The notes under the pieces were generated by a model, which was not told where the DNA came from, did no database searches, and saw only the letters and a program-made list of their open reading frames with translations. From Rhodanobacter sp. 7MK24 (GTDB lineage Bacteria > Pseudomonadota > Gammaproteobacteria > Xanthomonadales > Rhodanobacteraceae), in NCBI RefSeq assembly GCF_014842995.1, contig NZ_JACYXL010000007.1, positions 1-64,000 of the forward strand: DNA of 64,000 nucleotides, given 5' to 3'. Positions 1 to 64,000 of this stretch are shown in pieces. A program made the position numbers and the translations under genes. How positions within the stretch are numbered: position 1 is the first letter of the stretch; each line of letters begins with the position of its first letter.

Positions 1-2457
1 AGCGGCTACGACGCCAAGTACGGCCGTTCGGCCGGCGGCGTGATCAGCCAGATCGGCAAGAGCGGCACCAACGACTGGCACTTCGGTGGCCAGGTCCTGT
101 GGGCGCCGGCGTTCGCGCAGGACGGCTACAACAACTGGTATTACAGCAACCCGAGATTCACCTCGGCGAATGCCGGTGCCAACTACCAGGCGAACGAAGC
201 CTTCGGCCAGATGTACCAGCCGAACAAGGCGGCGGGTACCAACACGTGGAATACCGTCTACGACGCGTACGTCAGCGGCCCGCTGATCCAGGACAAGCTG
301 TTCTTCTTCCTGTCGGCCGAATCCGACAAGACGCAGTACAACAACGAGGCGGACAACGTCACGGCCGGAAAGGTCTACAGCCAGCGTCAGAGCCAGCCCA
401 AGTACTACGCCAAGCTGGACTGGAACATCAACGACAGCAACATCCTGTCGCTGACGAACATCTACAACGGGTGGACCCGTAATCCGGCCACCTACTCCGA
501 TTACAGCTACGACAACAACCAGTACACGAAGGGCGCTTTCTCGAACTACGGCCTGGAACAGAAGAACACCTTCGACATCTGGATCGGCAAGTACACCTCG
601 TACATCACCGACGACCTGACGCTGAACTTGCTGTACGGCAAGATGAGCGGCAAGTACTACACGACGTTCGGTCCGGACTACGACGCCGACCTGCCCAACA
701 TCATCGCGGCGTCGCAGCAGATTGGCGCGCCGTGCAGTCACGGCTGCACCAACAGCAACATCTACACCACCGTCAACAACCCGAACCATACGTCGGGAGT
801 GCGCAACCTGCGCCTCGATCTCGACTGGAAGCTGGGCAACCACGACCTCCAGTTCGGTATCGACAACGACAACAGCGTGGACCGCATGGATGGCGCGGAG
901 ATGACCGGTCCGGGTTACCAGACCAGCAACGGCTATGCCTGGTCGTACGGTCCGGGCTATGTGGCCCAGTACCGGTTCAGCACCCTCACCACGTCGGTAG
1001 TAGTCAAGCAGCGTGCCGAGTACATCGAGGACAACTGGCAGGTGACGCCCAACCTGCTGTTGAATGTCGGCTTGCGCGATGACCAGTTCACCAACTACAA
1101 CCCGGCGGGCGAAGCCTATCTGCGCCTGACCAAGCCGCAGTGGGCGCCGCGTCTGGGCTTCAGCTGGGATGTGTTCGGTGACTCCAGCATGAAGGTGTTC
1201 GGCAACGCTGGCCGCTACTACCTAGCGATGCCTGCCTCGGTGGCGCTGCGCGAAGCCAGCACTCCGCTGTATACGCTCACCTATTTCAGCTACACCGGTG
1301 TCAACGCCGACGGCACACCGCAGGGTGTGGCGCCGGCAGCGCTGGGGGCCTGCGGTGGTGGTGGTTGTGTCGGTCCCAATGGCAACGAATATGTCGTCAA
1401 CAACGAAAACGGCAGCCTGGTCAATCCGAAGGCGGCAGCAGCGGCCAACCTCAAGGCCGAATACCAGGATCAGTTTGTCCTGGGCATGCAGCAGCAGTTC
1501 ACGATGTTCGACCAGAGTTGGGTGTACGGCGTCACCGGCACCGTGAACAAGCTGGGTCGTGTCATCGACGACTTCGATCCCCAGGTTTACGCAGGGAGCG
1601 GCTCGACCGATACGGTACTGCTCGACCTGGCCAAGGCCCAGGGCGTGAGCATCAATACGGCCCTGCTCAGCGGCAGCACGCTGATCAACCCGGGCAGCAG
1701 CATGGTGCTGAATGTTCCGACCACCTCGGGTGGTTGGGCACAGGTCACGATGCCGGGCTCCGCCTTCAACTACCCGAAGGTGAAGCGCAACTACTACTCG
1801 CTGGATCTGTACCTGGAGCACGTGTTCGACGGCAAGTGGTACGGCAAGATCGACTACGTGTTCTCGCGCAGCTACGGCGACACCGAGGGTCCGACGCAGT
1901 CGAACATCGGCCAGGGCGGCAGCTCGCAGTCGGGCACCGAGCAGTGGGACTTCTGGCAGATCATGCAGTACGCCAACGGCGACCAGGCCAACGACCAGAA
2001 GCACCAGTTGCGCCTCTACGGCTCGTACAAGATCACTCCGGAGTGGATGGTCGGTGCGACCTACCGCATCGCTTCGGGTACGCCGGAATCCTGTCTGGGT
2101 TGGTACGGCCCCGGCCAGACCAATTACCAGAACTACGGCGCGGTCGGGACGGGTGGCGGTGCCTACCACTGGTGCGGTGGCGTGCCGACGCCGCCGGGCA
2201 GCACGGGCTTCACGCCGTGGACGCACCAGTTGGACCTGCAGCTGGACTACCGTCCGGCATTTGCGAAGAACCGGCTGGATTTCCAGCTGCAGATCCACAA
2301 TGTGTTCAACGAGCAGAAGGTCACGCAGGTCAGTGCGCAGTACGGTACCACAGCGTACTCCGCGTCCGGTTCGCCTGGCCCGATGCCGGACTACCTGTCT
2401 CCGCTCGGCATGGAAGCGCCGCGTTACGTGCAGTTCGGTATCACGTACGATTACTGA
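1..2457 (+). CDS. TonB-dependent receptor, Oar-like, 3' part
   Basis: The reading frame is open from the first base, so the gene starts outside the window; 818 residues are visible. It is an outer-membrane beta-barrel receptor that would import a ligand using TonB/ExbBD energy. The visible N-terminus (SGYDAKYGRSAGGVISQIGK) is the end of the plug domain where these receptors read G-R-x-x-G-G-V-I-x-x-x-x-K-S-G-T. After it come alternating aromatic beta-strands rich in Y, W and N, and the protein ends in an aromatic residue (QFGITYDY), as barrel proteins recognised by Bam do. Long Gly/Ser/Tyr-rich loops and the plug boundary favour the Oar/carboxypeptidase-regulatory-like subfamily common in Xanthomonadales. 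The ligand cannot be told. A strong terminator follows within 50 bases. Confidence 0.9.
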   Translation, partial: SGYDAKYGRSAGGVISQIGKSGTNDWHFGGQVLWAPAFAQDGYNNWYYSNPRFTSANAGANYQANEAFGQMYQPNKAAGTNTWNTVYDAYVSGPLIQDKLFFFLSAESDKTQYNNEADNVTAGKVYSQRQSQPKYYAKLDWNINDSNILSLTNIYNGWTRNPATYSDYSYDNNQYTKGAFSNYGLEQKNTFDIWIGKYTSYITDDLTLNLLYGKMSGKYYTTFGPDYDADLPNIIAASQQIGAPCSHGCTNSNIYTTVNNPNHTSGVRNLRLDLDWKLGNHDLQFGIDNDNSVDRMDGAEMTGPGYQTSNGYAWSYGPGYVAQYRFSTLTTSVVVKQRAEYIEDNWQVTPNLLLNVGLRDDQFTNYNPAGEAYLRLTKPQWAPRLGFSWDVFGDSSMKVFGNAGRYYLAMPASVALREASTPLYTLTYFSYTGVNADGTPQGVAPAALGACGGGGCVGPNGNEYVVNNENGSLVNPKAAAAANLKAEYQDQFVLGMQQQFTMFDQSWVYGVTGTVNKLGRVIDDFDPQVYAGSGSTDTVLLDLAKAQGVSINTALLSGSTLINPGSSMVLNVPTTSGGWAQVTMPGSAFNYPKVKRNYYSLDLYLEHVFDGKWYGKIDYVFSRSYGDTEGPTQSNIGQGGSSQSGTEQWDFWQIMQYANGDQANDQKHQLRLYGSYKITPEWMVGATYRIASGTPESCLGWYGPGQTNYQNYGAVGTGGGAYHWCGGVPTPPGSTGFTPWTHQLDLQLDYRPAFAKNRLDFQLQIHNVFNEQKVTQVSAQYGTTAYSASGSPGPMPDYLSPLGMEAPRYVQFGITYDY

Positions 2458-2503
2458 TGACTGCAACAACAGGCCCCAGGGGATCGGGGCTTGGAGAAAC
2501 GCA

Positions 2504-2533
2504 AAGGCCGCCGGGAAACCGGCGGCCTTTTTG
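2504..2533 (+). terminator. Intrinsic terminator of the TonB-dependent receptor gene
   Basis: Perfect 11-bp stem (2504-2514 with 2519-2529), GAAA tetraloop at 2515-2518, followed by a run of T. It lies 46 bases after the receptor stop codon. Confidence 0.9.
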
Positions 2534-2809
2534 CTTTTGTCACTGCCGTAAGATCCGGTGGTATCGCGATCAACGATCAGAGCAATAGGCGCGCTTGCCA
2601 GGATCGGCGCGTGATGCCATGCGACTAAGCTAAATGAGGGGGGTGCCCTGATCTCCAAACGACGCGGAGCGACCTCGGTCGGAATGGGACTACAGTGATG
2701 ACATATCAGCGGTGGATGCGTCCGAGCCGCGCCAAGGTATGATGGTCCCACCTAAGCCCCGGCCGCAATCCGACTTCACATGCGGCCGGCCAACCCAGGA
2801 AACGAACCC

Positions 2810-3337
2810 ATGGCACGCGGCATCAACAAAGTCATCATCGTCGGTAACCTCGGCGCCGATCCCGAAACCCGCTACACCGGCAGCGGCACTGCCATCACCA
2901 ACCTGCGCATCGCCACCTCGGAACAGTGGACCGACAAGCAGAGCGGCGAGCGCCAGGAGCGAACCGAGTGGCATCGCGTGAAGCTGTTCGGCAAGCTGGC
3001 CGAGATCGCTGGCGAATACCTGAAGAAGGGGCGGCAGGTCTACATCGAAGGCTCGCTGCGCACAGACAAATACACCGACAAGGACGGCGTCGAGCGCTAC
3101 TCCACCGACATCGTCGCCAACGAGATGCAGATGCTGGGTGGCGGTAGCGAAGGTGGCGGTGGCGGCGGCAGTGGTGGCGGCTTCCAGCGCGAGCGACCAC
3201 AAGGCGGCCAGCGTTCGCAGGGCGGCGGCAACTACGGCAACAACAACTACGGCAACCAGTCGCGTGGCGGTGGCGCCCCGGCACCGTCAGCGCCGGCGAG
3301 CAGCGGCGGTTTCGAGGACGACGATATTCCGTTCTAG
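2810..3337 (+). CDS. ssb: Single-stranded DNA-binding protein
   Basis: SSB coats single-stranded DNA in replication, recombination and repair. The 175-residue protein has the OB-fold (about residues 1-110: [19 protein letters not shown], then [20 protein letters not shown]), a Gly/Asn-rich linker (about 115-165) and the acidic tip DDDIPF that recruits partner proteins. I chose the ATG at 2810 because MARGINK is the conserved SSB start and an AGGAAAC ribosome site lies 6-12 bases before it; an in-frame start further upstream at 2780 would add ten residues foreign to the family. A TATGAT hexamer at 2738-2743 could be its -10 box. The gene stands alone between two terminators. Confidence 0.97.
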
Positions 3338-3371
3338 ACAACACATGTTTGAAAGTGTTGATTTAAGTTTG

Positions 3372-3402
3372 AAAAGCCCCTGCTCTTGCAGGGGCTTTTT
3401 CT
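3372..3402 (+). terminator. Intrinsic terminator of ssb
   Basis: Perfect 12-bp stem (3372-3383 with 3388-3399) with a TCTT loop, ending in a T run (3396-3400). It begins 34 bases after the ssb stop. Confidence 0.9.
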
Positions 3403-3511
3403 TTCCTTCGAACAATCCCTTTCGAGATTCTGGTGTGCTGCTTCGTAATACCCAGGTTTTCGGGAGAGAGGTGTATTGAACCGCAGGGACTGCTTGCGGC
3501 TTCAGTTCCGC

Positions 3512-5536
3512 TCAACTATCGCGATCGCGACTAGGCTGGCCATCCTTGACTATGTCCAGCAGCGAAGCTAGGTGCGTTTCAAAGTGCTTCCAGCGCGCCA
3601 CAGAAGACTGGTAGATCGGCCGGCGAACCTGTGCTGCGCTGGCGGTGCGAACAGCGCGCTTGTTTTCATGGAAATTCAGGCAACGCGAATCCCATGGCAG
3701 TTCCAGGTAATCCACCAGGCGGCGCGCCTGACCTTCGGTGTCCGTCACCATGTCTTCGTAATGCAGCGTGAGTATCGATCCTGCCGGCAACACCTTATGC
3801 CAGTGTCTCATCAATGCGATATAGCTAACGTAGTATCGCCCGAGGCTGCCAAGCTCATAGCTGAAATCGAGGTTGTTTTTCGCAAATAGAGTGGCGTAAC
3901 ACGAGAAGCACGAATCCATTGGGTCACGCATGGCGTGAATGATCTTCGCACCGGGAAACATCTGCCGGATCATGCCGATGTGCATAAAGTTCGACATCAT
4001 CTTGTCGGTGATACGCGTGGCATTGGGAGCGAGCGTCCACACCTGCTCAATATATGCCTGCCCCAGGCGCAGGAAGGTATCCTTGGAAAGGCTTGAGGCG
4101 ATTTCCGGATAGCGGTTGCCAGGTAGGCCGGCCTCCGCGGCGAAGTTGAAAATCAGACTGTCCAGGTTGGGCAGCTCGCCTGCGCCATAAATATCCGGAT
4201 GCGTGGAAAGAATTTGTTCGATCAGTGAGGTCCCCGAGCGCGGCATGCCGACAATAAAGATCGGTGATTTGCCCGGTAAAGCCGGGGAGGGGCGATTGGC
4301 AAAGAATTGCTCGTCAAAAACCGCGCGCACGCTCTCGACAAGAATGTTTCTGTCGGACTCGCTTGGTGCCAGCTGTGCGTGTTTCAGACGGTTGCCTTGC
4401 GCATAGGCCGCAAAGGCATCGTCATGGCGTCCGATATCCTCAAGCATCTTGCCCATGGTGAACCAATAGCGAATGCGGGAGTTTTCGGTACGGGAGGGTA
4501 GCTTGGCGACGAGTTTTTCCATGCGTTCGATTTCAACGTCGCCTGGTGAAAACCTGCGCAAAGAGGCCAGATTGAAATAGGCTTCCACCGATTCAGTGTC
4601 GATCGCCGCGGCCTTTTCGTACCACGCGAGCGCTTCGTCCAGACGGCCTTGCCGATGAATGCTTCTCCCGAGATTGTTGCAGGCATCCAAATCATTGGGT
4701 TTGCAGTGCAGCATGCGTCGAAACGTTTGCTCCGCCTCGGCGAAGTGTTCCAGTTGGTACTGGAGACCGCCGAGATCGACATAAGCCCTGGCGAATCGAT
4801 CATCAATGGCGATGGCTTGGCGGTATTGCACTTCAGCCTCGGCATACGCACCGAGTTCGCGCAGCGCGTTGCCGAGATTGGCGTGGCCCTCGGCGTCCTG
4901 TGGCGTCAGCGCGACGACACGGCGAAAGCTATCGGCAGCTTCGTCCATGCGCTTCAGGCCATACAACACCACACCCAATGCGTTATGCAGCGACGCGCCG
5001 CCAGGGTATTTCAGCAAGGCGTTTCGCAGATGAGGTTCGGCTTTGACATAGTCCCCCGCGCTCATCCGGGTAAAACCGAGATTGGCGTGCGCTTCGCTGA
5101 AATCCGGGCGCATTGCCAGCACGCGTTCATATGCTCCTATCGCTTCGCCATAGCGAAGCTGCATGGCCAAGGCGTTACCGAGCTTGAAATGGGCATCGAC
5201 AAAGTCAGGCTTGCGCGTGCACGCACGACTATAGCTTTCGGTGGCTTCGGCGGGATCCTGCAGTGCCATCAGACTGTCACCCAACGCGACGTGCGCAACG
5301 GCGTCCCATGGTGAAAGTGCTACGGCGCGCCGCAGCACCTCAACCGCATCGGTTGAACGCCCCTGCACGTTGAGCGTGGCGCCCAGCGTTTGCCACGAGG
5401 CGCTGTGCTCGGGATACCGTTCGGTAAGCGTACGCGCCAAGGCCTCCGCTTCGACATGCTGTTTTCGGGCGATCAAGGCGATCACCGCCTCGACATGGCG
5501 TTGATCCGGAGCATGCGGTGCAGCACTGTGTGACAT
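3512..5536 (-). CDS. Tetratricopeptide-repeat sulfotransferase
   Basis: The N-terminal half (about residues 15-380 of 674) is a run of TPR helices with the usual A-x-x-x-Y/L-G-x-x-L spacing (for example AVAHVALGDSLMAL and AHANLGFTRMSAGDY). The C-terminal part is a PAPS-dependent sulfotransferase: the 5'-phosphosulfate loop reads PIFIVGMPRSGTSLIEQIL near residue 426, and the 3'-phosphate region is HAMRDPMDSCFSCY near 533. Such proteins transfer sulfate to sugars, lipids or tyrosines; the acceptor is unknown. An in-frame start at 5614 exists, but the added 26 residues are not TPR-like and neither start has a convincing ribosome site, so the ATG at 5536 is a judgement. It is the first of two sulfotransferase-domain proteins here; the other lies in the O-antigen locus. 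Confidence 0.88.
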   Translation of the reverse strand: MSHSAAPHAPDQRHVEAVIALIARKQHVEAEALARTLTERYPEHSASWQTLGATLNVQGRSTDAVEVLRRAVALSPWDAVAHVALGDSLMALQDPAEATESYSRACTRKPDFVDAHFKLGNALAMQLRYGEAIGAYERVLAMRPDFSEAHANLGFTRMSAGDYVKAEPHLRNALLKYPGGASLHNALGVVLYGLKRMDEAADSFRRVVALTPQDAEGHANLGNALRELGAYAEAEVQYRQAIAIDDRFARAYVDLGGLQYQLEHFAEAEQTFRRMLHCKPNDLDACNNLGRSIHRQGRLDEALAWYEKAAAIDTESVEAYFNLASLRRFSPGDVEIERMEKLVAKLPSRTENSRIRYWFTMGKMLEDIGRHDDAFAAYAQGNRLKHAQLAPSESDRNILVESVRAVFDEQFFANRPSPALPGKSPIFIVGMPRSGTSLIEQILSTHPDIYGAGELPNLDSLIFNFAAEAGLPGNRYPEIASSLSKDTFLRLGQAYIEQVWTLAPNATRITDKMMSNFMHIGMIRQMFPGAKIIHAMRDPMDSCFSCYATLFAKNNLDFSYELGSLGRYYVSYIALMRHWHKVLPAGSILTLHYEDMVTDTEGQARRLVDYLELPWDSRCLNFHENKRAVRTASAAQVRRPIYQSSVARWKHFETHLASLLDIVKDGQPSRDRDS

Positions 5537-6164
5537 GGATCTGCATACCGTTGTGATGGTCGTTGTGAAGAACCGCTCAGCAGGCGCACTCAGCCTGCAT
5601 AGCAGGTATGGCATAGATGGGGCGCTTTACGATTCCACCAGACTCTCGCTCGCGGTGGCGCAAAATTATGACGAATAACTGAACACGATTCGATTGATAT
5701 CGATATCAGCTCATCCACATCGAGTCGTTTAGCAAGGTCGATGCGCAAGGGCAAAGGCAAGGCAGCAAGCTGAGCCACCTGGCCAAAGCACTGATGGAGA
5801 GTCGCAATAACCTTCGGGGCGCGGTCGGCGTTCGCCACGTCAGCGGCGCAGGCGAGCGCGAGAAGGGAGCTGAATTTGGCGGTCATAGCGAGCGTGGCAT
5901 CTGTTTCACGCGGAATGCAGACGAGGGCTGCGATACGCGCAATTTCTTGGCATCGCCAAAGCAATGCGGACCCGAACAGGCCTTCTGAGTCATTGCTATC
6001 ACCATGATCAGCGCGGACATTTGAACGTCTTTGGATCCTATAGATCAGCACATCTTCAGCATGCTATGGTCCCGCGGCCAATCGGCACCCCTGGGGAGGG
6101 GAGCATCGTTAGTTTCCTCGCAATCTCTTCTTTTACTTTCATTGACTACTTGGAGTAGCTTCCG
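5537..6164. other. 628-base intergenic region, no supported gene
   Basis: This stretch separates the divergent sulfotransferase and S53 peptidase genes and must hold both promoters. Base composition is visibly less GC-rich than the flanks. A minus-strand open frame with a GTG start covers 5590-6051 but shows no ribosome site, no domain and no periodic residue pattern, so I do not call it. A GGGGAGGGGAG purine tract lies at about 6092-6103. Confidence 0.5.
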
Positions 6165-7907
6165 ATGAATAGAACAGATTCGATGGGAAAAAAATCAAAA
6201 AAAGGAATTTCCAGCCTGGGCCGCAAGACATGCGGCCTTCCTTTTGTCATAGCGATGGCATTTGGCGCTGCTAGCACGGCACACGCAGCGCAGTTCATGA
6301 CTCATCATGTGCGCGATGTCGTGAGCCAGATGGCTGCTCATCAGGTGGGTAACTTGCCCGCCACCGAGTTGATGAGCATCGATGTGGTGTTGCCAGTGCG
6401 TGATCAGGCTGGCCTCGATCAGTTCGTGGCGAATGTCAGCAACCCAAATAGTCTGCAATATCGCCAGTACGTCACACCGCAGGAGTTCACCGCACGGTTT
6501 GGTCCGGTGCAGAGTGACTATGAGACTGTGAAGAACTACTTGGCCAAGTATGGCTTCACCATCATCGGTGGCAGCCTTGACAGCATGGACATCAGGGCCG
6601 TCGGTCCTGTTTCCTCGGTAGAAGCGGCGTTCAACGTGAAGATGCATACGTATCAGCATCCCACTGAGAATCGCATCTTCTTCAGCCCAGATCGCGAACC
6701 AATGACCTCGTTGGCGATCCCGTTGTGGCACGTATCAGGACTGGACAACTATTCCATCCCACACCCGCAGCTCGTAAAGAAAGGCGAATATGCCGCGGCC
6801 CATGGCATTTCGCCGGACATGGTGGTTTCGCATGCAACCACCGGCTCAGGCCCGTCCGCCTCCTTCTTGGGTAGCGACATGCGTGCGGCCTACTACGGCA
6901 GCGGTTCACTGACTGGTGCCGGTCAGACCTTGGGCCTGTTCGAATACGCTGGTATCAACGCCTCCGACATCGCCTTGTATTACAAGAATGCCAAGGAGAC
7001 GAATCCGAACAACCTCACCGTTGTCTCCACCGATGGCACTCCCACCACCTGCAGCGGCGGCAGTAGCTGCAGCAGCGACGGTGAACAGGCTCTCGATGTA
7101 ACTCAAGCGCAGGGCATGGCGCCGGGCTTGGCCCATGTGATCATGTATGTCGGTGCCACCGACACTGCGATCATCAGCGCAATGACGACGACGACTGATT
7201 CCAACGGCGTGCTGCCGTTGACCATCAGCTGTTCGTGGGGCTGGACTCCGGAAGACGCGACGACGCTCGATCCCTATTTCGAAAAGATGGCGGCTCAGGG
7301 CCAGAGCTTCTTCGTTGCTTCCGGCGATTCGGGCGAATGGACCAAGACCGGGAATGCCGAATCGTGGCCGGGTGACGACGCGCACATCATCAGCGTGGGC
7401 GGCACCGATCTCACCACGTCCAGCGCAGCAGGTCCGTGGAAATCGGAAACCGCCTGGAGTGACTCTTCGGGGGGCATTTCGCCGAACGACATCGCCATTC
7501 CCACGTGGCAACAGATCTCCGGCGTGATCACCTCCACCAACAAGGGTTCAACGAAGTATCGCAATGGTCCAGATGTGTCGGCCAATGCGAACTTCACCTT
7601 CTACACCTGCGCCATGGGCAGCTGCCAAGCCAACGAATACGGCGGCACCAGTTTTGCTGCACCGATGTGGGCGGCCTTTGTCGCGCTGGCCAATCAGCAG
7701 ACCGCAAGCAATGGAAGCACCGCGTATGCGGGCTTCTTGAACCCGACGATCTACGCCAACAACGCGCCTGAGGGCACGACCTACTCAAGCACCTTCCACG
7801 ACATCACCAGTGGCAAGAACGAAAAGTTCTCTACCGAGAAGGGTTATGACCTGGTCACCGGTTGGGGCAGTCCGCAGGCTGCACTGATCAGCAAAATCGT
7901 TCAATAA
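6165..7907 (+). CDS. Secreted S53 family serine-carboxyl peptidase (sedolisin/kumamolisin type) with prodomain
   Basis: A 580-residue preproenzyme. A basic N-terminus and hydrophobic stretch (FVIAMAFGAASTAHAAQF) form a signal peptide ending near residue 42. A pro-kumamolisin activation domain follows (about 60-200, with PNSLQYRQYVTPQEFTARFG) and then the catalytic domain. The S53 catalytic set is present: Glu307 and Asp311 in GEQALDVTQAQ, oxyanion Asp388 in ASGDSGE, and nucleophile Ser496 in GGTSFAAPMWAA. The C-terminal calcium site is recognisable in FHDITSGKN and GYDLVTGWGSP. These enzymes cut proteins at acid pH outside the cell after removing their own prodomain. A TTGGAG ribosome site sits before the ATG at 6165; a second in-frame ATG at 6183 is possible. 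It is monocistronic with its own terminator. Confidence 0.95.
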   Translation: MNRTDSMGKKSKKGISSLGRKTCGLPFVIAMAFGAASTAHAAQFMTHHVRDVVSQMAAHQVGNLPATELMSIDVVLPVRDQAGLDQFVANVSNPNSLQYRQYVTPQEFTARFGPVQSDYETVKNYLAKYGFTIIGGSLDSMDIRAVGPVSSVEAAFNVKMHTYQHPTENRIFFSPDREPMTSLAIPLWHVSGLDNYSIPHPQLVKKGEYAAAHGISPDMVVSHATTGSGPSASFLGSDMRAAYYGSGSLTGAGQTLGLFEYAGINASDIALYYKNAKETNPNNLTVVSTDGTPTTCSGGSSCSSDGEQALDVTQAQGMAPGLAHVIMYVGATDTAIISAMTTTTDSNGVLPLTISCSWGWTPEDATTLDPYFEKMAAQGQSFFVASGDSGEWTKTGNAESWPGDDAHIISVGGTDLTTSSAAGPWKSETAWSDSSGGISPNDIAIPTWQQISGVITSTNKGSTKYRNGPDVSANANFTFYTCAMGSCQANEYGGTSFAAPMWAAFVALANQQTASNGSTAYAGFLNPTIYANNAPEGTTYSSTFHDITSGKNEKFSTEKGYDLVTGWGSPQAALISKIVQ

Positions 7908-7930
7908 CCAAAGCAATTGCAGCACAAAAG

Positions 7931-7963
7931 AATCGGGCCCGGATGCATGCCGGGCCCGATTTC
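7931..7963 (+). terminator. Intrinsic terminator of the S53 peptidase gene
   Basis: Perfect 12-bp stem (7931-7942 with 7950-7961) around an ATGCATG loop, with a short T stretch. It lies 23 bases after the stop codon. Confidence 0.75.
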
Positions 7964-8151
7964 ATTCCAGGGTTACGATGGCCCAAGCTGCGCTATTTCC
8001 CCTCGATTGGCCCTTTGCTCTGCCGTTCAAGTGCTGGGTGTTTAGAAAGAGATGGCTTGACGCCCGTATCAGAACACCAGACTTCACGTGACGCAGGGTA
8101 GACATATCCAGCGATATTGTTTGCAATCATCCATCAGGGGGAGAGCAAGCC

Positions 8152-8709
8152 ATGCACATTGGAACGCAAGGATTCGACGTATCCGATGGGTTTCGCCGCT
8201 ACAAGGTAAAAGACCGTACCACCGCGCTAGCGATAGGAGGCCTCTGCTTGCCCATCCCCGGGGGCGCATCGTGCAGATTGATGCTTCATGGTGGGAACAC
8301 TGGTCTATTGCTGGATGAAATGTCTAGTAGCAGCGGGGGTGTCGTAGGAGATATCAGGCAACAAGCTTTTCCCGGCCTCTACACAATTAACGTTAGCGGA
8401 TGCCAAGTGATTGGGCTCCTTACTTACGAGTCTGGGAAGTGGACCAGGTACTTCTTCCAGCATTGTTTGGCGGGCTACTACAACATTCAACTGGCGGCGA
8501 AAGCGATATCACTTCCGAAATTCACAGTAGGCATCGTCGCCCAGATCGGAAACGCTGGATTAGAGAGCACTGTCGATGACCTGGTAGCGAAGGTTGGTAT
8601 CCCGAAAATGAATATCATCGGCTATGACGCTGGAGACGCGGGCTCGATCAATTTCGGAATCCGTCTTACAGGCGGTCCATTCGGCGGGCACTTTGGTGAA
8701 ATCAGCTGA
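8152..8709 (+). CDS. Uncharacterised 185-residue protein, faint CheD-like pattern
   Basis: I do not recognise the family. The gene is credible: a strong AGGGGGAGAG ribosome site sits before the ATG, and a good terminator lies downstream at 8891-8923. The protein has no signal peptide or membrane segment and is rich in Gly and Ile. Two parts recall CheD-type deamidases: an early G-G-L-C segment followed 14 residues later by His (ALAIGGLCLP ... LMLHGG), and a later run with IGNAGLESTVDDL, then GIP and YDAGDAGS, matching in order the CheD pattern IG-x-x-N ... GI ... D-x-G-G. The CheD threonine is not where it should be, and no chemotaxis genes are near. The region is less GC-rich than its neighbours, which suggests recent acquisition. 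Confidence 0.6.
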   Translation: MHIGTQGFDVSDGFRRYKVKDRTTALAIGGLCLPIPGGASCRLMLHGGNTGLLLDEMSSSSGGVVGDIRQQAFPGLYTINVSGCQVIGLLTYESGKWTRYFFQHCLAGYYNIQLAAKAISLPKFTVGIVAQIGNAGLESTVDDLVAKVGIPKMNIIGYDAGDAGSINFGIRLTGGPFGGHFGEIS

Positions 8710-8890
8710 GACATCGGACGCAAAGCGAGGCGGCGAGGCTGTAGGGGCGGGGCGACCACGAGCCAACTCGCCCAGTTCGTCACGATGAGGACGACCTCGG
8801 TGACGCCCAACTCCAGAACGATTAGTTAGGAACATGTCCGCGCTTCAGCTTCAACGAACACTTATTTCTGAGTGTTGAGAAACATTTATG

Positions 8891-8923
8891 GAAGGCCCCG
8901 TCTCGATGGGGCTTTCTTTTTTT
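8891..8923 (+). terminator. Intrinsic terminator downstream of the 185-residue gene
   Basis: Nine-pair stem (8891-8899 with 8908-8916, one G-U pair) followed by seven T (8917-8923). The T run is on the plus strand only. About 180 bases without features separate it from the stop at 8709. Confidence 0.85.
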
Positions 8924-8948
8924 GTCTGTCTTGATCGTTGAAAAAGAT

Positions 8949-10121
8949 TCATTTGTTGGACAGTATGGCTTCGGCAATGGCCTTTAAGGCGCTTTCGGTG
9001 CCCTCGCAGGCATCGTTGGCCAGCAAGACAAAGCCTTCGTGCTGTTTTGGATAGAGCACAACCTGGCTGGACATGCCGAAGCTTCCGCCGCTGTGCGAGA
9101 TGACGGGTTGGCCTTGGTCGCTCCCCAGGTTCCAGGCCATGGCTTCGCCGTCATCCGGGTTGCCCGTCAAGACCTGGTGCGAAAGGTGGATGACTGGATT
9201 GCCGTCATCCAGCTGCCAGCGGATGAAGCGCGCCATGTCTTCCGTGGACGCATACAACCCCCATGCGGCGCCCGCATTCCGCGGGTGGTACGGCGTGACG
9301 CGGCCGTAGCGGTCGTAGCCGTTGATCAGGCGCGACCGTTCGTTGCCGTCGAGCGTGAAGCTCGTGGACGCCATGCCCAGCGGTTGCGTGATGTATTGGC
9401 GCAACAGTTGATCGAACGGTTTGCTGTAGACCTTTTCCAGCCCGAGTCCGATCACCAGAAAGCCGGCATTGGAGTAGACCTGCTTTTCGCCGGGGGTGCT
9501 ACGCAACCTGGTGTCGTGCAGCGCCGCCAGGAACTGTTCGCGACCGAAGCCCTGGTTGAGAGCGACCATGCGCGCATTGAAGTCAGGTGCGCTTTTGTCT
9601 GCAAAGAGGGCATCCGTGTCGGGAATGTCGCGGGGCATGCCGGAGTAGTGCGTGACCAGCGTACGTAAGGTGATCGGGCGGCCATTCAAGGCGAGATTGC
9701 CGTAGTCACCCGGTAAATCGTTGCGGAAATCGCCGTCCAGACTCATGCGTCCGTCGACTATCGCTTGCGCCGCCAGCGTCGCAGTGAAAGTCTTGGTGAC
9801 CGATGCGAGTTCGTAGATGCTTTGTGGCGTCGCGAGGGCGACTTTGTCGCGCGAAGTGCTTCCATAGTCGTAGAAATAGGTATGGCCAGCTTCGACCACG
9901 GCGATGGAAACGCCTACGTGGCAGCGATTGCGAAAATAGCGGATGGCGGCTTTGTCGACGGCGAGGTCCAATGCCGAATGGCGCGGGTTGTCGCTGGGCG
10001 TTCTTCCAGTCGTGGCGTACGCCGCGAAGGAGAGGGTCAAGTACAGAAACGCCGCAGCGCAAATCAGCCAACGTGCGCCAGGTGTGGAAAATGTTGCATC
10101 CCGCGCAATCTGTCCGGTCAT
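8949..10121 (-). CDS. Serine hydrolase of the beta-lactamase/D-alanyl-D-alanine peptidase class C family
   Basis: A 390-residue exported enzyme. The N-terminus has a signal anchor (WLICAAAFLYLTLSFAAYA). The class C-type active-site motifs are present: S-x-x-K as SVTK (Ser107, Lys110), Y-x-N as YSN (216-218), and H-S-G-G near residue 337, the place of K-T-G in lactamases. The family covers esterases, D-amino-acid peptidases and beta-lactamases; HSGG in place of KTG points to the esterase/peptidase side. I use the second ATG (10121) because the GAAGGA ribosome site directly touches the first ATG (10127) but sits six bases from this one. A tiny membrane peptide gene precedes it on the same strand. 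No link to antibiotic resistance can be drawn from sequence alone. Confidence 0.9.
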   Translation of the reverse strand: MTGQIARDATFSTPGARWLICAAAFLYLTLSFAAYATTGRTPSDNPRHSALDLAVDKAAIRYFRNRCHVGVSIAVVEAGHTYFYDYGSTSRDKVALATPQSIYELASVTKTFTATLAAQAIVDGRMSLDGDFRNDLPGDYGNLALNGRPITLRTLVTHYSGMPRDIPDTDALFADKSAPDFNARMVALNQGFGREQFLAALHDTRLRSTPGEKQVYSNAGFLVIGLGLEKVYSKPFDQLLRQYITQPLGMASTSFTLDGNERSRLINGYDRYGRVTPYHPRNAGAAWGLYASTEDMARFIRWQLDDGNPVIHLSHQVLTGNPDDGEAMAWNLGSDQGQPVISHSGGSFGMSSQVVLYPKQHEGFVLLANDACEGTESALKAIAEAILSNK

Positions 10122-10166
10122 GGCCATTCCTTCGATGCTTCGATGAGGTGCAGTTACGGCGAAGGC

Positions 10167-10253
10167 TCAGGCTAGCATCGCGGTCAGCACCGACACGCAG
10201 ATCGCAGCGCAAACGACGAACAGGCTGTTGAGCATCAAGGTTTCGAATTTCAT
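10167..10253 (-). CDS. Possible 28-residue membrane peptide
   Basis: Reading leftward from the ATG at 10253 gives MKFETLMLNSLFVVCAAICV and eight more residues ending in LTAMLA before a TGA. The peptide would be a single hydrophobic helix with a short charged N-terminus, the shape of many bacterial small membrane proteins. It lies 45 bases upstream of the serine hydrolase gene on the same strand, so the two could be co-transcribed. No clear ribosome site is visible upstream, which is the main reason for doubt. Confidence 0.35.
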   Translation of the reverse strand: MKFETLMLNSLFVVCAAICVSVLTAMLA

Positions 10254-10507
10254 GGCGGTTGTCCGTTGGGTGGGTTGGTGAGGCTTTCGAGATTAGGTAG
10301 TGCAAGGCTGATGCCAGCTGCACCCATGTCTCGAGAACCGCATAACAGCGCCATTTTTAAGAGGTTGCGGAAATGCGGTGACTTGTCCGCGGACAGTTGT
10401 CCCCATTGCCCGGACAATGCGGCGCCATGGAAACAAGGAGCGGGACACATTCCTGCAGTCTTCTTCGCTGTCCCGAGGCTGGTCCTCTTTCTCGTCTTGC
10501 CGAAACA
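10254..10507. other. Intergenic region without a supported gene
   Basis: With the following terminator this makes a gap of 317 bases between the reductase gene and the small peptide. It holds imperfect repeats of GTCCGCGGACAG-like sequence (about 10386-10396) and presumably the promoter of the serine hydrolase unit. I see no coding pattern. Confidence 0.5.
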
Positions 10508-10536
10508 GGAAAGCCCGCCGTCATGGCGGGCTTTCC
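10508..10536 (-). terminator. Intrinsic terminator of the aldo/keto reductase gene
   Basis: Perfect 12-bp stem (10508-10519 with 10525-10536) and five-base loop, 35 bases beyond the reductase stop on the minus strand. The T tract is imperfect. Confidence 0.75.
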
Positions 10537-10570
10537 TTTGTGTCTGCATTGGAGAAGGCGGGTTCTCAGC

Positions 10571-11440
10571 TCATCGATTGCCGATGGCGTCGAGTTCCGC
10601 CAGCACATCGGTCGATAGTTCCAGTTCGGCCGCACCGAGGTTTTCGTGCAGGTGACCGACCGATGACGTGCCCGGGATCAGCAGGATGTTCGGCGCACGG
10701 TGCAGCAGCCAGGCGAGGGCGATCTGCATCGGCGTGGCGCCGAGGCGCCTGGCCACGCTGTTGAGCTTGTCCGATTGCAGCGGGCTGAAGCCGCCCAGCG
10801 GGAAGAACGGCACGTAGGCGATGCCCAGGTCTGCGAGGGCTTCGACAAGGGCATCGTCCTCGCGTTGCACTAGGTTGTACTGGTTCTGCACGCACACCAC
10901 CGGTGCGATGGACTGCGCCTGCTTCACCTGTCCAAGCGTGGCGTTGCTCAAGCCCAGGTGACGAATCAGACCTTTATCGCGCAGTTCGGCCAGTGCGGTG
11001 AACTGCGGTTCGATGCTGCCTTCGCTGGGCTTGTGTACGTTGCCCATGATGCGCAGGTTCACCACGTCGATGGCGTCGAGGCCGAGGTTGCGCAGGTTGT
11101 CGTGCACGGCCCGGGTCAGCTCGGCGGGGCTTTGCGCGGGGTTCCACGATGCGTCGGCACCGCGCACGGCGCCCACCTTGGTCACGATGGTGAGCTTGTC
11201 CGGGTAGGGGCTGAGCGCCTCGCGAATGAGACGGTTGGTGACGTGCGGACCATAGAAGTCGCTGGTGTCGATGTGGTCGACGCCGGCCGCGATGGCTTCG
11301 CGCAGCACGGCGAGCGCGCCGGCATGGTCTTTTGGAGGCCCGAACACGCCCGGACCGGCGAGTTGCATGGCGCCATAGCCCATGCGGTGGACGGTGCGGT
11401 CACCGAGCTGGAAGGTGCCGGCTTTCTTCAGAGCGTTCAT
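10571..11440 (-). CDS. Aldo/keto reductase, PdxI (YdbC)-like, possible pyridoxal reductase
   Basis: A 289-residue NADPH-dependent TIM-barrel reductase. It matches E. coli YdbC along its whole length from memory, including YGAMQLAGPGVFGPP, HIDTSDFYGPHVTN, TIVTKVGA, AYVPFFPLGGF and LIPGTSSVGHL. Asp58, Tyr63 and Lys88 of the AKR tetrad are present, but the fourth position, His in most AKRs, lies in VNLR, as in YdbC. E. coli YdbC is known as PdxI, a pyridoxal reductase that makes pyridoxine in B6 salvage; that activity here is by similarity. It diverges from a LysR regulator gene 101 bases away, which probably controls it. Confidence 0.88.
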   Translation of the reverse strand: MNALKKAGTFQLGDRTVHRMGYGAMQLAGPGVFGPPKDHAGALAVLREAIAAGVDHIDTSDFYGPHVTNRLIREALSPYPDKLTIVTKVGAVRGADASWNPAQSPAELTRAVHDNLRNLGLDAIDVVNLRIMGNVHKPSEGSIEPQFTALAELRDKGLIRHLGLSNATLGQVKQAQSIAPVVCVQNQYNLVQREDDALVEALADLGIAYVPFFPLGGFSPLQSDKLNSVARRLGATPMQIALAWLLHRAPNILLIPGTSSVGHLHENLGAAELELSTDVLAELDAIGNR

Positions 11441-11541
11441 GTGCTACTCCTGACGGGGCGAGGGATGCAACGAAGTATGGGGATTGACCGGCCGATCGAT
11501 AATCCATTGGAATCGGCACGGGTTGTGCGAGTAGCCGAACA

Positions 11542-12450
11542 ATGAATGCCGACATGCAGGATCTCCTCGCCTTTCTCGCCGTGGTCCGCGCTGGCGGTTT
11601 TCGCGAGGCGGCGCGCACCAGCGATGCCTCGGCATCCAGCCTCAGCGAGGCGGTGCGCAGGCTAGAGGCCAGGCTGGGCGTACGCCTGCTGAACCGTACC
11701 ACTCGCAGCGTCGCACCGACCGAGGTGGGTACGCGGCTGGTCGAACGGTTGCTGCCCGCGCTGGGCGAGGTGGAGGCCGCGCTCGACGTGGTGAACCACT
11801 TTCGCGACAACCCGGCGGGCACGCTGCGCATCAACGTGCCTGCGAACGTGGCGCGTACGGTGCTGCTGCCGATCATCACCCCCTTCCTCAAACGCTATCC
11901 CGACATCCGCATCGAGGTAGTGGTGGAGGACAGCTTCGTCGACCTGCTGGCCGCGGGTTGCGACGCGGGCATCCGTTACGACGACCGCCTGGAGCAGGAC
12001 ATGATTGCCCTGCCCATCGGCCCGCGGACGCAGCGCTTCGTCACTGCCGCCGCCCCGGAATACCTGGCCGCCCATGGCACGCCCCGGCACCCGAAGGATC
12101 TGCTTCAGCACCGCTGCCTACGCGGCCAGTTCGCGGGAGGCGCCATGCCGGTGTGGGAGTTCGAGCGCGACGGCGAGACCCTCCGCATCGACGCGCCTGG
12201 CCCGCTGCTGGTACGCCAGGGTGCGGCATTCGACCTTGCGGTGGGCGGAGCGTTGCAGGGTCTGGGGATCATCCACCTGTTCGAGGATTGGCTGCGGCCA
12301 CATCTGGACAGCGGCGCTTTGCTGCCCATCCTTGAGCCTTGGTGCCAGGCCTTCAGCGGGCCGTATCTCTATTACCCGGGACGGCGCCATTTGCCGGCGC
12401 CGCTCAAGGCATTCGTGGATTTCGTGCGCCAGCAGGTTCCATCTGCGTAA
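11542..12450 (+). CDS. LysR family transcriptional regulator
   Basis: A 302-residue LysR-type regulator: winged helix-turn-helix at residues 1-60 (MQDLLAFLAVVRAGGFREAA, then ASSLSEAVRRLEARLGVRLLNR) and a periplasmic-binding-like effector domain from about 90 (GTLRINVPANVARTVLLPII) to the end. It sits head to head with the reductase gene, the classic LysR arrangement in which the regulator acts on both promoters from the shared 101-base gap. That gap contains an interrupted inverted repeat of the T-N11-A type (GATTGACC ... GATAATC, 11482-11504). The subfamily resembles the CrgA/AaeR-like group with an F-R-x-N-P-x-G linker (FRDNPAGTLRI). The effector is unknown. Confidence 0.92.
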   Translation: MNADMQDLLAFLAVVRAGGFREAARTSDASASSLSEAVRRLEARLGVRLLNRTTRSVAPTEVGTRLVERLLPALGEVEAALDVVNHFRDNPAGTLRINVPANVARTVLLPIITPFLKRYPDIRIEVVVEDSFVDLLAAGCDAGIRYDDRLEQDMIALPIGPRTQRFVTAAAPEYLAAHGTPRHPKDLLQHRCLRGQFAGGAMPVWEFERDGETLRIDAPGPLLVRQGAAFDLAVGGALQGLGIIHLFEDWLRPHLDSGALLPILEPWCQAFSGPYLYYPGRRHLPAPLKAFVDFVRQQVPSA

Positions 12451-12498
12451 CGCGCGGCCTTTCACCTGCATGGCCGTGCCCGTCGCCGCAAGGCATGG

Positions 12499-13446
12499 CT
12501 ACTGGCAACCCTCTGGCAGGTAGGCGGCTGCGATGTCCGGGCTCCGGCACATCCAGACGATGGCACCGTCCCGTCCTTCGGCCACCAGCGCCAGCCTCTT
12601 GCCGCGCAGGGCTTCGGGTGCGCCCTCTCCGAATGCGGTTACCAGCGCGGTGCCCTCGTCGATGGCCAGCACATCGAAGCCGATCAGTTCGTTGCTGGCG
12701 TATGCCTCAGCTTCTTTCAGTCCGGCCTGCATGTTGTTTTTCGGCCAGGCGCGATTGCGGTCGATGGAGTCCAGCATCTGTTGCTTCAACGGTTCGGCCA
12801 ATGCCAATGCTTTGGCCACGTGAATCCGCAGCGCATAAGCCTGGTAAAGCGGGATGGCGACGGCGGCGAGGACGGCGGCGCAGGGCATGCCCAGCAATAC
12901 CCAGAACGCGGCCCTGGACACGGCAGGACGATCCCGCCCCGTCTGTTGCCAGCGAGCCAGCCAGGTCAATTGCGCCTGCAGGTACAGCGTGTTGAAGAAG
13001 AACAGCGTGATGGCGCCGATCCGGACCGGGAGCCGGTAAATGGCCATGTGCCGACGGATCGAGGCCGCCATGGCGAAATAGGCGCCATAGAAGAGCATTC
13101 CGGAAGCCAGTTGCAGCAGCTTGCCGAGGCGTGCCATGGAAGTCAGTGGCGCCGTACCCTCCGCCGGCGGCCACGCGGGAATCAGGAAGAACGAGGCGAG
13201 GATGCCGCCCAGCGACAACCACAGCATCAGCGACGCACTGCTGCGCGGATCGATCCTGCGCACCCAACTGGCCTGGATGAAGGGCCAGACGATGGCGAAG
13301 ATGCCAAGCGTGAGTACGCTGAGCAGGAAAACCCAGGTCCAGTGCAGGGACGGCGGAGGTGGCAGGTAGGCGCGATCGGCGGCCTGTATGGGCTTGGACT
13401 CTGAATCCCGGTCTCCCAGCCGTGTCGTCGCGTCATTGCGGTCCAT
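12499..13446 (-). CDS. Membrane protein with a C-terminal pilin-like domain
   Basis: A 315-residue protein I do not recognise as a named family. About residues 35-180 hold four hydrophobic helices resembling DUF4234/DUF805-type small membrane domains (HWTWVFLLSVLTLGIFAIVW). A fifth helix begins the second part, which looks like a type IV pilin without its prepilin leader: AAVAIPLYQAYALRIHVAKA, then KNNMQAGL and a C-terminal cysteine pair (WMCRSPD ... LPEGCQ), as in the PilA disulfide loop. Because there is no G-F-T-L-x-E prepilin cleavage site, the domain is probably held in the inner membrane rather than assembled into a fibre. A GGGAG ribosome site precedes the ATG. The frame runs on upstream into an AraC-like remnant. 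Confidence 0.75.
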   Translation of the reverse strand: MDRNDATTRLGDRDSESKPIQAADRAYLPPPPSLHWTWVFLLSVLTLGIFAIVWPFIQASWVRRIDPRSSASLMLWLSLGGILASFFLIPAWPPAEGTAPLTSMARLGKLLQLASGMLFYGAYFAMAASIRRHMAIYRLPVRIGAITLFFFNTLYLQAQLTWLARWQQTGRDRPAVSRAAFWVLLGMPCAAVLAAVAIPLYQAYALRIHVAKALALAEPLKQQMLDSIDRNRAWPKNNMQAGLKEAEAYASNELIGFDVLAIDEGTALVTAFGEGAPEALRGKRLALVAEGRDGAIVWMCRSPDIAAAYLPEGCQ

Positions 13447-13489
13447 TTCGCGTCTCCCTTGCCGGATCGCAAGATTATGCGACCATCTT

Positions 13490-13660
13490 GCGATGGGGCA
13501 AGGTGCGGATCCGTTGCGCCTGACGCGCCGGTATTTGCCTGGCGTCGTGCCGAAGCGGTGCTGGAACAGGTCACCGAAGTGCGATGGTGTGGCGAAACCC
13601 GGCTAGGTCGCGATGACGGCAATGGCTCTGCGCCGTTTCGAGCAGGCGACGACCGGCTCA
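13490..13660 (-). pseudogene. Decayed AraC family regulator, C-terminal helix-turn-helix remnant
   Basis: Translating the minus strand here gives a clear AraC second helix-turn-helix signature, PGFATPSHFGDLFQHRFG followed by TTPGKYRR. A TAG codon at 13603-13605 sits just before it where family members have an open frame. The preceding helix (GRRLLETAQ) is readable only in another frame, so there is also a frameshift near 13626-13630. The rest of the regulator is missing. After the TAG the frame stays open straight into the membrane-pilin gene starting at 13446. I see a dead fragment; a read-through product is unlikely. Confidence 0.65.
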
Positions 13661-13701
13661 GGTGCAGGTGATGCGTAGAAGCGTCTCGCTTTCCGAGTCC
13701 T

Positions 13702-14112
13702 TCAGGGTCGAACGATGCCCACCACCGGTATATCCAGCGGCCGCACATCCAGCCGCTCCGGCAACCCCATCCCCAGGCGCAGGCTGCGACCGATGCGGTC
13801 GGCATAATCCTGCATTCGTGCTGCATCGTCGTCGTCCAGCACTTCGCGGGTGGTTTCGCGCCACAGTTCCAGCCACCGGACAAAATGACTGGCGCGGATC
13901 GCGGGCTGGCCGCGGTGCACTGCCATCGGGTTGCCGCGATAGCTCTGCGTGCCCAGCGCCACCGAACTCCAGAAACGGATGAGCAGCGCCTTGTGTTCGG
14001 GCCAGTCATGCACGGCGGCGTTGAAAATGGGGCCGATGGAGGCGTCGGCGCGTACCTTGTCGTAGAAGCGGTCGACCAGGTTGGCGATGCGGGTTTCGTC
14101 GAGCGTAGTCAT
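13702..14112 (-). CDS. Group III truncated haemoglobin
   Basis: A 136-residue haem protein matching group III (Ctb-type) truncated globins. By alignment to Campylobacter Ctb, the haem-pocket residues are Phe16 (B9), Tyr17 (B10), His40 (E7) in PEHKALLIRFW, proximal His66 (F8) in NPMAVHRGQP, and Trp80 (G8) in HFVRWLELW. These globins bind oxygen and nitric oxide tightly and are tied to nitrosative-stress or oxygen handling. I start at the ATG 14112 (MTTLDETRIANLVDRFYDKV), which fits family length; in-frame codons further upstream only add low-complexity sequence. The gene lies downstream of gap on the same strand but beyond a terminator, so it is probably separate. Confidence 0.9.
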   Translation of the reverse strand: MTTLDETRIANLVDRFYDKVRADASIGPIFNAAVHDWPEHKALLIRFWSSVALGTQSYRGNPMAVHRGQPAIRASHFVRWLELWRETTREVLDDDDAARMQDYADRIGRSLRLGMGLPERLDVRPLDIPVVGIVRP

Positions 14113-14242
14113 GGCTTGCTTGCCTGGTTTCTGCCGAGGCGCATCGCGCCCGGTGCAGACATTTTCGCAGATGTGCATGCGCCGGGAGAGGCGCGGCGGG
14201 GGCGTCTGCGGCAATCTGTCCTTGGGCTCGGTTCCGTGCGGC

Positions 14243-14270
14243 CAAAGCAAAGAAGCCCGCTTGCGCGGGC
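14243..14270 (-). terminator. Intrinsic terminator downstream of gap
   Basis: On the minus strand a GCCCGC/GCGGGC stem (14255-14260 with 14265-14270) is followed by a T-rich tract (14243-14254). It lies about 80 bases beyond the gap stop. A second perfect 10-bp hairpin (14287-14296 with 14299-14308) lies between them and may protect the 3' end. Confidence 0.65.
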
Positions 14271-14349
14271 CTCCTGGCTTTGAAGAGTGCGGCCATGGAT
14301 GGCCGCACGTTTGATTCACGCGATCAAGGATGATCGCAAAAACACATCC

Positions 14350-15453
<1,104 letters not shown>

Positions 15454-15489
15454 CTATGATCGGCGCATGCATTCCACGGGTGCCTCGCC

Positions 15490-16413
15490 ATGCCTGCCAA
15501 CATCAGCTCCTTCTTCCATGCCGCCACTGGCACATGGACGCATGTGGCCAGCGATCCCTCGACCCATGAAGCGGCCGTGATCGATCCCGTGCTGGATTTC
15601 GATCCGGTCAACGGCCGGATCGGCACGGAGGCGGCGCGTGCGGTACTCGACCATCTGCATGCGCAAGGGCTCCGTGCGAAATGGATACTGGAAACCCATG
15701 CGCATGCCGACCACCTCACCGCTGCGGCGTGGTTGCGCGCGCAGACCGGCGCACCGCTGGCAGCTGGTGCGGGCATCGTGGAGGTACAGGCCGGTTTCAA
15801 GCGACGGCTGGGTCTGGGCGAGGAGTTCGTGGCTGACGGCTCGGCGTTCGATCGCCTGCTGCACGACGGCGACGCACTGCCGCTGGGCGAATTGACGATC
15901 GAGGTGCTGGCCACGCCGGGCCACACCGCCGACGGCGTGAGCTATCGCATTGGCGAGGCGGTGTTCATCGGCGACACATTGTTTTCGCCAACAGCAGGTA
16001 CTGCGCGTTGCGACTTCCCCGGCGGCAGCGCGGCGGCGCTGCATGCCTCGGTGCGCCGGCTGTACGCGCTGCCGGGTGATACGCAGCTGTATCTCTGCCA
16101 CGACTATCCCGCTGCCGGCGCCGCTCCGCGCGACCGGGTGTCCGTACACGAACAGCGCGAGAGCAACATACATCTTTCCGCCGGTACCGCCGAAGCGGAT
16201 TTCGTGGCATTGCGCGAACGCCGCGACGCTACGTTGTCGCTGCCGCGGCTGTTCTGGCCGTCGCTGCAGGTGAACATTCGCGCGGGCGAATTGCCGCCGG
16301 TGGACGGCGAAGGGCGGCGCTTCCTGAAACTGCCGCTGGATGCGCGCGCTGTAGACACCGCGATCGGTCGTTTCCTGCGCAACGCGCTGGATAGCGGAAT
16401 GCCGGTGAGCTGA
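15490..16413 (+). CDS. MBL-fold metallo-hydrolase, Blh/ETHE1-like (probable persulfide dioxygenase)
   Basis: A 307-residue metallo-beta-lactamase-fold protein. The metal motif is H-x-H-x-D-H at His70, His72, Asp74 and His75 (ETHAHADHLTAA), with further ligands in TPGHTADGVSY, FIGDTLF and LYLCHDYP. The C-terminal segment FWPSLQVNIRAGELPP is typical of the Blh branch (Xylella and Agrobacterium beta-lactamase-like hydrolase), which belongs with ETHE1 persulfide dioxygenases that turn glutathione persulfide into sulfite. That activity is inferred from the family. Its usual regulator BigR is not beside it. No strong ribosome site precedes the ATG. An inverted repeat at 16419-16448 just past the stop may end the transcript. 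Confidence 0.85.
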   Translation: MPANISSFFHAATGTWTHVASDPSTHEAAVIDPVLDFDPVNGRIGTEAARAVLDHLHAQGLRAKWILETHAHADHLTAAAWLRAQTGAPLAAGAGIVEVQAGFKRRLGLGEEFVADGSAFDRLLHDGDALPLGELTIEVLATPGHTADGVSYRIGEAVFIGDTLFSPTAGTARCDFPGGSAAALHASVRRLYALPGDTQLYLCHDYPAAGAAPRDRVSVHEQRESNIHLSAGTAEADFVALRERRDATLSLPRLFWPSLQVNIRAGELPPVDGEGRRFLKLPLDARAVDTAIGRFLRNALDSGMPVS

Positions 16414-16532
16414 TCGAGTGTCCCGTCGCGGTTCCTCGCCGCGGGACAGCAGTTGCCGGGCGGTAGGTGCACTGATGACCCAGGCACGCTGTGGCACACT
16501 GCCGGACTCCCCATTTGTCCGAAGTGCACGCC

Positions 16533-17351
16533 ATGAAGTTCCCTCGCCGCCTGTTGGTCGCCTCGCTGGCCGTATTCGTCGTTGCTCCCGCTGCGCAGGC
16601 CTGGGGGCCGCTGGGTCACAGCATCGTCGCCGCGCTGGCGCAGAGGCACCTGAGCCCGGCCGCCGAGGCCGAGGTGGCGCACCTGCTCGCGGCTGACCAC
16701 ACCACCCAGCTTGCTGACATTGCCAGCTGGCCCGACCAGATCCAGGACGACCCGGCGATGGCTACGCTGTGGCAACAGACGCGCAAGCTGCACTACATCA
16801 ACTTCCGTGGCGGCCCGGACTGCGACTACGTGCCGCCGCGCGACTGCAGCGATGGCGAGTGCGTGGTGGACGGGCTGGCGCATTACGTGGCGATCCTCGG
16901 GGACAAGTCGCAGCCGGACGCCGCGCGCCTCGAGGCGCTGAAATTCGTGGTGCATTTCGTGGGCGACGAGCACCAGCCCCTGCATGATGGCTATCGCGAC
17001 GATCTTGGCGGCAACAAGTATCAGGTGCAGTTCGAGGGCAAGGGCAGCAACCTGCACAAAATCTGGGATTCGGGCATGTTGAAGACGCGCGGGCTGGACT
17101 GGCAGGCCTATGCGCAGAAGCTGGACGCGGAAGGTCCGGTGGCGCTGCCGCCGAACAGCTCGCCGCTGGACAATCCCTACGCGCAGTGGGCCGAGGAGTC
17201 CTGCCGCATCACGGCCGCGCCGGGCTTCTATCCGGACAGCCACAAGATCGACCAGGCCTATGTCGATGCCGAATTGCCGGTGGCCGAGAACCAGTTGCGC
17301 ATCGCCGGGCGCCGGCTGGCCGAGGTGCTCAATCTCGCGTTGGCGAACTGA
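16533..17351 (+). CDS. Secreted S1/P1-type nuclease
   Basis: A zinc-dependent nuclease that degrades RNA and single-stranded DNA outside the cytoplasm. The 272-residue precursor has a signal peptide (MKFPRRLLVASLAVFVVAPA) cut after AQA, so the mature protein begins with Trp24. A free N-terminal Trp coordinates zinc in this family. The other ligands are visible: HSIV near 29, D-I-A-S-W-P-D, the paired VHFVGDEHQPLHDG, and NLHKIWDSGML. In-frame codons upstream exist, but the start at 16533 gives a proper signal peptide. It likely serves phosphate or nucleotide scavenging. It is the only gene between the MBL hydrolase and pyk. Confidence 0.93.
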   Translation: MKFPRRLLVASLAVFVVAPAAQAWGPLGHSIVAALAQRHLSPAAEAEVAHLLAADHTTQLADIASWPDQIQDDPAMATLWQQTRKLHYINFRGGPDCDYVPPRDCSDGECVVDGLAHYVAILGDKSQPDAARLEALKFVVHFVGDEHQPLHDGYRDDLGGNKYQVQFEGKGSNLHKIWDSGMLKTRGLDWQAYAQKLDAEGPVALPPNSSPLDNPYAQWAEESCRITAAPGFYPDSHKIDQAYVDAELPVAENQLRIAGRRLAEVLNLALAN

Positions 17352-17425
17352 GCGCCTGTCCACGGTCCTCGTGTCTCCTGCGCAACCGGTTCATGGCACG
17401 GTGCCCGCGGATCGCGGACATGCGT

Positions 17426-17444
17426 TGACGCATTGAATGCGTCA
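17426..17444. promoter_or_regulatory. Perfect 19-bp palindrome upstream of pyk, candidate operator
   Basis: TGACGCATT (17426-17434), a single G, and AATGCGTCA (17436-17444) form a perfect inverted repeat with nine-base arms, 92 bases before the pyk start. No T run follows, so it is not a terminator. It does not resemble the HexR or Cra boxes I know. A dimeric repressor site is the simplest reading. Confidence 0.5.
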
Positions 17445-17536
17445 TTACATACGAATGCAGGCTGGCATGGCGCCGGGTATCTGCTAGCCTCCGTGGCTTG
17501 ACCGATTTAGACGTCCATCGCCCATCAGGCCCACGC

Positions 17537-19009
17537 ATGACCAGCACACCGCTCCGCCGCACCAAGATCGTCGCCACCCTTGGCCCCGCCACCGACGCAC
17601 CCGGAATGCTCGAAAGCATCATCGCCAACGGTGTCGATGTGGTTCGGCTCAATCTCTCGCACGGCCAGCCGGACGACCACCGCGTCCGGGCCGCCGCGGT
17701 CCGGGCCGCCGCCGCGGCAGCGGGTCGCGAGGTGGGCGTGCTTGCCGACCTGCAAGGCCCGAAGATCCGTGTGGAGAAATTTGCGAATGGTCCGATCCAG
17801 CTCGAGGTTGGTCGGCCATTCGTGCTGGACTGCCGCGCCGACGCGCCGCCCGGCGACATCGATCGCGTGGGCGTGAGCTACCTCGGCCTGCCGCAGGACG
17901 TGCGCTCCGGCGACGTGCTGCTGCTGGACGACGGCCTGGTGGCGCTCACCGTCAACGAGGTCGTCGGCACCGAGGTGCGCTGCACCGTGCTGGTGGCCGG
18001 CAAGCTCTCCGACCGCAAGGGCCTCAACCGTCAGGGTGGCGGCCTTTCCGTCTCCGCGCTGTCGGACAAGGACAAGGCCGACATCAAGCTCGCCGCCGAG
18101 ATCGGCGCGGATTTCCTCGCCGTCTCCTTTGTGCGCTCGGCCGCCGACATGCATCTCGCGCGGCGCCTGCTGGAAGAGGCCGGCGGCAGCGCCGCGCTGG
18201 TGTCCAAGATCGAGCGTGCCGATGCGATCCCCGTGCTGGGCGAGATCATCGACGCCTCCGACGTGGTGATGGTGGCGCGCGGCGACCTGGGCGTCGAGAT
18301 CGGCGACGCGGAGCTGCCTGGCCTGCAGAAAAAGATCATCCGCGAGACGGTGCAGCGCAATCGCGCCGTCATCACCGCCACGCAGATGCTGCAATCGATG
18401 GTGCGCTCGCCCATCCCCACCCGTGCCGAAGTGCTGGACGTGGCGAACGCGGTGATCGACGGCACCGACGCGGTCATGCTGTCCGAGGAAACCGCCGCCG
18501 GTGCCCACCCGGACAAGGCGGTGGCAGCCATGGCGCGCATCTGCCTGGGCGCCGAACGCCAGTTCGAACCCAAGGAAGACCTGGCCAACGTCAGCCACCA
18601 CCTCAGCCGCACCGACCAGGCGATTGCACTGGCTGCGATGGTGCTGGCTGCCCAGCTCAACGTGCGCGCGATCGTGGCGCTCACCGAATCCGGCGCCACA
18701 GCGCAATGGCTGTCGCGCTATCGCAGCGCGATACCGATCTACGGCCTGTCGCCCTTCGCGGCCGCGCGCCGGCGTATGCAGGTGCTGCGCGACGTGCGCG
18801 CGGTGGAATTCAGCCATGGCGAGAACCAGAGCATGGCCGCCTCCACCCGCGCCGCGGTGCGCCTGCTGTTCGCGCAGGGCAAGCTGGTCGAGGGCGACAG
18901 CGTGGTCATCACCTACGGCGACCGCGTCGGTCACGTCGGTGGCACCAATACGCTCAAGCTGCTTTCAGTGGGCGCGGGCGGCGCGGTGGACAATATTCGC
19001 GATCTTTGA
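17537..19009 (+). CDS. pyk: Pyruvate kinase
   Basis: Transfers phosphate from phosphoenolpyruvate to ADP, the last step of glycolysis. The 490 residues include the start block RRTKIVATLGPATD, the RLNLSHG motif, the catalytic lysine region (ALVSKIERADA), the metal-binding VMVARGDLGVEIG, and SEETAAGAHPDKAV. I begin at the ATG 17537 since MTSTPLRRTK matches family starts; an in-frame start 39 bases upstream only adds non-conserved residues. A perfect palindrome at 17426-17444 may mediate control. The gene is followed 32 bases later by a small membrane protein gene. Confidence 0.97.
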   Translation: MTSTPLRRTKIVATLGPATDAPGMLESIIANGVDVVRLNLSHGQPDDHRVRAAAVRAAAAAAGREVGVLADLQGPKIRVEKFANGPIQLEVGRPFVLDCRADAPPGDIDRVGVSYLGLPQDVRSGDVLLLDDGLVALTVNEVVGTEVRCTVLVAGKLSDRKGLNRQGGGLSVSALSDKDKADIKLAAEIGADFLAVSFVRSAADMHLARRLLEEAGGSAALVSKIERADAIPVLGEIIDASDVVMVARGDLGVEIGDAELPGLQKKIIRETVQRNRAVITATQMLQSMVRSPIPTRAEVLDVANAVIDGTDAVMLSEETAAGAHPDKAVAAMARICLGAERQFEPKEDLANVSHHLSRTDQAIALAAMVLAAQLNVRAIVALTESGATAQWLSRYRSAIPIYGLSPFAAARRRMQVLRDVRAVEFSHGENQSMAASTRAAVRLLFAQGKLVEGDSVVITYGDRVGHVGGTNTLKLLSVGAGGAVDNIRDL

Positions 19010-19041
19010 CGAGTGGCGGAAACCGCCGGGGAAGGATAAGG

Positions 19042-19605
19042 ATGAAGACTTCTCTGTACACGGTCCTGTGCATCGCAATCCGCTTGGGTGCGGTGCTGAT
19101 GGCGGTGGGACTGCTTGAGTCAGTGCCCTTGTTCCTCTGGAACTTGAATTCCAGTGACGGGCGGTTTGCAAAACTCGCCCTGGTGTTGACCGCATCGGGT
19201 CTGGCGATTGCGTTCGTGCTGTGGCTGAAGCCCGGAGTGTTGGCTTGGTGGGCTTCTTCGGGGCGCAGCAAAGGTGAAGTGTTCGAGAGCCATATCGAAG
19301 CCAACCAAATCCAGCACATCGCGTTATCTGTTCTGGGTGTCTGGCTGGCTATTTCCGGATTTGCCAGCATGACGTCGCTGGCAATCCAGCTGGTGAGGCT
19401 GCACCTTCAAATCGAAGGCTATTCGGGAGCGCAGATACCCGGTGCGGTTCTGGGCAACCTGAGCCGCGCTCTGGTGACAACCGTGGCGGGCGTAGCCTTG
19501 GCGTTGGGGTCACGTGGACTGGTCGGCTTGCTGTACCGCTTGCGCGGCTATCCGACTCAGCCGGCAGTGGCTGGTGGTGACGACGAAATCACGCCGCGCG
19601 ACTAG
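19042..19605 (+). CDS. Uncharacterised four-helix membrane protein
   Basis: A 187-residue integral membrane protein with about four hydrophobic helices: IRLGAVLMAVGLLESVPLFL, LALVLTASGLAIAFVLWL, HIALSVLGVWLAISGFASM and a later ALVTTVAGVALALGS. The C-terminus is short and charged. I recognise no domain. It starts 32 bases after pyk with an AAGGA ribosome site six bases before the ATG, so it may be transcribed with pyk. Function unknown. Confidence 0.75.
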   Translation: MKTSLYTVLCIAIRLGAVLMAVGLLESVPLFLWNLNSSDGRFAKLALVLTASGLAIAFVLWLKPGVLAWWASSGRSKGEVFESHIEANQIQHIALSVLGVWLAISGFASMTSLAIQLVRLHLQIEGYSGAQIPGAVLGNLSRALVTTVAGVALALGSRGLVGLLYRLRGYPTQPAVAGGDDEITPRD

Positions 19606-19641
19606 ACTGTCGCCGTCCCCAACCCCATCGGAGCATCCGTC

Positions 19642-20085
19642 ATGCACTCACGCGCCCCACGCCTGGTCCGTTCCCTGCTGCTGGTGCCGGCGCTGCTCTG
19701 CGCCGCGTCTGCGTGGGCGCAGTCCAATCACCGGATCGATCCGCAGAACCTGTACCACTACTGGATCCGGCTCAACACCAAGGTGGATACGGACCTGCCC
19801 AATTCGGGTCTCAACCTGGACAAGCCGGGTTGCGCCGCGGTGACCTACACCATCGGTTCCGACGGCGTACCGATGAACGTGCAACTGGCCAAGCTCGTGC
19901 CCAGGAGCGACCTGGGCAACGCCGCAGTGACCGCGGTGAAGAACTTCCGTTATGGCCCCTCGCTCACCAATCGCATTGGCCAGCCCATCGACACTTACTA
20001 CGTTGTGCCGTTCAACTCCCCCGACGGTGCGGACGGCATGCAAAAGGTGATGGAGCCCTGCAAGTTGCCCGGCTACGGGCAGTAA
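19642..20085 (+). CDS. Secreted stand-alone TonB C-terminal-like protein
   Basis: A 147-residue protein with a clear signal peptide (LVRSLLLVPALLCAASAWAQ). The mature part resembles the C-terminal domain of TonB-type energy transducers: AAVTYTIGSDGVPMNVQLAK, then SDLGNAAVTAVKNFRYGPS, the VxFxIxxDGxVxxxxVxxS...D.aAl.Avk.wrf.P pattern. TonB has an N-terminal membrane anchor and a proline-rich spacer; this protein has neither, so it cannot transmit energy in the usual way. Two cysteines (in PGCAAV and EPCKLPG) could form a disulfide. A GGAG ribosome site supports the ATG. Role unknown, possibly an envelope adaptor. Confidence 0.75.
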   Translation: MHSRAPRLVRSLLLVPALLCAASAWAQSNHRIDPQNLYHYWIRLNTKVDTDLPNSGLNLDKPGCAAVTYTIGSDGVPMNVQLAKLVPRSDLGNAAVTAVKNFRYGPSLTNRIGQPIDTYYVVPFNSPDGADGMQKVMEPCKLPGYGQ

Positions 20086-20109
20086 TCGGCGTCCCCAGGG
20101 CGGTTTCGC

Positions 20110-20115
20110 TATAAT
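20110..20115 (+). promoter_or_regulatory. -10 box (TATAAT) of the fba promoter
   Basis: A consensus TATAAT lies 80 bases before the fba ATG in the gap after the TonB-like gene. No good -35 is visible at 16-18 bases, so an activator may be needed. Confidence 0.45.
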
Positions 20116-20195
20116 CCGCGGTCTTCCATCCCGTCGCCCGTCCGGGCGGCATCCACCTTTAGCGGGCGGATTACGCCTCGTTGCACGGAGTCGTC

Positions 20196-21200
20196 ATGAG
20201 TATTGAAGATCTCGAAAGCGTCGCCCTGGCCATGGTGGCCCCCGGCAAGGGCATCATCGCCATCGATGAGTCGACCAACACCATCAAGAAGCGCTTCGAA
20301 GCCGTCGGCATCGAGAACACCGAGGAAAACCGCCGAGCCTATCGCGAGCTGCTGCTCACCACGCCGGGGCTCGGCGAGCACATCTCCGGCGCGATCCTGT
20401 ATGACGAGACGATCCGCCAGTCCACCAAGGACGGCGTGCCTTTCACCCAGCTGATGAAGAAGGCCGGCATCATCCCCGGCATCAAGGTCGACAAGGGTCC
20501 GGTGCCGCTGGCCGGCTTCCCCGGCGACGTGGTCACCGAGGGTCTCGACGGTCTGCGTGAGCGTCTCGCCGAATACGTGAAGCTGGGTGCTCAGTTCGCC
20601 AAATGGCGTGCGGTGATCAACATCTCCGAGGAGAACCCGAGCTCCACCACCATCGAGGCGAACTGCCACGCGCTGGCGCGCTATGCCGCGCTGTGCCAGG
20701 AAGCCGGCCTGGTGCCGATGGTCGAGCCGGAAGTGATCATGGACGGCGACCACACCATCGAGGTCAGTTACGAAGTGCACGAAGCCGTGCTGCGCAGCCT
20801 GTTCAACGCGCTGTACGAGCAGAACGTCATGCTGGAAGGCACCATCCTCAAGGTCAGCATGGTGATCCCCGGCAAGGAATCGTCCGAACAGGCCGACGTC
20901 GAGGAAGTGGCCGAAGCCACCGTGCGCGTGCTGAAGACCTGCGTGCCGGCTTCGCTGCCGGGTATCGTGTTCCTCTCCGGCGGCCAGACCGACGAGCAGT
21001 CGACCGCACACCTCAACGCCATGAACCGCATCGGGCCGCATCCCTGGCCGCTGTCGTTCTCCTATGGCCGCGCCATGCAACAGGCAGCGCTCAAGCTGTG
21101 GGCCAAGGACATGAAGGCCAACTACGCCGAAGCACAGAAGACCGTGCACGCGCGCGCCAAGGACAACGGCCTGGCCGCGCTGGGTCGCTGGAACGGCTGA
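20196..21200 (+). CDS. Fructose-bisphosphate aldolase, class I (eukaryote-like)
   Basis: Splits fructose-1,6-bisphosphate into two triose phosphates without metal, through a Schiff base. The 334-residue sequence carries the class I active site: Asp24 in IAIDESTNTI, Lys136 in QFAKWRAV, Glu177 in PMVEPEV and Schiff-base Lys219 in LEGTILKVSMVIPG. This is the animal-like form, not the archaeal FbaB type of E. coli, and is typical of xanthomonads. I start at the ATG 20196 with GGAG before it; a TTG 15 bases upstream is less likely. A TATAAT box lies at 20110-20115, and a double hairpin ends the transcript. Confidence 0.96.
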   Translation: MSIEDLESVALAMVAPGKGIIAIDESTNTIKKRFEAVGIENTEENRRAYRELLLTTPGLGEHISGAILYDETIRQSTKDGVPFTQLMKKAGIIPGIKVDKGPVPLAGFPGDVVTEGLDGLRERLAEYVKLGAQFAKWRAVINISEENPSSTTIEANCHALARYAALCQEAGLVPMVEPEVIMDGDHTIEVSYEVHEAVLRSLFNALYEQNVMLEGTILKVSMVIPGKESSEQADVEEVAEATVRVLKTCVPASLPGIVFLSGGQTDEQSTAHLNAMNRIGPHPWPLSFSYGRAMQQAALKLWAKDMKANYAEAQKTVHARAKDNGLAALGRWNG

Positions 21201-21241
21201 AGGGCGCGTTCCTGCGATCGTCCATGGTCGTGAGAGTGAAG

Positions 21242-21265
21242 CAGGCAGCCATCCGTGGCTGCCTG
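21242..21265. repeat. Perfect 10-bp inverted repeat before the fba terminator
   Basis: Arms CAGGCAGCCA (21242-21251) and TGGCTGCCTG (21256-21265) with a four-base loop. It lies between the fba stop and the main terminator and may stabilise the mRNA end or act with it. Confidence 0.6.
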
Positions 21266-21272
21266 GCGCAAG

Positions 21273-21305
21273 AAAACGGGCGCCTCGCGGCGCCCGTTTT
21301 GCTTT
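21273..21305. terminator. Bidirectional terminator between fba and the first porin-like gene
   Basis: Perfect 12-bp stem (21273-21284 with 21289-21300), TCGC loop, with A run on one side and T run on the other, so it can end the plus-strand fba and minus-strand barrel-protein transcripts, which converge here. Confidence 0.9.
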
Positions 21306-21321
21306 TGCCTGATAAGGAATT

Positions 21322-21903
21322 TCAGAAGCGGTACTCGGCGCTCACCGAAAAAATGTGGGTGCCGATGTCGTAGCCGTGCTTGTTCATCGAGTAGTAGTCG
21401 AAGTTCGCACCCACGCTCCAGTGCTTGTTGAAGTCGTAGCCGGTGCCCAGACCGCCGTACCAGCCGAGCGATTCCTCGCTGCCGCGGTACGTTGCCGAGC
21501 CCAGATAGGAATCGTTGACCGAGAGCGTGGCTTTCAGCTTCCACTGGAAGCCGCCGGTGCGCGCCGACATGTACCAGTTGTCGTTGAAGTTGAAATGACC
21601 ATCGAGGCCAAACGTCCAGCCGTCTGCCTTAAGTTTGGCGTGGTCGCCGTAGCCATCGGTCGAGCTGAGGCTGCCCAGATTGGTATAGCCGGCTTCGAAG
21701 CCGATGAGGCCCTGGTCGCGCCAGCCTGCGTTGAGGATGAAAGCGGTGTTGCTATCGGTGCCCGAAAGGCCATCGACCGTGGCCTTGTAGTGGGCAGTGC
21801 CGGCGCTGCCGTCCACGAACCAGCCATTGGTCTGGTCGGCGTGGGCGGCGGTGGCGAAGAAGCCACAGGTTGCGGCAACGAGCGGAAGCAGTTTCTTGTA
21901 CAT
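21322..21903 (-). CDS. Outer membrane beta-barrel protein (paralogue 1)
   Basis: A 193-residue precursor. The signal peptide is MYKKLLPLVAATCGFFATAA, cut after AHA. The mature part is an eight-strand OmpA-transmembrane-like barrel: alternating aromatic strands (GWFVDGSAGTAHYKA, LIGFEAGYTNLGSL, WYMSARTGGFQWKLK), ending in SVSAEYRF with the terminal Phe used by the Bam machinery. It is the most divergent of three tandem paralogues on this strand, each with its own terminator. The ligand or role is unknown; small barrels of this kind act as envelope-stability or adhesion proteins. A palindrome (21946-21961) precedes it. Confidence 0.85.
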   Translation of the reverse strand: MYKKLLPLVAATCGFFATAAHADQTNGWFVDGSAGTAHYKATVDGLSGTDSNTAFILNAGWRDQGLIGFEAGYTNLGSLSSTDGYGDHAKLKADGWTFGLDGHFNFNDNWYMSARTGGFQWKLKATLSVNDSYLGSATYRGSEESLGWYGGLGTGYDFNKHWSVGANFDYYSMNKHGYDIGTHIFSVSAEYRF

Positions 21904-21945
21904 GTAGGGATTCCTTGTGCCCTGAAAAATTGTCGTGTCGCTTCG

Positions 21946-21961
21946 TTCCGCGACCGCGGAA
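21946..21961. promoter_or_regulatory. Palindrome upstream of paralogue 1
   Basis: TTCCGCG (21946-21952), two bases, CGCGGAA (21955-21961): a perfect inverted repeat 42 bases before the ATG of the barrel gene, not found before the two sister genes. Possible operator. Confidence 0.35.
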
Positions 21962-22005
21962 TGTTAAGAGCACGTTTACCGGGCTTCAAGGACCGTTAAA
22001 TGAAG

Positions 22006-22029
22006 GAAGGGCGCCTTGCGGCGCCCTTC
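22006..22029 (-). terminator. Hairpin terminator of barrel paralogue 2
   Basis: Perfect 10-bp stem (22006-22015 with 22020-22029), TTGC loop, 28 bases past the stop of the minus-strand gene; T tract on the minus strand is broken. It shares the GGGCGCC core with the terminators of both sister genes. Confidence 0.65.
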
Positions 22030-22057
22030 GCGGTTGCATCCGGCATTGACGATCCGG

Positions 22058-22660
22058 TCAGAAGCGGAATTCCGCGCTGGCCGAGATCATGTCGGTGCTG
22101 AGATCGACGTTGTGCTTCTTGGCGTCGTAGTAGTCGTAGTTCAGGCCGACGCTCACGTTTTGCGTGATGTTGTAGCCGATGCCGGCACCGGCATACCAGC
22201 TGTTGTCGCTCAGGCCCTTGTTGATCGGATTGACGTCGTTGCTCATACCGTGGCCGGTCCAGCTGTAAAGGCCGGCGCGGCCGCTGAGGTACCAGCTCGG
22301 GCTGAGGTCAAGATGGGCGTTGGCACCGGCAGTCCAGCCGTGCAGCTGCGACTTGCCCGGAGCGACCACCGGCTGGTTATTGAAGATGTTTTTCGCGCGG
22401 ATGTTGCCCAGATCGTTGTAGCCCACTTCCGCGCCCAGCTGGAAGTTCGGCGACAGCGCCCAGCGATAGCCGCCATCGATCGCGTAGCCGGTGTCGTGGC
22501 CGTTGTCGTACGGGCCCTGGTTGATGGCGGTGCGGCCGACATTGCCGTTGAGGAACCAGTTGTTGCCATCGGTCGGTGCGCTCTGCGCGAAGGCGGCAGG
22601 AATGGCCAGCAGGCTGCTGGAGGCGAGGGCGAGGGCGAGGGCGAGCAAGGTCTTCTTCAT
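22058..22660 (-). CDS. Outer membrane beta-barrel protein (paralogue 2)
   Basis: A 200-residue precursor. The start is the ATG at 22660: an AGGAG ribosome site lies eight bases upstream and MKKTLLALALALASSSLLA is a proper signal peptide ending at AFAQ. The same frame extends upstream without sense. The mature protein is an OmpA-like small barrel (NWFLNGNVGRTAINQGPYDN, QLGAEVGYNDLGNI, GLNYDYYDAKKHNVD) ending in SASAEFRF with terminal Phe. It is closest to paralogue 3: both share GPYD-N/D-G-H/K, the NYDYY strand and nearly identical upstream DNA. The signal peptide core is coded by an in-frame hexanucleotide repeat (22623-22645). Confidence 0.87.
   Translation of the reverse strand: MKKTLLALALALASSSLLAIPAAFAQSAPTDGNNWFLNGNVGRTAINQGPYDNGHDTGYAIDGGYRWALSPNFQLGAEVGYNDLGNIRAKNIFNNQPVVAPGKSQLHGWTAGANAHLDLSPSWYLSGRAGLYSWTGHGMSNDVNPINKGLSDNSWYAGAGIGYNITQNVSVGLNYDYYDAKKHNVDLSTDMISASAEFRF
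22623..22645. repeat. Hexanucleotide tandem repeat GCGAGG, 3.8 copies
   Basis: Three full and one nearly full copy encode the alternating Ala-Leu core of the signal peptide of barrel paralogue 2. The unit is a multiple of three, so copy-number change would lengthen or shorten the hydrophobic core without a frameshift. Confidence 0.7.
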
Positions 22661-22776
22661 GGAGAGTCTCCTGTTATTGGGAAGGCGGCGGCCGGTCGTC
22701 GGGGAAGGGAGCGGCGCCGCATGCCAGGATCCGGGGAGAACCAGGCACCCTACTTGGATGGCGGCTCGGCCAGAAG

Positions 22777-22818
22777 ATTCAATACTCATTAGTACATTAT
22801 TAAGTAACGATTAACTTT
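22777..22818 (-). promoter_or_regulatory. Conserved upstream element of barrel paralogue 2
   Basis: An AT-rich 42-base block matching the block at 23618-23659 at about 29 positions with no gaps, including ATTCAATAC and an ATTAAGT core (plus-strand reading). It ends 116 bases from the start codon, nearly the same distance as in the sister gene. It likely contains the promoter or an activator site. Confidence 0.5.
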
Positions 22819-22839
22819 CACGCCAATGGCTTGCCTGTA

Positions 22840-22868
22840 AAGGAAAACGGGCGCCAGTGGCGCCCGTT
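22840..22868 (-). terminator. Intrinsic terminator of barrel paralogue 3
   Basis: Perfect 10-bp stem (22846-22855 with 22859-22868), followed on the minus strand by TTTTCC. It lies 27 bases past the stop of the gene at 22896. Confidence 0.8.
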
Positions 22869-22895
22869 CCGGATCATGCTGCGGAGCCAGAAGAC

Positions 22896-23504
22896 TCAGA
22901 AGCGGTATTCCGCGCTCAGCGAGTACTTGCTGGTGGCCAACTGCACGCGCTGTACGCCGTTGTCGGAACCGGCGTAGTAGTCGTAGTTCAGGCCCAGGCT
23001 CCAGTTCTGGCTGAGGTTGTAGCCCACGCCGGCTCCGGCGTAGTACTTGGTGCGGTCGTACTGGCGAAACTCCGGGTTCGTCCCGTTGGTGATGCCCTCG
23101 CCCTGGGCATAGAACAGGCCGCCACGCAGCTCGCCGTACCAGTTGGGGGTGAAGCTGTGACGCAGATCCAGGCCGGCGGTGCTGCCGCGCAACTTGGACT
23201 TGCTGTTGCCGGCGATCTGGTCGGCGTACTGGCTCTGGGCAGACAGGCGACCCAGGTACTGGTAGCCCACTTCCACGCCCAGTGACGTCTCCGGGGTGAT
23301 CGCGAAGCGGTAACCGCCCTTCACGCCGCCAGCGAACTTGCCGTCGTCATAGGGACCCTTGCTGACATTGGCGTAACCGGCATCCGCGCTGACGTACCAA
23401 CCTTGCTGGGTGGCGGTGGCGGGAGCCTGATCCTGGGCGAAGGCAGCCGGTACGGCCACAAAGCCGGCAGCAGCCAAGGTGAGAGCGAGCACAGTCTTTT
23501 TCAT
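22896..23504 (-). CDS. Outer membrane beta-barrel protein (paralogue 3)
   Basis: A 202-residue precursor with start ATG 23504 after a GAGGA ribosome site. The signal peptide MKKTVLALTLAAAGFVAVPA ends at AFAQ. The mature barrel shows the same strands as paralogue 2: GWYVSADAGYANVSKGPYDD, SLGVEVGYQYLGRL, YYAGAGVGYNLSQNWSLGLN and the closing SLSAEYRF with terminal Phe. The three genes make one tandem array on the minus strand between fba and tkt, each followed by its own hairpin. The 42-base element at 23618-23659 lies upstream. Confidence 0.87.
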   Translation of the reverse strand: MKKTVLALTLAAAGFVAVPAAFAQDQAPATATQQGWYVSADAGYANVSKGPYDDGKFAGGVKGGYRFAITPETSLGVEVGYQYLGRLSAQSQYADQIAGNSKSKLRGSTAGLDLRHSFTPNWYGELRGGLFYAQGEGITNGTNPEFRQYDRTKYYAGAGVGYNLSQNWSLGLNYDYYAGSDNGVQRVQLATSKYSLSAEYRF

Positions 23505-23617
23505 GGGGGAATTCCTCTTGTTATGGTCAGTCCGTGGGCCTTGGGGAAAGGGTGGCCACGGCTCGGCACCAGCTCGTAGGCGGCGCCGGACCATTAAATG
23601 AGGAGGTGGCTGAAGGA

Positions 23618-23659
23618 ATTCAATACCGACCAGTTCATAATTAAGTGCAGGTTAATGTC
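23618..23659 (-). promoter_or_regulatory. Conserved upstream element of barrel paralogue 3
   Basis: The partner of the 22777-22818 block, 113 bases before the start codon of paralogue 3. It lies in the gap shared with the divergent tkt gene and so could also affect tkt. Confidence 0.5.
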
Positions 23660-23759
23660 AAGAAGCCAAGCGATGCCAATAGGGGCAATCGCGCGACAGC
23701 TTCAGCCGGATCGGCGACAATGCGTGCTTTTCGCCGCAGCCAGTCCCGGAGAACGCCCC

Positions 23760-25760
23760 ATGACCACCCGCCGTCAACTTGCCAATGCCGTGCGCGCCCT
23801 TGCCATGGATGCCGTACAGAAGGCCAATTCCGGCCATCCCGGCATGCCGATGGGAATGGCTGACATTGCCGAGGTGCTCTGGAACGACTTCCACCGGCAC
23901 AATCCGGCCAATCCGCACTGGTTCAACCGCGACCGTTTCATGCTCTCGAACGGTCACGGCTCGATGCTGCAGTACGCCGTGCTGCACCTCTCCGGCTATG
24001 ACCTGCCGATGAGCGAGCTGGAACGCTTCCGCCAGTTGCACTCGAAGACCCCGGGCCATCCCGAGGCGCATCACACGGTGGGCGTGGAAACCACCACCGG
24101 TCCGCTGGGCCAGGGCATCGCCAACGGCGTGGGCTTTGCGTTGGCCGAGAAGGTGCTGGCCGAGCGCTTCAACCAGCCGGGCTTCGATATCGTCGACCAC
24201 CACACCTGGGTGTTCTGCGGTGATGGCTGCCTTATGGAAGGTGTCTCGCAGGAGGCGATCTCCCTGGCGGGCACCTGGAAGCTGGGCAAGCTCACCTTGA
24301 TCTATGACGACAACAACATCTCCATCGACGGCGAGGTGCCGGGCTGGTTCACCGACGACACCGCGATGCGCTTCGAGGCCTGCGGCTGGCACGTGATCCG
24401 CGACGTGGATGGCCACGACGCCGACAAGATCAAGGCCGCGCTGGTCGCCGCCAAGGCGGAAACCGCCAGGCCCACGCTGGTGATATGCAAGACCATCATC
24501 GGCTTCGGCGCCCCGCACAAGGAAGGCACCGAAGCCTGTCATGGCTCGGCACTGGGCAAGGACGAAGTGGCCGCCGCACGCGACATGCTGGACTGGCGCT
24601 CCCCGCCGTTCGAAATTCCCGCCGAGATCTATGCCGGCTGGGACGCAAAATCTGCCGGCGCGAAACACGAGGCCGAATGGAACGCGCTGTTCGATGCCTA
24701 CGCCAAGGCGCACCCCGATCTGGCGGCCGAACTGAAGCGCCGCCTTGCCGCGGAGCTGCCCACGGACTGGACCGTGAAGTCGCAGGCCTGGATCGACAAG
24801 CTGCAGGCCGAAGGCCCGGACGTGGCCAGCCGCAAGGCCTCGCAGATGACGCTGGATGCCTACGGCCCGCTGCTGCCGGAACTGATCGGCGGCTCGGCCG
24901 ATCTCGCCGGTTCCAACCTCACGATCTGGAAGGGCTCGGTCAGCGTCACCGAAACCAGCCCCAACGCCAACTACATCCACTCCGGCGTGCGCGAGTTCGG
25001 CATGACCGCGATCGGCAACGGCCTGGCGCTGCATGGCGGCTTCATTCCCTACGACGCCACCTTCCTGGTGTTCTCCGACTATGCGCGCAATGCGGTGCGC
25101 ATGAGCGCGCTGATCCCGGCGCACTCCATTCACGTCTATACCCACGACTCGATCGGCCTGGGCGAAGACGGCCCCACCCACCAGCCGGTAGAGCACCTGG
25201 CCAGCCTGCGCTATATCCCGAACAACCGCGTGTGGCGCCCCTGCGACGCGGTGGAGTCGGCTGTGTCGTGGAAGGCGGCGATCGAGCGCAAGGACGGTCC
25301 GTCCTGCCTGGTGTTCTCGCGCCAGACGCTGAAGCACCAGCAGCGCAGCGCGCAGCAGGTGGCCGACATCGCGCGGGGTGCCTATGTGCTCTCGGATCCG
25401 GCGGACACGAAGTTCAAGGCCATCCTGATTGCCACCGGTTCCGAAGTGGAATTGGCGATGGAAGCGATGCGCACGCTGGCGCAGCAGGGCTTGCCGGTAC
25501 GCGTGGTGTCGATGCCATGCACCGAGACCTTCGATGCCCAGCCGCTGGAATACCGCGAAGGCGTGCTGCCCGGCTGGTGCCGTGCGCGCGTGGCGGTTGA
25601 GGCTGCCGTCATCGATTTCTGGCGCAAATACGTGGGCCTGGACGGCGAGGTTGTCGGCATGACCACCTTCGGTGCCTCGGCCCCGGCGGAGCAGTTGTTC
25701 GACTACTTCGGCATCACCGTGACGAACGTGGTCGACGCGGTGAAACACGTCGCTGGCTGA
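23760..25760 (+). CDS. tkt: Transketolase
   Basis: A thiamine-diphosphate enzyme moving two-carbon units between sugar phosphates in the non-oxidative pentose phosphate pathway. The 666 residues match the bacterial Tkt length. Visible motifs: [14 protein letters not shown] near the N-terminus, the ThDP motif [13 protein letters not shown] ... LIYDDNN, and [14 protein letters not shown] with [16 protein letters not shown] in the pyrimidine-binding domain. I start at the ATG 23760 ([18 protein letters not shown]) after GGAG; the frame is open 162 bases upstream but that part is not transketolase-like. It faces the minus-strand HAD/pgk pair across a shared terminator. Confidence 0.97.
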
Positions 25761-25780
25761 TAGGCGGGGAATTTCCCGAA

Positions 25781-25811
25781 CAAAAACGCCGCGGTCTCCG
25801 CGGCGTTTTTG
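25781..25811. terminator. Bidirectional terminator between tkt and the HAD gene
   Basis: Perfect 13-bp stem (25782-25794 with 25798-25810) with a TCT loop, A run before and T run after. It serves the converging tkt and pgk-HAD transcripts and begins 22 bases after the tkt stop. Confidence 0.92.
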
Positions 25812-25827
25812 TCAGTCGAGGAAGGCG

Positions 25828-26460
25828 TTACGCCAGCATCTCGGCGAGGTGGCCCGGATCGCTGGCCAGCGCCTGCGCGCCGGCCAGCTCCAGTTCCTCT
25901 CGGCTGCCGAACCCCCATAGCACACCGATGGCGCGTACGCGGTTGGCCAGCGCGCCTTCGATATCGAAGCGGCGGTCACCGACCATGGCGGCCTGCTCGG
26001 GGGCGACGCCAAAATCGGCTAGCGCGGCGGCGATCATCGAGGCCTTCTCGCTGTGCGGGCTCGCCGGGTCGGGGCCGTACAGGCGTGCGAACGTGTCGCC
26101 GAACGGCAGGTTTTCGAGGATGGGACGTGCATGGCGTTCGGGCTTGCTGGTGACTACGGCCAGGGGGTGGCCGGAAGCATGCAGGCGCTCGATCGTCGTC
26201 GCGATGCCCGGATAGATCGCGTGTTCGCGCCAGCCCAGCGTGGCGAAGCGCTCGTGGTAGTAATCCACGGCCGCTTCGACGCGCTCGGCGTCATGGTCCA
26301 GCAGCGGCGCGAAGCCGTGCCGTAGCGGCGGCCCGATCCACGAACGCAGCTCGGCCGGCGCCGGCACGCCCAGCTTGTCGAAAGCGTAGCGGATGCACGC
26401 GGTAATGCCGGGCTCCGAATCGATCAGCGTGCCGTCGAGGTCGAACAGGCAGAGGGTCAC
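25828..26460 (-). CDS. HAD hydrolase, phosphoglycolate phosphatase-like
   Basis: A 210-residue haloacid-dehalogenase phosphatase. Motif I is [13 protein letters not shown] (nucleophile Asp7, acid Asp9), motif [12 protein letters not shown], and motif [17 protein letters not shown], with the small alpha-helical cap between I and II as in Gph/PGP. The start codon is GTG at 26460: it overlaps the pgk stop as GTGA, so translation is coupled to pgk. Physical coupling to pgk suggests a role in clearing phosphoglycolate or another glycolytic side-product, but substrate specificity in this family is not readable from sequence. Confidence 0.85.
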
Positions 26461-27638
26461 TGGCCGGAGCGCGCCTTGAGAGCAGCCACCGCCGGCAGCT
26501 CCTTGCCTTCGAGGAACTCGAGGAACGCACCGCCGCCGGTTGAGATGTAGGAGATGTCCTTCTCGATGCCGTACTTGTCCACCGCGGCCAGCGTGTCGCC
26601 GCCGCCGGCGATGGAGAACGCCCTGGATGCCGCGATCGCGCGTGCCAGCGTCTCGGTGCCCTTGCCGAAGGCGTCGAACTCGAACACCCCGACTGGGCCG
26701 TTCCACACCACGGTGCCAGCCTTGGCGATCAGCTCGGCGTAGCACCTGGCCGTCTCCGGTCCGATGTCGAGGATCATTTCGCCTTCGCGCACCTGGTCCA
26801 CCGCCTTCACCGAGGCCGGTGCGTTGGCGGAGAACTCCGGTGCCACCACCACGTCCACCGGCAGCGGTACTTCTGCGCCGCGGCGCTTGGCGTCGGCCAG
26901 GACCTTCTTTGCGGCGTCGAGCAGGTCGGGCTCGACCAGCGAGTTGCCTACCGAATGACCCATCGCGGCGATGAAGGTGTTGGCGATGCCGCCACCCACG
27001 ATCAGCTGATCGACCCTGCCGATCAGGTTTTCCAGCAGGGTGAGCTTGGTGGAAACCTTGGAGCCGGCCACGATCGCCAGCAGCGGGTGCGCGGGATTTT
27101 CCAGCGCCTTGCCCAGCGCATCCAATTCGGCACAGAGCAGAGGGCCGGCGGCAGCAACCGGTGCGTACTTGATCACGCCGTGGGTGGAAGCCTGTGCGCG
27201 GTGCGCGGTGCCGAAGGCATCCATCACGAAGATGTCGCACAACGCGGCATATTTCTTCGACAGGGCTTCGTCGTCCTTGCCCTCGCCGACGTTCATGCGG
27301 CAGTTCTCCAGCACCACCACCTCGCCGTCGGCGACGGGAACGCCGTCCAGGTAGTCGCGAACCAGCCGTACCGGCTTGCCCAGCTTGTCGCCCAGCCATG
27401 CTGCCACCGGTGCCAGCGAGGACGCCTCGTCGAACTGGCCTTCCTTTGGTCGGCCCAGGTGCGAGAGCACCATCACCTTCGCGCCGGCGTCGCGCGCGGC
27501 CTTGATCGTCGGCAACGCGGCATCGAGGCGCTGGGTGGAGGTGATGCGGCCGTGGTCGTCGATCGGCACGTTGAGGTCTTCGCGGATCAGCACGCGCTGG
27601 CCGTGGAGGTCGAGGTCGCTCATGCGCAGGACGGTCAC
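26457..27638 (-). CDS. pgk: Phosphoglycerate kinase
   Basis: Makes ATP from 1,3-bisphosphoglycerate, following gap in glycolysis. The 393-residue protein has the N-terminal substrate loop [53 protein letters not shown] and the nucleotide-binding [13 protein letters not shown] ... [15 protein letters not shown] chose the GTG at 27638 because GGAG lies seven bases before it, while the ATG at 27623 (MSDLDL) has none; xanthomonad Pgk proteins begin the same way. Its stop overlaps the GTG of the HAD gene. Confidence 0.96.
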
Positions 27639-27752
27639 ATCAAAGCTCCGGTGGTAACGATGGGCCGCCAGGGCGGCTGGAATCGCCCATTTTCCCGCCC
27701 CCCGGGAGGGGATGCAAATTAAACTGCGGGTTTTCCGCAGCGGGCAGGTGCC

Positions 27753-28421
27753 ATGACCTCAGGACTCGTGCTGTACGGCTATTGGCGCTCAAGCGCTGCC
27801 TATCGCGTGCGCATCGCGTTGAACCTCAAGGGGCTGGGCTACCAGAACCGTCCCGTGCATTTGGTGAAGGACGGTGGCGAGCAGCACGCGTCGGCGTACG
27901 CCGCGATGAACCCGCAGCAGCTGATACCAAGCCTGCGTGACGGCGACCGGACGCTGACGCAATCGCTGGCGATCATCGAATACCTCGAAGAACTCCATCC
28001 CGAACCGCCCTTGCTGCCAGTTGATGCGCGCGGTCGTGCGCAGGTGCGGGCAATGGCGCAACTGGTGGCCTGCGACATCCATCCGCTGGGCAATCTGCGC
28101 GTGTTGCAATACCTGGAGAGCGAGCTGGGCGCCGACGAGGCGCAGCGTGGCGCATGGTCGCGGCACTGGATCGCCACGGGCTTTGCGGCGCTGGAAGCGA
28201 TGCTGGCGGACAATGCGGCCACCGGCGGTTTCTGCCATGGCGACACGCCAGGCATGGCCGATGCCTGCCTTATTCCACAGGTATACAACGCGCGGCGCTG
28301 GAAGCTGCCGCTGGACGACTACCCGACGATTCGCCGCATCGATGCGGCCTGCAGTGAACTCCAGGCGTTTCGCATGGCCGCGCCGGAAGCGCAACCGGAC
28401 GCGCCCGCCGTGCAAGGGTGA
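27753..28421 (+). CDS. maiA: Maleylacetoacetate isomerase (zeta-class glutathione transferase)
   Basis: Uses glutathione to isomerise maleylacetoacetate to fumarylacetoacetate in tyrosine/homogentisate breakdown. The 222 residues have the zeta signature [18 protein letters not shown] with the catalytic Ser pair, the NPQQLIPSL and [12 protein letters not shown] glutathione-site segments, and the C-terminal helical domain with [14 protein letters not shown] and [20 protein letters not shown]. No other homogentisate-pathway gene is adjacent. It diverges from pgk across a 114-base gap containing several short hairpins. Confidence 0.92.
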
Positions 28422-28803
28422 CTGCGCGGTATCCACCTGGAAACAAGCGGCGGTGCGGGCAACGCAATCGGCAGGGCGGTGGCTACGACAAGATGCTGCT
28501 TAGAGGCATGTCTCGACCGCTCCATGCGATTGCTACCTGCTGCGTTTTCGCGGGGGGGCATCGGTGCCACCGGCACGGATCGTATGGCGTGCGGGGGCAT
28601 TACCGATTGAATGCCGAATGGTCGGTGCGGCGGCGAGTTCGCGTGCGCATGGTCGATCCATGTCAGCCGTCGCATCGAGGTCTTCCCCCGGCATCGAGGA
28701 ACACGGCGTCGCCGTGTCGAACCTGGTGCGCGCTGAGTGCCGAGCTTCGGCCGGGTCAAGGGCGCGGGGCGGCGGTGCGCGCCCCGCGACTTGACGCCTG
28801 GGT
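28422..28803. other. 382-base intergenic region with palindromes
   Basis: No gene is supported on either strand. It contains a perfect 17-base palindrome (ACACGGCG at 28701-28708 and CGCCGTGT at 28710-28717). A long imperfect hairpin (28755-28795) combines GTCAAG/CTTGAC and CGCGGGGC/GCCCCGCG arms just past the pilU stop and may terminate pilU. The sequence could be a remnant of a gene lost between maiA and pilU. Confidence 0.5.
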
Positions 28804-29925
28804 CTAGAACCCCATCCCGTAAGGATCGTTGCTGCCGCCCATCAGTGCGTTGTCGCCTGCACCGCCGCCCTCGGCGAGGCGGATCTTCAGCGCCAGGCCA
28901 TCGCGGGAGTCGGCCTTGTTGAGCGCCTCGTCGAGTTCGATGCGGCCTTCCTTGTAAAGCCGGTACAGAGACTGGTCGAAGGTCTGCATCCCCTCCTGCA
29001 GGCTGCGATCCATCGCTTCCTTGATGTCATGCACCTGTCCGCGGCGGATCATGTCGCGGATCAGCGGGGTGTTCAGCAGCACTTCCACCGCGGGCAGGCG
29101 GCGGCTGTCCTTGCCGATCACGAGGCGCTGGCTGATGACGGCCTTGAGGTTCAGCGCCAGGTTCATCAGCACGTTCTTGTGCGCCGATTCGGGGAAGAAG
29201 TTGAGGATGCGCTCCAGCGTTTGGTCGGCGTTGTTGGAGTGCAGGGTGGCCAGGCAGAGATGTCCCGTTTCGGAGAAGGCGATGGCCGCCTCCATCGTAT
29301 CGGTGTCGCGGATCTCGCCGATCATGATGACGTCCGGCGCCTCGCGCATCGCGTTCTTCAGCGCCTCGTGGTAGCTGTGCGTGTCCAGCCCCACCTCGCG
29401 CTGGTTGACGATGGAGCGCTTGTGCCGGTGCAGGTATTCGATGGGATCCTCGATGGTGAGGATGTGGCCGGCCGAATTGGTGTTGCGATGGTCGAGCATT
29501 GCCGCCAGGGTGGTGGACTTGCCCGAGCCGGTAGCGCCCACCACCAGGATCAGCCCGCGCGGCTCCATGATGAGCTCGCGGAAGATGGGTGGCAGCTGCA
29601 GTTGCTCGACGTTGGGGATCTCGCTCTTGATCGCGCGGATCACCATGCCCACTTCGCCGCGCTGCTTGAACACGTTGATGCGGAAGCGGCCGGCTTCCTT
29701 CACCGCCAGCGCCATGTTGAGCTCCAGATCGCGCTCGAACTGCGGTACCTGGCCCTCGTCCATCAGCGAGTAAGCGATCTTCTTCACCATGCCGCCCGGC
29801 AAGCCGGTGTTGCCCAGCGGGTAGAGCTTGCCCTCGACCTTGATGTTCACCGGTGCGCCGGTGGACAGGAACATGTCCGAGGCGCCCTTGTCGACCATCA
29901 GCTTGAGGAAGTAACCGATATCCAC
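28804..29925 (-). CDS. pilU: Type IV pilus twitching ATPase PilU
   Basis: A PilT-like hexameric ATPase that helps retract type IV pili. The 373 residues include GASDMFLSTGAPVNIKVEGK, Walker A GATGSGKST (130-138), the Asp box IEDPIEYLH, Walker B PDVIMIGEIRDTDTME and the His box GHLCLATLHSNNADQT. The N-terminus (MDIGYFLKLMVDKGASD) and long C-terminal tail fit PilU rather than PilT. Translation starts at GTG with AGGGGAT seven bases upstream. PilT, often next door in pseudomonads and xanthomonads, is not in this window. Confidence 0.93.
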   Translation of the reverse strand: MDIGYFLKLMVDKGASDMFLSTGAPVNIKVEGKLYPLGNTGLPGGMVKKIAYSLMDEGQVPQFERDLELNMALAVKEAGRFRINVFKQRGEVGMVIRAIKSEIPNVEQLQLPPIFRELIMEPRGLILVVGATGSGKSTTLAAMLDHRNTNSAGHILTIEDPIEYLHRHKRSIVNQREVGLDTHSYHEALKNAMREAPDVIMIGEIRDTDTMEAAIAFSETGHLCLATLHSNNADQTLERILNFFPESAHKNVLMNLALNLKAVISQRLVIGKDSRRLPAVEVLLNTPLIRDMIRRGQVHDIKEAMDRSLQEGMQTFDQSLYRLYKEGRIELDEALNKADSRDGLALKIRLAEGGGAGDNALMGGSNDPYGMGF

Positions 29926-30007
29926 GCCAGATCCCCTGTTTGTTTTCGTTGCATTGAGCGATTGCGCACGCCCACAATACGCCCAGAAGCTTAATCAGGA
30001 ATGCGTG

Positions 30008-30628
30008 ATGGTGCACATCCTCCCTTTATCGGCCCGGAATGCGACAGAATTGAGTAAGTCAATCCGATTGCCAGCCCTGTCGGCCTTGCTGGCCGGTGTG
30101 CTGCTGCTGGCCGGTTGTGCCAGCGTCCCTCCGCCGAATGAGGCGATGAACCAGGCGCAGGTGCAGTTGCAAGCGGCGCGCGATGCTGGAGCCCCCGACT
30201 ACGACCCGGTGGACCTGGGCTTCGCACAAGACAAGTTCCAGCAGGCGCAGGCCGCCATGGCCGACCGCAAGTATGCGCTGGCGGCCGATCTGGCAGCCGA
30301 ATCGCGGGCGGACGCCGATCTGGCGCGTACCAAAGCCAACCTTGGTGCCGCACGGGCCAAGATCCAGGACAAGATGAATACCAATGCCGAGCTGCGCGAG
30401 CAGGGCGCGCAGGCCGCCGCCGCGGCTGCCGCCGAATTCGCCAAGCCGCTGCCGGTACCGGCAGCCGCTGGTTCGGCACCCGCGCCCGCGGCTTCCGGCG
30501 CGATGCCTCCCGCCTCCCCGATGGAAGACATGCCGGCACCATCGGCCTCGGCGCTGGCGCCCCCGCCGTCTTCGTCGCAGGATTCCAACGCAACGCAGGG
30601 CTTCCAGCCCGCGGGAGGCCAGCAATGA
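30008..30628 (+). CDS. DUF4398 family lipoprotein
   Basis: A 206-residue lipoprotein. The lipobox is LLLAGCAS, so the mature protein is anchored by an acylated Cys. After it the DUF4398 helical domain (EAMNQAQVQLQAARDAGAPD, YDPVDLGFAQDKFQQAQAAM) resembles one or two TPR-like helix hairpins, followed by a Pro/Ala/Ser-rich tail. The ATG at 30008 has a CAGGA ribosome site; the longer N-terminus before the hydrophobic core is somewhat unusual, and a TTG at 30050 would remove it. It overlaps the next gene by ATGA. In related bacteria this pair precedes an OmpA-like gene, absent here. Confidence 0.82.
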   Translation: MVHILPLSARNATELSKSIRLPALSALLAGVLLLAGCASVPPPNEAMNQAQVQLQAARDAGAPDYDPVDLGFAQDKFQQAQAAMADRKYALAADLAAESRADADLARTKANLGAARAKIQDKMNTNAELREQGAQAAAAAAAEFAKPLPVPAAAGSAPAPAASGAMPPASPMEDMPAPSASALAPPPSSSQDSNATQGFQPAGGQQ

Positions 30629-31239
30629 AGCGCCTCGCCATCGCACTCACTGCCGGCATGATCGCGCTCGGCATCGCCGGTACGGCCCAGGCCCATCGCG
30701 ACGACATCGACGTCAGCCGGCTGACCGGCAACCTCAACCAGCTTTCCAGCGATCCGGTGTTGGGCAACTACGCCCAGGCCGAGCAGTCGTTGGCCCGTAA
30801 TGCCATTGCCCAGCTCGCCCAGGCCGACTCGCATGACCGGCCGCACGCGCTGTACATGGCTGAGCGTCTGGTAGACACGGCCCGCGCTTCTGCCCAGCTG
30901 CAGGACGCCCAGATGAAGCTGGCCCAGTTGGATCGCGAGCATGACCAGATCCAGTTGGAGAACACTCGTCGCGAGGCGGAGACGGCGCAACGCGAACTGG
31001 AGCGCCAGCGCCTGCTTAACCAGATGGCACAGGAGGAAGCGCAGCGTTTGCAGGAGCAGGGCGAGGCCTATTCGATGGCGGCCCAGCAGGCCCAGGCCGA
31101 GGCGGCCAAGGCCAAGAAGCTGGCCGAGGCGCAGAGCCGGGTGGCCCGTTCCGCCAAGCGTGAGGCTGACCTTGCTGCCAAGGCCGCCAAGGCGATGCGT
31201 GCGCAGATGCAGCAGCAGGACGCCGGCGGCAAGCCTTGA
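30625..31239 (+). CDS. Periplasmic coiled-coil protein, DUF4398-like
   Basis: A 204-residue protein translationally coupled to the preceding lipoprotein gene (ATG inside its stop). The signal peptide (MKRLAIALTAGMIALGIAGT) ends at AQA. The mature region first repeats a DUF4398-like helical segment (DSHDRPHALYMAERLVDTAR), then becomes a long Ala/Gln/Glu/Lys-rich coiled coil (about 90-195). The shape suggests a scaffold between outer membrane and peptidoglycan. In other species such proteins precede OmpA-domain genes with which they probably function; that partner is missing downstream. Exact role unknown. Confidence 0.78.
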   Translation: MKRLAIALTAGMIALGIAGTAQAHRDDIDVSRLTGNLNQLSSDPVLGNYAQAEQSLARNAIAQLAQADSHDRPHALYMAERLVDTARASAQLQDAQMKLAQLDREHDQIQLENTRREAETAQRELERQRLLNQMAQEEAQRLQEQGEAYSMAAQQAQAEAAKAKKLAEAQSRVARSAKREADLAAKAAKAMRAQMQQQDAGGKP

Positions 31240-31575
31240 TCCAGCGTGTTGGCTGGCGGTCGCGGAGGGTGTGCTGTTTTTGGGCTGCGCACCGCCGTGG
31301 CTTCTTAGTTCTTGATGCGGATTTCACGCAGCCTTAGCGGCTCGCCACGGGCGATGCCATATGGGCTTGCGGCACTTTTCCCGGGGGAGTAGGGTCGAAC
31401 CCATGGAGCCGTTCCGCTCCATGCCCGCCGGTCCGAACCATGCCCCACTTTTTCGCCAGCTTCACACCCGCCACCGGTTTGCCGGTACGGGTGTGCGAAG
31501 GTGTGTGCGCATGATTCGGCGGGGGGGAAGGGCGCGCTCGTGCGCCCACATGCTCACTCACGAGGAGGTTGGATC
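31240..31575. other. 336-base structured intergenic region
   Basis: No gene is supported. Several strong hairpins are packed here: CATGGAGC (31402-31409) with GCTCCATG (31416-31423); CACCCG with CGGGTG enclosing ACCGG/CCGGT (about 31466-31497); and GGGCGC/GCGCCC near 31525-31545. A minus-strand frame (31334-31561) stays open across it but has no start signal. It may be a structured RNA, a dispersed intergenic repeat or the leader of the next gene. Confidence 0.45.
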
Positions 31576-31803
31576 ATGTTCGAAAACCAGCAGCGTGATG
31601 ACGTCGAGGCATTGATGAAGGCTGATGCGGAATTCCGTCGCCTTTATCAACACCATCGGGAACTCGACAGCAAGGTGCACGACGCCGAGATCGGCGTGCT
31701 CCCACTCGACGACTTCACCCTCGCCAGCATGAAGAAGGAAAAACTGTACGCCAAGGCGCGCTTGGAACGAATGTGGGAAGGGCGGCGCCAGTTGTCCAAC
31801 TAA
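31576..31803 (+). CDS. YdcH family (DUF465) small protein
   Basis: A 75-residue all-helical protein of the DUF465/YdcH family: MFENQQRDDVEALMKADAEF, then LYQHHRELDSKV and LKKEKLYAKARLE-like C-terminal helix (MKKEKLYAKARLERMWEGRR). A textbook GAGGAGGT ribosome site lies upstream. Function of the family is unknown; E. coli members are small cytoplasmic proteins. A large GC-rich hairpin (31827-31866) follows and may terminate it. Confidence 0.92.
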   Translation: MFENQQRDDVEALMKADAEFRRLYQHHRELDSKVHDAEIGVLPLDDFTLASMKKEKLYAKARLERMWEGRRQLSN

Positions 31804-31826
31804 CCGGTTGACCCTATATGCCACGT

Positions 31827-31866
31827 CGGCCCCGGCAGCTTCCGCCCAGGAAGAGCGCCGGGGCCG
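31827..31866 (+). terminator. GC-rich hairpin after ydcH, possible terminator
   Basis: Perfect 10-bp outer stem (31827-31836 with 31857-31866) and a further inner stem. The T tract after it is poor (GACGTTTCT). Confidence 0.5.
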
Positions 31867-31962
31867 CGACGTTTCTACCGGCCCGTTTGTGATGCTCGGT
31901 TATCATGAGTCTTTCTCCGGTGACGCTGGCGCGCCACCGGTCTGCCATGCGACGGAGCCTCC

Positions 31963-33333
31963 ATGAAGGTGCAGCAAAGCATTCTCGAACTGATCGGCCA
32001 CACCCCGATGCTGCGTGCGCAGCGACTCGACACCGGACCGTGCGAGCTGTTCCTGAAGCTGGAGAGCGCGAACCCCGGTGGCTCGATCAAGGACCGTATC
32101 GGCCTGTCGATGATCGAAGGCGCGGAGAAGGCAGGCAAGCTCAAACCTGGGGCAATCCTGGTCGAAGGCACCGCCGGCAACACCGGCTTGGGTCTTGCGC
32201 TGGTGGCGCAGGCCAAGGGCTACCGGCTGATACTCGTGGTGCCGGACAAGATGAGCCGCGAGAAGATCTTCAACCTCAAGGCGATGGGCGCCGAGGTGGT
32301 GCTCACCCGCTCGGACGTGGCGAAGGGCCACCCCGAGTACTACCAGGACATGGCCGAGCGCATCGCCCGCGAGACGCCGGACGCCTACTTCATCAACCAG
32401 TTCGGCAATCCGGACAACCCTCGCGCGCACATCGAGAGCACCGGGCCGGAGATCCTTGAGCAGATGGATGGCAGGATCGATGCCGTGGTGGTGGGCTGTG
32501 GCTCGTCAGGCACCATGACCGGCCTGTCGCAGTACTTCGCCAAGACTTCGCCGCACACCGAGATCGTGCTGGCCGACCCGGTGGGCTCCATCCTCGCCCA
32601 GTACATCAACGAGGGCACGCTCTCCACCAAGTCATCGAGTTGGCTGGTGGAAGGCATCGGCGAGGACTTCCTGCCGTCGATCAGCGATTTCAGCCGCGTG
32701 AAAAAGGCCTATGCGATTTCCGACAAGGAAAGTTTTCTTGCCGCGCGTGAGCTGCTGGCGAAGGAAGGCGTGCTGGGTGGCTCCTCCACCGGCACCCTGC
32801 TGGCTGCGGCGCTGAAATATTGCCGCGAACAGGCCAGTCCCAAACGCGTGGTGACCCTGGTCTGCGACACCGGCAACAAGTACCTGTCCAAGCTTTACAA
32901 CGACTACTGGATGCTCGACAACGGCTTCCTCGAGCGTGAGCAGCATGGCGACCTGCGCGACCTGCTGCTGCGCCCGTTCGCCAAGCGCGACACCGTGGTG
33001 ATCGGCCCGAACGAGCTGCTGATCACCGCCTATACGCGCATGAAGCTGTACGACGTCTCGCAGCTGCCGGTGATGGACGGCAACAAGCTGGTGGGCATCG
33101 TCGACGAGTCCGACGTGCTGCTGCACGTACATGCCGATGAGGCGCGCTTCCGCGATTCCGTGTCGGTGGCAATGATCAGCGATCTGCAGATGCTCGACGT
33201 GCGTTCGCCGATCGAGTCGCTGCTGCCCGTGTTCGAACGCGGCCACGTGGCGATCGTGATGGATGGCGAGCAATTCCTCGGCCTGATCACCCGCATCGAC
33301 TTGCTGAACTGGCTGCGTCGCAAGGTGAACTGA
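31963..33333 (+). CDS. Cystathionine beta-synthase with CBS-domain pair
   Basis: A PLP enzyme joining homocysteine and serine into cystathionine, the first step of reverse transsulfuration. The 456 residues comprise a fold-type II catalytic domain (PLP lysine Lys43 in NPGGSIKDRIG, phosphate loop GTAGNTG, GCGSSGTMTG) and a C-terminal pair of CBS domains (about 340-456), the arrangement of true CBS enzymes and not plain cysteine synthase. CBS domains may bind adenosyl ligands and regulate it. The next enzyme, cystathionine gamma-lyase, is encoded at 48023, some 15 kb away on the same strand. glmS follows after 87 bases. Confidence 0.9.
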   Translation: MKVQQSILELIGHTPMLRAQRLDTGPCELFLKLESANPGGSIKDRIGLSMIEGAEKAGKLKPGAILVEGTAGNTGLGLALVAQAKGYRLILVVPDKMSREKIFNLKAMGAEVVLTRSDVAKGHPEYYQDMAERIARETPDAYFINQFGNPDNPRAHIESTGPEILEQMDGRIDAVVVGCGSSGTMTGLSQYFAKTSPHTEIVLADPVGSILAQYINEGTLSTKSSSWLVEGIGEDFLPSISDFSRVKKAYAISDKESFLAARELLAKEGVLGGSSTGTLLAAALKYCREQASPKRVVTLVCDTGNKYLSKLYNDYWMLDNGFLEREQHGDLRDLLLRPFAKRDTVVIGPNELLITAYTRMKLYDVSQLPVMDGNKLVGIVDESDVLLHVHADEARFRDSVSVAMISDLQMLDVRSPIESLLPVFERGHVAIVMDGEQFLGLITRIDLLNWLRRKVN

Positions 33334-33420
33334 CTGCCTGACATCGGTGTCGAAAGTTGGTTGAAACGCGCGGACGGCACAGTCGCGCTTCTGCCTGCAT
33401 CAGACGACACGGAGTTCGCC

Positions 33421-35250
33421 ATGTGTGGAATCGTTGCTGCCGCCGCCCAGCGTGACGTGGCCCCTTTGCTGATCGCCGGCCTGAAGGCGCTGGAATATCG
33501 TGGCTATGACTCGGCTGGCCTGGCCGTGCTGGAAGGCGGTGAAATCCATCGCGTGCGCGCCAAGGGCAAGGTGCGCGAGATGGAAGCGGAGTACCTGGCC
33601 GCGCCGTTTCCCGGAGCCATAGGCATCGCACACACGCGCTGGGCCACCCATGGCGTGCCGAACGAGGCGAATGCACATCCGCACGTCGCCGGGCGCGTCG
33701 CGATCGTGCACAACGGCATCATCGAAAACTATGCCAGCCTGCGCGATGAACTCGCGGCGCGCGGCCATGTGTTCACCTCCGAGACAGACACCGAGGTAAT
33801 AGCGGCGCTGGTCGAGCAGCGTCTTGCCGAGGGCATGAGCCTGCGCGAGGCGGTGTTGGCCGTGGTGCGCGGCCTGGAAGGCGCGTATGCGATCGCCGTG
33901 ATCAGCCGCGACGAACCCGGGCGCGTGATCGGTGCCCGCCGTGGCGCGCCGCTGCTGGTGGGCGTGGGCATCGGCGAGCACTTCCTGGGCTCGGATGCAC
34001 AGGCGCTGATCCAGGTCACCAACCGGATGATCTATCTCGACGAGGACGACGTCGTGGAGATGACCCGTGATCGCGTGCAGGTGTTCGGCTTGGACGGCCA
34101 GCCGGTCGAGCGTGCGGTACACGAGAGCGAACTGTCCGCCGATGCGGTGGAGCGCGGCGAATACCGCCACTACATGCAGAAGGAGATCTTCGAGCAGCCG
34201 CGCGCGGTGGCCGATACGCTGGAGTCGCGCCTAGGCGCGAACGGCGTGCTGCCGAATATCTTTGGGGTGGGCGGTAGCGAGCTGCTGGCGAAAGTGCGCG
34301 GCGTGCACATCATCGCCTGCGGTACCAGCTATCACGCCGGCATGGTGGCGAAATACTGGATCGAGGAATATGCGCGCCTGCCGGTCGCCGTCGAGGTGGC
34401 CAGCGAATACCGCTACCGCGAGGCGGTAGTGCCCGAGGGCACGCTGTTCGTGGCGATCTCGCAGTCCGGCGAAACTGCGGATACGTTGGCGGCGATGCGC
34501 GAATCGAAGCGGCGCGGCTACCTGGGCACGCTGGCGATCTGCAATGTGCCGGAGTCCTCGGTGGTACGCGAGGGGGATCTGAAGCTGATGACGCGCGCCG
34601 GTCCCGAGATCGGTGTGGCCTCCACCAAGGCCTTCACCACCCAGCTCGCCGCGTTGGCCCTGTTGTCCCTGCAATTGGCGCGACAGCGCGGGCTGGACGA
34701 TGCGCGCTACGCGGATCTGTGCGCACAGCTGCAGGCCTTGCCGCGCGCGATCGAGCGGGCATTGGCACTGGAGCCGCAAATCATGGAGCTGGCCGAGCAT
34801 TTCATTCCACGCCATCACGCACTCTTTCTGGGCCGCGGTGCGCAATACCCGGTGGCACTGGAAGGCTCGCTCAAGCTCAAGGAAATCTCCTACATCCACG
34901 CCGAGGCCTATCCGGCGGGCGAGCTCAAGCACGGCCCGCTGGCACTGGTGGACGAGGACATGCCCGTGGTGGCGGTGGCGCCGAACGGCCCGCTGCTGGA
35001 CAAGCTGAAGTCCAACCTGCAGGAAGTGCGCGCCCGTGGCGGCGAGCTGATCGTGTTTGCCGACAGCGCCGCGCCGATGGACGGCAACATCGCACGCGGC
35101 CATTTGCTGCGTATCGACGCTGGCGGTGACTTCATCGCACCGGCAGTGTTCACCGTGCCGCTGCAGCTGCTGGCCTACCATGTGGCGGTGCTGCGCGGTA
35201 CCGACGTGGATCAGCCGCGCAACCTCGCCAAGTCCGTGACGGTGGAATAG
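33421..35250 (+). CDS. glmS: Glutamine-fructose-6-phosphate aminotransferase (isomerising)
   Basis: Makes glucosamine-6-phosphate, the entry to peptidoglycan and LPS amino sugars. The 609-residue enzyme starts MCGIVAAAAQRD, so after Met removal Cys1 is the glutaminase nucleophile. The glutaminase half shows EYRGYDSAGLAV, GIAHTRWATHGVPNEANAHPH and HNGIIENY; the isomerase half has two SIS domains (ACGTSYHAG, SQSGETADTLAA, STKAFTTQLAAL) and the ending PRNLAKSVTVE. An ATG with CGGAG upstream at 33421 is required by the N-terminal Cys. No glmS ribozyme is seen, as expected in proteobacteria. Confidence 0.97.
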   Translation: MCGIVAAAAQRDVAPLLIAGLKALEYRGYDSAGLAVLEGGEIHRVRAKGKVREMEAEYLAAPFPGAIGIAHTRWATHGVPNEANAHPHVAGRVAIVHNGIIENYASLRDELAARGHVFTSETDTEVIAALVEQRLAEGMSLREAVLAVVRGLEGAYAIAVISRDEPGRVIGARRGAPLLVGVGIGEHFLGSDAQALIQVTNRMIYLDEDDVVEMTRDRVQVFGLDGQPVERAVHESELSADAVERGEYRHYMQKEIFEQPRAVADTLESRLGANGVLPNIFGVGGSELLAKVRGVHIIACGTSYHAGMVAKYWIEEYARLPVAVEVASEYRYREAVVPEGTLFVAISQSGETADTLAAMRESKRRGYLGTLAICNVPESSVVREGDLKLMTRAGPEIGVASTKAFTTQLAALALLSLQLARQRGLDDARYADLCAQLQALPRAIERALALEPQIMELAEHFIPRHHALFLGRGAQYPVALEGSLKLKEISYIHAEAYPAGELKHGPLALVDEDMPVVAVAPNGPLLDKLKSNLQEVRARGGELIVFADSAAPMDGNIARGHLLRIDAGGDFIAPAVFTVPLQLLAYHVAVLRGTDVDQPRNLAKSVTVE

Positions 35251-35293
35251 GCCTGTCGGTATTTGGTAGCGAACATCGGAAAGCTGGAAAAGA

Positions 35294-35320
35294 AAAAGCC
35301 GGCAATTGCCGGCTTTTCTC
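35294..35320. terminator. Bidirectional terminator between glmS and cyoD
   Basis: A perfect 24-base palindrome (35294-35317) with arms AAAAGCCGGC and GCCGGCTTTT around AATT. A and T runs on both sides suit the two converging transcripts. Confidence 0.92.
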
Positions 35321-35373
35321 GAAGAGTGGATGGCTGTCTGTTTGATCTTCGCGATCAAGGACGACCGCAAGGA

Positions 35374-35769
35374 TCACTCCCCGTTGTGCTGGTACTGCGG
35401 CGACATCGGCATCATGTTGGTGTTTTCGTTGTACATGACCCAGATGGATGCGCCCAGCACGATCACCACCAGTACGATGGTGAAGACAAAGGACAGCATG
35501 TTCCAGCCGCCTTCCGAGTGTGTGTCGAGGTGCAGGAAGTAGACCACGTGCACGAGGATCTGCACGATGGCCAGCAGCAGCACGAGGGTGATGGTCACCC
35601 AGTGGCTCTGGAATACGTGGCCCATCACCAGCCAGAACGGGATGACGGTGAGGATCACCGCCAGCACGAAGCCGGTCAGGTAGCTGCGCAGGCTGCCGTG
35701 GTTCGCGTGCTCGTCGTGGCTGTGCTCGTGGCCATGCACTGCATGGTCGTGGGAATTGGAATGGCTCAT
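35374..35769 (-). CDS. cyoD: Cytochrome o ubiquinol oxidase subunit IV
   Basis: A 131-residue small subunit of the bo3-type quinol oxidase. A His-rich N-terminus (SHDHAVHGHEHSHDEHANHG) precedes three membrane helices (YLTGFVLAVILTVIPFWLVM, ITLVLLLAIVQILVHVVYFL, FTIVLVVIVLGASIWVMYN). The His cluster is longer than in E. coli CyoD and could bind copper or another metal. The start overlaps the cyoC stop by ATGA. It is the last gene of the operon. Confidence 0.94.
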   Translation of the reverse strand: MSHSNSHDHAVHGHEHSHDEHANHGSLRSYLTGFVLAVILTVIPFWLVMGHVFQSHWVTITLVLLLAIVQILVHVVYFLHLDTHSEGGWNMLSFVFTIVLVVIVLGASIWVMYNENTNMMPMSPQYQHNGE

Positions 35770-36383
35770 CGCAGCACACCTGCCAGGTAGACGAAGCTGA
35801 AGACGCCGACCCACACCAGGTCGAGGAAGTGCCAGAACATGCTCAGGCACTGCATGCGCCGGATATTGGCTTCGTTGAAGCCGAACTTGCCCAATTGCAC
35901 CATCAGCACGATCAGCCACAGGATGCCGACGGACACGTGCAGGCCGTGCGTGCCTACCAGGGTGAAGAACGAGGACAGGAAGGCGCTGCGGCCGGGACCC
36001 GCGCCATCGGCGATCATGCTGGCGAACTCGCGGAGCTCCAGCGTCACGAAGCCCGCCGCCAGCAGGCCGGACACGGCCAGCCACAGCATCACTGCGCCCT
36101 TGCGCTTGCGCACCATCTCCAGCATGGCGAAGCCGAAGGTCACCGACGAGATCAGCAGCAAGGCGGTGTTGATCGCCAGGCCGTGCAGGTCGAGCACATC
36201 CGCCGCCGTCGGGCCACCAGCCGTGCTGGTACCCAGCACGGCATAGCAGGCGAACAGCGACGCGAAGATGAAGCAGTCGCTCATCAGGTAGATCCAGAAC
36301 CCGAGCAGGGTTCCGTTGTGCGCGTGCTGTTCCTTCAGGCAAAGGAATCGCGATTGCGCGGTATCGACAGCCGTGCTGCTCAT
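35766..36383 (-). CDS. cyoC: Cytochrome o ubiquinol oxidase subunit III
   Basis: A 205-residue five-helix subunit III of the haem-copper oxidase family: [60 protein letters not shown] and [24 protein letters not shown] overlaps join it to cyoB before and cyoD after. It supports proton pumping and complex stability in the inner membrane. Confidence 0.95.
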
Positions 36384-38407
36384 GCGTTTGCTCCCTGGGC
36401 CGCGTCCTGCCAGTTGCCGCTGTGTTCGAACGCGTTCACCTCAGCCTTGGGGATGTGGTAGTCGCGGTGGTAATTGAAGGTGTGCACGATGCTCGCGACG
36501 ATGACGCCGACGAAGGACGCCGCAGCCAGCCACCAGATGTACCAGATCAGGCCGAAGCAGCAGGCGAAGGACAGCACGCCGATGACCACGCCCGAGGCGG
36601 TGTTCTTCGGCATGTGGATGTCGTTGAAGCCTTCCAGCGGGCGCTGGTAGCCGTGCTTCTTCATGTCCATCCAGGCGTCGCGCTCGTGCACGTTCGGGAC
36701 GAACGCGAAGTTGTAGTCCGGCGGCGGCGACGAGGTGGCCCATTCCAGCGTGCGGCCATCCCACGGGTCCCCGCCCACGGCGTACTGCTTGCGGCGCAGG
36801 ATGCTGATGCCGATCTGCACGATGAAACTGCCGATGCCGAGCGCGATCAGCGCGGCGCCGATGCCGGCAACGATGAAGTACGGCTGCAGCGCGGGATTGT
36901 CGAAGTGACTCAGGCGACGGGTCACGCCCATGAAGCCCATGATGTACAGCGGGCCGAACGCCAGCCAGAAACCGATCTGCCAGAACCAGAAGCTGGCCTT
37001 GCCCCAGAACTCGTCGAGCTTGAAGCCGAACGCCTTGGGGAACCAGTAATTGACGCCCGCGAACACGCCGAACACCACGCCGCCGATGATCACGTTGTGG
37101 AAGTGCGCAATCAGGAACAGGCTGTTGTGCAGCAGGAAATCCGCCGGTGCCACCGACAACATCACGCCGGTCATGCCGCCGATGGTGAAGGTGAACAGGA
37201 AGCCCATCGTCCACAGCATCGGCACGGTGAAGTGCACGCGGCCGCGGTACATGGTGAACAACCAGTTGAAGATCTTCACACCCGTCGGGATGGAGATGAT
37301 CATCGTGGTCAGCGAGAAGAACGAATTGACGTCCGCGCCCGAGCCCATCGTGAAGAAGTGGTGCAGCCACACCAGATACGACAGGATCATGATCGCGCAG
37401 GTGGCGTACACCATCGACGAGTAGCCGAACAGCGGCTTGCCCGAGAAGGTCGGCACGATCTCCGAGTAGATGCCGAAGATCGGCAGGATCAGGATGTACA
37501 CCTCCGGGTGGCCCCACACCCAGATGAGGTTGATGTACATCATCACGTTGCCGCCGAAATCGCTGGTGAAGAAGTGCGTGCCGACGTAGCGGTCCAGCGA
37601 GAGCAGGAACAGGGTGGCGGTGAGCACCGGGAAGGTGGCGATGATCAGGCCGCTGGTGCACAGCGAGGTCCAGGTGAACACCGGCATCTTCATCATCGTC
37701 ATGCCGGGCGCGCGCATCTTGATGATGGTGACCACGAAGTTGACGCCGCTGAGCAGTGTGCCCACGCCGGACAGCTGCAGGCCCCAGATGTAGTAGTCGA
37801 CGCCGGGACCCTGCTGCAGCTCGGAGACGGGCGGGTAGCCCAGCCAGCCGGCGGTGGAGAAGTCGCCCACGAACAGCGACACCATGAAGGTGATCGCACC
37901 CCAGAACGTGAACCAGAAGCTCAGGTTGTTGAGGAACGGGAAGGCCACGTCGCGCGAACCGATCTGCAGCGGCATTACGTAGTTGATCAACCCGACGATG
38001 TAGGCCATCGCCACGAAGAAGATCATGATCGAGCCGTGCGCCGTGAAGATCTGGTCGTAGTGCTCGGGCGGCAGGTAGCCCATGTTCGGGCCGAAGGCGA
38101 TCGCCTGCTGCGCACGCATCATGACGGCGTCAGCGAAGCCGCGCAGCAGCATCACCGTGCCGAGGATCATGTACATGATGCCCAGCTTCTTGTGGTCCAC
38201 GCTGGTGAACCACTCGCGCCACAGGTAGCCCCACAGGCGCTTGTAGGTGATGAGGCCGAGCACGGCGAGACCGCCGCAGATGACCGCCAGGAAGGTGACG
38301 AGGACGATGTGGCCTTCGAGGTCGGGCTTCAGGAACGGCAGCGAGTCGAGCGTGAGTCGGCCGAACAGGAAGCTCCTGGCGGCAGGGGGTGATGTGGGTT
38401 CAAGCAT
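36380..38407 (-). CDS. cyoB: Cytochrome o ubiquinol oxidase subunit I
   Basis: The 675-residue catalytic subunit that reduces oxygen at the haem-copper centre and pumps protons. Signature blocks include [40 protein letters not shown] (Cu-binding His and the cross-linked Tyr), [10 protein letters not shown] and [17 protein letters not shown] with haem ligands. About 15 helices are expected. GHPEVY marks an A-type quinol/cytochrome oxidase. An ATGA overlap leads to cyoC; cyoA lies 36 bases upstream. Confidence 0.97.
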
Positions 38408-38443
38408 GGTTTGGATCCCAGAAAACAGATCAGTGTGCGCAGA

Positions 38444-39445
38444 TCAGTGCGTCTCGGCAGCCTGCGTTTCGGCAGGCTTGGCGGCATCGGCAGGCGTCGT
38501 GTTGTCGTCGTGCATGCCCGGCATGTCCTGCATGGCGCCGCCGGCATGGGCATCGGCAGACATCGCCGGGCTCATGCAGGTCTGGCTGGCATCGATGCAG
38601 CGATCGAGGATGCGCGTGAACAGGTCGGGCTCGAAACTGGCGAAGGAGCGCGCCGCTGCATTGCGCTCCGGCTGGCGCAACTGCTCATAGGCCGGCAGGT
38701 CGAGCGAACCGCCTCCGGCGCGGGCTTTGGCGATCCAGCTGTCGAAGTCCTGCTGGCTCATGCCTTCGAAGGTGAAGCGCATGTCGGTGAAGCCTTCACC
38801 GCTGTAGTTGGCCGAGAAACCCTGGTACTGGCCCGGCTTGTTGATGACGGCGTGCAGCATCGTCTGCATGCCGGGCATCGTGTAGATCATGCCCGCCAGC
38901 TCCGGGACGGAGAACGCATCCATCATTTCGTCCGAGGTGAGCTTGAACTGGATCGGCCGGTCTACCGGCGCCGCCAGCTGGTTCACCGTGGCGATGCCGT
39001 ACTGCGGATAGAAGAACAGCCACTTCCAGCGCAGCGATACCACATCCACTTCCAGCGGCTTGACGCCCACTGCCACGGGCTGGTTCGGTGCTACGCGGGT
39101 GAGCGGGCGATAGGGATCGACTTGGTGGGTCCCGATCCAGCTGATGGCTCCCACGGCGATGATGATGACCAGCGGCGCGGCCCATACCAGCAGTTCCAGG
39201 CTGGGCGAATGGTCCCAGTGGGCGTCGTAATGAGCCTGCTTGTTGGATGCGCGGTAACGCCAGCCGATGATGCCGATGGCGACCAGCACCGGCACCACGA
39301 TCAGCAGGGTGATGAGCGTGGTGACGATCATGATGTCGCTTTGCTGGCGGGCGACGTCGCCGGAAGGATCGAGCAACGCGAAGTGACAGCCCGAAAGCAG
39401 CACGAGGGGGAGCAGCAGCAAGCCGCGGAGGCGTTTCACTGTCAT
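38444..39445 (-). CDS. cyoA: Cytochrome o ubiquinol oxidase subunit II
   Basis: The quinol-oxidase subunit II, a lipoprotein with two membrane helices and a periplasmic cupredoxin domain lacking the CuA ligands. MTVKRLRGLLLLPLVLLSGC gives a lipobox with acylated Cys20. The helices are IVTTLITLLIVVPVLVAIGI and LVWAAPLVIIIAVGAISWI. The domain then shows KWLFFYPQYGIATVN and SFSANYSGEGFTDMRF-like sequence. The ATG at 39445 is preferred over a GTG six bases upstream. The C-terminal 60 residues are Ala/Met/His-rich (MQDMPGMHDDN), suggesting metal contact. First gene of cyoABCD. Confidence 0.96.
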   Translation of the reverse strand: MTVKRLRGLLLLPLVLLSGCHFALLDPSGDVARQQSDIMIVTTLITLLIVVPVLVAIGIIGWRYRASNKQAHYDAHWDHSPSLELLVWAAPLVIIIAVGAISWIGTHQVDPYRPLTRVAPNQPVAVGVKPLEVDVVSLRWKWLFFYPQYGIATVNQLAAPVDRPIQFKLTSDEMMDAFSVPELAGMIYTMPGMQTMLHAVINKPGQYQGFSANYSGEGFTDMRFTFEGMSQQDFDSWIAKARAGGGSLDLPAYEQLRQPERNAAARSFASFEPDLFTRILDRCIDASQTCMSPAMSADAHAGGAMQDMPGMHDDNTTPADAAKPAETQAAETH

Positions 39446-39491
39446 GGACACATGTATCTATGTAGGGAGACGACGGGGAGCTGCTTACACT

Positions 39492-39515
39492 GCTCCCGCA
39501 GGGAGCGCCTATAAT
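39492..39515 (+). promoter_or_regulatory. TATAAT promoter with overlapping inverted repeat in the cyoA-MFS gap
   Basis: A consensus -10 TATAAT (39510-39515) points right toward the MFS gene. Immediately before it lies an inverted repeat GCTCCC (39492-39497) and GGGAGC (39501-39506). The -35 is weak (TTACAC, 39485-39490). A regulator bound here would cover the promoter and could also act on the divergent cyo operon. Confidence 0.5.
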
Positions 39516-39682
39516 ACTCCGTATGTCGTCGAGTTTCCCCGGCTGGACGGGTTCGTCCAGGTGTGATTCGGTGCCGCGAAGGGATTTGGATGGCCGCATG
39601 GAGCCGGCCGATCGCGTTCCGTCACGCCGACATCGGTTTTGTTCGACAATCCCCGTTGCACGCGCTTTTCCACGGAATCCCC

Positions 39683-41008
39683 ATGTCAATCAGCAACGTC
39701 CAGTCGGCCGGCCAACCGGCTTCCCTAGCGCACGGCGCGAATCCCCATGACCAGCTCACCTCGGGCGACCTTGCCATCGGTGTGGTGATTGGTCGCATCT
39801 GCCAGTCCTTCGACCTGTTCGTGTTCGGCCTGGGCTGCGTGCTGGCTTTCCCGGAAGTGTTCTTCCCCTTCGCCAGCCACATGGACGGCGTGTTCTATTC
39901 GTTCGTGCTGTTCGCGTTGGCCTTCGTCGCCCGCCCGCTGGGCTCCATGTTCTTCGTGGTGCTGCAGCGCCAGTTCGGCATCGCTGCCAAGCTGACCATC
40001 GCGTTGTTCCTGCTTGGTATGGCCACGGCCGGCACGGCCTTCCTTCCCGGTTACTCCACGCTGGGCTGGGCCGCCATCGCGGCGCTATCGGTGCTGCGTT
40101 TTGTGCAGGGTTTTGCGCTGGGCGGAAGCTGGAACGGCCTGGCGTCGCTGGCGGCGCTCAAGGCGCCGAAGGACAAGCGCGGCTGGTACGCCATGCTGCC
40201 GCAGCTGGCCGACCCGATCGGCTTCATCCTCGCCGCGGCCCTGTTCGCCTATATCTGGGCCGCCCTCACGCCGCAGGAGTTCATCGAGTGGGGCTGGCGC
40301 TATCCGTTCTTCGCCGCGTTCGCCATCAACATCGTCTCGTTGTTCGCCAGCCTGCGCATGGTGGTTGCGCCGCGTTACGCCGAGCAGCTCAAGGAACGCG
40401 ACCTCGAGCCCACGTCGATGCGCCAGCTGATGCGCGAGCAAGGCCGCAATGTCGGCCTGGGTACTTTTGCCCCGCTGGCGAGCTATGCGCTGTTCCACTT
40501 GGTGACCATCTTCGCGCTGTCGTGGGCGCTGCTCTATACGCAGCAATCGGTGACCAGCTTCCTGCTGGTGCAGGTGGTCGGCGCCTTCGTGGCCATGCCT
40601 TGCATGATCATCTCCGGCAAGGTGGCGAACCGCTTCGGCCGCCGCACCACGCTGGGTGTGGGCGGCGTGCTGATCGCGGTGTACAGCGGCTGGACTGCAC
40701 TGCTGCTTTCGGGCGGCGTGGTGAACAGCTACCTGTTCGTCATCGTCGGTTATGCCTTGCTCGGCTTCACTCACGCGCAGGCGGCCGGCGCGGTGAGCGC
40801 GAACTTCCCTCCGGAATTCCGCTACTCCGGCGCCATGATCACCTCGGACTTTGGCTGGCTGATCGGTGCGGGTTTCGCGCCGCTGGTGGCGCTGTCGCTC
40901 GCCATCTATGCCGGCGTGCCCTATGTGGGTCTGTACCTGCTGACGGGGGCCGTGGGCACGCTGGCGGCTCTGTGGTTCAGCCGCCAATCCGGCTTGCCCA
41001 ACGACTGA
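39683..41008 (+). CDS. MFS transporter, metabolite:H+ symporter type
   Basis: A 441-residue inner-membrane carrier with twelve predicted helices. It resembles the ShiA/ProP branch of the major facilitator superfamily (RPLGSMFFVVLQRQFGIAAK, VLRFVQGFALGGSWNGLASL, GKVANRFGRRTTLGVGGVL). I start at the ATG 39683 (MSISNVQSAGQP), since the upstream in-frame part is not membrane-like. It diverges from cyoA and is followed 57 bases later by SURF1, so it may be kept with the quinol oxidase; an MFS gene beside cyo and surf1 recurs in proteobacteria. The substrate is unknown. A role in copper or haem supply is only a guess from context. Confidence 0.88.
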   Translation: MSISNVQSAGQPASLAHGANPHDQLTSGDLAIGVVIGRICQSFDLFVFGLGCVLAFPEVFFPFASHMDGVFYSFVLFALAFVARPLGSMFFVVLQRQFGIAAKLTIALFLLGMATAGTAFLPGYSTLGWAAIAALSVLRFVQGFALGGSWNGLASLAALKAPKDKRGWYAMLPQLADPIGFILAAALFAYIWAALTPQEFIEWGWRYPFFAAFAINIVSLFASLRMVVAPRYAEQLKERDLEPTSMRQLMREQGRNVGLGTFAPLASYALFHLVTIFALSWALLYTQQSVTSFLLVQVVGAFVAMPCMIISGKVANRFGRRTTLGVGGVLIAVYSGWTALLLSGGVVNSYLFVIVGYALLGFTHAQAAGAVSANFPPEFRYSGAMITSDFGWLIGAGFAPLVALSLAIYAGVPYVGLYLLTGAVGTLAALWFSRQSGLPND

Positions 41009-41065
41009 TGGGCAAATTTGTCCTTCGCCTGCCGCGTACCGTGCGGCAGGCGATCATGGCGCGCC

Positions 41066-41854
41066 ATGTCTGACACCCCGACTTCTTTCGACGGTAGCGA
41101 GCGAAACGTGCGCGGCCCGCTGGCGCTGGCCTTGCTGGCGCTGCTGGGTATCGTGTTGTTTTCCGGCTTCGTGGCGCTTGGTACCTGGCAGGTGCAGCGG
41201 CTGGCTTGGAAGACGGCGCTGATCGCGCGCACCAACGAGCGTGTGCATGCTTCGCCAGTGCCTGCGCCGGGGCCAGAGGATTGGGCCGGCATCACCGCGG
41301 CCAACGCCGAATACCGCCATGTGCAACTCAGTGGCACGTGGATTGCTGGGCGCCAGACGCGGGTATGGACAGCCACCGAAGCTGGCAGCGGCTACTGGAT
41401 ACTCACGCCGCTGCGTCGCGACGACGGCAGCATCGTGCTGGTGAACCGCGGCTTCGCGCCGGAGGGCTGGTGCGACTTCAAGGGTAATTGCCCATCTGCG
41501 CCGGATGGCGAAATCACGGTGACCGGGTTGCTGCGGATCAGCGAGCCTCCCGGCCTGTTTCGTCACAACGATGCTGTCAGTGATACGTGGTATGCCCGCG
41601 ACGTAGCGGCGATCGCCAAGGCGCGCGGCCTGCAGGATGTCGCCCCATACTTCGTGGACGCCGACGCGATATCGGGGACAGCCTCATCTGCGTGGCCGCG
41701 CGGTGGCATGACGGTGGTCCATTTCCCGAACCATCATCTCAACTATCTGATCACTTGGTACGTCCTGGCGCTGATGGTGCTGGGTACGGCTGGCTACGTG
41801 GCGCGCGACGAATACCGCCTGCGGCGCCATCGACGGTTTGAACGCTCCGATTGA
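41066..41854 (+). CDS. SURF1 family oxidase assembly protein
   Basis: A 262-residue protein with the SURF1 layout: an N-terminal membrane helix (LALALLALLGIVLFSGFVAL), a periplasmic domain (GTWQVQRLAWK, EYRHVQLSGTW, ILTPLRRDDGSIVLVNRGF) and a C-terminal helix (NYLITWYVLALMVLGTAGYV) after the conserved N-H-H-L-N-Y. SURF1 delivers haem a or helps insert haem in terminal oxidases. In Paracoccus one SURF1 copy serves the quinol oxidase and is encoded with it. Its place beside cyoABCD argues that this one matures the bo3-type enzyme. Confidence 0.93.
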   Translation: MSDTPTSFDGSERNVRGPLALALLALLGIVLFSGFVALGTWQVQRLAWKTALIARTNERVHASPVPAPGPEDWAGITAANAEYRHVQLSGTWIAGRQTRVWTATEAGSGYWILTPLRRDDGSIVLVNRGFAPEGWCDFKGNCPSAPDGEITVTGLLRISEPPGLFRHNDAVSDTWYARDVAAIAKARGLQDVAPYFVDADAISGTASSAWPRGGMTVVHFPNHHLNYLITWYVLALMVLGTAGYVARDEYRLRRHRRFERSD

Positions 41855-42004
41855 CAGGCACCACCGCGTCTTCTGATGTGCTGGGTTGGTAGTCGTGCGC
41901 CGATCTCTTCGCGGGACTCTGCAAAGAGCCTTTGCGGCGGAACAGTGGTCACCGGTGGATGGATCAAATCGTCACCGTAATGACGCCCGCGGTCGCGAAC
42001 ACGG

Positions 42005-42829
42005 CTAGAGGTCAGGAGCCATTTTTGTTTTGCGGCCGGCTCGTGCGGAGAGCGGCACCGACCATTTGTGTGGCCAGTAGATGCCATGGCGCAGGTCGGA
42101 TCCGCTATAGATGGTGATGTCGTCGAAGCCTGCTTTTGCTAGTTCATGCAGCATTGACGATTCCGAAAAAACCCGCATTTCCAACGTGCTTCCAGGGCCG
42201 CCATGGAAGACAAGGTCGTTGAAATACTGCACGTCCCCGCTGCGGGTCGTATTCTTCAGTTGATAACCCGTGGGCGTTTTCTCTATGGAATAGTCGTTCA
42301 GATCGGGGAAGTGCTCCTGCGTTGGAACCATGTCCTCGCCCGGATGGGTGAACGGGACGGAGAAAACAAAGACTCCGCCGGGCTTGAGGAGCTTTCTCGC
42401 ATTTTCGAAGGCGCGCGAAACCGGCGGTTCGACATGTTCGAAGACATCAGTGGAAAGGATGAAATCCAGTGTCCCTTCCATGGAAGACTCTATATTGGTG
42501 ATGTCGAGGTGCGGCGCTTGGTGGTAATAGGTGTTTTTGTAAGCCAGCCGATGGGCCAGCGGAATGGCATAGCCATCCCAGCAGCTCATGCCGATGCCGA
42601 GAATGTCCGGTCGTGGAGGGCTGATTTGCGAGATGCTCAGGCTGCGTTCGAACAACTCGGTTGTGAGGATCTGGATGATGGAGCGCATCCGGACAGTGGA
42701 TCCGCATTTCTTGCACGTCGAAGCTTCGCGCGTTAGTTCGCTTAGAACTGCCTCGTTTTGCTCATCGCATATGTTGCAGTAGAAAGTAATTGGCTCATCG
42801 GGCCGGTGACGTGCTGCTGCCGTGTTCAA
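42005..42829 (-). CDS. Class I SAM methyltransferase with N-terminal zinc ribbon
   Basis: A 274-residue protein. Residues 18-42 carry two CxxC pairs (FYCNICDE and STCKKCGST), a zinc ribbon; the rest is a Rossmann methyltransferase (DILGIGMSCWDGYA, FILSTDVFEHVEPP, RKLLKPGGVFVFSVPFTHPG). Similar enzymes occur at the ends of polysaccharide clusters and methylate sugars or act on chain ends. Its start is TTG at 42829 behind a full AAGGAGG ribosome site; no ATG fits. It follows manC on the same strand after 98 bases. Base composition is lower in GC than the neighbours, suggesting recent acquisition. The target is not known. Confidence 0.83.
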   Translation of the reverse strand: MNTAAARHRPDEPITFYCNICDEQNEAVLSELTREASTCKKCGSTVRMRSIIQILTTELFERSLSISQISPPRPDILGIGMSCWDGYAIPLAHRLAYKNTYYHQAPHLDITNIESSMEGTLDFILSTDVFEHVEPPVSRAFENARKLLKPGGVFVFSVPFTHPGEDMVPTQEHFPDLNDYSIEKTPTGYQLKNTTRSGDVQYFNDLVFHGGPGSTLEMRVFSESSMLHELAKAGFDDITIYSGSDLRHGIYWPHKWSVPLSARAGRKTKMAPDL

Positions 42830-42927
42830 TGTTCCTCCTTTGTGACCTCAAGTCATGCTGATCGCGTGACTGTGGCCTATGCATGAAGATTCCGTCAGCG
42901 CATTGGTCGGGCCCGCATGGAATTACT

Positions 42928-44340
42928 TCAGGCTCTTCCATACACGTCGTCGTAGCGCACGATGTCGTCTTCGCCAAGATAGCTGCCGGACTGCACTTCG
43001 ATCAACTCGACCGGCACCTTGCCCGGATTGCGCAGGCGGTGCGTGCTGCCCAGCGGGATATAAGTGCTCTGGTTCTCGCCGAGCAGGAACACCTTGTCGC
43101 CGCAGGTGACTTCGGCGGTGCCGGAGACCACGATCCAGTGCTCGGCACGGTGGTGGTGCATCTGCAGGCTGAGGCTTGCGCCGGGCTTCACCACGATGCG
43201 CTTCACCTGGAAGCGTTCGCCTGCCTCCAGCGAGTCGTAGCTGCCCCACGGGCGATGCACGACGCGGTGGAACGAATGCTCGCTGCGCCCACTGGCCTTG
43301 AGCTGGTCGACGATCTTCTTCACTTCCTGCGCTGCGTCCCGATGCGCAACGAGGGTGGCGTCCGGCGTGGTGACCACGACCAGATCCTCCACGCCCACGG
43401 TGGCGACGAGGTGACGGCCGTGCGAGCGCAGCAGCGAGTTGCGCGTGTCCACGGTCAACGTATCGCCTTCGCGCAGGTTGCCGTCGGCGTCGCGTTCGCC
43501 GGCCAGCCACAGCGCCGACCATGAGCCGATGTCGCTCCAGCCGCAGGAGACGGGGACCACCGCGGCGCGCGTGGTCTTTTCCATCACGGCGTAGTCGATG
43601 GAATCCTCCGGCACCTTGCCGAAGGCATCCTTGTCCACGCGCACGAAGTCGAGGTCACCCTGCGCGGCGGCATGCGCGGCACGCACGGCGGCCAGCATCG
43701 CCGGTGCGTGCTGGCCGAGTTCCTCCAGGTAGCGATCGGCACGGAACAGGAACATGCCGGAGTTCCAGTCGTAGCCACCATCGGCGAGATAGCCTTCGGC
43801 GGTGGCGAGGTCGGGCTTCTCCACGAAGCGCTCGACACGGAACGAGCCTGCTTCCAGCGCCTCGCCGCGGCGGATGTAGCCGAAGCCGGTTTCGGCGCGG
43901 TCGGGGCGGATGCCGAAGGTGGCCAGCCAGCCCTGTTTCGCCAGCGGGAGTGCCTGTGCCACCGCGTTGGTGAACGTGTCGGTATCGCCGATCAGGTGGT
44001 CCGCCGGCAGCACCAGCAGCAGCGCCTCGGGGTCGCGCTTGAGCGCTTCCAGTGCACCCAGCGCAATGGCCGGCGCGGTATTGCGCGCCAATGGCTCCAG
44101 CACGATGGAGGCACCTTCGACGCCCGCCTCCAGCAACTGCTCGGCCGCGAGGAAGCGATGATCTTCGCTGGCTACCACGATGGGTGCCGCAACCTCCGGC
44201 AAGGCACGCGTGCGTGCGACGGTTTGCTGGAACAGCGTGCCGTGGCCGGCCAGGGACAGGAACTGCTTGGGCAGGTTCCTGCGCGAGACGGGCCACAGGC
44301 GGGTGCCGCTGCCGCCGCTGAGGATCAGGGGAATGAGCAT
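42928..44340 (-). CDS. manC: Mannose-1-phosphate guanylyltransferase / mannose-6-phosphate isomerase
   Basis: A bifunctional 470-residue enzyme (XanB in xanthomonads) making GDP-mannose. The N-terminal nucleotidyltransferase has LILSGGSGTRLWPVSRR, LPADHLIGD and the metal/substrate segment GWSDIGSWSALW. The C-terminal cupin isomerase has RPWGSYDSLEAGERFQVKRI and LQMHHHRAEHWIVVSGTAEV with zinc-binding His residues. It lies 60 bases downstream of rfbD on the same strand and may belong to the rhamnose operon. XanA/ManB, needed to make mannose-1-phosphate, is not in this window. Confidence 0.96.
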   Translation of the reverse strand: MLIPLILSGGSGTRLWPVSRRNLPKQFLSLAGHGTLFQQTVARTRALPEVAAPIVVASEDHRFLAAEQLLEAGVEGASIVLEPLARNTAPAIALGALEALKRDPEALLLVLPADHLIGDTDTFTNAVAQALPLAKQGWLATFGIRPDRAETGFGYIRRGEALEAGSFRVERFVEKPDLATAEGYLADGGYDWNSGMFLFRADRYLEELGQHAPAMLAAVRAAHAAAQGDLDFVRVDKDAFGKVPEDSIDYAVMEKTTRAAVVPVSCGWSDIGSWSALWLAGERDADGNLREGDTLTVDTRNSLLRSHGRHLVATVGVEDLVVVTTPDATLVAHRDAAQEVKKIVDQLKASGRSEHSFHRVVHRPWGSYDSLEAGERFQVKRIVVKPGASLSLQMHHHRAEHWIVVSGTAEVTCGDKVFLLGENQSTYIPLGSTHRLRNPGKVPVELIEVQSGSYLGEDDIVRYDDVYGRA

Positions 44341-44400
44341 GGTGCTTCAGCCTGTAAGTGTGCGTTTGCCTGCGGCATCGCGGCCCGGTTGCTGGATGTC

Positions 44401-45336
44401 TCAGGCGCGCTGGCGCGAAAGCGCATCCAGCACGTCGTTCAAGCCGGTTTGCCAATCGCCGAGAGCATAGCCGAAGCTCCGTTGAAACCCGGCGTTGTCC
44501 AGCACCGACCAGGCAGGTCGTTGCGCTGGCGTGGGATAGTCGGAGGTATCGATGGCGGCCACGTGCGGGGCACGCGCGATCAGGCCACGTTCCACGGCGC
44601 CGGCGAAAATCGCGCCAGCGAAGCCATGCCAGCTGGTATGGCCACTGGCGACGAGATGGTGCGTGCCGACAAGGGCGCGACGTTGCCCGGTGTCCGCGGT
44701 TTGCCACGCATCCAGTGCGGCCAGTGTGCCGGCCATGATCAGCGCGGTGCTGGTAGGTGCGCCCAACTGATCGGCCACCACGCGCAGCTCGTCGCGCTCG
44801 GCGCCCACGCGCAACATGGTGCGCAGAAAATTGTGGCCGTGCGGCGCGTACACCCATGCAGTACGGAAGATGAAATGCGTTGCGCCACTGTCGCGCAGCG
44901 CCCGCTCGCCCGCCAGCTTGCTGCGGCCGTAGGCGCCGAGCGGAGCGGTGGGTGCATCGACAGGATAGGGTGCGGTGGCTGTGCCGTCGAACACGTAGTC
45001 GGTGGAGTAATGGATCACCAGTGTGCCGCGTGCGGCAGCCCACCGTCCAAGTACGCCGACTGCTTCGCCATTGACGCGGGTGGCCAGCGCTTCTTCCTGC
45101 TCGGCGCGATCCACGGCCGTGTAAGCGGCGGCGTTGACGATCACGTCGGGGCGCACGCGGTTGAGCAGGGCGGACAGACTGTCAGGCGCGGAAAGATCGG
45201 CGGTTTCGATAAGGAGGTTGTCGTAGCACCGACCGTCGCGACTGGCTGCGACCAGTTCACCGCGCGCGGCGAGGCCGCCGTCCTCGATGAGGCTGCGGCC
45301 GAGCTGGCCGTTGGCGCCGAGCAGCAGGGTCTTCAT
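44401..45336 (-). CDS. rfbD: dTDP-4-dehydrorhamnose reductase
   Basis: The last step to dTDP-L-rhamnose. The 311-residue SDR enzyme has LLLGANGQLGRSLIEDG (NADPH loop), VNAAAYTAVDRAEQE, HYSTDYVFDGTATAPY and the catalytic YGRSKLAGERAL (Y-x-x-x-K). Its ATG overlaps the rfbC stop (ATGA). It is the final gene of the rfbBACD block. Confidence 0.96.
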   Translation of the reverse strand: MKTLLLGANGQLGRSLIEDGGLAARGELVAASRDGRCYDNLLIETADLSAPDSLSALLNRVRPDVIVNAAAYTAVDRAEQEEALATRVNGEAVGVLGRWAAARGTLVIHYSTDYVFDGTATAPYPVDAPTAPLGAYGRSKLAGERALRDSGATHFIFRTAWVYAPHGHNFLRTMLRVGAERDELRVVADQLGAPTSTALIMAGTLAALDAWQTADTGQRRALVGTHHLVASGHTSWHGFAGAIFAGAVERGLIARAPHVAAIDTSDYPTPAQRPAWSVLDNAGFQRSFGYALGDWQTGLNDVLDALSRQRA

Positions 45337-45890
45337 GCCATGTATGTCGGCAGTCGCTCGACGGCCACGTCGGCCAGCAGTGGTGCCTTGCTGTCCTTGT
45401 CGGACAGCAGTGGTTCGCTGATCGGCCAGTCGATGCCGATGGCCGCATCGTTCCAGCGGACGCCGGCGTCAGCCTTGGCGTCGTACTGCGCCGTGCACTG
45501 GTAGGCAAAGGTGGCGAACTCCGAAAGTACGCAGAAGCCGTGCGCGAAGCCCTCCGGTATCCAGAAGTGGCGGTGGTTCTCCGCAGTCAACATCGCGCCA
45601 ACCCACTGGCCGAAGGTAGGCGAGCCGTGACGGATGTCCACTGCCACGTCGTACACCTCGCCTTCCAGCACGCTGACCAGCTTGCCTTGCGGGTTCGGCC
45701 ACTGGTAGTGCAGGCCGCGCAACACGCCGCGAGCGGAGCGCGACACGTTGGATTGCACGAAGCGGCGATCGATGCCGGCTTCGCGGTACTTGGCCTCGTT
45801 GTAGCTCTCGTAGAAGAAGCCGCGGGCGTCGCCGAATACCTGCGGTTCGATCACTATGGCACCGGGCAGGCGCGTCTCGATTACCTTCAT
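45333..45890 (-). CDS. rfbC: dTDP-4-dehydrorhamnose 3,5-epimerase
   Basis: A 185-residue cupin epimerase: [36 protein letters not shown] (catalytic His in GLHYQ), [18 protein letters not shown] and [15 protein letters not shown]. It acts between RfbB and RfbD. Both ends overlap neighbours by ATGA, so the operon is translated in a coupled way. Confidence 0.96.
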
Positions 45891-46783
45891 CGGGCCACGC
45901 CCTCCTTTGCGACTTGTTGCAGATACTGGCCGTAGCCGGTCTTGGCCAGGGGGGCGGCCAGCTCCAGCAGTTGTGCAGCGTCGATCCAGCCGTTGAGGTA
46001 GGCGATTTCCTCGGGGCAGCAGACCTTGAGGCCTTGGCGGTTCTCGATCGTCTCGATGTAGTTGCCGGCCTCCATCAGCGATTCGTGCGTGCCGGTATCC
46101 AGCCACGCGAAGCCTCGGCCGAGCTGCTCCAGATGCAGCGAGCCGTCGTCGAGGTAGCAGCGGTTGAGGTCGGTGATTTCCAGTTCGCCGCGCGGCGATG
46201 GTTTCAGCGATGCGGCATAGTCGCAGACGCGGGCGTCGTAGAAATACAGGCCGGTGACGGCGTAGTGCGACTTGGGCTTCGCAGGTTTTTCTTCCAGCCC
46301 GATTACCTTGCCGCTGGTGTCGAACTCGGCTACGCCGTAGCGCTCCGCATCCTTCACCCAGTAGCCGAATACGGTGGCCCCGTGCTCGCGGGTCGCGGCG
46401 CGCTTCAGGCGTTCGGTGAAGCCGTGCCCATAAAAGATGTTGTCGCCCAGCACCAGGCAGCTGGGCTGGCCGGCGATGAAGTCGCGGCCTATGGTAAATG
46501 CCTGCGCCAGTCCGTCAGGCGAAGGCTGTGCGGCATAGCGGATGTCCAGGCCCCACTGCGAACCATCGCCGAGCAGGCGCTGGAACATCGCCTGCTCGTG
46601 CGGGGTGTTGATCACCAGGATCTCGCGGATGCCGGCCAGCATCAGCGTGGCCAGCGGATAGTAGATCATCGGCTTGTCGTACACCGGCAGCAGCTGTTTG
46701 CTTACCGCGCGGGTGATCGGATGCAGGCGAGTGCCGGAACCACCGGCGAGGATGATGCCCTTGCGCGTGTTTTTCGTACTCAT
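45887..46783 (-). CDS. rfbA: Glucose-1-phosphate thymidylyltransferase
   Basis: Makes dTDP-glucose from glucose-1-phosphate and dTTP. The 298 residues show [65 protein letters not shown] and [19 protein letters not shown] at 46783 overlaps the rfbB stop. Confidence 0.97.
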
Positions 46784-47829
46784 GCGCCCAGCCTCTCCAT
46801 GCGATAGCTGCCGTCCAGCACGCGTTGCACCCATGGCTGGTTTGCGAGGTACCAGTCCACCGTGGTGGCGATGCCGCTTTCGAAAGTCTCCGAAGGTCTC
46901 CAGCCCAGCTCGCGCTGCAGCTTGGAGGAGTCGATGGCATAGCGGCGGTCGTGGCCGGGGCGGTCCTTCACGTAGGTGATCAACGACTCGCGGGTGCGGC
47001 CGTCCGCCAGGGGGCGGTGCTGGTCGAGCAGGGCGCAGATCGTCTTCACCACCGTGATGTTGGTGCGTTCGGCGTTGCCGCCCACGTTGTAGGTCTCGCC
47101 GAGGCGGCCGGCTTCCAGCACACGCCGGATAGCGCTGCAGTGGTCGCCGACGAACAGCCAGTCGCGGATGTTGAGGCCGTCGCCGTATACCGGCAGCGGC
47201 TCGCCGGCCAAGGCCTTGGCGGTCACCAGCGGGATGAGCTTCTCGGGAAACTGGTACGGCCCGTAGTTGTTCGAGCAATTGGTCGTGAGCGTGGGCAGGC
47301 CGTAAGTGTGGTGGAAGGCGCGCACCAGATGGTCCGAGGCAGCCTTCGATGCGGAGTAGGGCGAATTCGGCGCGTACGGCGTGGTTTCGGTGAACATGCC
47401 GGTTTCGCCCAGCGAGCCGTACACCTCGTCGGTGGAGACGTGCAGGAAGCGGAAGTTTTCGCGTGCAGCGCCTTCCAGGCCGCGCCAGCAGTCGCGGGCG
47501 CATTCCAGCAGGCCCAGTGTGCCCACCACGTTGGTCTGGACGAATTCGGCGGGGCCGTCGATGGAGCGGTCCACGTGGGATTCGGCGGCAAAGTTCACGA
47601 TGGCGTCGGGCTTGTGTTCGGCAAGCAGCTTTGCCACCAGGGCACGGTCGCCGATGTCGCCTTGCACGAACAAGTGGCGCCCGTTGCCCTCAAGCGCTTT
47701 CAGGGTGTCCAAGTTGCCGGCGTACGTGAGCTTGTCCAGGTTGACGATGCGTAGACCATCGGTCACCGCTTGCAGTACGAAGTTCGCGCCAATGAAGCCG
47801 GCGCCGCCAGTGACGAGGAGGGTTTGCAT
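46780..47829 (-). CDS. rfbB: dTDP-glucose 4,6-dehydratase
   Basis: First committed step to dTDP-rhamnose. The 349-residue SDR enzyme has [12 protein letters not shown] for [16 protein letters not shown], and catalytic [14 protein letters not shown] (Y-x-x-x-K). It heads the leftward operon; the 193-base gap to the divergent cystathionine gamma-lyase gene must hold the promoters of both arms. No clear ribosome site precedes the ATG. Confidence 0.97.
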
Positions 47830-47955
47830 GAGTGCGGTGATCCACGTGGCGACAAAGCCTCATTTTTGCATGCTCTCCCTGCGACTCATATACGCCGGCG
47901 TGCGGTACTCGAGCCGAATGCCGGGCTTGGTTAAGGCAAATGTCAGTCACGCAGG

Positions 47956-47961
47956 TACAAT
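47956..47961 (+). promoter_or_regulatory. Candidate -10 box of the rightward arm
   Basis: TACAAT lies 61 bases before the cystathionine gamma-lyase ATG in the divergent gap. No matching -35 at the right spacing is seen, so this is tentative. Confidence 0.3.
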
Positions 47962-48022
47962 GCACGATCCTTTCACGCGGCAGCCGGTTACAGGCAGTTG
48001 TCGCTCAGCACGGTTGCTTGTC

Positions 48023-49189
48023 ATGTCCAAGAAGACGCCTGTCGCCAGCCACGGACTCGGAACGCGCGCGATCCACGCGGGCCAGCATCCCGATCCCTCG
48101 ACCGGCGCGATCATGACGCCGATCTACGCAACCTCCACCTACGTGCAGGAGAGTCCCGGCAAGCACAAAGGGTACGAGTATTCGCGCACGCAAAATCCTA
48201 CGCGCATGGCTTATGAGCGTTGCGTTGCGGACCTGGAAGGTGGCGTAGCCGGTTTCGCGTTTGCCTCGGGCCTGGCGGCAGCGGCCACCACGCTGGATCT
48301 GCTGGATTCCGGCAGTCACGTGATCGCGATGGACGACCTATATGGCGGCAGCTATCGCTTGTTCGAGCGGGTGCGTCGGCGTTCGGCGGGACTGGATTTC
48401 AGTTTCGTCGATCTGAACGACATGTCTGCGTTGAAAGCGGCGTTGAAGCCGAACACGCGGATGATCTGGGCGGAGACTCCTACCAACCCGATGCTGAAGC
48501 TGGTCGACCTGGCCAAGGTCGCGGCTTTCGCGAAGAAGCATGGTTTGATTCTGGTGGTCGACAACACGTTCTGTTCGCCGATGGTGCAGCGTCCGCTGGA
48601 ATACGGCGCAGACCTGGTGCTGCACTCGGCCACCAAGTACCTGAATGGCCATTCCGACATGGTGGGTGGCATCGTGGTGGCCAACAACAGGGAACTGGCT
48701 GAGCAGATGGGTTTCCTGCAGAACTCGGTGGGTGCGGTCGCTGGCCCGTTCGATGCCTTCCTGGCCATGCGCGGTCTGAAGACGCTGCACCTGCGCATGC
48801 AGGCACATTGTGCGAGCGCGTTGGAGCTGGCCGGTTGGCTGGAGAAGCATCCTGCGGTGGAGCGGGTGATCTACCCGGGCCTGAAGAGCCACCCGCAACG
48901 GTCGCTGGCGAAGCGTCAGATGCAGGGCTTCGGCGGCATCGTCACCATCGAGGTAAAGGGTGGCCTGAAAAAGGCGCGCCGCATGCTGGAGCGCTGCGAG
49001 CTGTTCGCACTGGCCGAGTCGCTCGGCGGCGTGGAAAGCCTGATCGAGCATCCGGCCATCATGACCCATGCCTCGGTGCCGCCGGCCAACCGCAAGCGGC
49101 TGGGTATCAGTGACGGGCTGGTGCGACTCAGCGTCGGCGTGGAGGATATTCGCGATCTGCGCGAAGAATTGACGGCGGCGCTTGCTTGA
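48023..49189 (+). CDS. Cystathionine gamma-lyase / gamma-synthase family enzyme
   Basis: A 388-residue PLP enzyme of the Cys/Met family. Visible: TRAIHAGQHPDPSTGAIMTP, EYSRTQNPTRMAYERCVADL, PTNPMLKLVDL, the PLP lysine in LHSATKYLNGHSD, and LAESLGGVESLIEHPAIMTH. With the window's cystathionine beta-synthase, gamma-lyase (cysteine from cystathionine) is more likely than gamma-synthase, but the sequence alone does not settle it. In Xanthomonas the corresponding gene (called metB) flanks the variable LPS locus, and wzm follows here as well. The start at 48023 gives the usual family length. Confidence 0.9.
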   Translation: MSKKTPVASHGLGTRAIHAGQHPDPSTGAIMTPIYATSTYVQESPGKHKGYEYSRTQNPTRMAYERCVADLEGGVAGFAFASGLAAAATTLDLLDSGSHVIAMDDLYGGSYRLFERVRRRSAGLDFSFVDLNDMSALKAALKPNTRMIWAETPTNPMLKLVDLAKVAAFAKKHGLILVVDNTFCSPMVQRPLEYGADLVLHSATKYLNGHSDMVGGIVVANNRELAEQMGFLQNSVGAVAGPFDAFLAMRGLKTLHLRMQAHCASALELAGWLEKHPAVERVIYPGLKSHPQRSLAKRQMQGFGGIVTIEVKGGLKKARRMLERCELFALAESLGGVESLIEHPAIMTHASVPPANRKRLGISDGLVRLSVGVEDIRDLREELTAALA

Positions 49190-49226
49190 CCGCGGGCGTC
49201 CCAAACAAGGGAATGAGGTTACCGAA

Positions 49227-50060
49227 TTGAATCTTCCCGCTGCTGCCGTGTCAGGCCGATCCGCATCCGGGCCATTCAATGCACTCGTTGCTCACCGGTC
49301 GCTGACGTTGGAGTTGGCCAAGCGCGATGTGCTGGGTCGTTACCGTGGTGCCAGTTTTGGTTTGCTGTGGTCGTTGATTAGCCCGTTCCTGATGCTGATG
49401 GTCTATTCGTTCGCTTTCGGCTTCGTGATGAAGTCGCGCTGGCCGCAAACGGATAGCGGCCATGCCCACTATTCGATCATCCTGTTCATCGGCCTGATCG
49501 TGCACGGTTTCTTCGCAGAATGCCTCAACCGATCGCCGCACTTGATTACTGGCAACGCCAATTTCGTCAAGCGGGTGATTTTCCCGCTGGAAATTCTGCC
49601 GTGGCCGATGGTTATGTCGGCGCTCTTTCATACTTTCATGAATTTTCTGGTGTTCCTGGTGCTGCACTTGGTGCTTGACCATACGATGGCGTGGACAACC
49701 GTCCTGCTCCCGGTGGTGATGTTGCCGCTGGTATTGCTGACCTTGGGCGTGTCCTGGTTGCTGGCAGCTCTGGGGGTTTATCTGCGCGACATCAGCCAGA
49801 TTACCGGTGTGCTGGCGACCGCCATGCTGTTTCTGTCCACGGCGATGTTTCCGATCACGGCGCTGCCGCCGCAATACCGCTGGTTGCTATTCATGAATCC
49901 GTTGAGTTTCATCATCGACCAGGCGCGCGAAGTGGCGTTGTGGGGACACTATCCCGACTGGATCGGATTGGGCATTTACACGTTGTGCGCCTTGGTCGTG
50001 CTTTATCTGGGGTACTCGGTATTTCGTCTTACCCGACGGGGGTTCGCCGATGTCATCTGA
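49227..50060 (+). CDS. wzm: ABC transporter permease of O-antigen export
   Basis: The membrane half of the exporter that moves finished O-polysaccharide across the inner membrane. About 277 residues with six helices of the ABC-2 type (LWSLISPFLMLMVYSFAFGF, MVMSALFHTFMNFLVFLVL, YPDWIGLGIYTLCALVVLYL) and the amphipathic front LELAKRDVLGRYRGASFG. The start is uncertain: I use TTG 49227 because GAGGT lies seven bases before it. A TTG at 49182 would overlap the preceding gene; a GTG at 49248 is also in frame. It overlaps wzt by 11 bases. Confidence 0.92.
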   Translation: MNLPAAAVSGRSASGPFNALVAHRSLTLELAKRDVLGRYRGASFGLLWSLISPFLMLMVYSFAFGFVMKSRWPQTDSGHAHYSIILFIGLIVHGFFAECLNRSPHLITGNANFVKRVIFPLEILPWPMVMSALFHTFMNFLVFLVLHLVLDHTMAWTTVLLPVVMLPLVLLTLGVSWLLAALGVYLRDISQITGVLATAMLFLSTAMFPITALPPQYRWLLFMNPLSFIIDQAREVALWGHYPDWIGLGIYTLCALVVLYLGYSVFRLTRRGFADVI

Positions 50061-51468
50061 AGCTGCCATTCACGTCGAGCGGCTCAGCAAATCATTTCCC
50101 GTCTACGACAAGCCGATGCATCGGCTTTATCAGATGTTTTCTCCGCGCTCGGCCAAGCAACGTTGGTACCGTGAGTTCCGCGCGTTGAAGGACATCGATC
50201 TCACGATCGGCAAGGGAGAGACCCTGGGTATCGTCGGGCGCAACGGCTCGGGCAAATCCACCTTGCTGCAGATCATCTGCGGCACGTTGGAGCCGTCCGC
50301 CGGCAAAGTGCAGGTCAGTGGACGCATTGCCGCCTTACTGGAACTGGGGGCCGGATTCAATCCCGAATTCACCGGGCGCGAGAACGTGTTGCTGTATGGC
50401 ACCGTGCTTGGACTTACGCGGCAGCAGGTTGAGCAGCGTTTCGACGAGATCGCCGCATTCGCGGATATCGGCGAGTTCATGGATCAGCCGGTCAAGTGCT
50501 ATTCGAGCGGCATGTATGTGCGCCTGGCGTTTGCCGTGGCGATCAACGTGACGCCGGACATCCTGGTGGTTGATGAAGCTTTGTCGGTGGGCGACGAGGC
50601 GTTCCAGCGCAAGTGCTTCGCACGCATCAACCGCATCCGAGACGAGGGTGCAACCGTATTGTTCGTTTCCCATTCGGCAGGCATCGTCACACAGTTGTGC
50701 GACCGCGCGGTGTTGCTGGATCGGGGTGAGTTGCTTTCGAGCGGTTCACCCAAGTTCGTGGTGTCGCGATACCACAAGATGCTGTACGTGCCAGCGGATC
50801 GTGCCGATGCCGTACGCGAAGCGATCCGCGCCGAACGCGAGGATGTGCAGCAGCCCGTCGAGATGCCGGAGATGTCCGAGGCCGATCGCGAGGATGTCCG
50901 TCTGGTGGCTTCGGTGGCGATCGAGGGAAGCTCGCCGGTTGGCGGGGAAGGGGCAGACGCGCGGGGCTGGTTCGATGAAGGACTCGTGCCGAAAAGCACA
51001 ATGCGCTATGACACGCGTGGTGCTCGGATTGCCGTGCCGCACATCGAGACGCCGCAAGGACGCAAGGTCAACGTGTTGCATGCCGGTGACGACTACGTTT
51101 ACGTGTACCACGTGGAGTTTTCGGAGTCGGCGGCCTCGGTGCGGTGCGGGATGCTGATCAAGACCTTGACCGGATTGGAGCTGGGCGGTGGTGTTACCAG
51201 CCTGCTCGAGGATTCAGTCCCGCTGGTGGAGCACGGGCAGACCATCGAGGCGCGCTTTCGTTTCCGATGTCTGTTGGAATCGGGTACCTACTTTCTCAAC
51301 GCGGGTGTGCTGGCGCGGATCGGAGAGGAGGAGACGTACGTCGATCGCCTGATCGATGCAGCGATGTTCCGCGTGATGCCGCAGCCGGAGCGTCTTGCCA
51401 CCGGCTTCGTCGATTTCTGCGTGACGGCGGAGGCTGCGGTGATGGATTTCTGCAAGGTGCAGGTATGA
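50050..51468 (+). CDS. wzt: ABC transporter ATP-binding protein of O-antigen export with C-terminal recognition domain
   Basis: A 472-residue ATPase. The nucleotide-binding domain (about 1-245) has Walker A GRNGSGKST (63-71), signature YSSGMYVRLAFAVAI and Walker B DILVVDEALSVGDEAFQ. After a linker rich in Glu/Asp, residues about 300-472 form a Wzt_C beta-sandwich (RVLGARIAVPHIETP-like start, VRCGMLIKTLTGLELGGG). In E. coli O8/O9a this domain binds the modified non-reducing end of the chain and gates export. Its presence implies that the polymer here also carries a terminal or chain modification. The stop overlaps the start of the next gene by ATGA. Confidence 0.95.
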   Translation: MSSEAAIHVERLSKSFPVYDKPMHRLYQMFSPRSAKQRWYREFRALKDIDLTIGKGETLGIVGRNGSGKSTLLQIICGTLEPSAGKVQVSGRIAALLELGAGFNPEFTGRENVLLYGTVLGLTRQQVEQRFDEIAAFADIGEFMDQPVKCYSSGMYVRLAFAVAINVTPDILVVDEALSVGDEAFQRKCFARINRIRDEGATVLFVSHSAGIVTQLCDRAVLLDRGELLSSGSPKFVVSRYHKMLYVPADRADAVREAIRAEREDVQQPVEMPEMSEADREDVRLVASVAIEGSSPVGGEGADARGWFDEGLVPKSTMRYDTRGARIAVPHIETPQGRKVNVLHAGDDYVYVYHVEFSESAASVRCGMLIKTLTGLELGGGVTSLLEDSVPLVEHGQTIEARFRFRCLLESGTYFLNAGVLARIGEEETYVDRLIDAAMFRVMPQPERLATGFVDFCVTAEAAVMDFCKVQV

Positions 51469-54400
51469 CCAAGGAGCAACGCGGGCCTCGACAGGCTCTG
51501 CTGGTCATCGGCATGCATCGCAGTGGCACCTCTGCGCTGACGCGGCTGATCAACCTGCATGGGATAACGCTGGGCTCCGATTTGCTAGAGGCCGCCTTCG
51601 ACAACGAGGCCGGCTTCTGGGAGAACCGTAAGGTGGTGGAGTTCCATGAGCGCGTGTTGGTTGTGCTCGACTCCAGTTGGGACGATCCGCGTGAGTTGCA
51701 TGCGGACTGGCTTGAACAGGTGCGGGCGGCGGGCTTGATGGATGAGTTGGCGGCGATCATCGTATCCGAGTTTGGGGACATGCCGATCTGGGCGGTGAAG
51801 GATCCTCGTCTCTGTCGCCTGCTGCCTATGTGGCTGGAGACGCTGGCACGACTGGATATCGAGCCGAAGCTGATCTTCGCTATGCGTCATCCAGGTGAAG
51901 TGGCTGGCTCGTTGATTCGGCGCAACGACTTGTCTGCCGCCACTGCTACCTTGATTTGGTTGCGACATCTCGTTGAGCCGGTGAAGGCATCGAGGTACGC
52001 CACTCGCTGCATTACCGACTACAACGCCGTGTTGGGCGACTGGCGCGCCTGCATGGTCCGGATCGCGGACGACCTTGGTCTGGTCTGGCCGGTGTCTTCA
52101 GCTCGCTGTGCGGATGAGGCAGATGCCTGTTTGCGACACGACCTGCGGCATCAGAATTCGACGACGACAGAAGCACTGCTCCCGGAAGTCTGGCGCGATT
52201 CCATTCTGAATGGATATGCGAGTGGCTTGGCCGTGATGGAACAGCGAGGTAGCTGGGCCGATTTCGAGGCGAGCCTGGATGCATTGATGGTGCGCTTCGA
52301 GTTCGCGCGGCCGTTGATGGCTGAGCTGCAGCCCAGATCCAATCTGGATCGGCTGGCCAAAGCCGAGCAAGGTGTGAAGGCCTACCGCGCTGAAGCGGAG
52401 CGTCTGCTCAGTGAAAGCGGTGCAGCTCGCAAGGAAGTGGCGCGCGTCAAGCAGGAACTGGTCGATGCCCGTGGCGAGCTCGCCAAGCGCAATGCTCGCA
52501 TTCGCGTGCTGGAGCAGGTGCGCGACGAACTGGATCTGATCAAGGCCAGCCGTTCCTGGCGCTGGACACGCTTCCTACGCTTCGCTTTGCGTGTATTGCG
52601 TGGCGGTGGCCGCCTGGGCGATGCCGACCGTGATCAGCTGCGGCGGCAGTTGAAACGCGCGCGAGGCTTCCAGTCGAAGGTGGCGCCAAATGAGTCTTCA
52701 GTCTTCGCCGGACTGCCGGTGCAACCTACCGCATGGCTGGCGACACCGTCGAACGATCGCCGCGATGTGTTTGTATGGGCCGTGATTGACTGGCACTTCC
52801 GCATTCAGCGACCGCAGCACCTGTCGCGTGAGTTGGCTCATGCGGGCCATCGTGTGTTCTACGTCTCCAACGACTTCATCGATCACGACGAACCTGGCTT
52901 TGCGGTCGAGCCGCTCGATGACGAGGGAAGGCTGTTCCGCATCCGGCTGCATCTGAAAGGTTGTCCGGCGATTTACCACGCGGTACCCACGCCCGTCGTG
53001 CAGCAACAGCTGTGTGCTGGCGTTGGTCAGTTGCTGTCGTGGACACGGAGCCGTGCGTGTCTTTCGCTAGTGCAACACCCATACTGGCTGGAGGCGGCTC
53101 GCATCCTGCCGAACGAGCGGCTTGCCTACGATTGCATGGACCATCACGGCGGCTTCGCCGACAACAGTCCAGAGGTGCTGGAGCGTGAGAACGAGCTGAT
53201 GCGCAAGGCCGACCTGCTGGTGGTCACTTCGGACTGGTTGTACGAGGAAGCAGGCAAGTACAACCCGCATTGCCTGACGATACGTAATGCTTGCCAGTAC
53301 GACCATTTCGCCATCCGGCCCAACCAGGTATTCCGCGACAAACAGGGACGCAAGGTGATCGGCTATTACGGCGCGATCGCCGAATGGTTCGATCTCGACT
53401 TGTTGGAGAAGGTGGCGCAGCGCCACGCCGATTGTCTGGTGCTGCTGATCGGCGCCGACACCACTGGCGCGCAGCAGCGGCTGCGGCATCTGGCCAACGT
53501 TGAGTTCACCGGCGAGGTGCCTTATGCGGAGCTACCGTACTATCTGCACGGCTTCGACGTATGCCTGCTGCCGTTCCAGGTGATACCGCTGACTCTCGCC
53601 ACCAACCCTGTGAAGGTCTACGAGTACTTGAGTGCGGGCAAGGAAGTGGTGTCGATCGCGCTGCCAGAGATCCGCCAGTTCGGCGATCTGGTGCGTACGG
53701 GCGACGGTCATGCCGCGTTTCTTGTTGCTGTGGACGAAGCCTTGCGGGTTATACCCGATCCAGACAGGATCGCACGGCGCCAACGCTTTGCCGCCGAACA
53801 GACTTGGGCGCATCGCGTGCATGACCTCATTCAGGGTGTCGATGCGCTGCCCGAGTCCCGGGTCAGTGTTGTCGTTGTCACTTACAACAACCTTGACCTT
53901 ACCAAGGTCTGTCTGCGCAGCCTGGAGCAATACAGCGACTACACCAATCTTGAGATAGTTGTGGTCGACAACGCCTCCAGCGACGGCACGCCCGACTATC
54001 TCACGGCATGGGCCGCCGCTGGCAGAGATCGGCGCCTGATCCTCAACCCAGACAACCGCGGTTTCGCCGCTGCGAACAACCAGGGCCTGTCGACGGCAGA
54101 TGGCGATTACCTGGTACTGCTCAATAACGATACGCACGTGACGCCCGGCTGGATTGCCACGCTAGTTTCGCACCTGCGTCGCACGGAGGGGCTCGGCATG
54201 GTCGGTCCGGTGACCAACAACATCGGCAACGAAGCGCGCGTCGAGATCAGCTACGACAACATGGAAAGCATGCTGCATGCTGCGGCAGATTACACCGCGC
54301 GCCACGCGGGGCAACTGACACCGTTGCGCACCGCTGCGTTCTTCTGCGTGATGATGCCTCGTCGCGTGTATGAAGCTGTGGGTGAATTGGACGAGGCCTT

Positions 54401-54617
54401 TGGCATCGGCATGTTCGAGGACGATGACTACTGTCGCCGCGTGCAGCATGCGGGCTGGAGCATCGCTTGCGCCGATGACGTGTTCATCCACCACCACCTC
54501 TCGGCTTCGTTCAGCCAGATCAAGCAGGAGAAGCGGCAGGCTATGTTCGAACAGAACAAGGCGATCTATGAAGCCAAGTGGGGGCCGTGGGAGCCGCACA
54601 AATATCGGCAAACCTAG
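51465..54617 (+). CDS. Sulfotransferase-coiled-coil-glycosyltransferase-glycosyltransferase fusion
   Basis: A 1050-residue cytoplasmic protein with three enzyme-like parts. (1) About 10-280: a PAPS sulfotransferase-like domain with phosphosulfate loop VIGMHRSGTSALTR (16-25) and 3'-phosphate-like FAMRHPGEVAGSLIRR near 140. (2) About 295-365: a coiled coil of heptads (EAERLLSESGAARKEVARVK onward) ending in SRSWRWTRFLR, a motif common between fused glycosyltransferase modules. (3) About 430-780: a GT-B fold glycosyltransferase (FVWAVIDWHFRIQRPQHLSR, IGYYGAIAEWFDLDLLEKVA, NPVKVYEYLSAGKEV). (4) About 799-1040: a GT-A family 2 domain (VSVVVVTYNNLDLTKVCLRS, VVVDNASSDGTPDYL, LLNNDTHVTPG, FEDDDYCRRVQHAGW). 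It starts inside the wzt stop codon, so it is made together with the exporter ATPase. Acceptor sugars are unknown. Confidence 0.9.
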   Translation: MTKEQRGPRQALLVIGMHRSGTSALTRLINLHGITLGSDLLEAAFDNEAGFWENRKVVEFHERVLVVLDSSWDDPRELHADWLEQVRAAGLMDELAAIIVSEFGDMPIWAVKDPRLCRLLPMWLETLARLDIEPKLIFAMRHPGEVAGSLIRRNDLSAATATLIWLRHLVEPVKASRYATRCITDYNAVLGDWRACMVRIADDLGLVWPVSSARCADEADACLRHDLRHQNSTTTEALLPEVWRDSILNGYASGLAVMEQRGSWADFEASLDALMVRFEFARPLMAELQPRSNLDRLAKAEQGVKAYRAEAERLLSESGAARKEVARVKQELVDARGELAKRNARIRVLEQVRDELDLIKASRSWRWTRFLRFALRVLRGGGRLGDADRDQLRRQLKRARGFQSKVAPNESSVFAGLPVQPTAWLATPSNDRRDVFVWAVIDWHFRIQRPQHLSRELAHAGHRVFYVSNDFIDHDEPGFAVEPLDDEGRLFRIRLHLKGCPAIYHAVPTPVVQQQLCAGVGQLLSWTRSRACLSLVQHPYWLEAARILPNERLAYDCMDHHGGFADNSPEVLERENELMRKADLLVVTSDWLYEEAGKYNPHCLTIRNACQYDHFAIRPNQVFRDKQGRKVIGYYGAIAEWFDLDLLEKVAQRHADCLVLLIGADTTGAQQRLRHLANVEFTGEVPYAELPYYLHGFDVCLLPFQVIPLTLATNPVKVYEYLSAGKEVVSIALPEIRQFGDLVRTGDGHAAFLVAVDEALRVIPDPDRIARRQRFAAEQTWAHRVHDLIQGVDALPESRVSVVVVTYNNLDLTKVCLRSLEQYSDYTNLEIVVVDNASSDGTPDYLTAWAAAGRDRRLILNPDNRGFAAANNQGLSTADGDYLVLLNNDTHVTPGWIATLVSHLRRTEGLGMVGPVTNNIGNEARVEISYDNMESMLHAAADYTARHAGQLTPLRTAAFFCVMMPRRVYEAVGELDEAFGIGMFEDDDYCRRVQHAGWSIACADDVFIHHHLSASFSQIKQEKRQAMFEQNKAIYEAKWGPWEPHKYRQT

Positions 54618-54710
54618 GTCCGTCGCAGTGCTTCATGGGCGCGGTTGCATGGCATATGGCTGGATTCTGATGCCTGACCCTTCGGGTTGGGATGTTCTGG
54701 GGAGTGACCA

Positions 54711-57602
54711 ATGATCGGTCTGGTGGGGAAGCGGGCAACCCGATGGCGTGAGATGCCATCGCTCCTGCTCTGGGTTGGCTGCGCGCTGACCGTTGTTGGC
54801 ATTGCAGTCAATGGCATGTGGAGTAGCGTGCCGTGGGCACCGGCGACGTTACTGGTCAAGCTGGGGCTCGCAGTTACCCTGGCGGCATGGGTGATGAAGC
54901 GCCCGACGGGTTTGTCGATGGCTACGTCCGCCGGTCTCATCTGGCTGTTGGCGCTTATCTACTTCGCGGGCCTCGCTTCTTTCGCTGCCGTGGCTCTGCT
55001 TGCGCTGGCGAGCGTGGCTCTTGGCAGCTTGCTCATTCCAGCGGATTGGGCGGCGCGAGGCACGTTGTCGATCCTGGCGGGGCTGGCGCTGATTGTCGGG
55101 GTGGCGGGCTGGCTTTTGCCTTTTCCGGTGCATAGGCGCGCGGCTTACTTCGTCGTGCTGATTGCAATGGTCCTTGTGCGTTGGCGGGTTGTCGGCGAGG
55201 TACTGAGGCCGATCCCGCAAGCATGGCGTGCGGCGGTCGCCTCGGCTCCTGCAGGCATGTGGCTGGCGGTCACAGCCATGGGCATCGCCACGATCTGCGC
55301 GTGGATGCCCACCGTGCATTTCGACGACTTGGCCGGACATCTGGCACTGCCTTCGCAGTTGGTCAGCCTTGGCTACTACAAGATGGACGCGGCTTCCCAG
55401 GTATGGGCGGTAACTGCCTGGGCGTCGGATGTGTTGCAGGGCGTGGCTTGGCTGGTAGCCGGGCAGGAATCACGCGCCATCCTTGACGCATTCTGGCTGC
55501 TCACTGGTTTGGTTCTCATCTGGCACCTGTGTGAGGCTCTCGACTTGCCACCATGGCTGCGTTGCCTTGCCGTGGCCCTGTATGCCAGCTTGCCTCTGAC
55601 CGCAGGCGCCGTGACGGGCATGCAGACGGAAGGACCAACCGCAGCATTGACAGCCGGTATTGCCCTGCTGATCCAACGCTCGCCGGGGCCCGGTCGTCGC
55701 CAACTGCTGGCGTTCTCTTTGTTGTTTGGCCTGCTCCTGGCCCTGAAGGTCAGCAACTTGATGGTTGCAGGACCGCTGGGCTTGTGGTTGCTTTGTCGCT
55801 GGCGCACACGCTTGCCTTGGCGATTCCTGCCAGTGGCATTGCTACTTTTGTTGCTGGTCGCAGGATCTAGTTACACCTATGGCTGGATAACGACTGGAAA
55901 CCCGGTATTGCCGGTTTTCAATGGCATATTCCATTCGCCCTATTACGCGCCCATAAATTTCCATGACGGTCATTGGGACTCGGGTTTTCATTGGGACATT
56001 GTTTGGAACCTGGTATTTCACACCTCGCGTTATATTGAGGGCGGCGACGGTACGGCCGGTTTCACCCTTGTTGCATTAGGTGGCAGCTTGCTCGTGGCCC
56101 TGTTAGATCGTCGAGCCAGACCACTTGCTTTGGTGGCCCTTGGATCCTTTCTGCTGCCGTTGACTCAACTCCAATATCTGCGCTATGCGCATCAGGCGCT
56201 GGTGTTGATGATCCCTGCCATGCTTTGTGGCCTGCCGGCGCTTGCTCATGAATCACGTAGCCTGCCGTGGATCGCTGGTGTGTTGGTTGCACTCGTCGTG
56301 ACCAACGTGGCTTTCATTTCGGCCGGGGCTTGGCAGCTCATGGGGGGCGAGCTCGGGCAGTTCCTGAAGGAACCTCGGCAGGACTTCATGGAGAGTTATG
56401 CCCCGGTTGATCGCTTGATCGACGTCGTCAACCAACGTTACGGACCACATGCACGTGTGCTGATTGCCGCCGCCAATGCACCATATGCCGCAGGTTTTGC
56501 GGGTAAGGCGTATGTAATCGATTGGTACGACGGTGAACTGAATGCCAAGGCACAACAGGCGGACAAGGATTCCTCTGGGAGTGCGTGGGCACGCTTGCTC
56601 GATGAAACCGGAGCAAACTTGCTGGTGCTGCAATCGGGCCACGTATCGACAGCCCTTGTTTCCGAATTGGTGGCAGCTCGAGGTGAACTGGTACTCCAGT
56701 CGGGCGATCTGCAGCTATGGGAAGTAAGGCGCGCCATATCCGGCAGCCTCCTGCCAAGTCCCTCCGGCACCATAAATCTGAACTTCGATGTTGCCGCCAT
56801 GCCGACACAGGCAGTGCTTGCGAAGGCCAGAGTGGTTCTTGGCTGCACGCATAGCGGTGAACCGGTGGCCTTGTCCTGGACTATTGCCAGGGAGGGCGCC
56901 GAACCGTGGTCGTATTCCGAATGGGTGAATTGCCTGCCGGACCGTACTGCACATGCAACGCTGGACGTCGCAATTCCGCAGACCGTTGCCGCCTTTAAGT
57001 TGATTGCCCAACCTGCCAAGGCGCCGGACATGAAACTGTCCCTGATCTCCGCTGACTTGGACGCACGCCGCGATCTCGGGCGGCAGCGCGATCTTGCGCT
57101 TCGAATGCGGGAAAAGCTTCGGTCCGTCCTGGCCGCCTGGGTCGATCCCTGGACAGGAAAGGGCGTCATGCATGCCGGATTGCCGGTGCGGCGCGAGCCT
57201 GCGCAAGGGGTGGCTGTCGATTTCGGGACGTCCGCGGCTCCATCTGTCGCTGGCATCGTCCATGCCACGCTGGAATTGGGCTGCCATTATTCACCGACTC
57301 CGATAACGGTAGGCTGGAAGATGGCAGTGCAAGGCGACGCGCCGGACTCACAATATGCATGGATGTATTGCGGCCGGGACGGGGTGGCGCGTGCGTCGTT
57401 CGATGCCAGGGCCCGGCATCGCGTGACATCACTGGAAGTAAGCGCGGTGACTTCCGAGGACGAGGGCACAGGGTTGCGATTGTTGAACGCTCAATCGGGG
57501 TACGCCAAGGCGTCGGGTCTGCGAGGCAGCATCAACCGCAGGCGCATCAAGCTGGCAAAATGGCTGAACCGGGCTCCTGAAGTAACGCGGATTGATCCAT
57601 GA
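54711..57602 (+). CDS. GT-C-like polytopic membrane protein with tandem C-terminal repeats
   Basis: A 963-residue protein. Residues 1 to about 560 hold a dozen or more hydrophobic helices and an early loop HFDDLAGHLALPSQL with acidic residues, as in GT-C glycosyltransferases or polymerases that use lipid-linked sugars. From about 560 the protein is soluble, presumably periplasmic. Within it, two tandem segments align (about 700-790 and 846-935): each reads L-G-C, then a W-x-(I/M) strand, then W-(V/M)-x-C. The cysteines are 712/741 and 858/887, both 29 apart. I know of no named domain. The ATG has a GGGGAG ribosome site. The stop overlaps gtrA (ATGA). The soluble part may bind glycan. Confidence 0.8.
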   Translation: MIGLVGKRATRWREMPSLLLWVGCALTVVGIAVNGMWSSVPWAPATLLVKLGLAVTLAAWVMKRPTGLSMATSAGLIWLLALIYFAGLASFAAVALLALASVALGSLLIPADWAARGTLSILAGLALIVGVAGWLLPFPVHRRAAYFVVLIAMVLVRWRVVGEVLRPIPQAWRAAVASAPAGMWLAVTAMGIATICAWMPTVHFDDLAGHLALPSQLVSLGYYKMDAASQVWAVTAWASDVLQGVAWLVAGQESRAILDAFWLLTGLVLIWHLCEALDLPPWLRCLAVALYASLPLTAGAVTGMQTEGPTAALTAGIALLIQRSPGPGRRQLLAFSLLFGLLLALKVSNLMVAGPLGLWLLCRWRTRLPWRFLPVALLLLLLVAGSSYTYGWITTGNPVLPVFNGIFHSPYYAPINFHDGHWDSGFHWDIVWNLVFHTSRYIEGGDGTAGFTLVALGGSLLVALLDRRARPLALVALGSFLLPLTQLQYLRYAHQALVLMIPAMLCGLPALAHESRSLPWIAGVLVALVVTNVAFISAGAWQLMGGELGQFLKEPRQDFMESYAPVDRLIDVVNQRYGPHARVLIAAANAPYAAGFAGKAYVIDWYDGELNAKAQQADKDSSGSAWARLLDETGANLLVLQSGHVSTALVSELVAARGELVLQSGDLQLWEVRRAISGSLLPSPSGTINLNFDVAAMPTQAVLAKARVVLGCTHSGEPVALSWTIAREGAEPWSYSEWVNCLPDRTAHATLDVAIPQTVAAFKLIAQPAKAPDMKLSLISADLDARRDLGRQRDLALRMREKLRSVLAAWVDPWTGKGVMHAGLPVRREPAQGVAVDFGTSAAPSVAGIVHATLELGCHYSPTPITVGWKMAVQGDAPDSQYAWMYCGRDGVARASFDARARHRVTSLEVSAVTSEDEGTGLRLLNAQSGYAKASGLRGSINRRRIKLAKWLNRAPEVTRIDP

Positions 57603-57982
57603 GCATCGCGCGCCAAGGAATCAGTTTCCTTCTTGTGGGCGTTTGTCTGGTTGTTGCCGACTGGGCGGTGTTCGTGATGCTGACGGCTCTAGGCGTTGCG
57701 CCACCGGAAGCCAATGTTGCGGGGCGTGTCGCAGGTGCCTTGCTGGGGTTCTGGGCAAATGGAAGGATCACGTTCGGAGCAGACAGGTCTTCCAAGCTTG
57801 GGCACAGGCATTTTGCCAAGTTCGCCACTTCGTGGCTGGTGGTGACTTTTCTAAGCACATATCTGGTGACAATCGTGGCCGATTATCTGGGCCTGAAGAT
57901 GGCATGGCTGGCTAAGCCCATTGTCGAAGGAATGCTGGCCATGTTGACGTTCTTCATTTCACGCTATTGGGTGTATCGATGA
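57599..57982 (+). CDS. GtrA family membrane protein
   Basis: A 127-residue four-helix protein of the GtrA family: QGISFLLVGVCLVVADWAVF, VAGRVAGALLGFWANGRITF, WLVVTFLSTYLVTIVADYL, LTFFISRYWVYR. GtrA proteins are thought to flip undecaprenyl-phosphate-linked sugars for late O-antigen modification. ATGA overlaps tie it to the gene before and the GtrB-like gene after, the same GtrA-GtrB pairing as in serotype-conversion cassettes. Confidence 0.93.
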   Translation: MSIARQGISFLLVGVCLVVADWAVFVMLTALGVAPPEANVAGRVAGALLGFWANGRITFGADRSSKLGHRHFAKFATSWLVVTFLSTYLVTIVADYLGLKMAWLAKPIVEGMLAMLTFFISRYWVYR

Positions 57983-58974
57983 GCACAAGTGCTGCCACGT
58001 CGAACCAGCGCATCGCCGTCGTGATTCCATGCTATCGGGTGGCGGCGCACGTGCTCGGCGTGATTGAAAGGATCGGTCCCGAGGTGGGCTGGATCATTGC
58101 CGTGGACGACGCTTGCCCCGAGCGCAGCGGCGACGTGATCGAGCAGCAATGCAGCGATCCGCGTGTAAGGGTGTTGCGGCACGCCGAGAACCAGGGCGTA
58201 GGTGGTGCGGTTATGACCGGTTATTTAGCTGCAATCGACTTGCCAGCAGATGCCGTCGTGAAGCTGGACGGCGATGGCCAGATGGCCCCAGAGCTGATCG
58301 CCCGGCTTGCGGCGCCGTTGCTTGCGGGGAGAGCGGACTATGTCAAAGGGAATCGCTTTCACCGAGTGGCCGACGTGGCCGGCATGCCGGCGATACGTCT
58401 GGTCGGGAATGCGGTGCTTTCGTTCCTGACCAAGCTTTCTTCGGGGTACTGGCAACTCTTCGACCCCACCAACGGTTTCACGGCAATCCACCGGCGCGTG
58501 CTGGCCGAACTGGACGTGACGCGGATCGCCAAGCGTTATTTTTTTGAATCGGACATGCTGTACAACCTGAACCAACTGCGGGCCGTGGTGGTGGACATGC
58601 CCATGCAGGCCAGCTATGGCGATGAATCCTCCAGTCTGCGGCCATTGCACATGATTGGTCCTTTCATGCGCGGCAACCTAAGAAATTTTTTCCGGAGACT
58701 GTTGTACAGCTATTTCCTCAGGGGATTCTCGGCAGCCTCCCTGGAGTTGGCGTTGGGGTTTCCCATGTTTGTATTTGGCGTGCTGTTTGGTGTCTGGCAT
58801 TGGTGGGCTTCTGTTGCCGGTCGTGCACCAGCCACTGCGGGTACCGTCATGCTGGCGGCGCTCCCGCTCATTATTGGAACGCAGTTTTTGTTGTCCTGGC
58901 TGAACTTCGATATTGCGTCGGAACCGAAATATGTAATCCATTTTGATCTCGATGGAAGAGATGGATCAGAATAA
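57979..58974 (+). CDS. GtrB/DPM1-like polyprenyl-phosphate glycosyltransferase (family 2)
   Basis: A 331-residue GT2 enzyme that would load a sugar on undecaprenyl phosphate. The catalytic domain has IAVVIPCYRVAAHVLGVIER, AVDDACPERSGDVIE, VVKLDGDGQMAPELI and DPTNGFTAIHRRVL. Two C-terminal helices (LELALGFPMFVFGVLFGVWH, AALPLIIGTQFLLSWLNF) anchor it. It starts inside the gtrA stop codon, so donor synthase and flippase are coupled. With the GT-C-like protein upstream this makes a three-part Gtr-like module (synthase, flippase, membrane transferase) for periplasmic chain decoration. The sugar is unknown. Confidence 0.92.
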   Translation: MSTSAATSNQRIAVVIPCYRVAAHVLGVIERIGPEVGWIIAVDDACPERSGDVIEQQCSDPRVRVLRHAENQGVGGAVMTGYLAAIDLPADAVVKLDGDGQMAPELIARLAAPLLAGRADYVKGNRFHRVADVAGMPAIRLVGNAVLSFLTKLSSGYWQLFDPTNGFTAIHRRVLAELDVTRIAKRYFFESDMLYNLNQLRAVVVDMPMQASYGDESSSLRPLHMIGPFMRGNLRNFFRRLLYSYFLRGFSAASLELALGFPMFVFGVLFGVWHWWASVAGRAPATAGTVMLAALPLIIGTQFLLSWLNFDIASEPKYVIHFDLDGRDGSE

Positions 58975-59030
58975 TCGGTGCGATCGCATGACAGTGTCGC
59001 AATGCGATGATGGATGGTGGAGACTTTTCC

Positions 59031-59885
59031 ATGTTTGAATTTCAGGAATCCCAGTGCACTGACGAGGCGCTGGAGCGTTATGCCGCGCTTTTCAGCTTAT
59101 GCTTCCCGGGCGCGAATCATCTTACGCCTGCCTATCTTCGATGGCTGTACCGTGACAATCCCTGTGGTCGCGTCGTTGGCATGGATGCGTTGGCGGATGG
59201 CACTCTTGCTGCGCATTACGTCTGCGTTCCCACCGCGATCAATTTGCAGGGTGTTGAGATGAAGGCGCTTTTGTCGCTCAATACAGCGACTCATCCAAGT
59301 TACCAAGGCAGGGGCTTGTTCACGAAATTGGCGGAGCTGACCTATGATCTTGGTCGGCGCATGGGCTTTTCGTCGGTGTATGGTGTGGCGAATGCAAACA
59401 GTACGCCTGGGTTTCTCCGTAAGCTTGGCTTCCAGCATGTCGCGAGCCTTGATGCCAGGATTGGTCTGGGGCGCCCGGCAAACATCGATTGGGACAGGGT
59501 CGAGAAGGACGCCGAGTTTTCCAGAAAATGGAGTCCTGACCAGCTGCGGTGGCGCATGCGCAATCCAGCCAACCCGCTTGGACTTTCGAGGCTCGGTGCA
59601 GAAGGCTCTGCTTTTTATGCCAAGACGGACAGGCGCGGGGTGATAGTTTGGGGCGAGGTTTCGCAGGTGCTGGATGGGATAGCGGAGACGCGGCCCAATG
59701 TATTTTTACCGAGGCTGTCCCTTGGGCTTTATCCTCATGGGGCGGCCACTCGAAGGTTTAGTGTTGATATACCGGGCTGGGCCCGTCCTTCGCCATTGAA
59801 TTTCATTTATCGCTCCCTCCGCGATGACCATCGAATCAATCCGCATGCGGTAAATTTCAGCTTCATGGATTTCGATGCGTATTGA
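59031..59885 (+). CDS. GNAT-like acyltransferase
   Basis: A 284-residue protein. The N-terminal half has the GNAT fold: YAALFSLCFPGANHLTPAYL with WLYRDNPCG, the beta4/5 region MKALLSLNTATHPSYQGRGL (Q-G-R-G-L being the acetyl-CoA pyrophosphate loop) and VYGVANANSTPGFLRKLGFQ. The C-terminal half is unassigned. This pattern matches GNAT proteins in polysaccharide loci that N-acylate amino sugars. I use the ATG at 59031 with TGGAGA upstream; an in-frame ATG at 59007 lacks a site. It overlaps the PIG-L gene by 11 bases, so acylation and deacetylation are encoded together. Confidence 0.8.
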   Translation: MFEFQESQCTDEALERYAALFSLCFPGANHLTPAYLRWLYRDNPCGRVVGMDALADGTLAAHYVCVPTAINLQGVEMKALLSLNTATHPSYQGRGLFTKLAELTYDLGRRMGFSSVYGVANANSTPGFLRKLGFQHVASLDARIGLGRPANIDWDRVEKDAEFSRKWSPDQLRWRMRNPANPLGLSRLGAEGSAFYAKTDRRGVIVWGEVSQVLDGIAETRPNVFLPRLSLGLYPHGAATRRFSVDIPGWARPSPLNFIYRSLRDDHRINPHAVNFSFMDFDAY

Positions 59886-60687
59886 ATCACCTGCCGTGGC
59901 CAACGGTCTGTTTGTCTTCGCGCACCCGGATGACGAATTCGGGTGTTTTGAATCGATTCGTATTGAAGTTGAGAGCGGCCGGCGTGTTAGCTGTTTCTAC
60001 CTGACCGACGGTGGGTACGGCGGGCAGCCGGTGGCGCGGCGCAAGGGGGAGAGCATCCGAGTCCTATCATCCCTCGGAATCGACGCTGAGGACGTCCACT
60101 TTCTGGGCGTTGAGCTTGGAATCAAGGATGGGGTGCTGCACGAAAACATGGAGCGCGTGGCCGGTGAACTGTCATCGGTCGTTCGTCGATTGGGGCCTAT
60201 TGAGAGTCTTTATGTCCCGGCGTGGGAAGGTGGCCACCAGGATCACGATACTGCACACGTCATTGCGCTGGCCGTGTGCGGCTGGTTGAATTTGCCCGCC
60301 TGCGTGTGGCAGTTTTCGCTTTACCATGGTGCAGGGCTGCGTGGCTCGTTCTTTCACGTCATGAAGCCGCTTCCGGACAATGGCACCTGTGTCACGCAGC
60401 GAATTCCGGTGGAGCGTCGGCTCAGGTATTTGAAATTGTGTCTTTCCTATCCGTCCCAGTGGAAGACCTGGCTTGGTCTTTTCCCTTTTGTTTTTTTTAG
60501 GCTGCTCTTTGGCGGTGGCTATTCAATCCAGCGCGCGCATCTGCAGCGTCTTCTGCAACGGCCGCACGCGGGGCCGCTTTTGTACGAACGTCGCTGCGCA
60601 ATTGATTATGATTGCCTTGGCAAAAAGTTTCGCGCTTTTTTGAATAATACTGATTCAGTAGACAGGTCGGTTTTGTCTATGGATTGA
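59875..60687 (+). CDS. PIG-L/LmbE family deacetylase
   Basis: A 270-residue zinc hydrolase. The PIG-L motifs are AHPDDE (16-21) near the N-terminus and GGHQDHD near 118-124, which together bind zinc. Family members remove N-acetyl groups from GlcNAc or related amides. The C-terminal 100 residues (after SQWKTWLGLFPFVFFRLLFG, a hydrophobic stretch) are not typical and may contact the membrane. It overlaps the GNAT-like gene by 11 bases. The pair could exchange an N-acetyl group for another acyl group. Composition is less GC-rich than the flanks. Confidence 0.88.
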   Translation: MRIESPAVANGLFVFAHPDDEFGCFESIRIEVESGRRVSCFYLTDGGYGGQPVARRKGESIRVLSSLGIDAEDVHFLGVELGIKDGVLHENMERVAGELSSVVRRLGPIESLYVPAWEGGHQDHDTAHVIALAVCGWLNLPACVWQFSLYHGAGLRGSFFHVMKPLPDNGTCVTQRIPVERRLRYLKLCLSYPSQWKTWLGLFPFVFFRLLFGGGYSIQRAHLQRLLQRPHAGPLLYERRCAIDYDCLGKKFRAFLNNTDSVDRSVLSMD

Positions 60688-60699
60688 ATCACGATTCAA
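60684..60699. repeat. Inverted repeat TTGAAT-N4-ATTCAA over the PIG-L stop codon
   Basis: Arms 60684-60689 and 60694-60699. It overlaps the stop codon of the deacetylase and lies about 37 bases upstream of the wecB -10 box, near the usual -35 flank. It could be an operator for wecB. Confidence 0.4.
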
Positions 60700-60732
60700 G
60701 ACGGTTATTGATGGTTGTTTGGCCGGGCGAAT

Positions 60733-60741
60733 TGGTATAAT
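60733..60741 (+). promoter_or_regulatory. Extended -10 promoter of wecB, transcript probably leaderless
   Basis: TGG followed by TATAAT (60736-60741) is an extended -10 element. Only seven bases separate it from the wecB ATG at 60749, so transcription would begin at or one base before the A of ATG. No ribosome site is present between, consistent with leaderless translation. Confidence 0.6.
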
Positions 60742-60748
60742 TGCACAT

Positions 60749-61864
60749 ATGAAACATATACTCTGCATCGTCGGCACGCGACCCGAAGGCATCAAGATGG
60801 CGCCGCTGATCAAGGCGCTGAAGCGTGAGCCGTGGGCGCGGGTGACGGTGCTGGCCACGGCGCAGCATCGCGATCTGCTGGATCAAGTGCTTGCACTGTT
60901 CGACATCGTGCCGGATGTGGATCTGGACATCATGCGACCGAACCAGGCGCTGCCCGAACTCACGGCGCGGCTGGTCATGGCGCTGGACGAGAAGTTCGGC
61001 GAGTTGGCACCAGACGTGGTGCTGGCGCAGGGCGACACCACGACGGTGATGACGGCGGCGCTGGTGGCGTTCTATCGCCGCATCCCGTTCGGGCACGTGG
61101 AAGCAGGATTGCGAACCCACGACCTGGACAATCCGTTCCCGGAGGAGATGAACCGGTTGGTGGCCGGACACCTGGCGCGCTGGCACTTCGTGCCAACCCA
61201 GCGGTCGCGGCAGAACCTGTTGCGCGAGGGCATCTCCGACGCAGCAATACATGTGACCGGCAACACGGTGATCGACGCGCTGCTGGAAGTTGCGGCGACT
61301 GAGTGGCCGCTGGACATTCCACTGGATGCTAGCAAACGGCTGGTGCTGGTCACCGCGCACAGGCGCGAGAACTTCGGCGAGCCCTTCCGTGCTGTATGCC
61401 GCGCGATTCGGCAGCTAGTGGATCTTTATCCGGACATCGAAGTGGTCTATCCGGTACATCCGAATCCGAACGTGCGTGCTACGGCGCACGAGCTGCTCGG
61501 CAATCATTCGCGTATCCGTCTCTGCCAGCCGCTCGACTATGCGCCGTTCGTGGAGATACAAAAGCGTGCGTACCTGATCCTTACCGACTCCGGCGGTGTG
61601 CAGGAGGAGGCGCCGGCGCTGGGCAAGCCGGTGTTGGTGCTGCGCACGGAAACCGAGCGTCCGGAAGCGGTGGACGAAGGTGTAGTGCGACTAGTCGGCA
61701 CCGACGAGGCATGCATCGTGGCGGAGGCTTCGCAACTGCTTGAGAACGAGGCGGCTTATCGCGCGATGGCGCGTGGAGTTTCGCCCTACGGCGACGGCCA
61801 CGCGGCGTGTCGCATCGTCGATGTGTTGCGTGATGCCTTGTGTGCGGGCGCCGGCGGCGCCTGA
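60749..61864 (+). CDS. wecB: UDP-N-acetylglucosamine 2-epimerase (non-hydrolysing)
   Basis: Interconverts UDP-GlcNAc and UDP-ManNAc, feeding N-acetylmannosamine-type sugars to the polysaccharide. The 371 residues include ILCIVGTRPEGIKMAPLIKA, VLAQGDTTTVMTAALVAF, PFGHVEAGLRTHDLDNPFPE, NRLVAGHLARWHFVPT, LVTAHRRENFGEP and LTDSGGVQEEAPALGKPVLV with RTETERPEA. The start ATG 60749 follows directly after an extended -10 promoter with no ribosome site. No UDP-ManNAc dehydrogenase (wecC) is seen downstream in this window. Confidence 0.95.
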   Translation: MKHILCIVGTRPEGIKMAPLIKALKREPWARVTVLATAQHRDLLDQVLALFDIVPDVDLDIMRPNQALPELTARLVMALDEKFGELAPDVVLAQGDTTTVMTAALVAFYRRIPFGHVEAGLRTHDLDNPFPEEMNRLVAGHLARWHFVPTQRSRQNLLREGISDAAIHVTGNTVIDALLEVAATEWPLDIPLDASKRLVLVTAHRRENFGEPFRAVCRAIRQLVDLYPDIEVVYPVHPNPNVRATAHELLGNHSRIRLCQPLDYAPFVEIQKRAYLILTDSGGVQEEAPALGKPVLVLRTETERPEAVDEGVVRLVGTDEACIVAEASQLLENEAAYRAMARGVSPYGDGHAACRIVDVLRDALCAGAGGA

Positions 61865-61951
61865 CGACTCCCCGGGTGTGGAACCTTCACGCGAGCACTT
61901 GAGGTCTGCTCTCCTGTAAGCTCGCTGAAACGATTCGGCGCGGGGGCGCAG

Positions 61952-63781
61952 ATGACATTACGGTGGCGAGGGGCTCGCGCAGCGCGGGCGTGGAGGATTG
62001 TTGCCGTCACGGCACCGATCGTTGTCATGGCGTTGGCAAGCGTGGCACTGGTGTGGTGGCTGGATCTTGCGCTGCGTTGGACCTTCGAACCCGCGTTGCT
62101 CTGGCGCAACGCTCTGCCGGTTTTCCTGGTCATGTTGCTGATCTACGGCCTGAGCGGCCGTGCGCTGATGGCACTCTTGCTGGGCGGCGGCATCGCGCGT
62201 CTCGTGTTCGAGGTGAATGCGATCAAGGAGCTCAATTTGGACGAGCCCCTGCTGCCTGGCGATCTGGTGCTTTGGCATCAGGTGCTGCACAACATGGGTT
62301 TCTTCGCGCATTACACCGGTCACCGTCTCGTGCTGTTGTTGCTGGCGCTGTTGGCGGCCATGGCAGTGTTGTGGGCGATCTGGCGATTGGAGGGACGTTG
62401 GCGGCGGCCGCACTGGGTGGCTCGTGCGTCGTGGATGGTGCTGTCGCTGCTGCTCCTCGGCACCTTGTACCGTGGCATCGGTCCCTGGCGCGAGGCATAT
62501 GCGGACGAGGCATTGCCCGATTTTCAGCTCTGGGATCCGATCGACAGCGTGCAGCATGTCGGTTTCATGGCCGGTCTGGTGCGGATGTCGCAGGAGGCGG
62601 ACACGACGATACCGAAGGCTGACGAGTCGCTCGTGCGCGATTTCGCCGCACGTCACGTTGCGGACCTGAAGGCACGCATGACGCGCCAGCCGCCTGCCGA
62701 TTTGCCGGACATCGTGGTGGTGCAGAGCGAGGCGTTCTTCGATCCCGGTGTCCTGAAGGACATCGACTACGGCGTGTTCGTGCCCAATTTCGAGCGGCTG
62801 GCGGCCACGGGTATTACCGGCAGCCTGACCACTCCCACCTACGGCGGAGGGACCATCCGTACCGAGTTCGAGACTTTGACCGGTTACCCGATGCAGGCGT
62901 TTCCGTCCGTCGTGTATCCATATTACGGGCTGGTAGGCGGATGGATGCCGGCGGTGCCGCGAAGGTTGGCGGCTCTCGGCTATTCGACCACGCTGTACCA
63001 CCCGTTTAGTGGCAGTTTCTGGAATCGTCGGCAGACGATGCCCGAATTGGGGTTCCAGCATGCCTATTATCGACAGGCCTTCGCTGGCGCCGAGCGCGCC
63101 GGAGAGTACATCTCTGATCGGGCCTTGTTCGATTACGTGCTGGCCCATCTCGACGACGGCGGCTCCGGACCGCACTACGCGATGGCAATCACGATGGAGA
63201 ACCACGGTCCGTGGGATTTCGACGTGGGCATGCTGGCCAACGTGCTGGGCCGGCGCCCGCTGCCCAAGGGCCTGTCGGCGGCAGGCACCGAGGAGATGGT
63301 TTACTACCTCTCCCATCTGGTCAACGGTGATGACGCGCTCGGTGATTTCGCGAAGCGCTTGCTCGCGCGACCACGTTGGACCGTGCTGATGTTCTATGGC
63401 GATCACCTGCCCGCACTTCCGAGCGCGTTTGCGGATTTGCACTTTGACGATGACGGCTTGGAAGTCCAGGAGCACACCCGTTACATGCTGGTGTCGAATC
63501 GGCCACTGGCGCCGCGCAAGCTGGATCTCAGTTCGTACGATCTGCCGGCCCTGCTGTTCGATACGATAGGGCTGCCCGAGGACGGCTACCTTGCGTTCGA
63601 TTCGGTTGCCAGGCAGGCCTGGGCGCAGGATCGCTACCAGAATGGTGCCAAGTATGGGCAGGTGCTGTTCAATGCAGCACAGCTGGAGGTGAGCTGCCGG
63701 CGCAAGTTGGATGTTGCGGGAGAGTGCGGTAATACCTCACCCCGAGATCAGCCACAACCCGATGCCGCGGGGAAAGAATGA
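61952..63781 (+). CDS. LTA synthase/OpgB-like phosphoglycerol transferase (sulfatase-fold membrane enzyme)
   Basis: A 609-residue inner-membrane protein. About five N-terminal helices (VAVTAPIVVMALASVALVWW, LLLLALLAAMAVLWAIWRL, MVLSLLLLGTLYRGI) precede a periplasmic alkaline-phosphatase/sulfatase domain. It has VVVQSEAFFDPG, the nucleophile region YGGGTIRTEFETLTG (Thr as in LtaS), HPFSGSFWNRRQTM, AITMENHGPWD and FYGDHLPALP for metal. In Gram-negatives this family adds phosphoglycerol or phosphoethanolamine to periplasmic glucans or surface glycans. Next to the O-antigen genes it may decorate the polysaccharide. The tail after about 590 is Gln/Pro/Asp-rich and probably disordered. Confidence 0.88.
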   Translation: MTLRWRGARAARAWRIVAVTAPIVVMALASVALVWWLDLALRWTFEPALLWRNALPVFLVMLLIYGLSGRALMALLLGGGIARLVFEVNAIKELNLDEPLLPGDLVLWHQVLHNMGFFAHYTGHRLVLLLLALLAAMAVLWAIWRLEGRWRRPHWVARASWMVLSLLLLGTLYRGIGPWREAYADEALPDFQLWDPIDSVQHVGFMAGLVRMSQEADTTIPKADESLVRDFAARHVADLKARMTRQPPADLPDIVVVQSEAFFDPGVLKDIDYGVFVPNFERLAATGITGSLTTPTYGGGTIRTEFETLTGYPMQAFPSVVYPYYGLVGGWMPAVPRRLAALGYSTTLYHPFSGSFWNRRQTMPELGFQHAYYRQAFAGAERAGEYISDRALFDYVLAHLDDGGSGPHYAMAITMENHGPWDFDVGMLANVLGRRPLPKGLSAAGTEEMVYYLSHLVNGDDALGDFAKRLLARPRWTVLMFYGDHLPALPSAFADLHFDDDGLEVQEHTRYMLVSNRPLAPRKLDLSSYDLPALLFDTIGLPEDGYLAFDSVARQAWAQDRYQNGAKYGQVLFNAAQLEVSCRRKLDVAGECGNTSPRDQPQPDAAGKE

Positions 63782-64000
63782 TTCTTGCGATACGGACGAC
63801 GGGCGGGACTGCCATCACCGCCTGTCAGGGGATGGGCTCCTGACTGCTCGGGTGGCGACGTTGTGTATGGCGGCCGCGTGGCGATATTGCGCGCTATGCC
63901 AAGCGTAATCGGGCGGGCGCCGTTGCTGAGCCGATCGCTGCCGCCGACGGTCCAAGTGTGGGAGATGATGGCGAATGCGATGTAGCTTGCGGAGCCCGCT
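63782..64000. other. Window end, no supported gene
   Basis: Nothing recognisable follows the transferase gene. A minus-strand frame stays open from 64000 to beyond 63782 but reads as low-information Arg/Pro/Ser sequence without a known motif. The next gene of the locus begins outside the window. Confidence 0.4.

What the first reader, a model, noticed from the sequence alone, without database searches (positions are those of the whole stretch)
51465..54617. Sulfotransferase, coiled coil and two glycosyltransferases fused in one protein and coupled to wzt
The sequence shows a 5'-phosphosulfate loop, then 60-70 residues of heptads, then a GT-B and a GT-A family 2 domain, starting inside the stop codon of wzt, whose C-terminal domain should recognise a modified chain. 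In E. coli O8/O9a, WbdD caps the chain and its coiled coil acts as a ruler for polymerase WbdA, with Wzt reading the cap. Here polymerase, ruler and a possible capping sulfotransferase sit in one polypeptide. My inference is an O-antigen system whose length or end is set by sulfation. The coiled coil may instead be only a linker.
Basis: partly seen in the sequence, partly recalled or inferred. Interest (0 to 1): 0.75.

Follow-up and report, generated by a model that had tools for sequence, protein, structure and literature searches.

The report
Probable sulfate-capping O-antigen polymerase
One bacterial protein seems to build a surface sugar chain and to end it with a sulfate group that its matching exporter recognises; the layout is known from other bacteria, but sulfate as the end mark would be new.

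Summary
Window 51465-54617 encodes 1,050 residues: a PAPS-type sulfotransferase (ST) domain, a 71-residue coiled coil, an Arg/Trp-rich stretch, a GT-B and a GT2 domain. Its ATG overlaps the wzt stop. The format is known: Klebsiella O7 and O12 proteins join terminator, coiled-coil ruler and polymerase. Sulfate as terminator I found in none of the papers seen.

Three results favour a terminal, exporter-read sulfate. (1) In 96 wzm-wzt loci of the order, an ST lies within 6 kb after wzt in 25 of 26 loci with the window's Wzt C-domain type and in 0 of 70 others. (2) Near kin carry the same GT-B/GT2 (77-82% identical) behind a methyltransferase or DUF4915, each with a different Wzm-Wzt; gene trees conflict accordingly, so exporter plus cap domain behave as a cassette. 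(3) The Aquifex Wzt tryptophan that stacks on a methyl cap aligns with Arg433 here: Arg in 25 of 25 ST loci, Trp in 19 of 19 Methyltransf_11 loci.

Not shown: enzyme activity, sulfate in the glycan, ruler function. Many STs of this family lie away from wzt, one window-type Wzt (G259) lacks an ST, and Arg433 also occurs without ST.

The parts
51465..54617 (+). fused sulfotransferase / coiled coil / GT-B / GT2 protein, 1,050 aa plus stop
   Evidence: open frame; Pfam
51492..52169 (+). sulfotransferase domain, residues 10-235; candidate cap (terminator) domain
   Evidence: profile; conservation
51510..51533 (+). 5'-phosphosulfate loop, residues 16-23 (GMHRSGTS)
   Evidence: RSGTS 25 of 25 loci
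51798..51809 (+). KDPR motif, residues 112-115
   Evidence: 25 of 25 loci; invariant in 56 sequences
51885..51911 (+). 3'-phosphate-binding stretch, R141 to S149
   Evidence: R141 and S149 25 of 25; invariant in 56 sequences
52335..52547 (+). coiled coil, residues 291-361; candidate ruler
   Evidence: heptad test
52548..52607 (+). Arg/Trp amphipathic stretch, residues 362-381; candidate membrane anchor
   Evidence: sequence itself; region (355-430) 46-59% identical in ST, MT and DUF4915 versions; membrane role inferred from WbdD (PMC11231755 passage)
52782..53834 (+). GT-B (GT4-like) glycosyltransferase domain, residues about 440-790
   Evidence: Pfam match 631-756; borders from homology
53853..54599 (+). 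GT2 (GT-A) glycosyltransferase domain, residues 797-1045
   Evidence: Pfam
50050..51468 (+). wzt, ABC-transporter ATPase with C-terminal carbohydrate-binding domain
   Evidence: ABC_tran and Wzt_C
51001..51414 (+). Wzt_C domain of the ST-paired type, residues 318-455
   Evidence: AlphaFold2 beta-rich model, pLDDT 86.5
51346..51348 (+). codon of Wzt Arg433, aligned with the methyl-cap-stacking Trp362 of A. aeolicus Wzt
   Evidence: PMC9445017 section 9
49182..50060 (+). wzm, ABC-transporter permease
   Evidence: ABC2_membrane, (start codon uncertain)
48023..49189 (+). metB-like gene flanking the locus (named by eye, no family scan); outside the swapped cassette
60749..61864 (+). UDP-GlcNAc 2-epimerase (wecB-like); 87-89% identical in three loci with swapped cap domains
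   Evidence: Pfam

Best explanation
This is a one-protein O-antigen polymerase and terminator. The two C-terminal glycosyltransferases extend the lipid-linked chain at the inner membrane. The coiled coil holds the N-terminal sulfotransferase at a distance. When the growing end reaches it, the enzyme moves sulfate from PAPS to the non-reducing terminal sugar. That stops elongation and makes the end mark which the paired Wzt C-terminal domain, with Arg433, binds to start export. Shown by sequence: domains, PAPS motifs, coiled coil, gene coupling, pairing with one Wzt-C type, and cassette swaps. Inferred: activity, terminal placement of sulfate, Wzt binding of sulfate, and the ruler function.
For: Motifs kept and family by profile. 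Pairing: ST within 6 kb downstream in 25 of 26 loci with window-type Wzt-C, 0 of 70 without; no ST-profile hit below E 0.5 in any ORF of 100 aa or more in those 70 loci. Swap: same GT-B/GT2 behind Methyltransf_11 (G206, G210) or DUF4915 (G179), each with other Wzm-Wzt; the GT data reject one clade of the ST-bearing window, G145 and G067 (p-AU 0.0116), the Wzt data reject the window with G206 and G210 (p-AU 5.9e-5). Slot: among the 70 non-ST loci, 19 have a Methyltransf_11-type domain there; in 47 further first ORFs methyltransferase models match most often, and GT99 in 3; G039 has a WbdD homologue. Reader: Trp362 of Aquifex Wzt, which stacks on the methyl cap (PMC9445017), aligns with Arg433; Arg 25 of 25 ST, Trp 19 of 19 Methyltransf_11. 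Precedent: K. pneumoniae O7 terminator + coil + two GTs in one protein (PMC11231755). Coil: 71 residues here, 244 in G145, where it is largely 17.8 copies of a 21-bp unit (76% matches, 0% indels). APS kinase on the same contig.
Against: No enzyme or glycan data. G259 has window-type Wzt-C with DUF4915, no ST. In G295 the ST is 3.5 kb away and in G075 metB lies between. In L195 an ST follows a wzt whose C-domain does not match. Outside the order 4 of 9 loci with related Wzt-C have an ST near (G663's of another ST family, G349's behind a methyltransferase), 4 do not, 1 is cut off. The full architecture in G173, and GT2-ST fusions in L042-L048, sit beside Wzt without a C-domain; they fall outside the 96-locus table. 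45 of 70 ST loci have no such ATPase in the stretch held. Strict phylogenetic pairs: only 3 (2 agree, 0 disagree, 1 no change), not significant. The GT tree has no well-supported inner branch. Arg at 433 is also in 17 loci of the order without ST, so it is not specific to sulfate.
Confidence: 0.74

Rival explanations
1. The sulfotransferase sulfates internal residues (each or some repeat units), and the coiled coil is only a spacer; Wzt-C recognises the sulfated polymer, not its end.
For: ST relatives are common in loci without wzt (45 of 70 have none in the stretch held), and occur as C-terminal domains after GT2 beside Wzt lacking a C-domain (L042-L048); so the family is not committed to capping.
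Against: The domain stands in the slot held by methyltransferases, a WbdD homologue or GT99 in sister loci, at the far end of a coil from the GTs as in known terminators (PMC11231755); the A. aeolicus Wzt C-domain binds the non-reducing end (PMC9445017).
Confidence: 0.13
2. The sulfotransferase caps some chains but does not set length or license export, like the pyruvyl group of Klebsiella O1.
For: Klebsiella O1: terminal pyruvate not needed for length or export (PMC11231755, passage read); ST unlinked from wzt by metB in G075 and by 3.5 kb in G295.
Against: The tight pairing with one Wzt C-domain type (25 of 26 against 0 of 70) and joint swapping with the exporter are not expected of an optional decoration.
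Confidence: 0.08
3. The domain is not a working sulfotransferase (another donor, or a structural relic).
For: Pfam Sulfotransfer_3 is below its cut-off for this protein (16.7 against 27 bits).
Against: 5'-loop and 3'-phosphate residues conserved in 25 of 25 loci and in 56 diverse sequences; of 22 PDB sequences matched by the profile 18 are named sulfotransferases and 2 retinol dehydratases; relatives pass the Pfam cut-off (L082 27.9 bits, L080 28.1 bits).
Confidence: 0.04

Closest known systems
Klebsiella pneumoniae O7 ORF6 (methyltransferase-kinase + coiled coil + two GT2)
   Same: N-terminal terminator, central coiled coil, two C-terminal GT modules in one protein, in a wzm-wzt locus (PMC11231755: abstract, section 11 part 1, discussion part 1 and passages read)
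   Different: terminator is a methyltransferase-kinase giving methylphosphate; here a sulfotransferase; GTs are GT2+GT2 there, GT-B+GT2 here
E. coli O9a / K. pneumoniae O3 WbdD with WbdA and Wzt
   Same: cap enzyme, coiled-coil ruler, amphipathic membrane region (PMC11231755 passages); the only solved relative of this Wzt-C by single-sequence search is 2r5o (E 0.015), which I know as the O9a domain (recalled)
   Different: separate polymerase; kinase-methyltransferase cap
K. pneumoniae O12 WbbB (Kdo terminator, coiled coil, two polymerase GTs)
   Same: all-in-one terminator, ruler and polymerase (PMC11231755 discussion)
   Different: sugar cap (Kdo, recalled as the GT99 module), other GT families
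Aquifex aeolicus Wzm-Wzt
   Same: Wzt C-domain related by profile (E 1.7e-4) and its cap-pocket residues align with L369, N417, G419, R433 here
   Different: reads 3-O-methyl sugar through Trp362 (PMC9445017); Arg here
Aeromonas salmonicida wbsalmo ORF19
   Same: a 216-residue protein with a sulfotransferase domain annotated between wzt and wbbB (PMC4483657, passage read)
   Different: separate short protein, no function proposed in the passages read; not compared by sequence here

Membership tests
Coiled-coil terminator proteins of ABC-exported glycans | gene in a wzm-wzt locus | tested here: met
   (that the product is an O-antigen is inferred)
Coiled-coil terminator proteins of ABC-exported glycans | extended coiled coil between cap enzyme and polymerase part | tested here: met
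   residues 291-361, 0 of 1,000 shuffles, (sequence only; no model of this part)
Coiled-coil terminator proteins of ABC-exported glycans | cap-forming enzyme at the far end of the coil | tested here: inconclusive
   ST with kept PAPS residues; capping activity not tested
Coiled-coil terminator proteins of ABC-exported glycans | partner Wzt with cap-reading C-domain | tested here: met
   Wzt_C 100.9 bits, cut-off 30.4; binding not tested
Coiled-coil terminator proteins of ABC-exported glycans | coil length sets chain length | not testable with these tools
   coil length varies 71 to 244 residues among kin; chain lengths unknown
WbdD | methyltransferase plus kinase | tested here: not met
   no such domain in P0001; a WbdD homologue sits in the same slot in G039 (E 4.5e-45)
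PAPS-dependent sulfotransferases | 5'-phosphosulfate loop and 3'-phosphate Arg/Ser | tested here: met
   (motif definition recalled)
PAPS-dependent sulfotransferases | Pfam gathering score | tested here: not met
   16.7 of 27 bits for P0001; met by relatives L080 and L082
PAPS-dependent sulfotransferases | fold by structure comparison | not tested
PAPS-dependent sulfotransferases | sulfate transfer | not testable with these tools

The most novel reading that the evidence does not exclude
Sulfate is a further end mark for ABC-exported O-antigens, and wzm, wzt and the cap domain form an exchangeable cassette, joined to a constant polymerase through the coiled coil. The Wzt pocket residue follows the cap chemistry: Trp for neutral methyl ends, Arg for charged ends (sulfate, methylphosphate), so the end group of an unknown O-antigen could be read from the genome. 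The ruler can lengthen by whole heptads through 21-bp repeats.
Probability: 0.5. Interest if true: 0.8.

Novelty: new variant of a known kind. Interest (0 to 1): 0.68.

Why it matters
End caps named in the papers read for ABC-exported O-antigens are methyl, methylphosphate and Kdo (PMC9445017 introduction passage, PMC11231755). A sulfate cap would add a new chemistry that depends on cellular PAPS, and puts a charged group at the outermost end of LPS. The natural chimeras (same polymerase, different cap and exporter) make the cap-reader match directly testable, and the Trp/Arg column gives a rule that could predict cap type from sequence.

Tried and rejected
Rejected: that the four-part architecture is itself unprecedented (Klebsiella O7 and O12 have it, PMC11231755). 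Rejected: that window-type Wzt-C and this ST never occur apart; G259, L195 and the phylum loci say otherwise. Rejected as proof: the phylogeny-corrected pair test, because only 3 supported pairs exist; on all branches of the same quick tree there are 16 pairs, but that tree is weakly resolved. Weak lead: Arg365 of Wzt is basic in 88% of the 25 ST-type and in none of 70 others, but it is also present in G259 and absent in G663. Led nowhere: tandem repeats in the window's own coil (none); NCBIfam names for the protein (none over cut-off among the 25 of 26 rows shown). The strict table is limited to the 98 wzm places of at least 180 bits in the 299 genomes (96 with a wzt found; G160 and G111 dropped).
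Full report
What is there. The ORF at 51465-54617 encodes 1,050 residues and starts at an ATGA overlap with wzt. Pfam finds a GT2 domain (E 5.6e-27), a GT-B glycosyltransferase (Glyco_trans_1_4, E 6.7e-9) and, below its cut-off, Sulfotransfer_3 (E 0.0093). Relatives strengthen the weak ST call: a profile from 20 of the 25 wzt-linked domains (A1) matches 22 distinct PDB sequences at E up to 1: 18 named sulfotransferases, 2 retinol dehydratases and 2 'putative uncharacterized proteins'; the best are aryl sulfotransferase (3.5e-4) and tyrosylprotein sulfotransferase (0.0038), the rest lie between 0.022 and 0.67. In 25 of 25 wzt-linked loci the R19-S-G-T-S23 loop, K112-D-P-R115, R141, S149 and E53 are kept (numbers there are 4 too high). 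In 56 sequences (the window and 55 of the 80 loci, from several phyla by their titles) G16, H18, R19, G21, T22, S23, E53, K112-R115, R141 and S149 are invariant. The reading of R19-S23 as the 5'-phosphosulfate loop and of R141/S149 as the 3'-phosphate site is from recall of sulfotransferase motifs.

Coiled coil. Residues 291-361 hold no proline; the a/d hydrophobic contrast is 0.516 against a mean of 0.283 in shuffles (0 of 1,000 reach it), while two control segments of the same protein behave like their shuffles. Related proteins have longer proline-free stretches before the SRSW motif: 244 residues in G145, 103 in G067, and 96, 153 and 110 in the methyltransferase (G206, G210) and DUF4915 (G179) versions (the heptad signal of the last is not above chance, 66 of 1,000). 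In G145 the extra length is 17.8 copies of a 21-bp unit, 76% matches, 0% indels; the window has no such array. After the coil comes ASRSWRWTRFLRFALRVLRGG, with an arginine every three or four residues; WbdD has a membrane-associated amphipathic helix in its C-terminal region after the coil (PMC11231755, passage), so I take it as the anchor by inference.

The locus. metB, wzm, wzt, the fused gene, a large protein (54711-57602; its only Pfam match a weak C-terminal ig domain, many hydrophobic stretches by eye), a short GtrA-like gene (named by eye, not scanned), a GT2, a GNAT, a PIG-L deacetylase, a UDP-GlcNAc 2-epimerase (wecB-like) and a protein with a Sulfatase domain (LTA-synthase-like by recall) follow each other on the + strand. 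Genes that I read by eye as rhamnose-pathway genes lie upstream on the - strand (not scanned). The metB name is also by eye. One APS kinase is encoded at C35:89904-90350 of the same contig, so PAPS can be made; that is usual for sulfate-assimilating bacteria (recalled).

Pairing with the exporter. The ST-plus-coil query matches in 93 of 299 genomes of the order. In the same 299 genomes, 98 wzm places reach 180 bits; 96 have a wzt that my script could find. The window's Wzt C-domain scores at least 85 bits in 26 of the 96 and at most 30 in the other 70. An ST domain follows within 6 kb in 25 of the 26 (24 by script; G270, where the frame starts inside wzt) and in 0 of 70. Of the 25, G295 has the ST 3.5 kb away and G075 has metB between. 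The exception, G259, has DUF4915 in the slot. A maximum-sensitivity search of all ORFs of 100 aa or more in the 70 loci gives no ST hit better than E 0.5, and the RSGT[ST] loop is absent from the N-terminal 320 residues of the first ORF in the 69 loci that have one (G221 has none). On a quick tree of 84 metB proteins, Wzt-C type changes at least 16 times and ST at least 15 times, with one discordant row; but only 3 independent pairs lie on supported branches (2 agree, 0 disagree, 1 without change), so the corrected test alone is not significant.

Outside the order. In 398 genomes of the phylum, 11 match the Wzt-C, 9 outside the order: an ST of this family follows in G490, G402 and, after a methyltransferase, G349; G663 has a Sulfotransfer_1 protein with coiled-coil-like matches, a different branch of the superfamily; G491 has two methyltransferase domains, G372 a GT8-like gene, G573 and G355 nothing that Pfam knows in the ORFs tested, G441 is cut off.

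Natural swaps. G206 and G210 (same genus) and G179 (same family) carry the same GT-B and GT2 (77-82% identical), wecB-like gene (87-89%) and metB (91-93%), but Wzm is 44-47% and the Wzt ATPase part 52-56% identical, the Wzt C-domain 29% over 119 residues (G206) or without a hit (G210, G179), and in place of the ST stands Methyltransf_11 (G206, G210) or DUF4915/TIGR03032 (G179) (the TIGR03032 match is below its cut-off). G145, of another genus, is the reverse: Wzm 84%, Wzt 91 and 77%, ST 60%. The GT data reject one clade of three ST-bearing rows (window, G145, G067; p-AU 0.0116) and the Wzt data reject the window with its congeners (p-AU 5.9e-5) (7 rows each; long branches present, and no inner branch of the GT tree is well supported). 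So exporter and cap domain appear to have moved together against a fixed polymerase, with the join in or near the coil.

What else holds the slot. Of the 70 non-ST loci, 19 have a Methyltransf_11-like domain (at least 200 bits to the G206 or G210 domain) and 3 DUF4915 (G259 is the fourth DUF4915 locus and has window-type Wzt-C). That these 19 lack a kinase was not tested beyond the Pfam scan of two of them (L036, L037). Of the remaining 48, one had no ORF; among 47 scanned, Methyltransf_24 occurs in 17, Methyltransf_11-type models in 15, GT99 in 3 (recalled as the Kdo terminator module of WbbB), PS_pyruv_trans in 2; no sulfotransferase is among the 25 families shown of 44. G039 has a WbdD homologue (E 4.5e-45 over methyltransferase and kinase). 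The ST therefore stands where known terminator types stand.

The A. aeolicus Wzt domain binds its 3-O-methyl cap in a pocket of Leu300, Thr346, Ala348 and Trp362, with Trp362 stacking on the methyl group (PMC9445017, section 9 read). The profile alignment (chain index one above the paper's numbers, checked on Ile299, Leu300, Asn313, Thr346, Ala348, His350, Met353 and Trp362) puts these opposite L369, N417, G419 and R433 of the window Wzt. N417, G419 and R433 are invariant in the 25 ST-type Wzt of the order; R433 also in 15 of 15 rows from the window and named genomes. Across all 96 loci: ST 25 of 25 Arg; Methyltransf_11 19 of 19 Trp; DUF4915 4 of 4 Arg; of the other 48, 30 Trp, 13 Arg, 5 other. 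Eight of the 13 share the DRRYD motif of 2r5o (O9a, methylphosphate cap; identity of 2r5o recalled), and one of these eight, G039, is the WbdD locus; for G100 only the methyltransferase was detected; the other six were not tested for a kinase. This fits Arg for charged ends and Trp for methyl ends, but Wzt-C types are clades, so the number of independent events is small, and some rows align poorly there (G095, G136, G194, G207, G262). The near Wzt-C relatives of the phylum without ST (G573, G491, G372, G355, G441) also have Arg.

Mechanism. The best reading is in the field above: polymerase, ruler and sulfate terminator in one chain, end read by Wzt. [quoted passage not shown] The acceptor sugar is unknown; rhamnose and ManNAc precursors are likely from the genes, by inference.

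Literature. Ten searches of the open PMC library were made, eight of them aimed at a sulfotransferase or sulfate with O-antigen export or termination (two searches gave nothing) and two at WbdD and a review. No listed title or abstract start links a sulfotransferase to O-antigen termination or to Wzt. Opened: PMC11231755 (outline with abstract, section 11 part 1, section 13 part 1, passages; 'sulf' occurs 0 times); PMC9445017 (section 9, passages; 'sulf' 0 times); PMC4483657, PMC13171606 and PMC4390846 (passages). Two more papers that hold all terms (PMC3526765, PMC11976392) were seen as listings only. PMC4483657 lists a 216-residue sulfotransferase-domain protein between wzt and wbbB of Aeromonas salmonicida, without a function in the passages seen. 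Subscription papers are mostly not held, so absence there is not shown.

Verdict. Observation confirmed; interpretation supported in its main point (the chain end), with the ruler still an inference and the architecture itself already known. New variant of a known kind.

Noticed in passing
L054:5886-9116 (-), L129, L131, L132: DUF4915/TIGR03032-like domain sits in the cap slot after wzt, in L054 fused to the same GT-B/GT2 as the window protein; its function is unknown, and it may be another terminator.
   Followed up: partly
L076:9793-10166: Coiled coil of the G145 relative is built of 17.8 copies of a 21-bp (heptad) unit without indels, so coil length can change by whole heptads.
   Followed up: partly
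L132 (G259): Window-type Wzt C-domain followed by a DUF4915 protein rather than a sulfotransferase: the one exception among the 26 such loci of the order.
   Followed up: partly
L042-L048: GT2 proteins (frames of 883-1,050 residues) with a C-terminal ST-like domain beside wzm and a wzt that shows no match beyond the ATPase part; the linker shows no coiled-coil signal in five of the seven tested.
   Followed up: partly
L253:6883-7929 (-): Sulfotransfer_1 protein with coiled-coil-like matches directly after a distantly related Wzt in a genome of the same class: perhaps a second, separate origin of the same scheme.
   Followed up: no
window 54711-58974: Large protein with many hydrophobic stretches and a weak C-terminal ig-domain match, then GtrA-like (by eye) and GT2 genes: looks like a three-component system adding a side-chain sugar after export.
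   Followed up: no
A4 members: Polysaccharide pyruvyl transferase domains (2 of 47) and GT99 (3 of 47) also occur in the first gene after wzt in this order.
   Followed up: no
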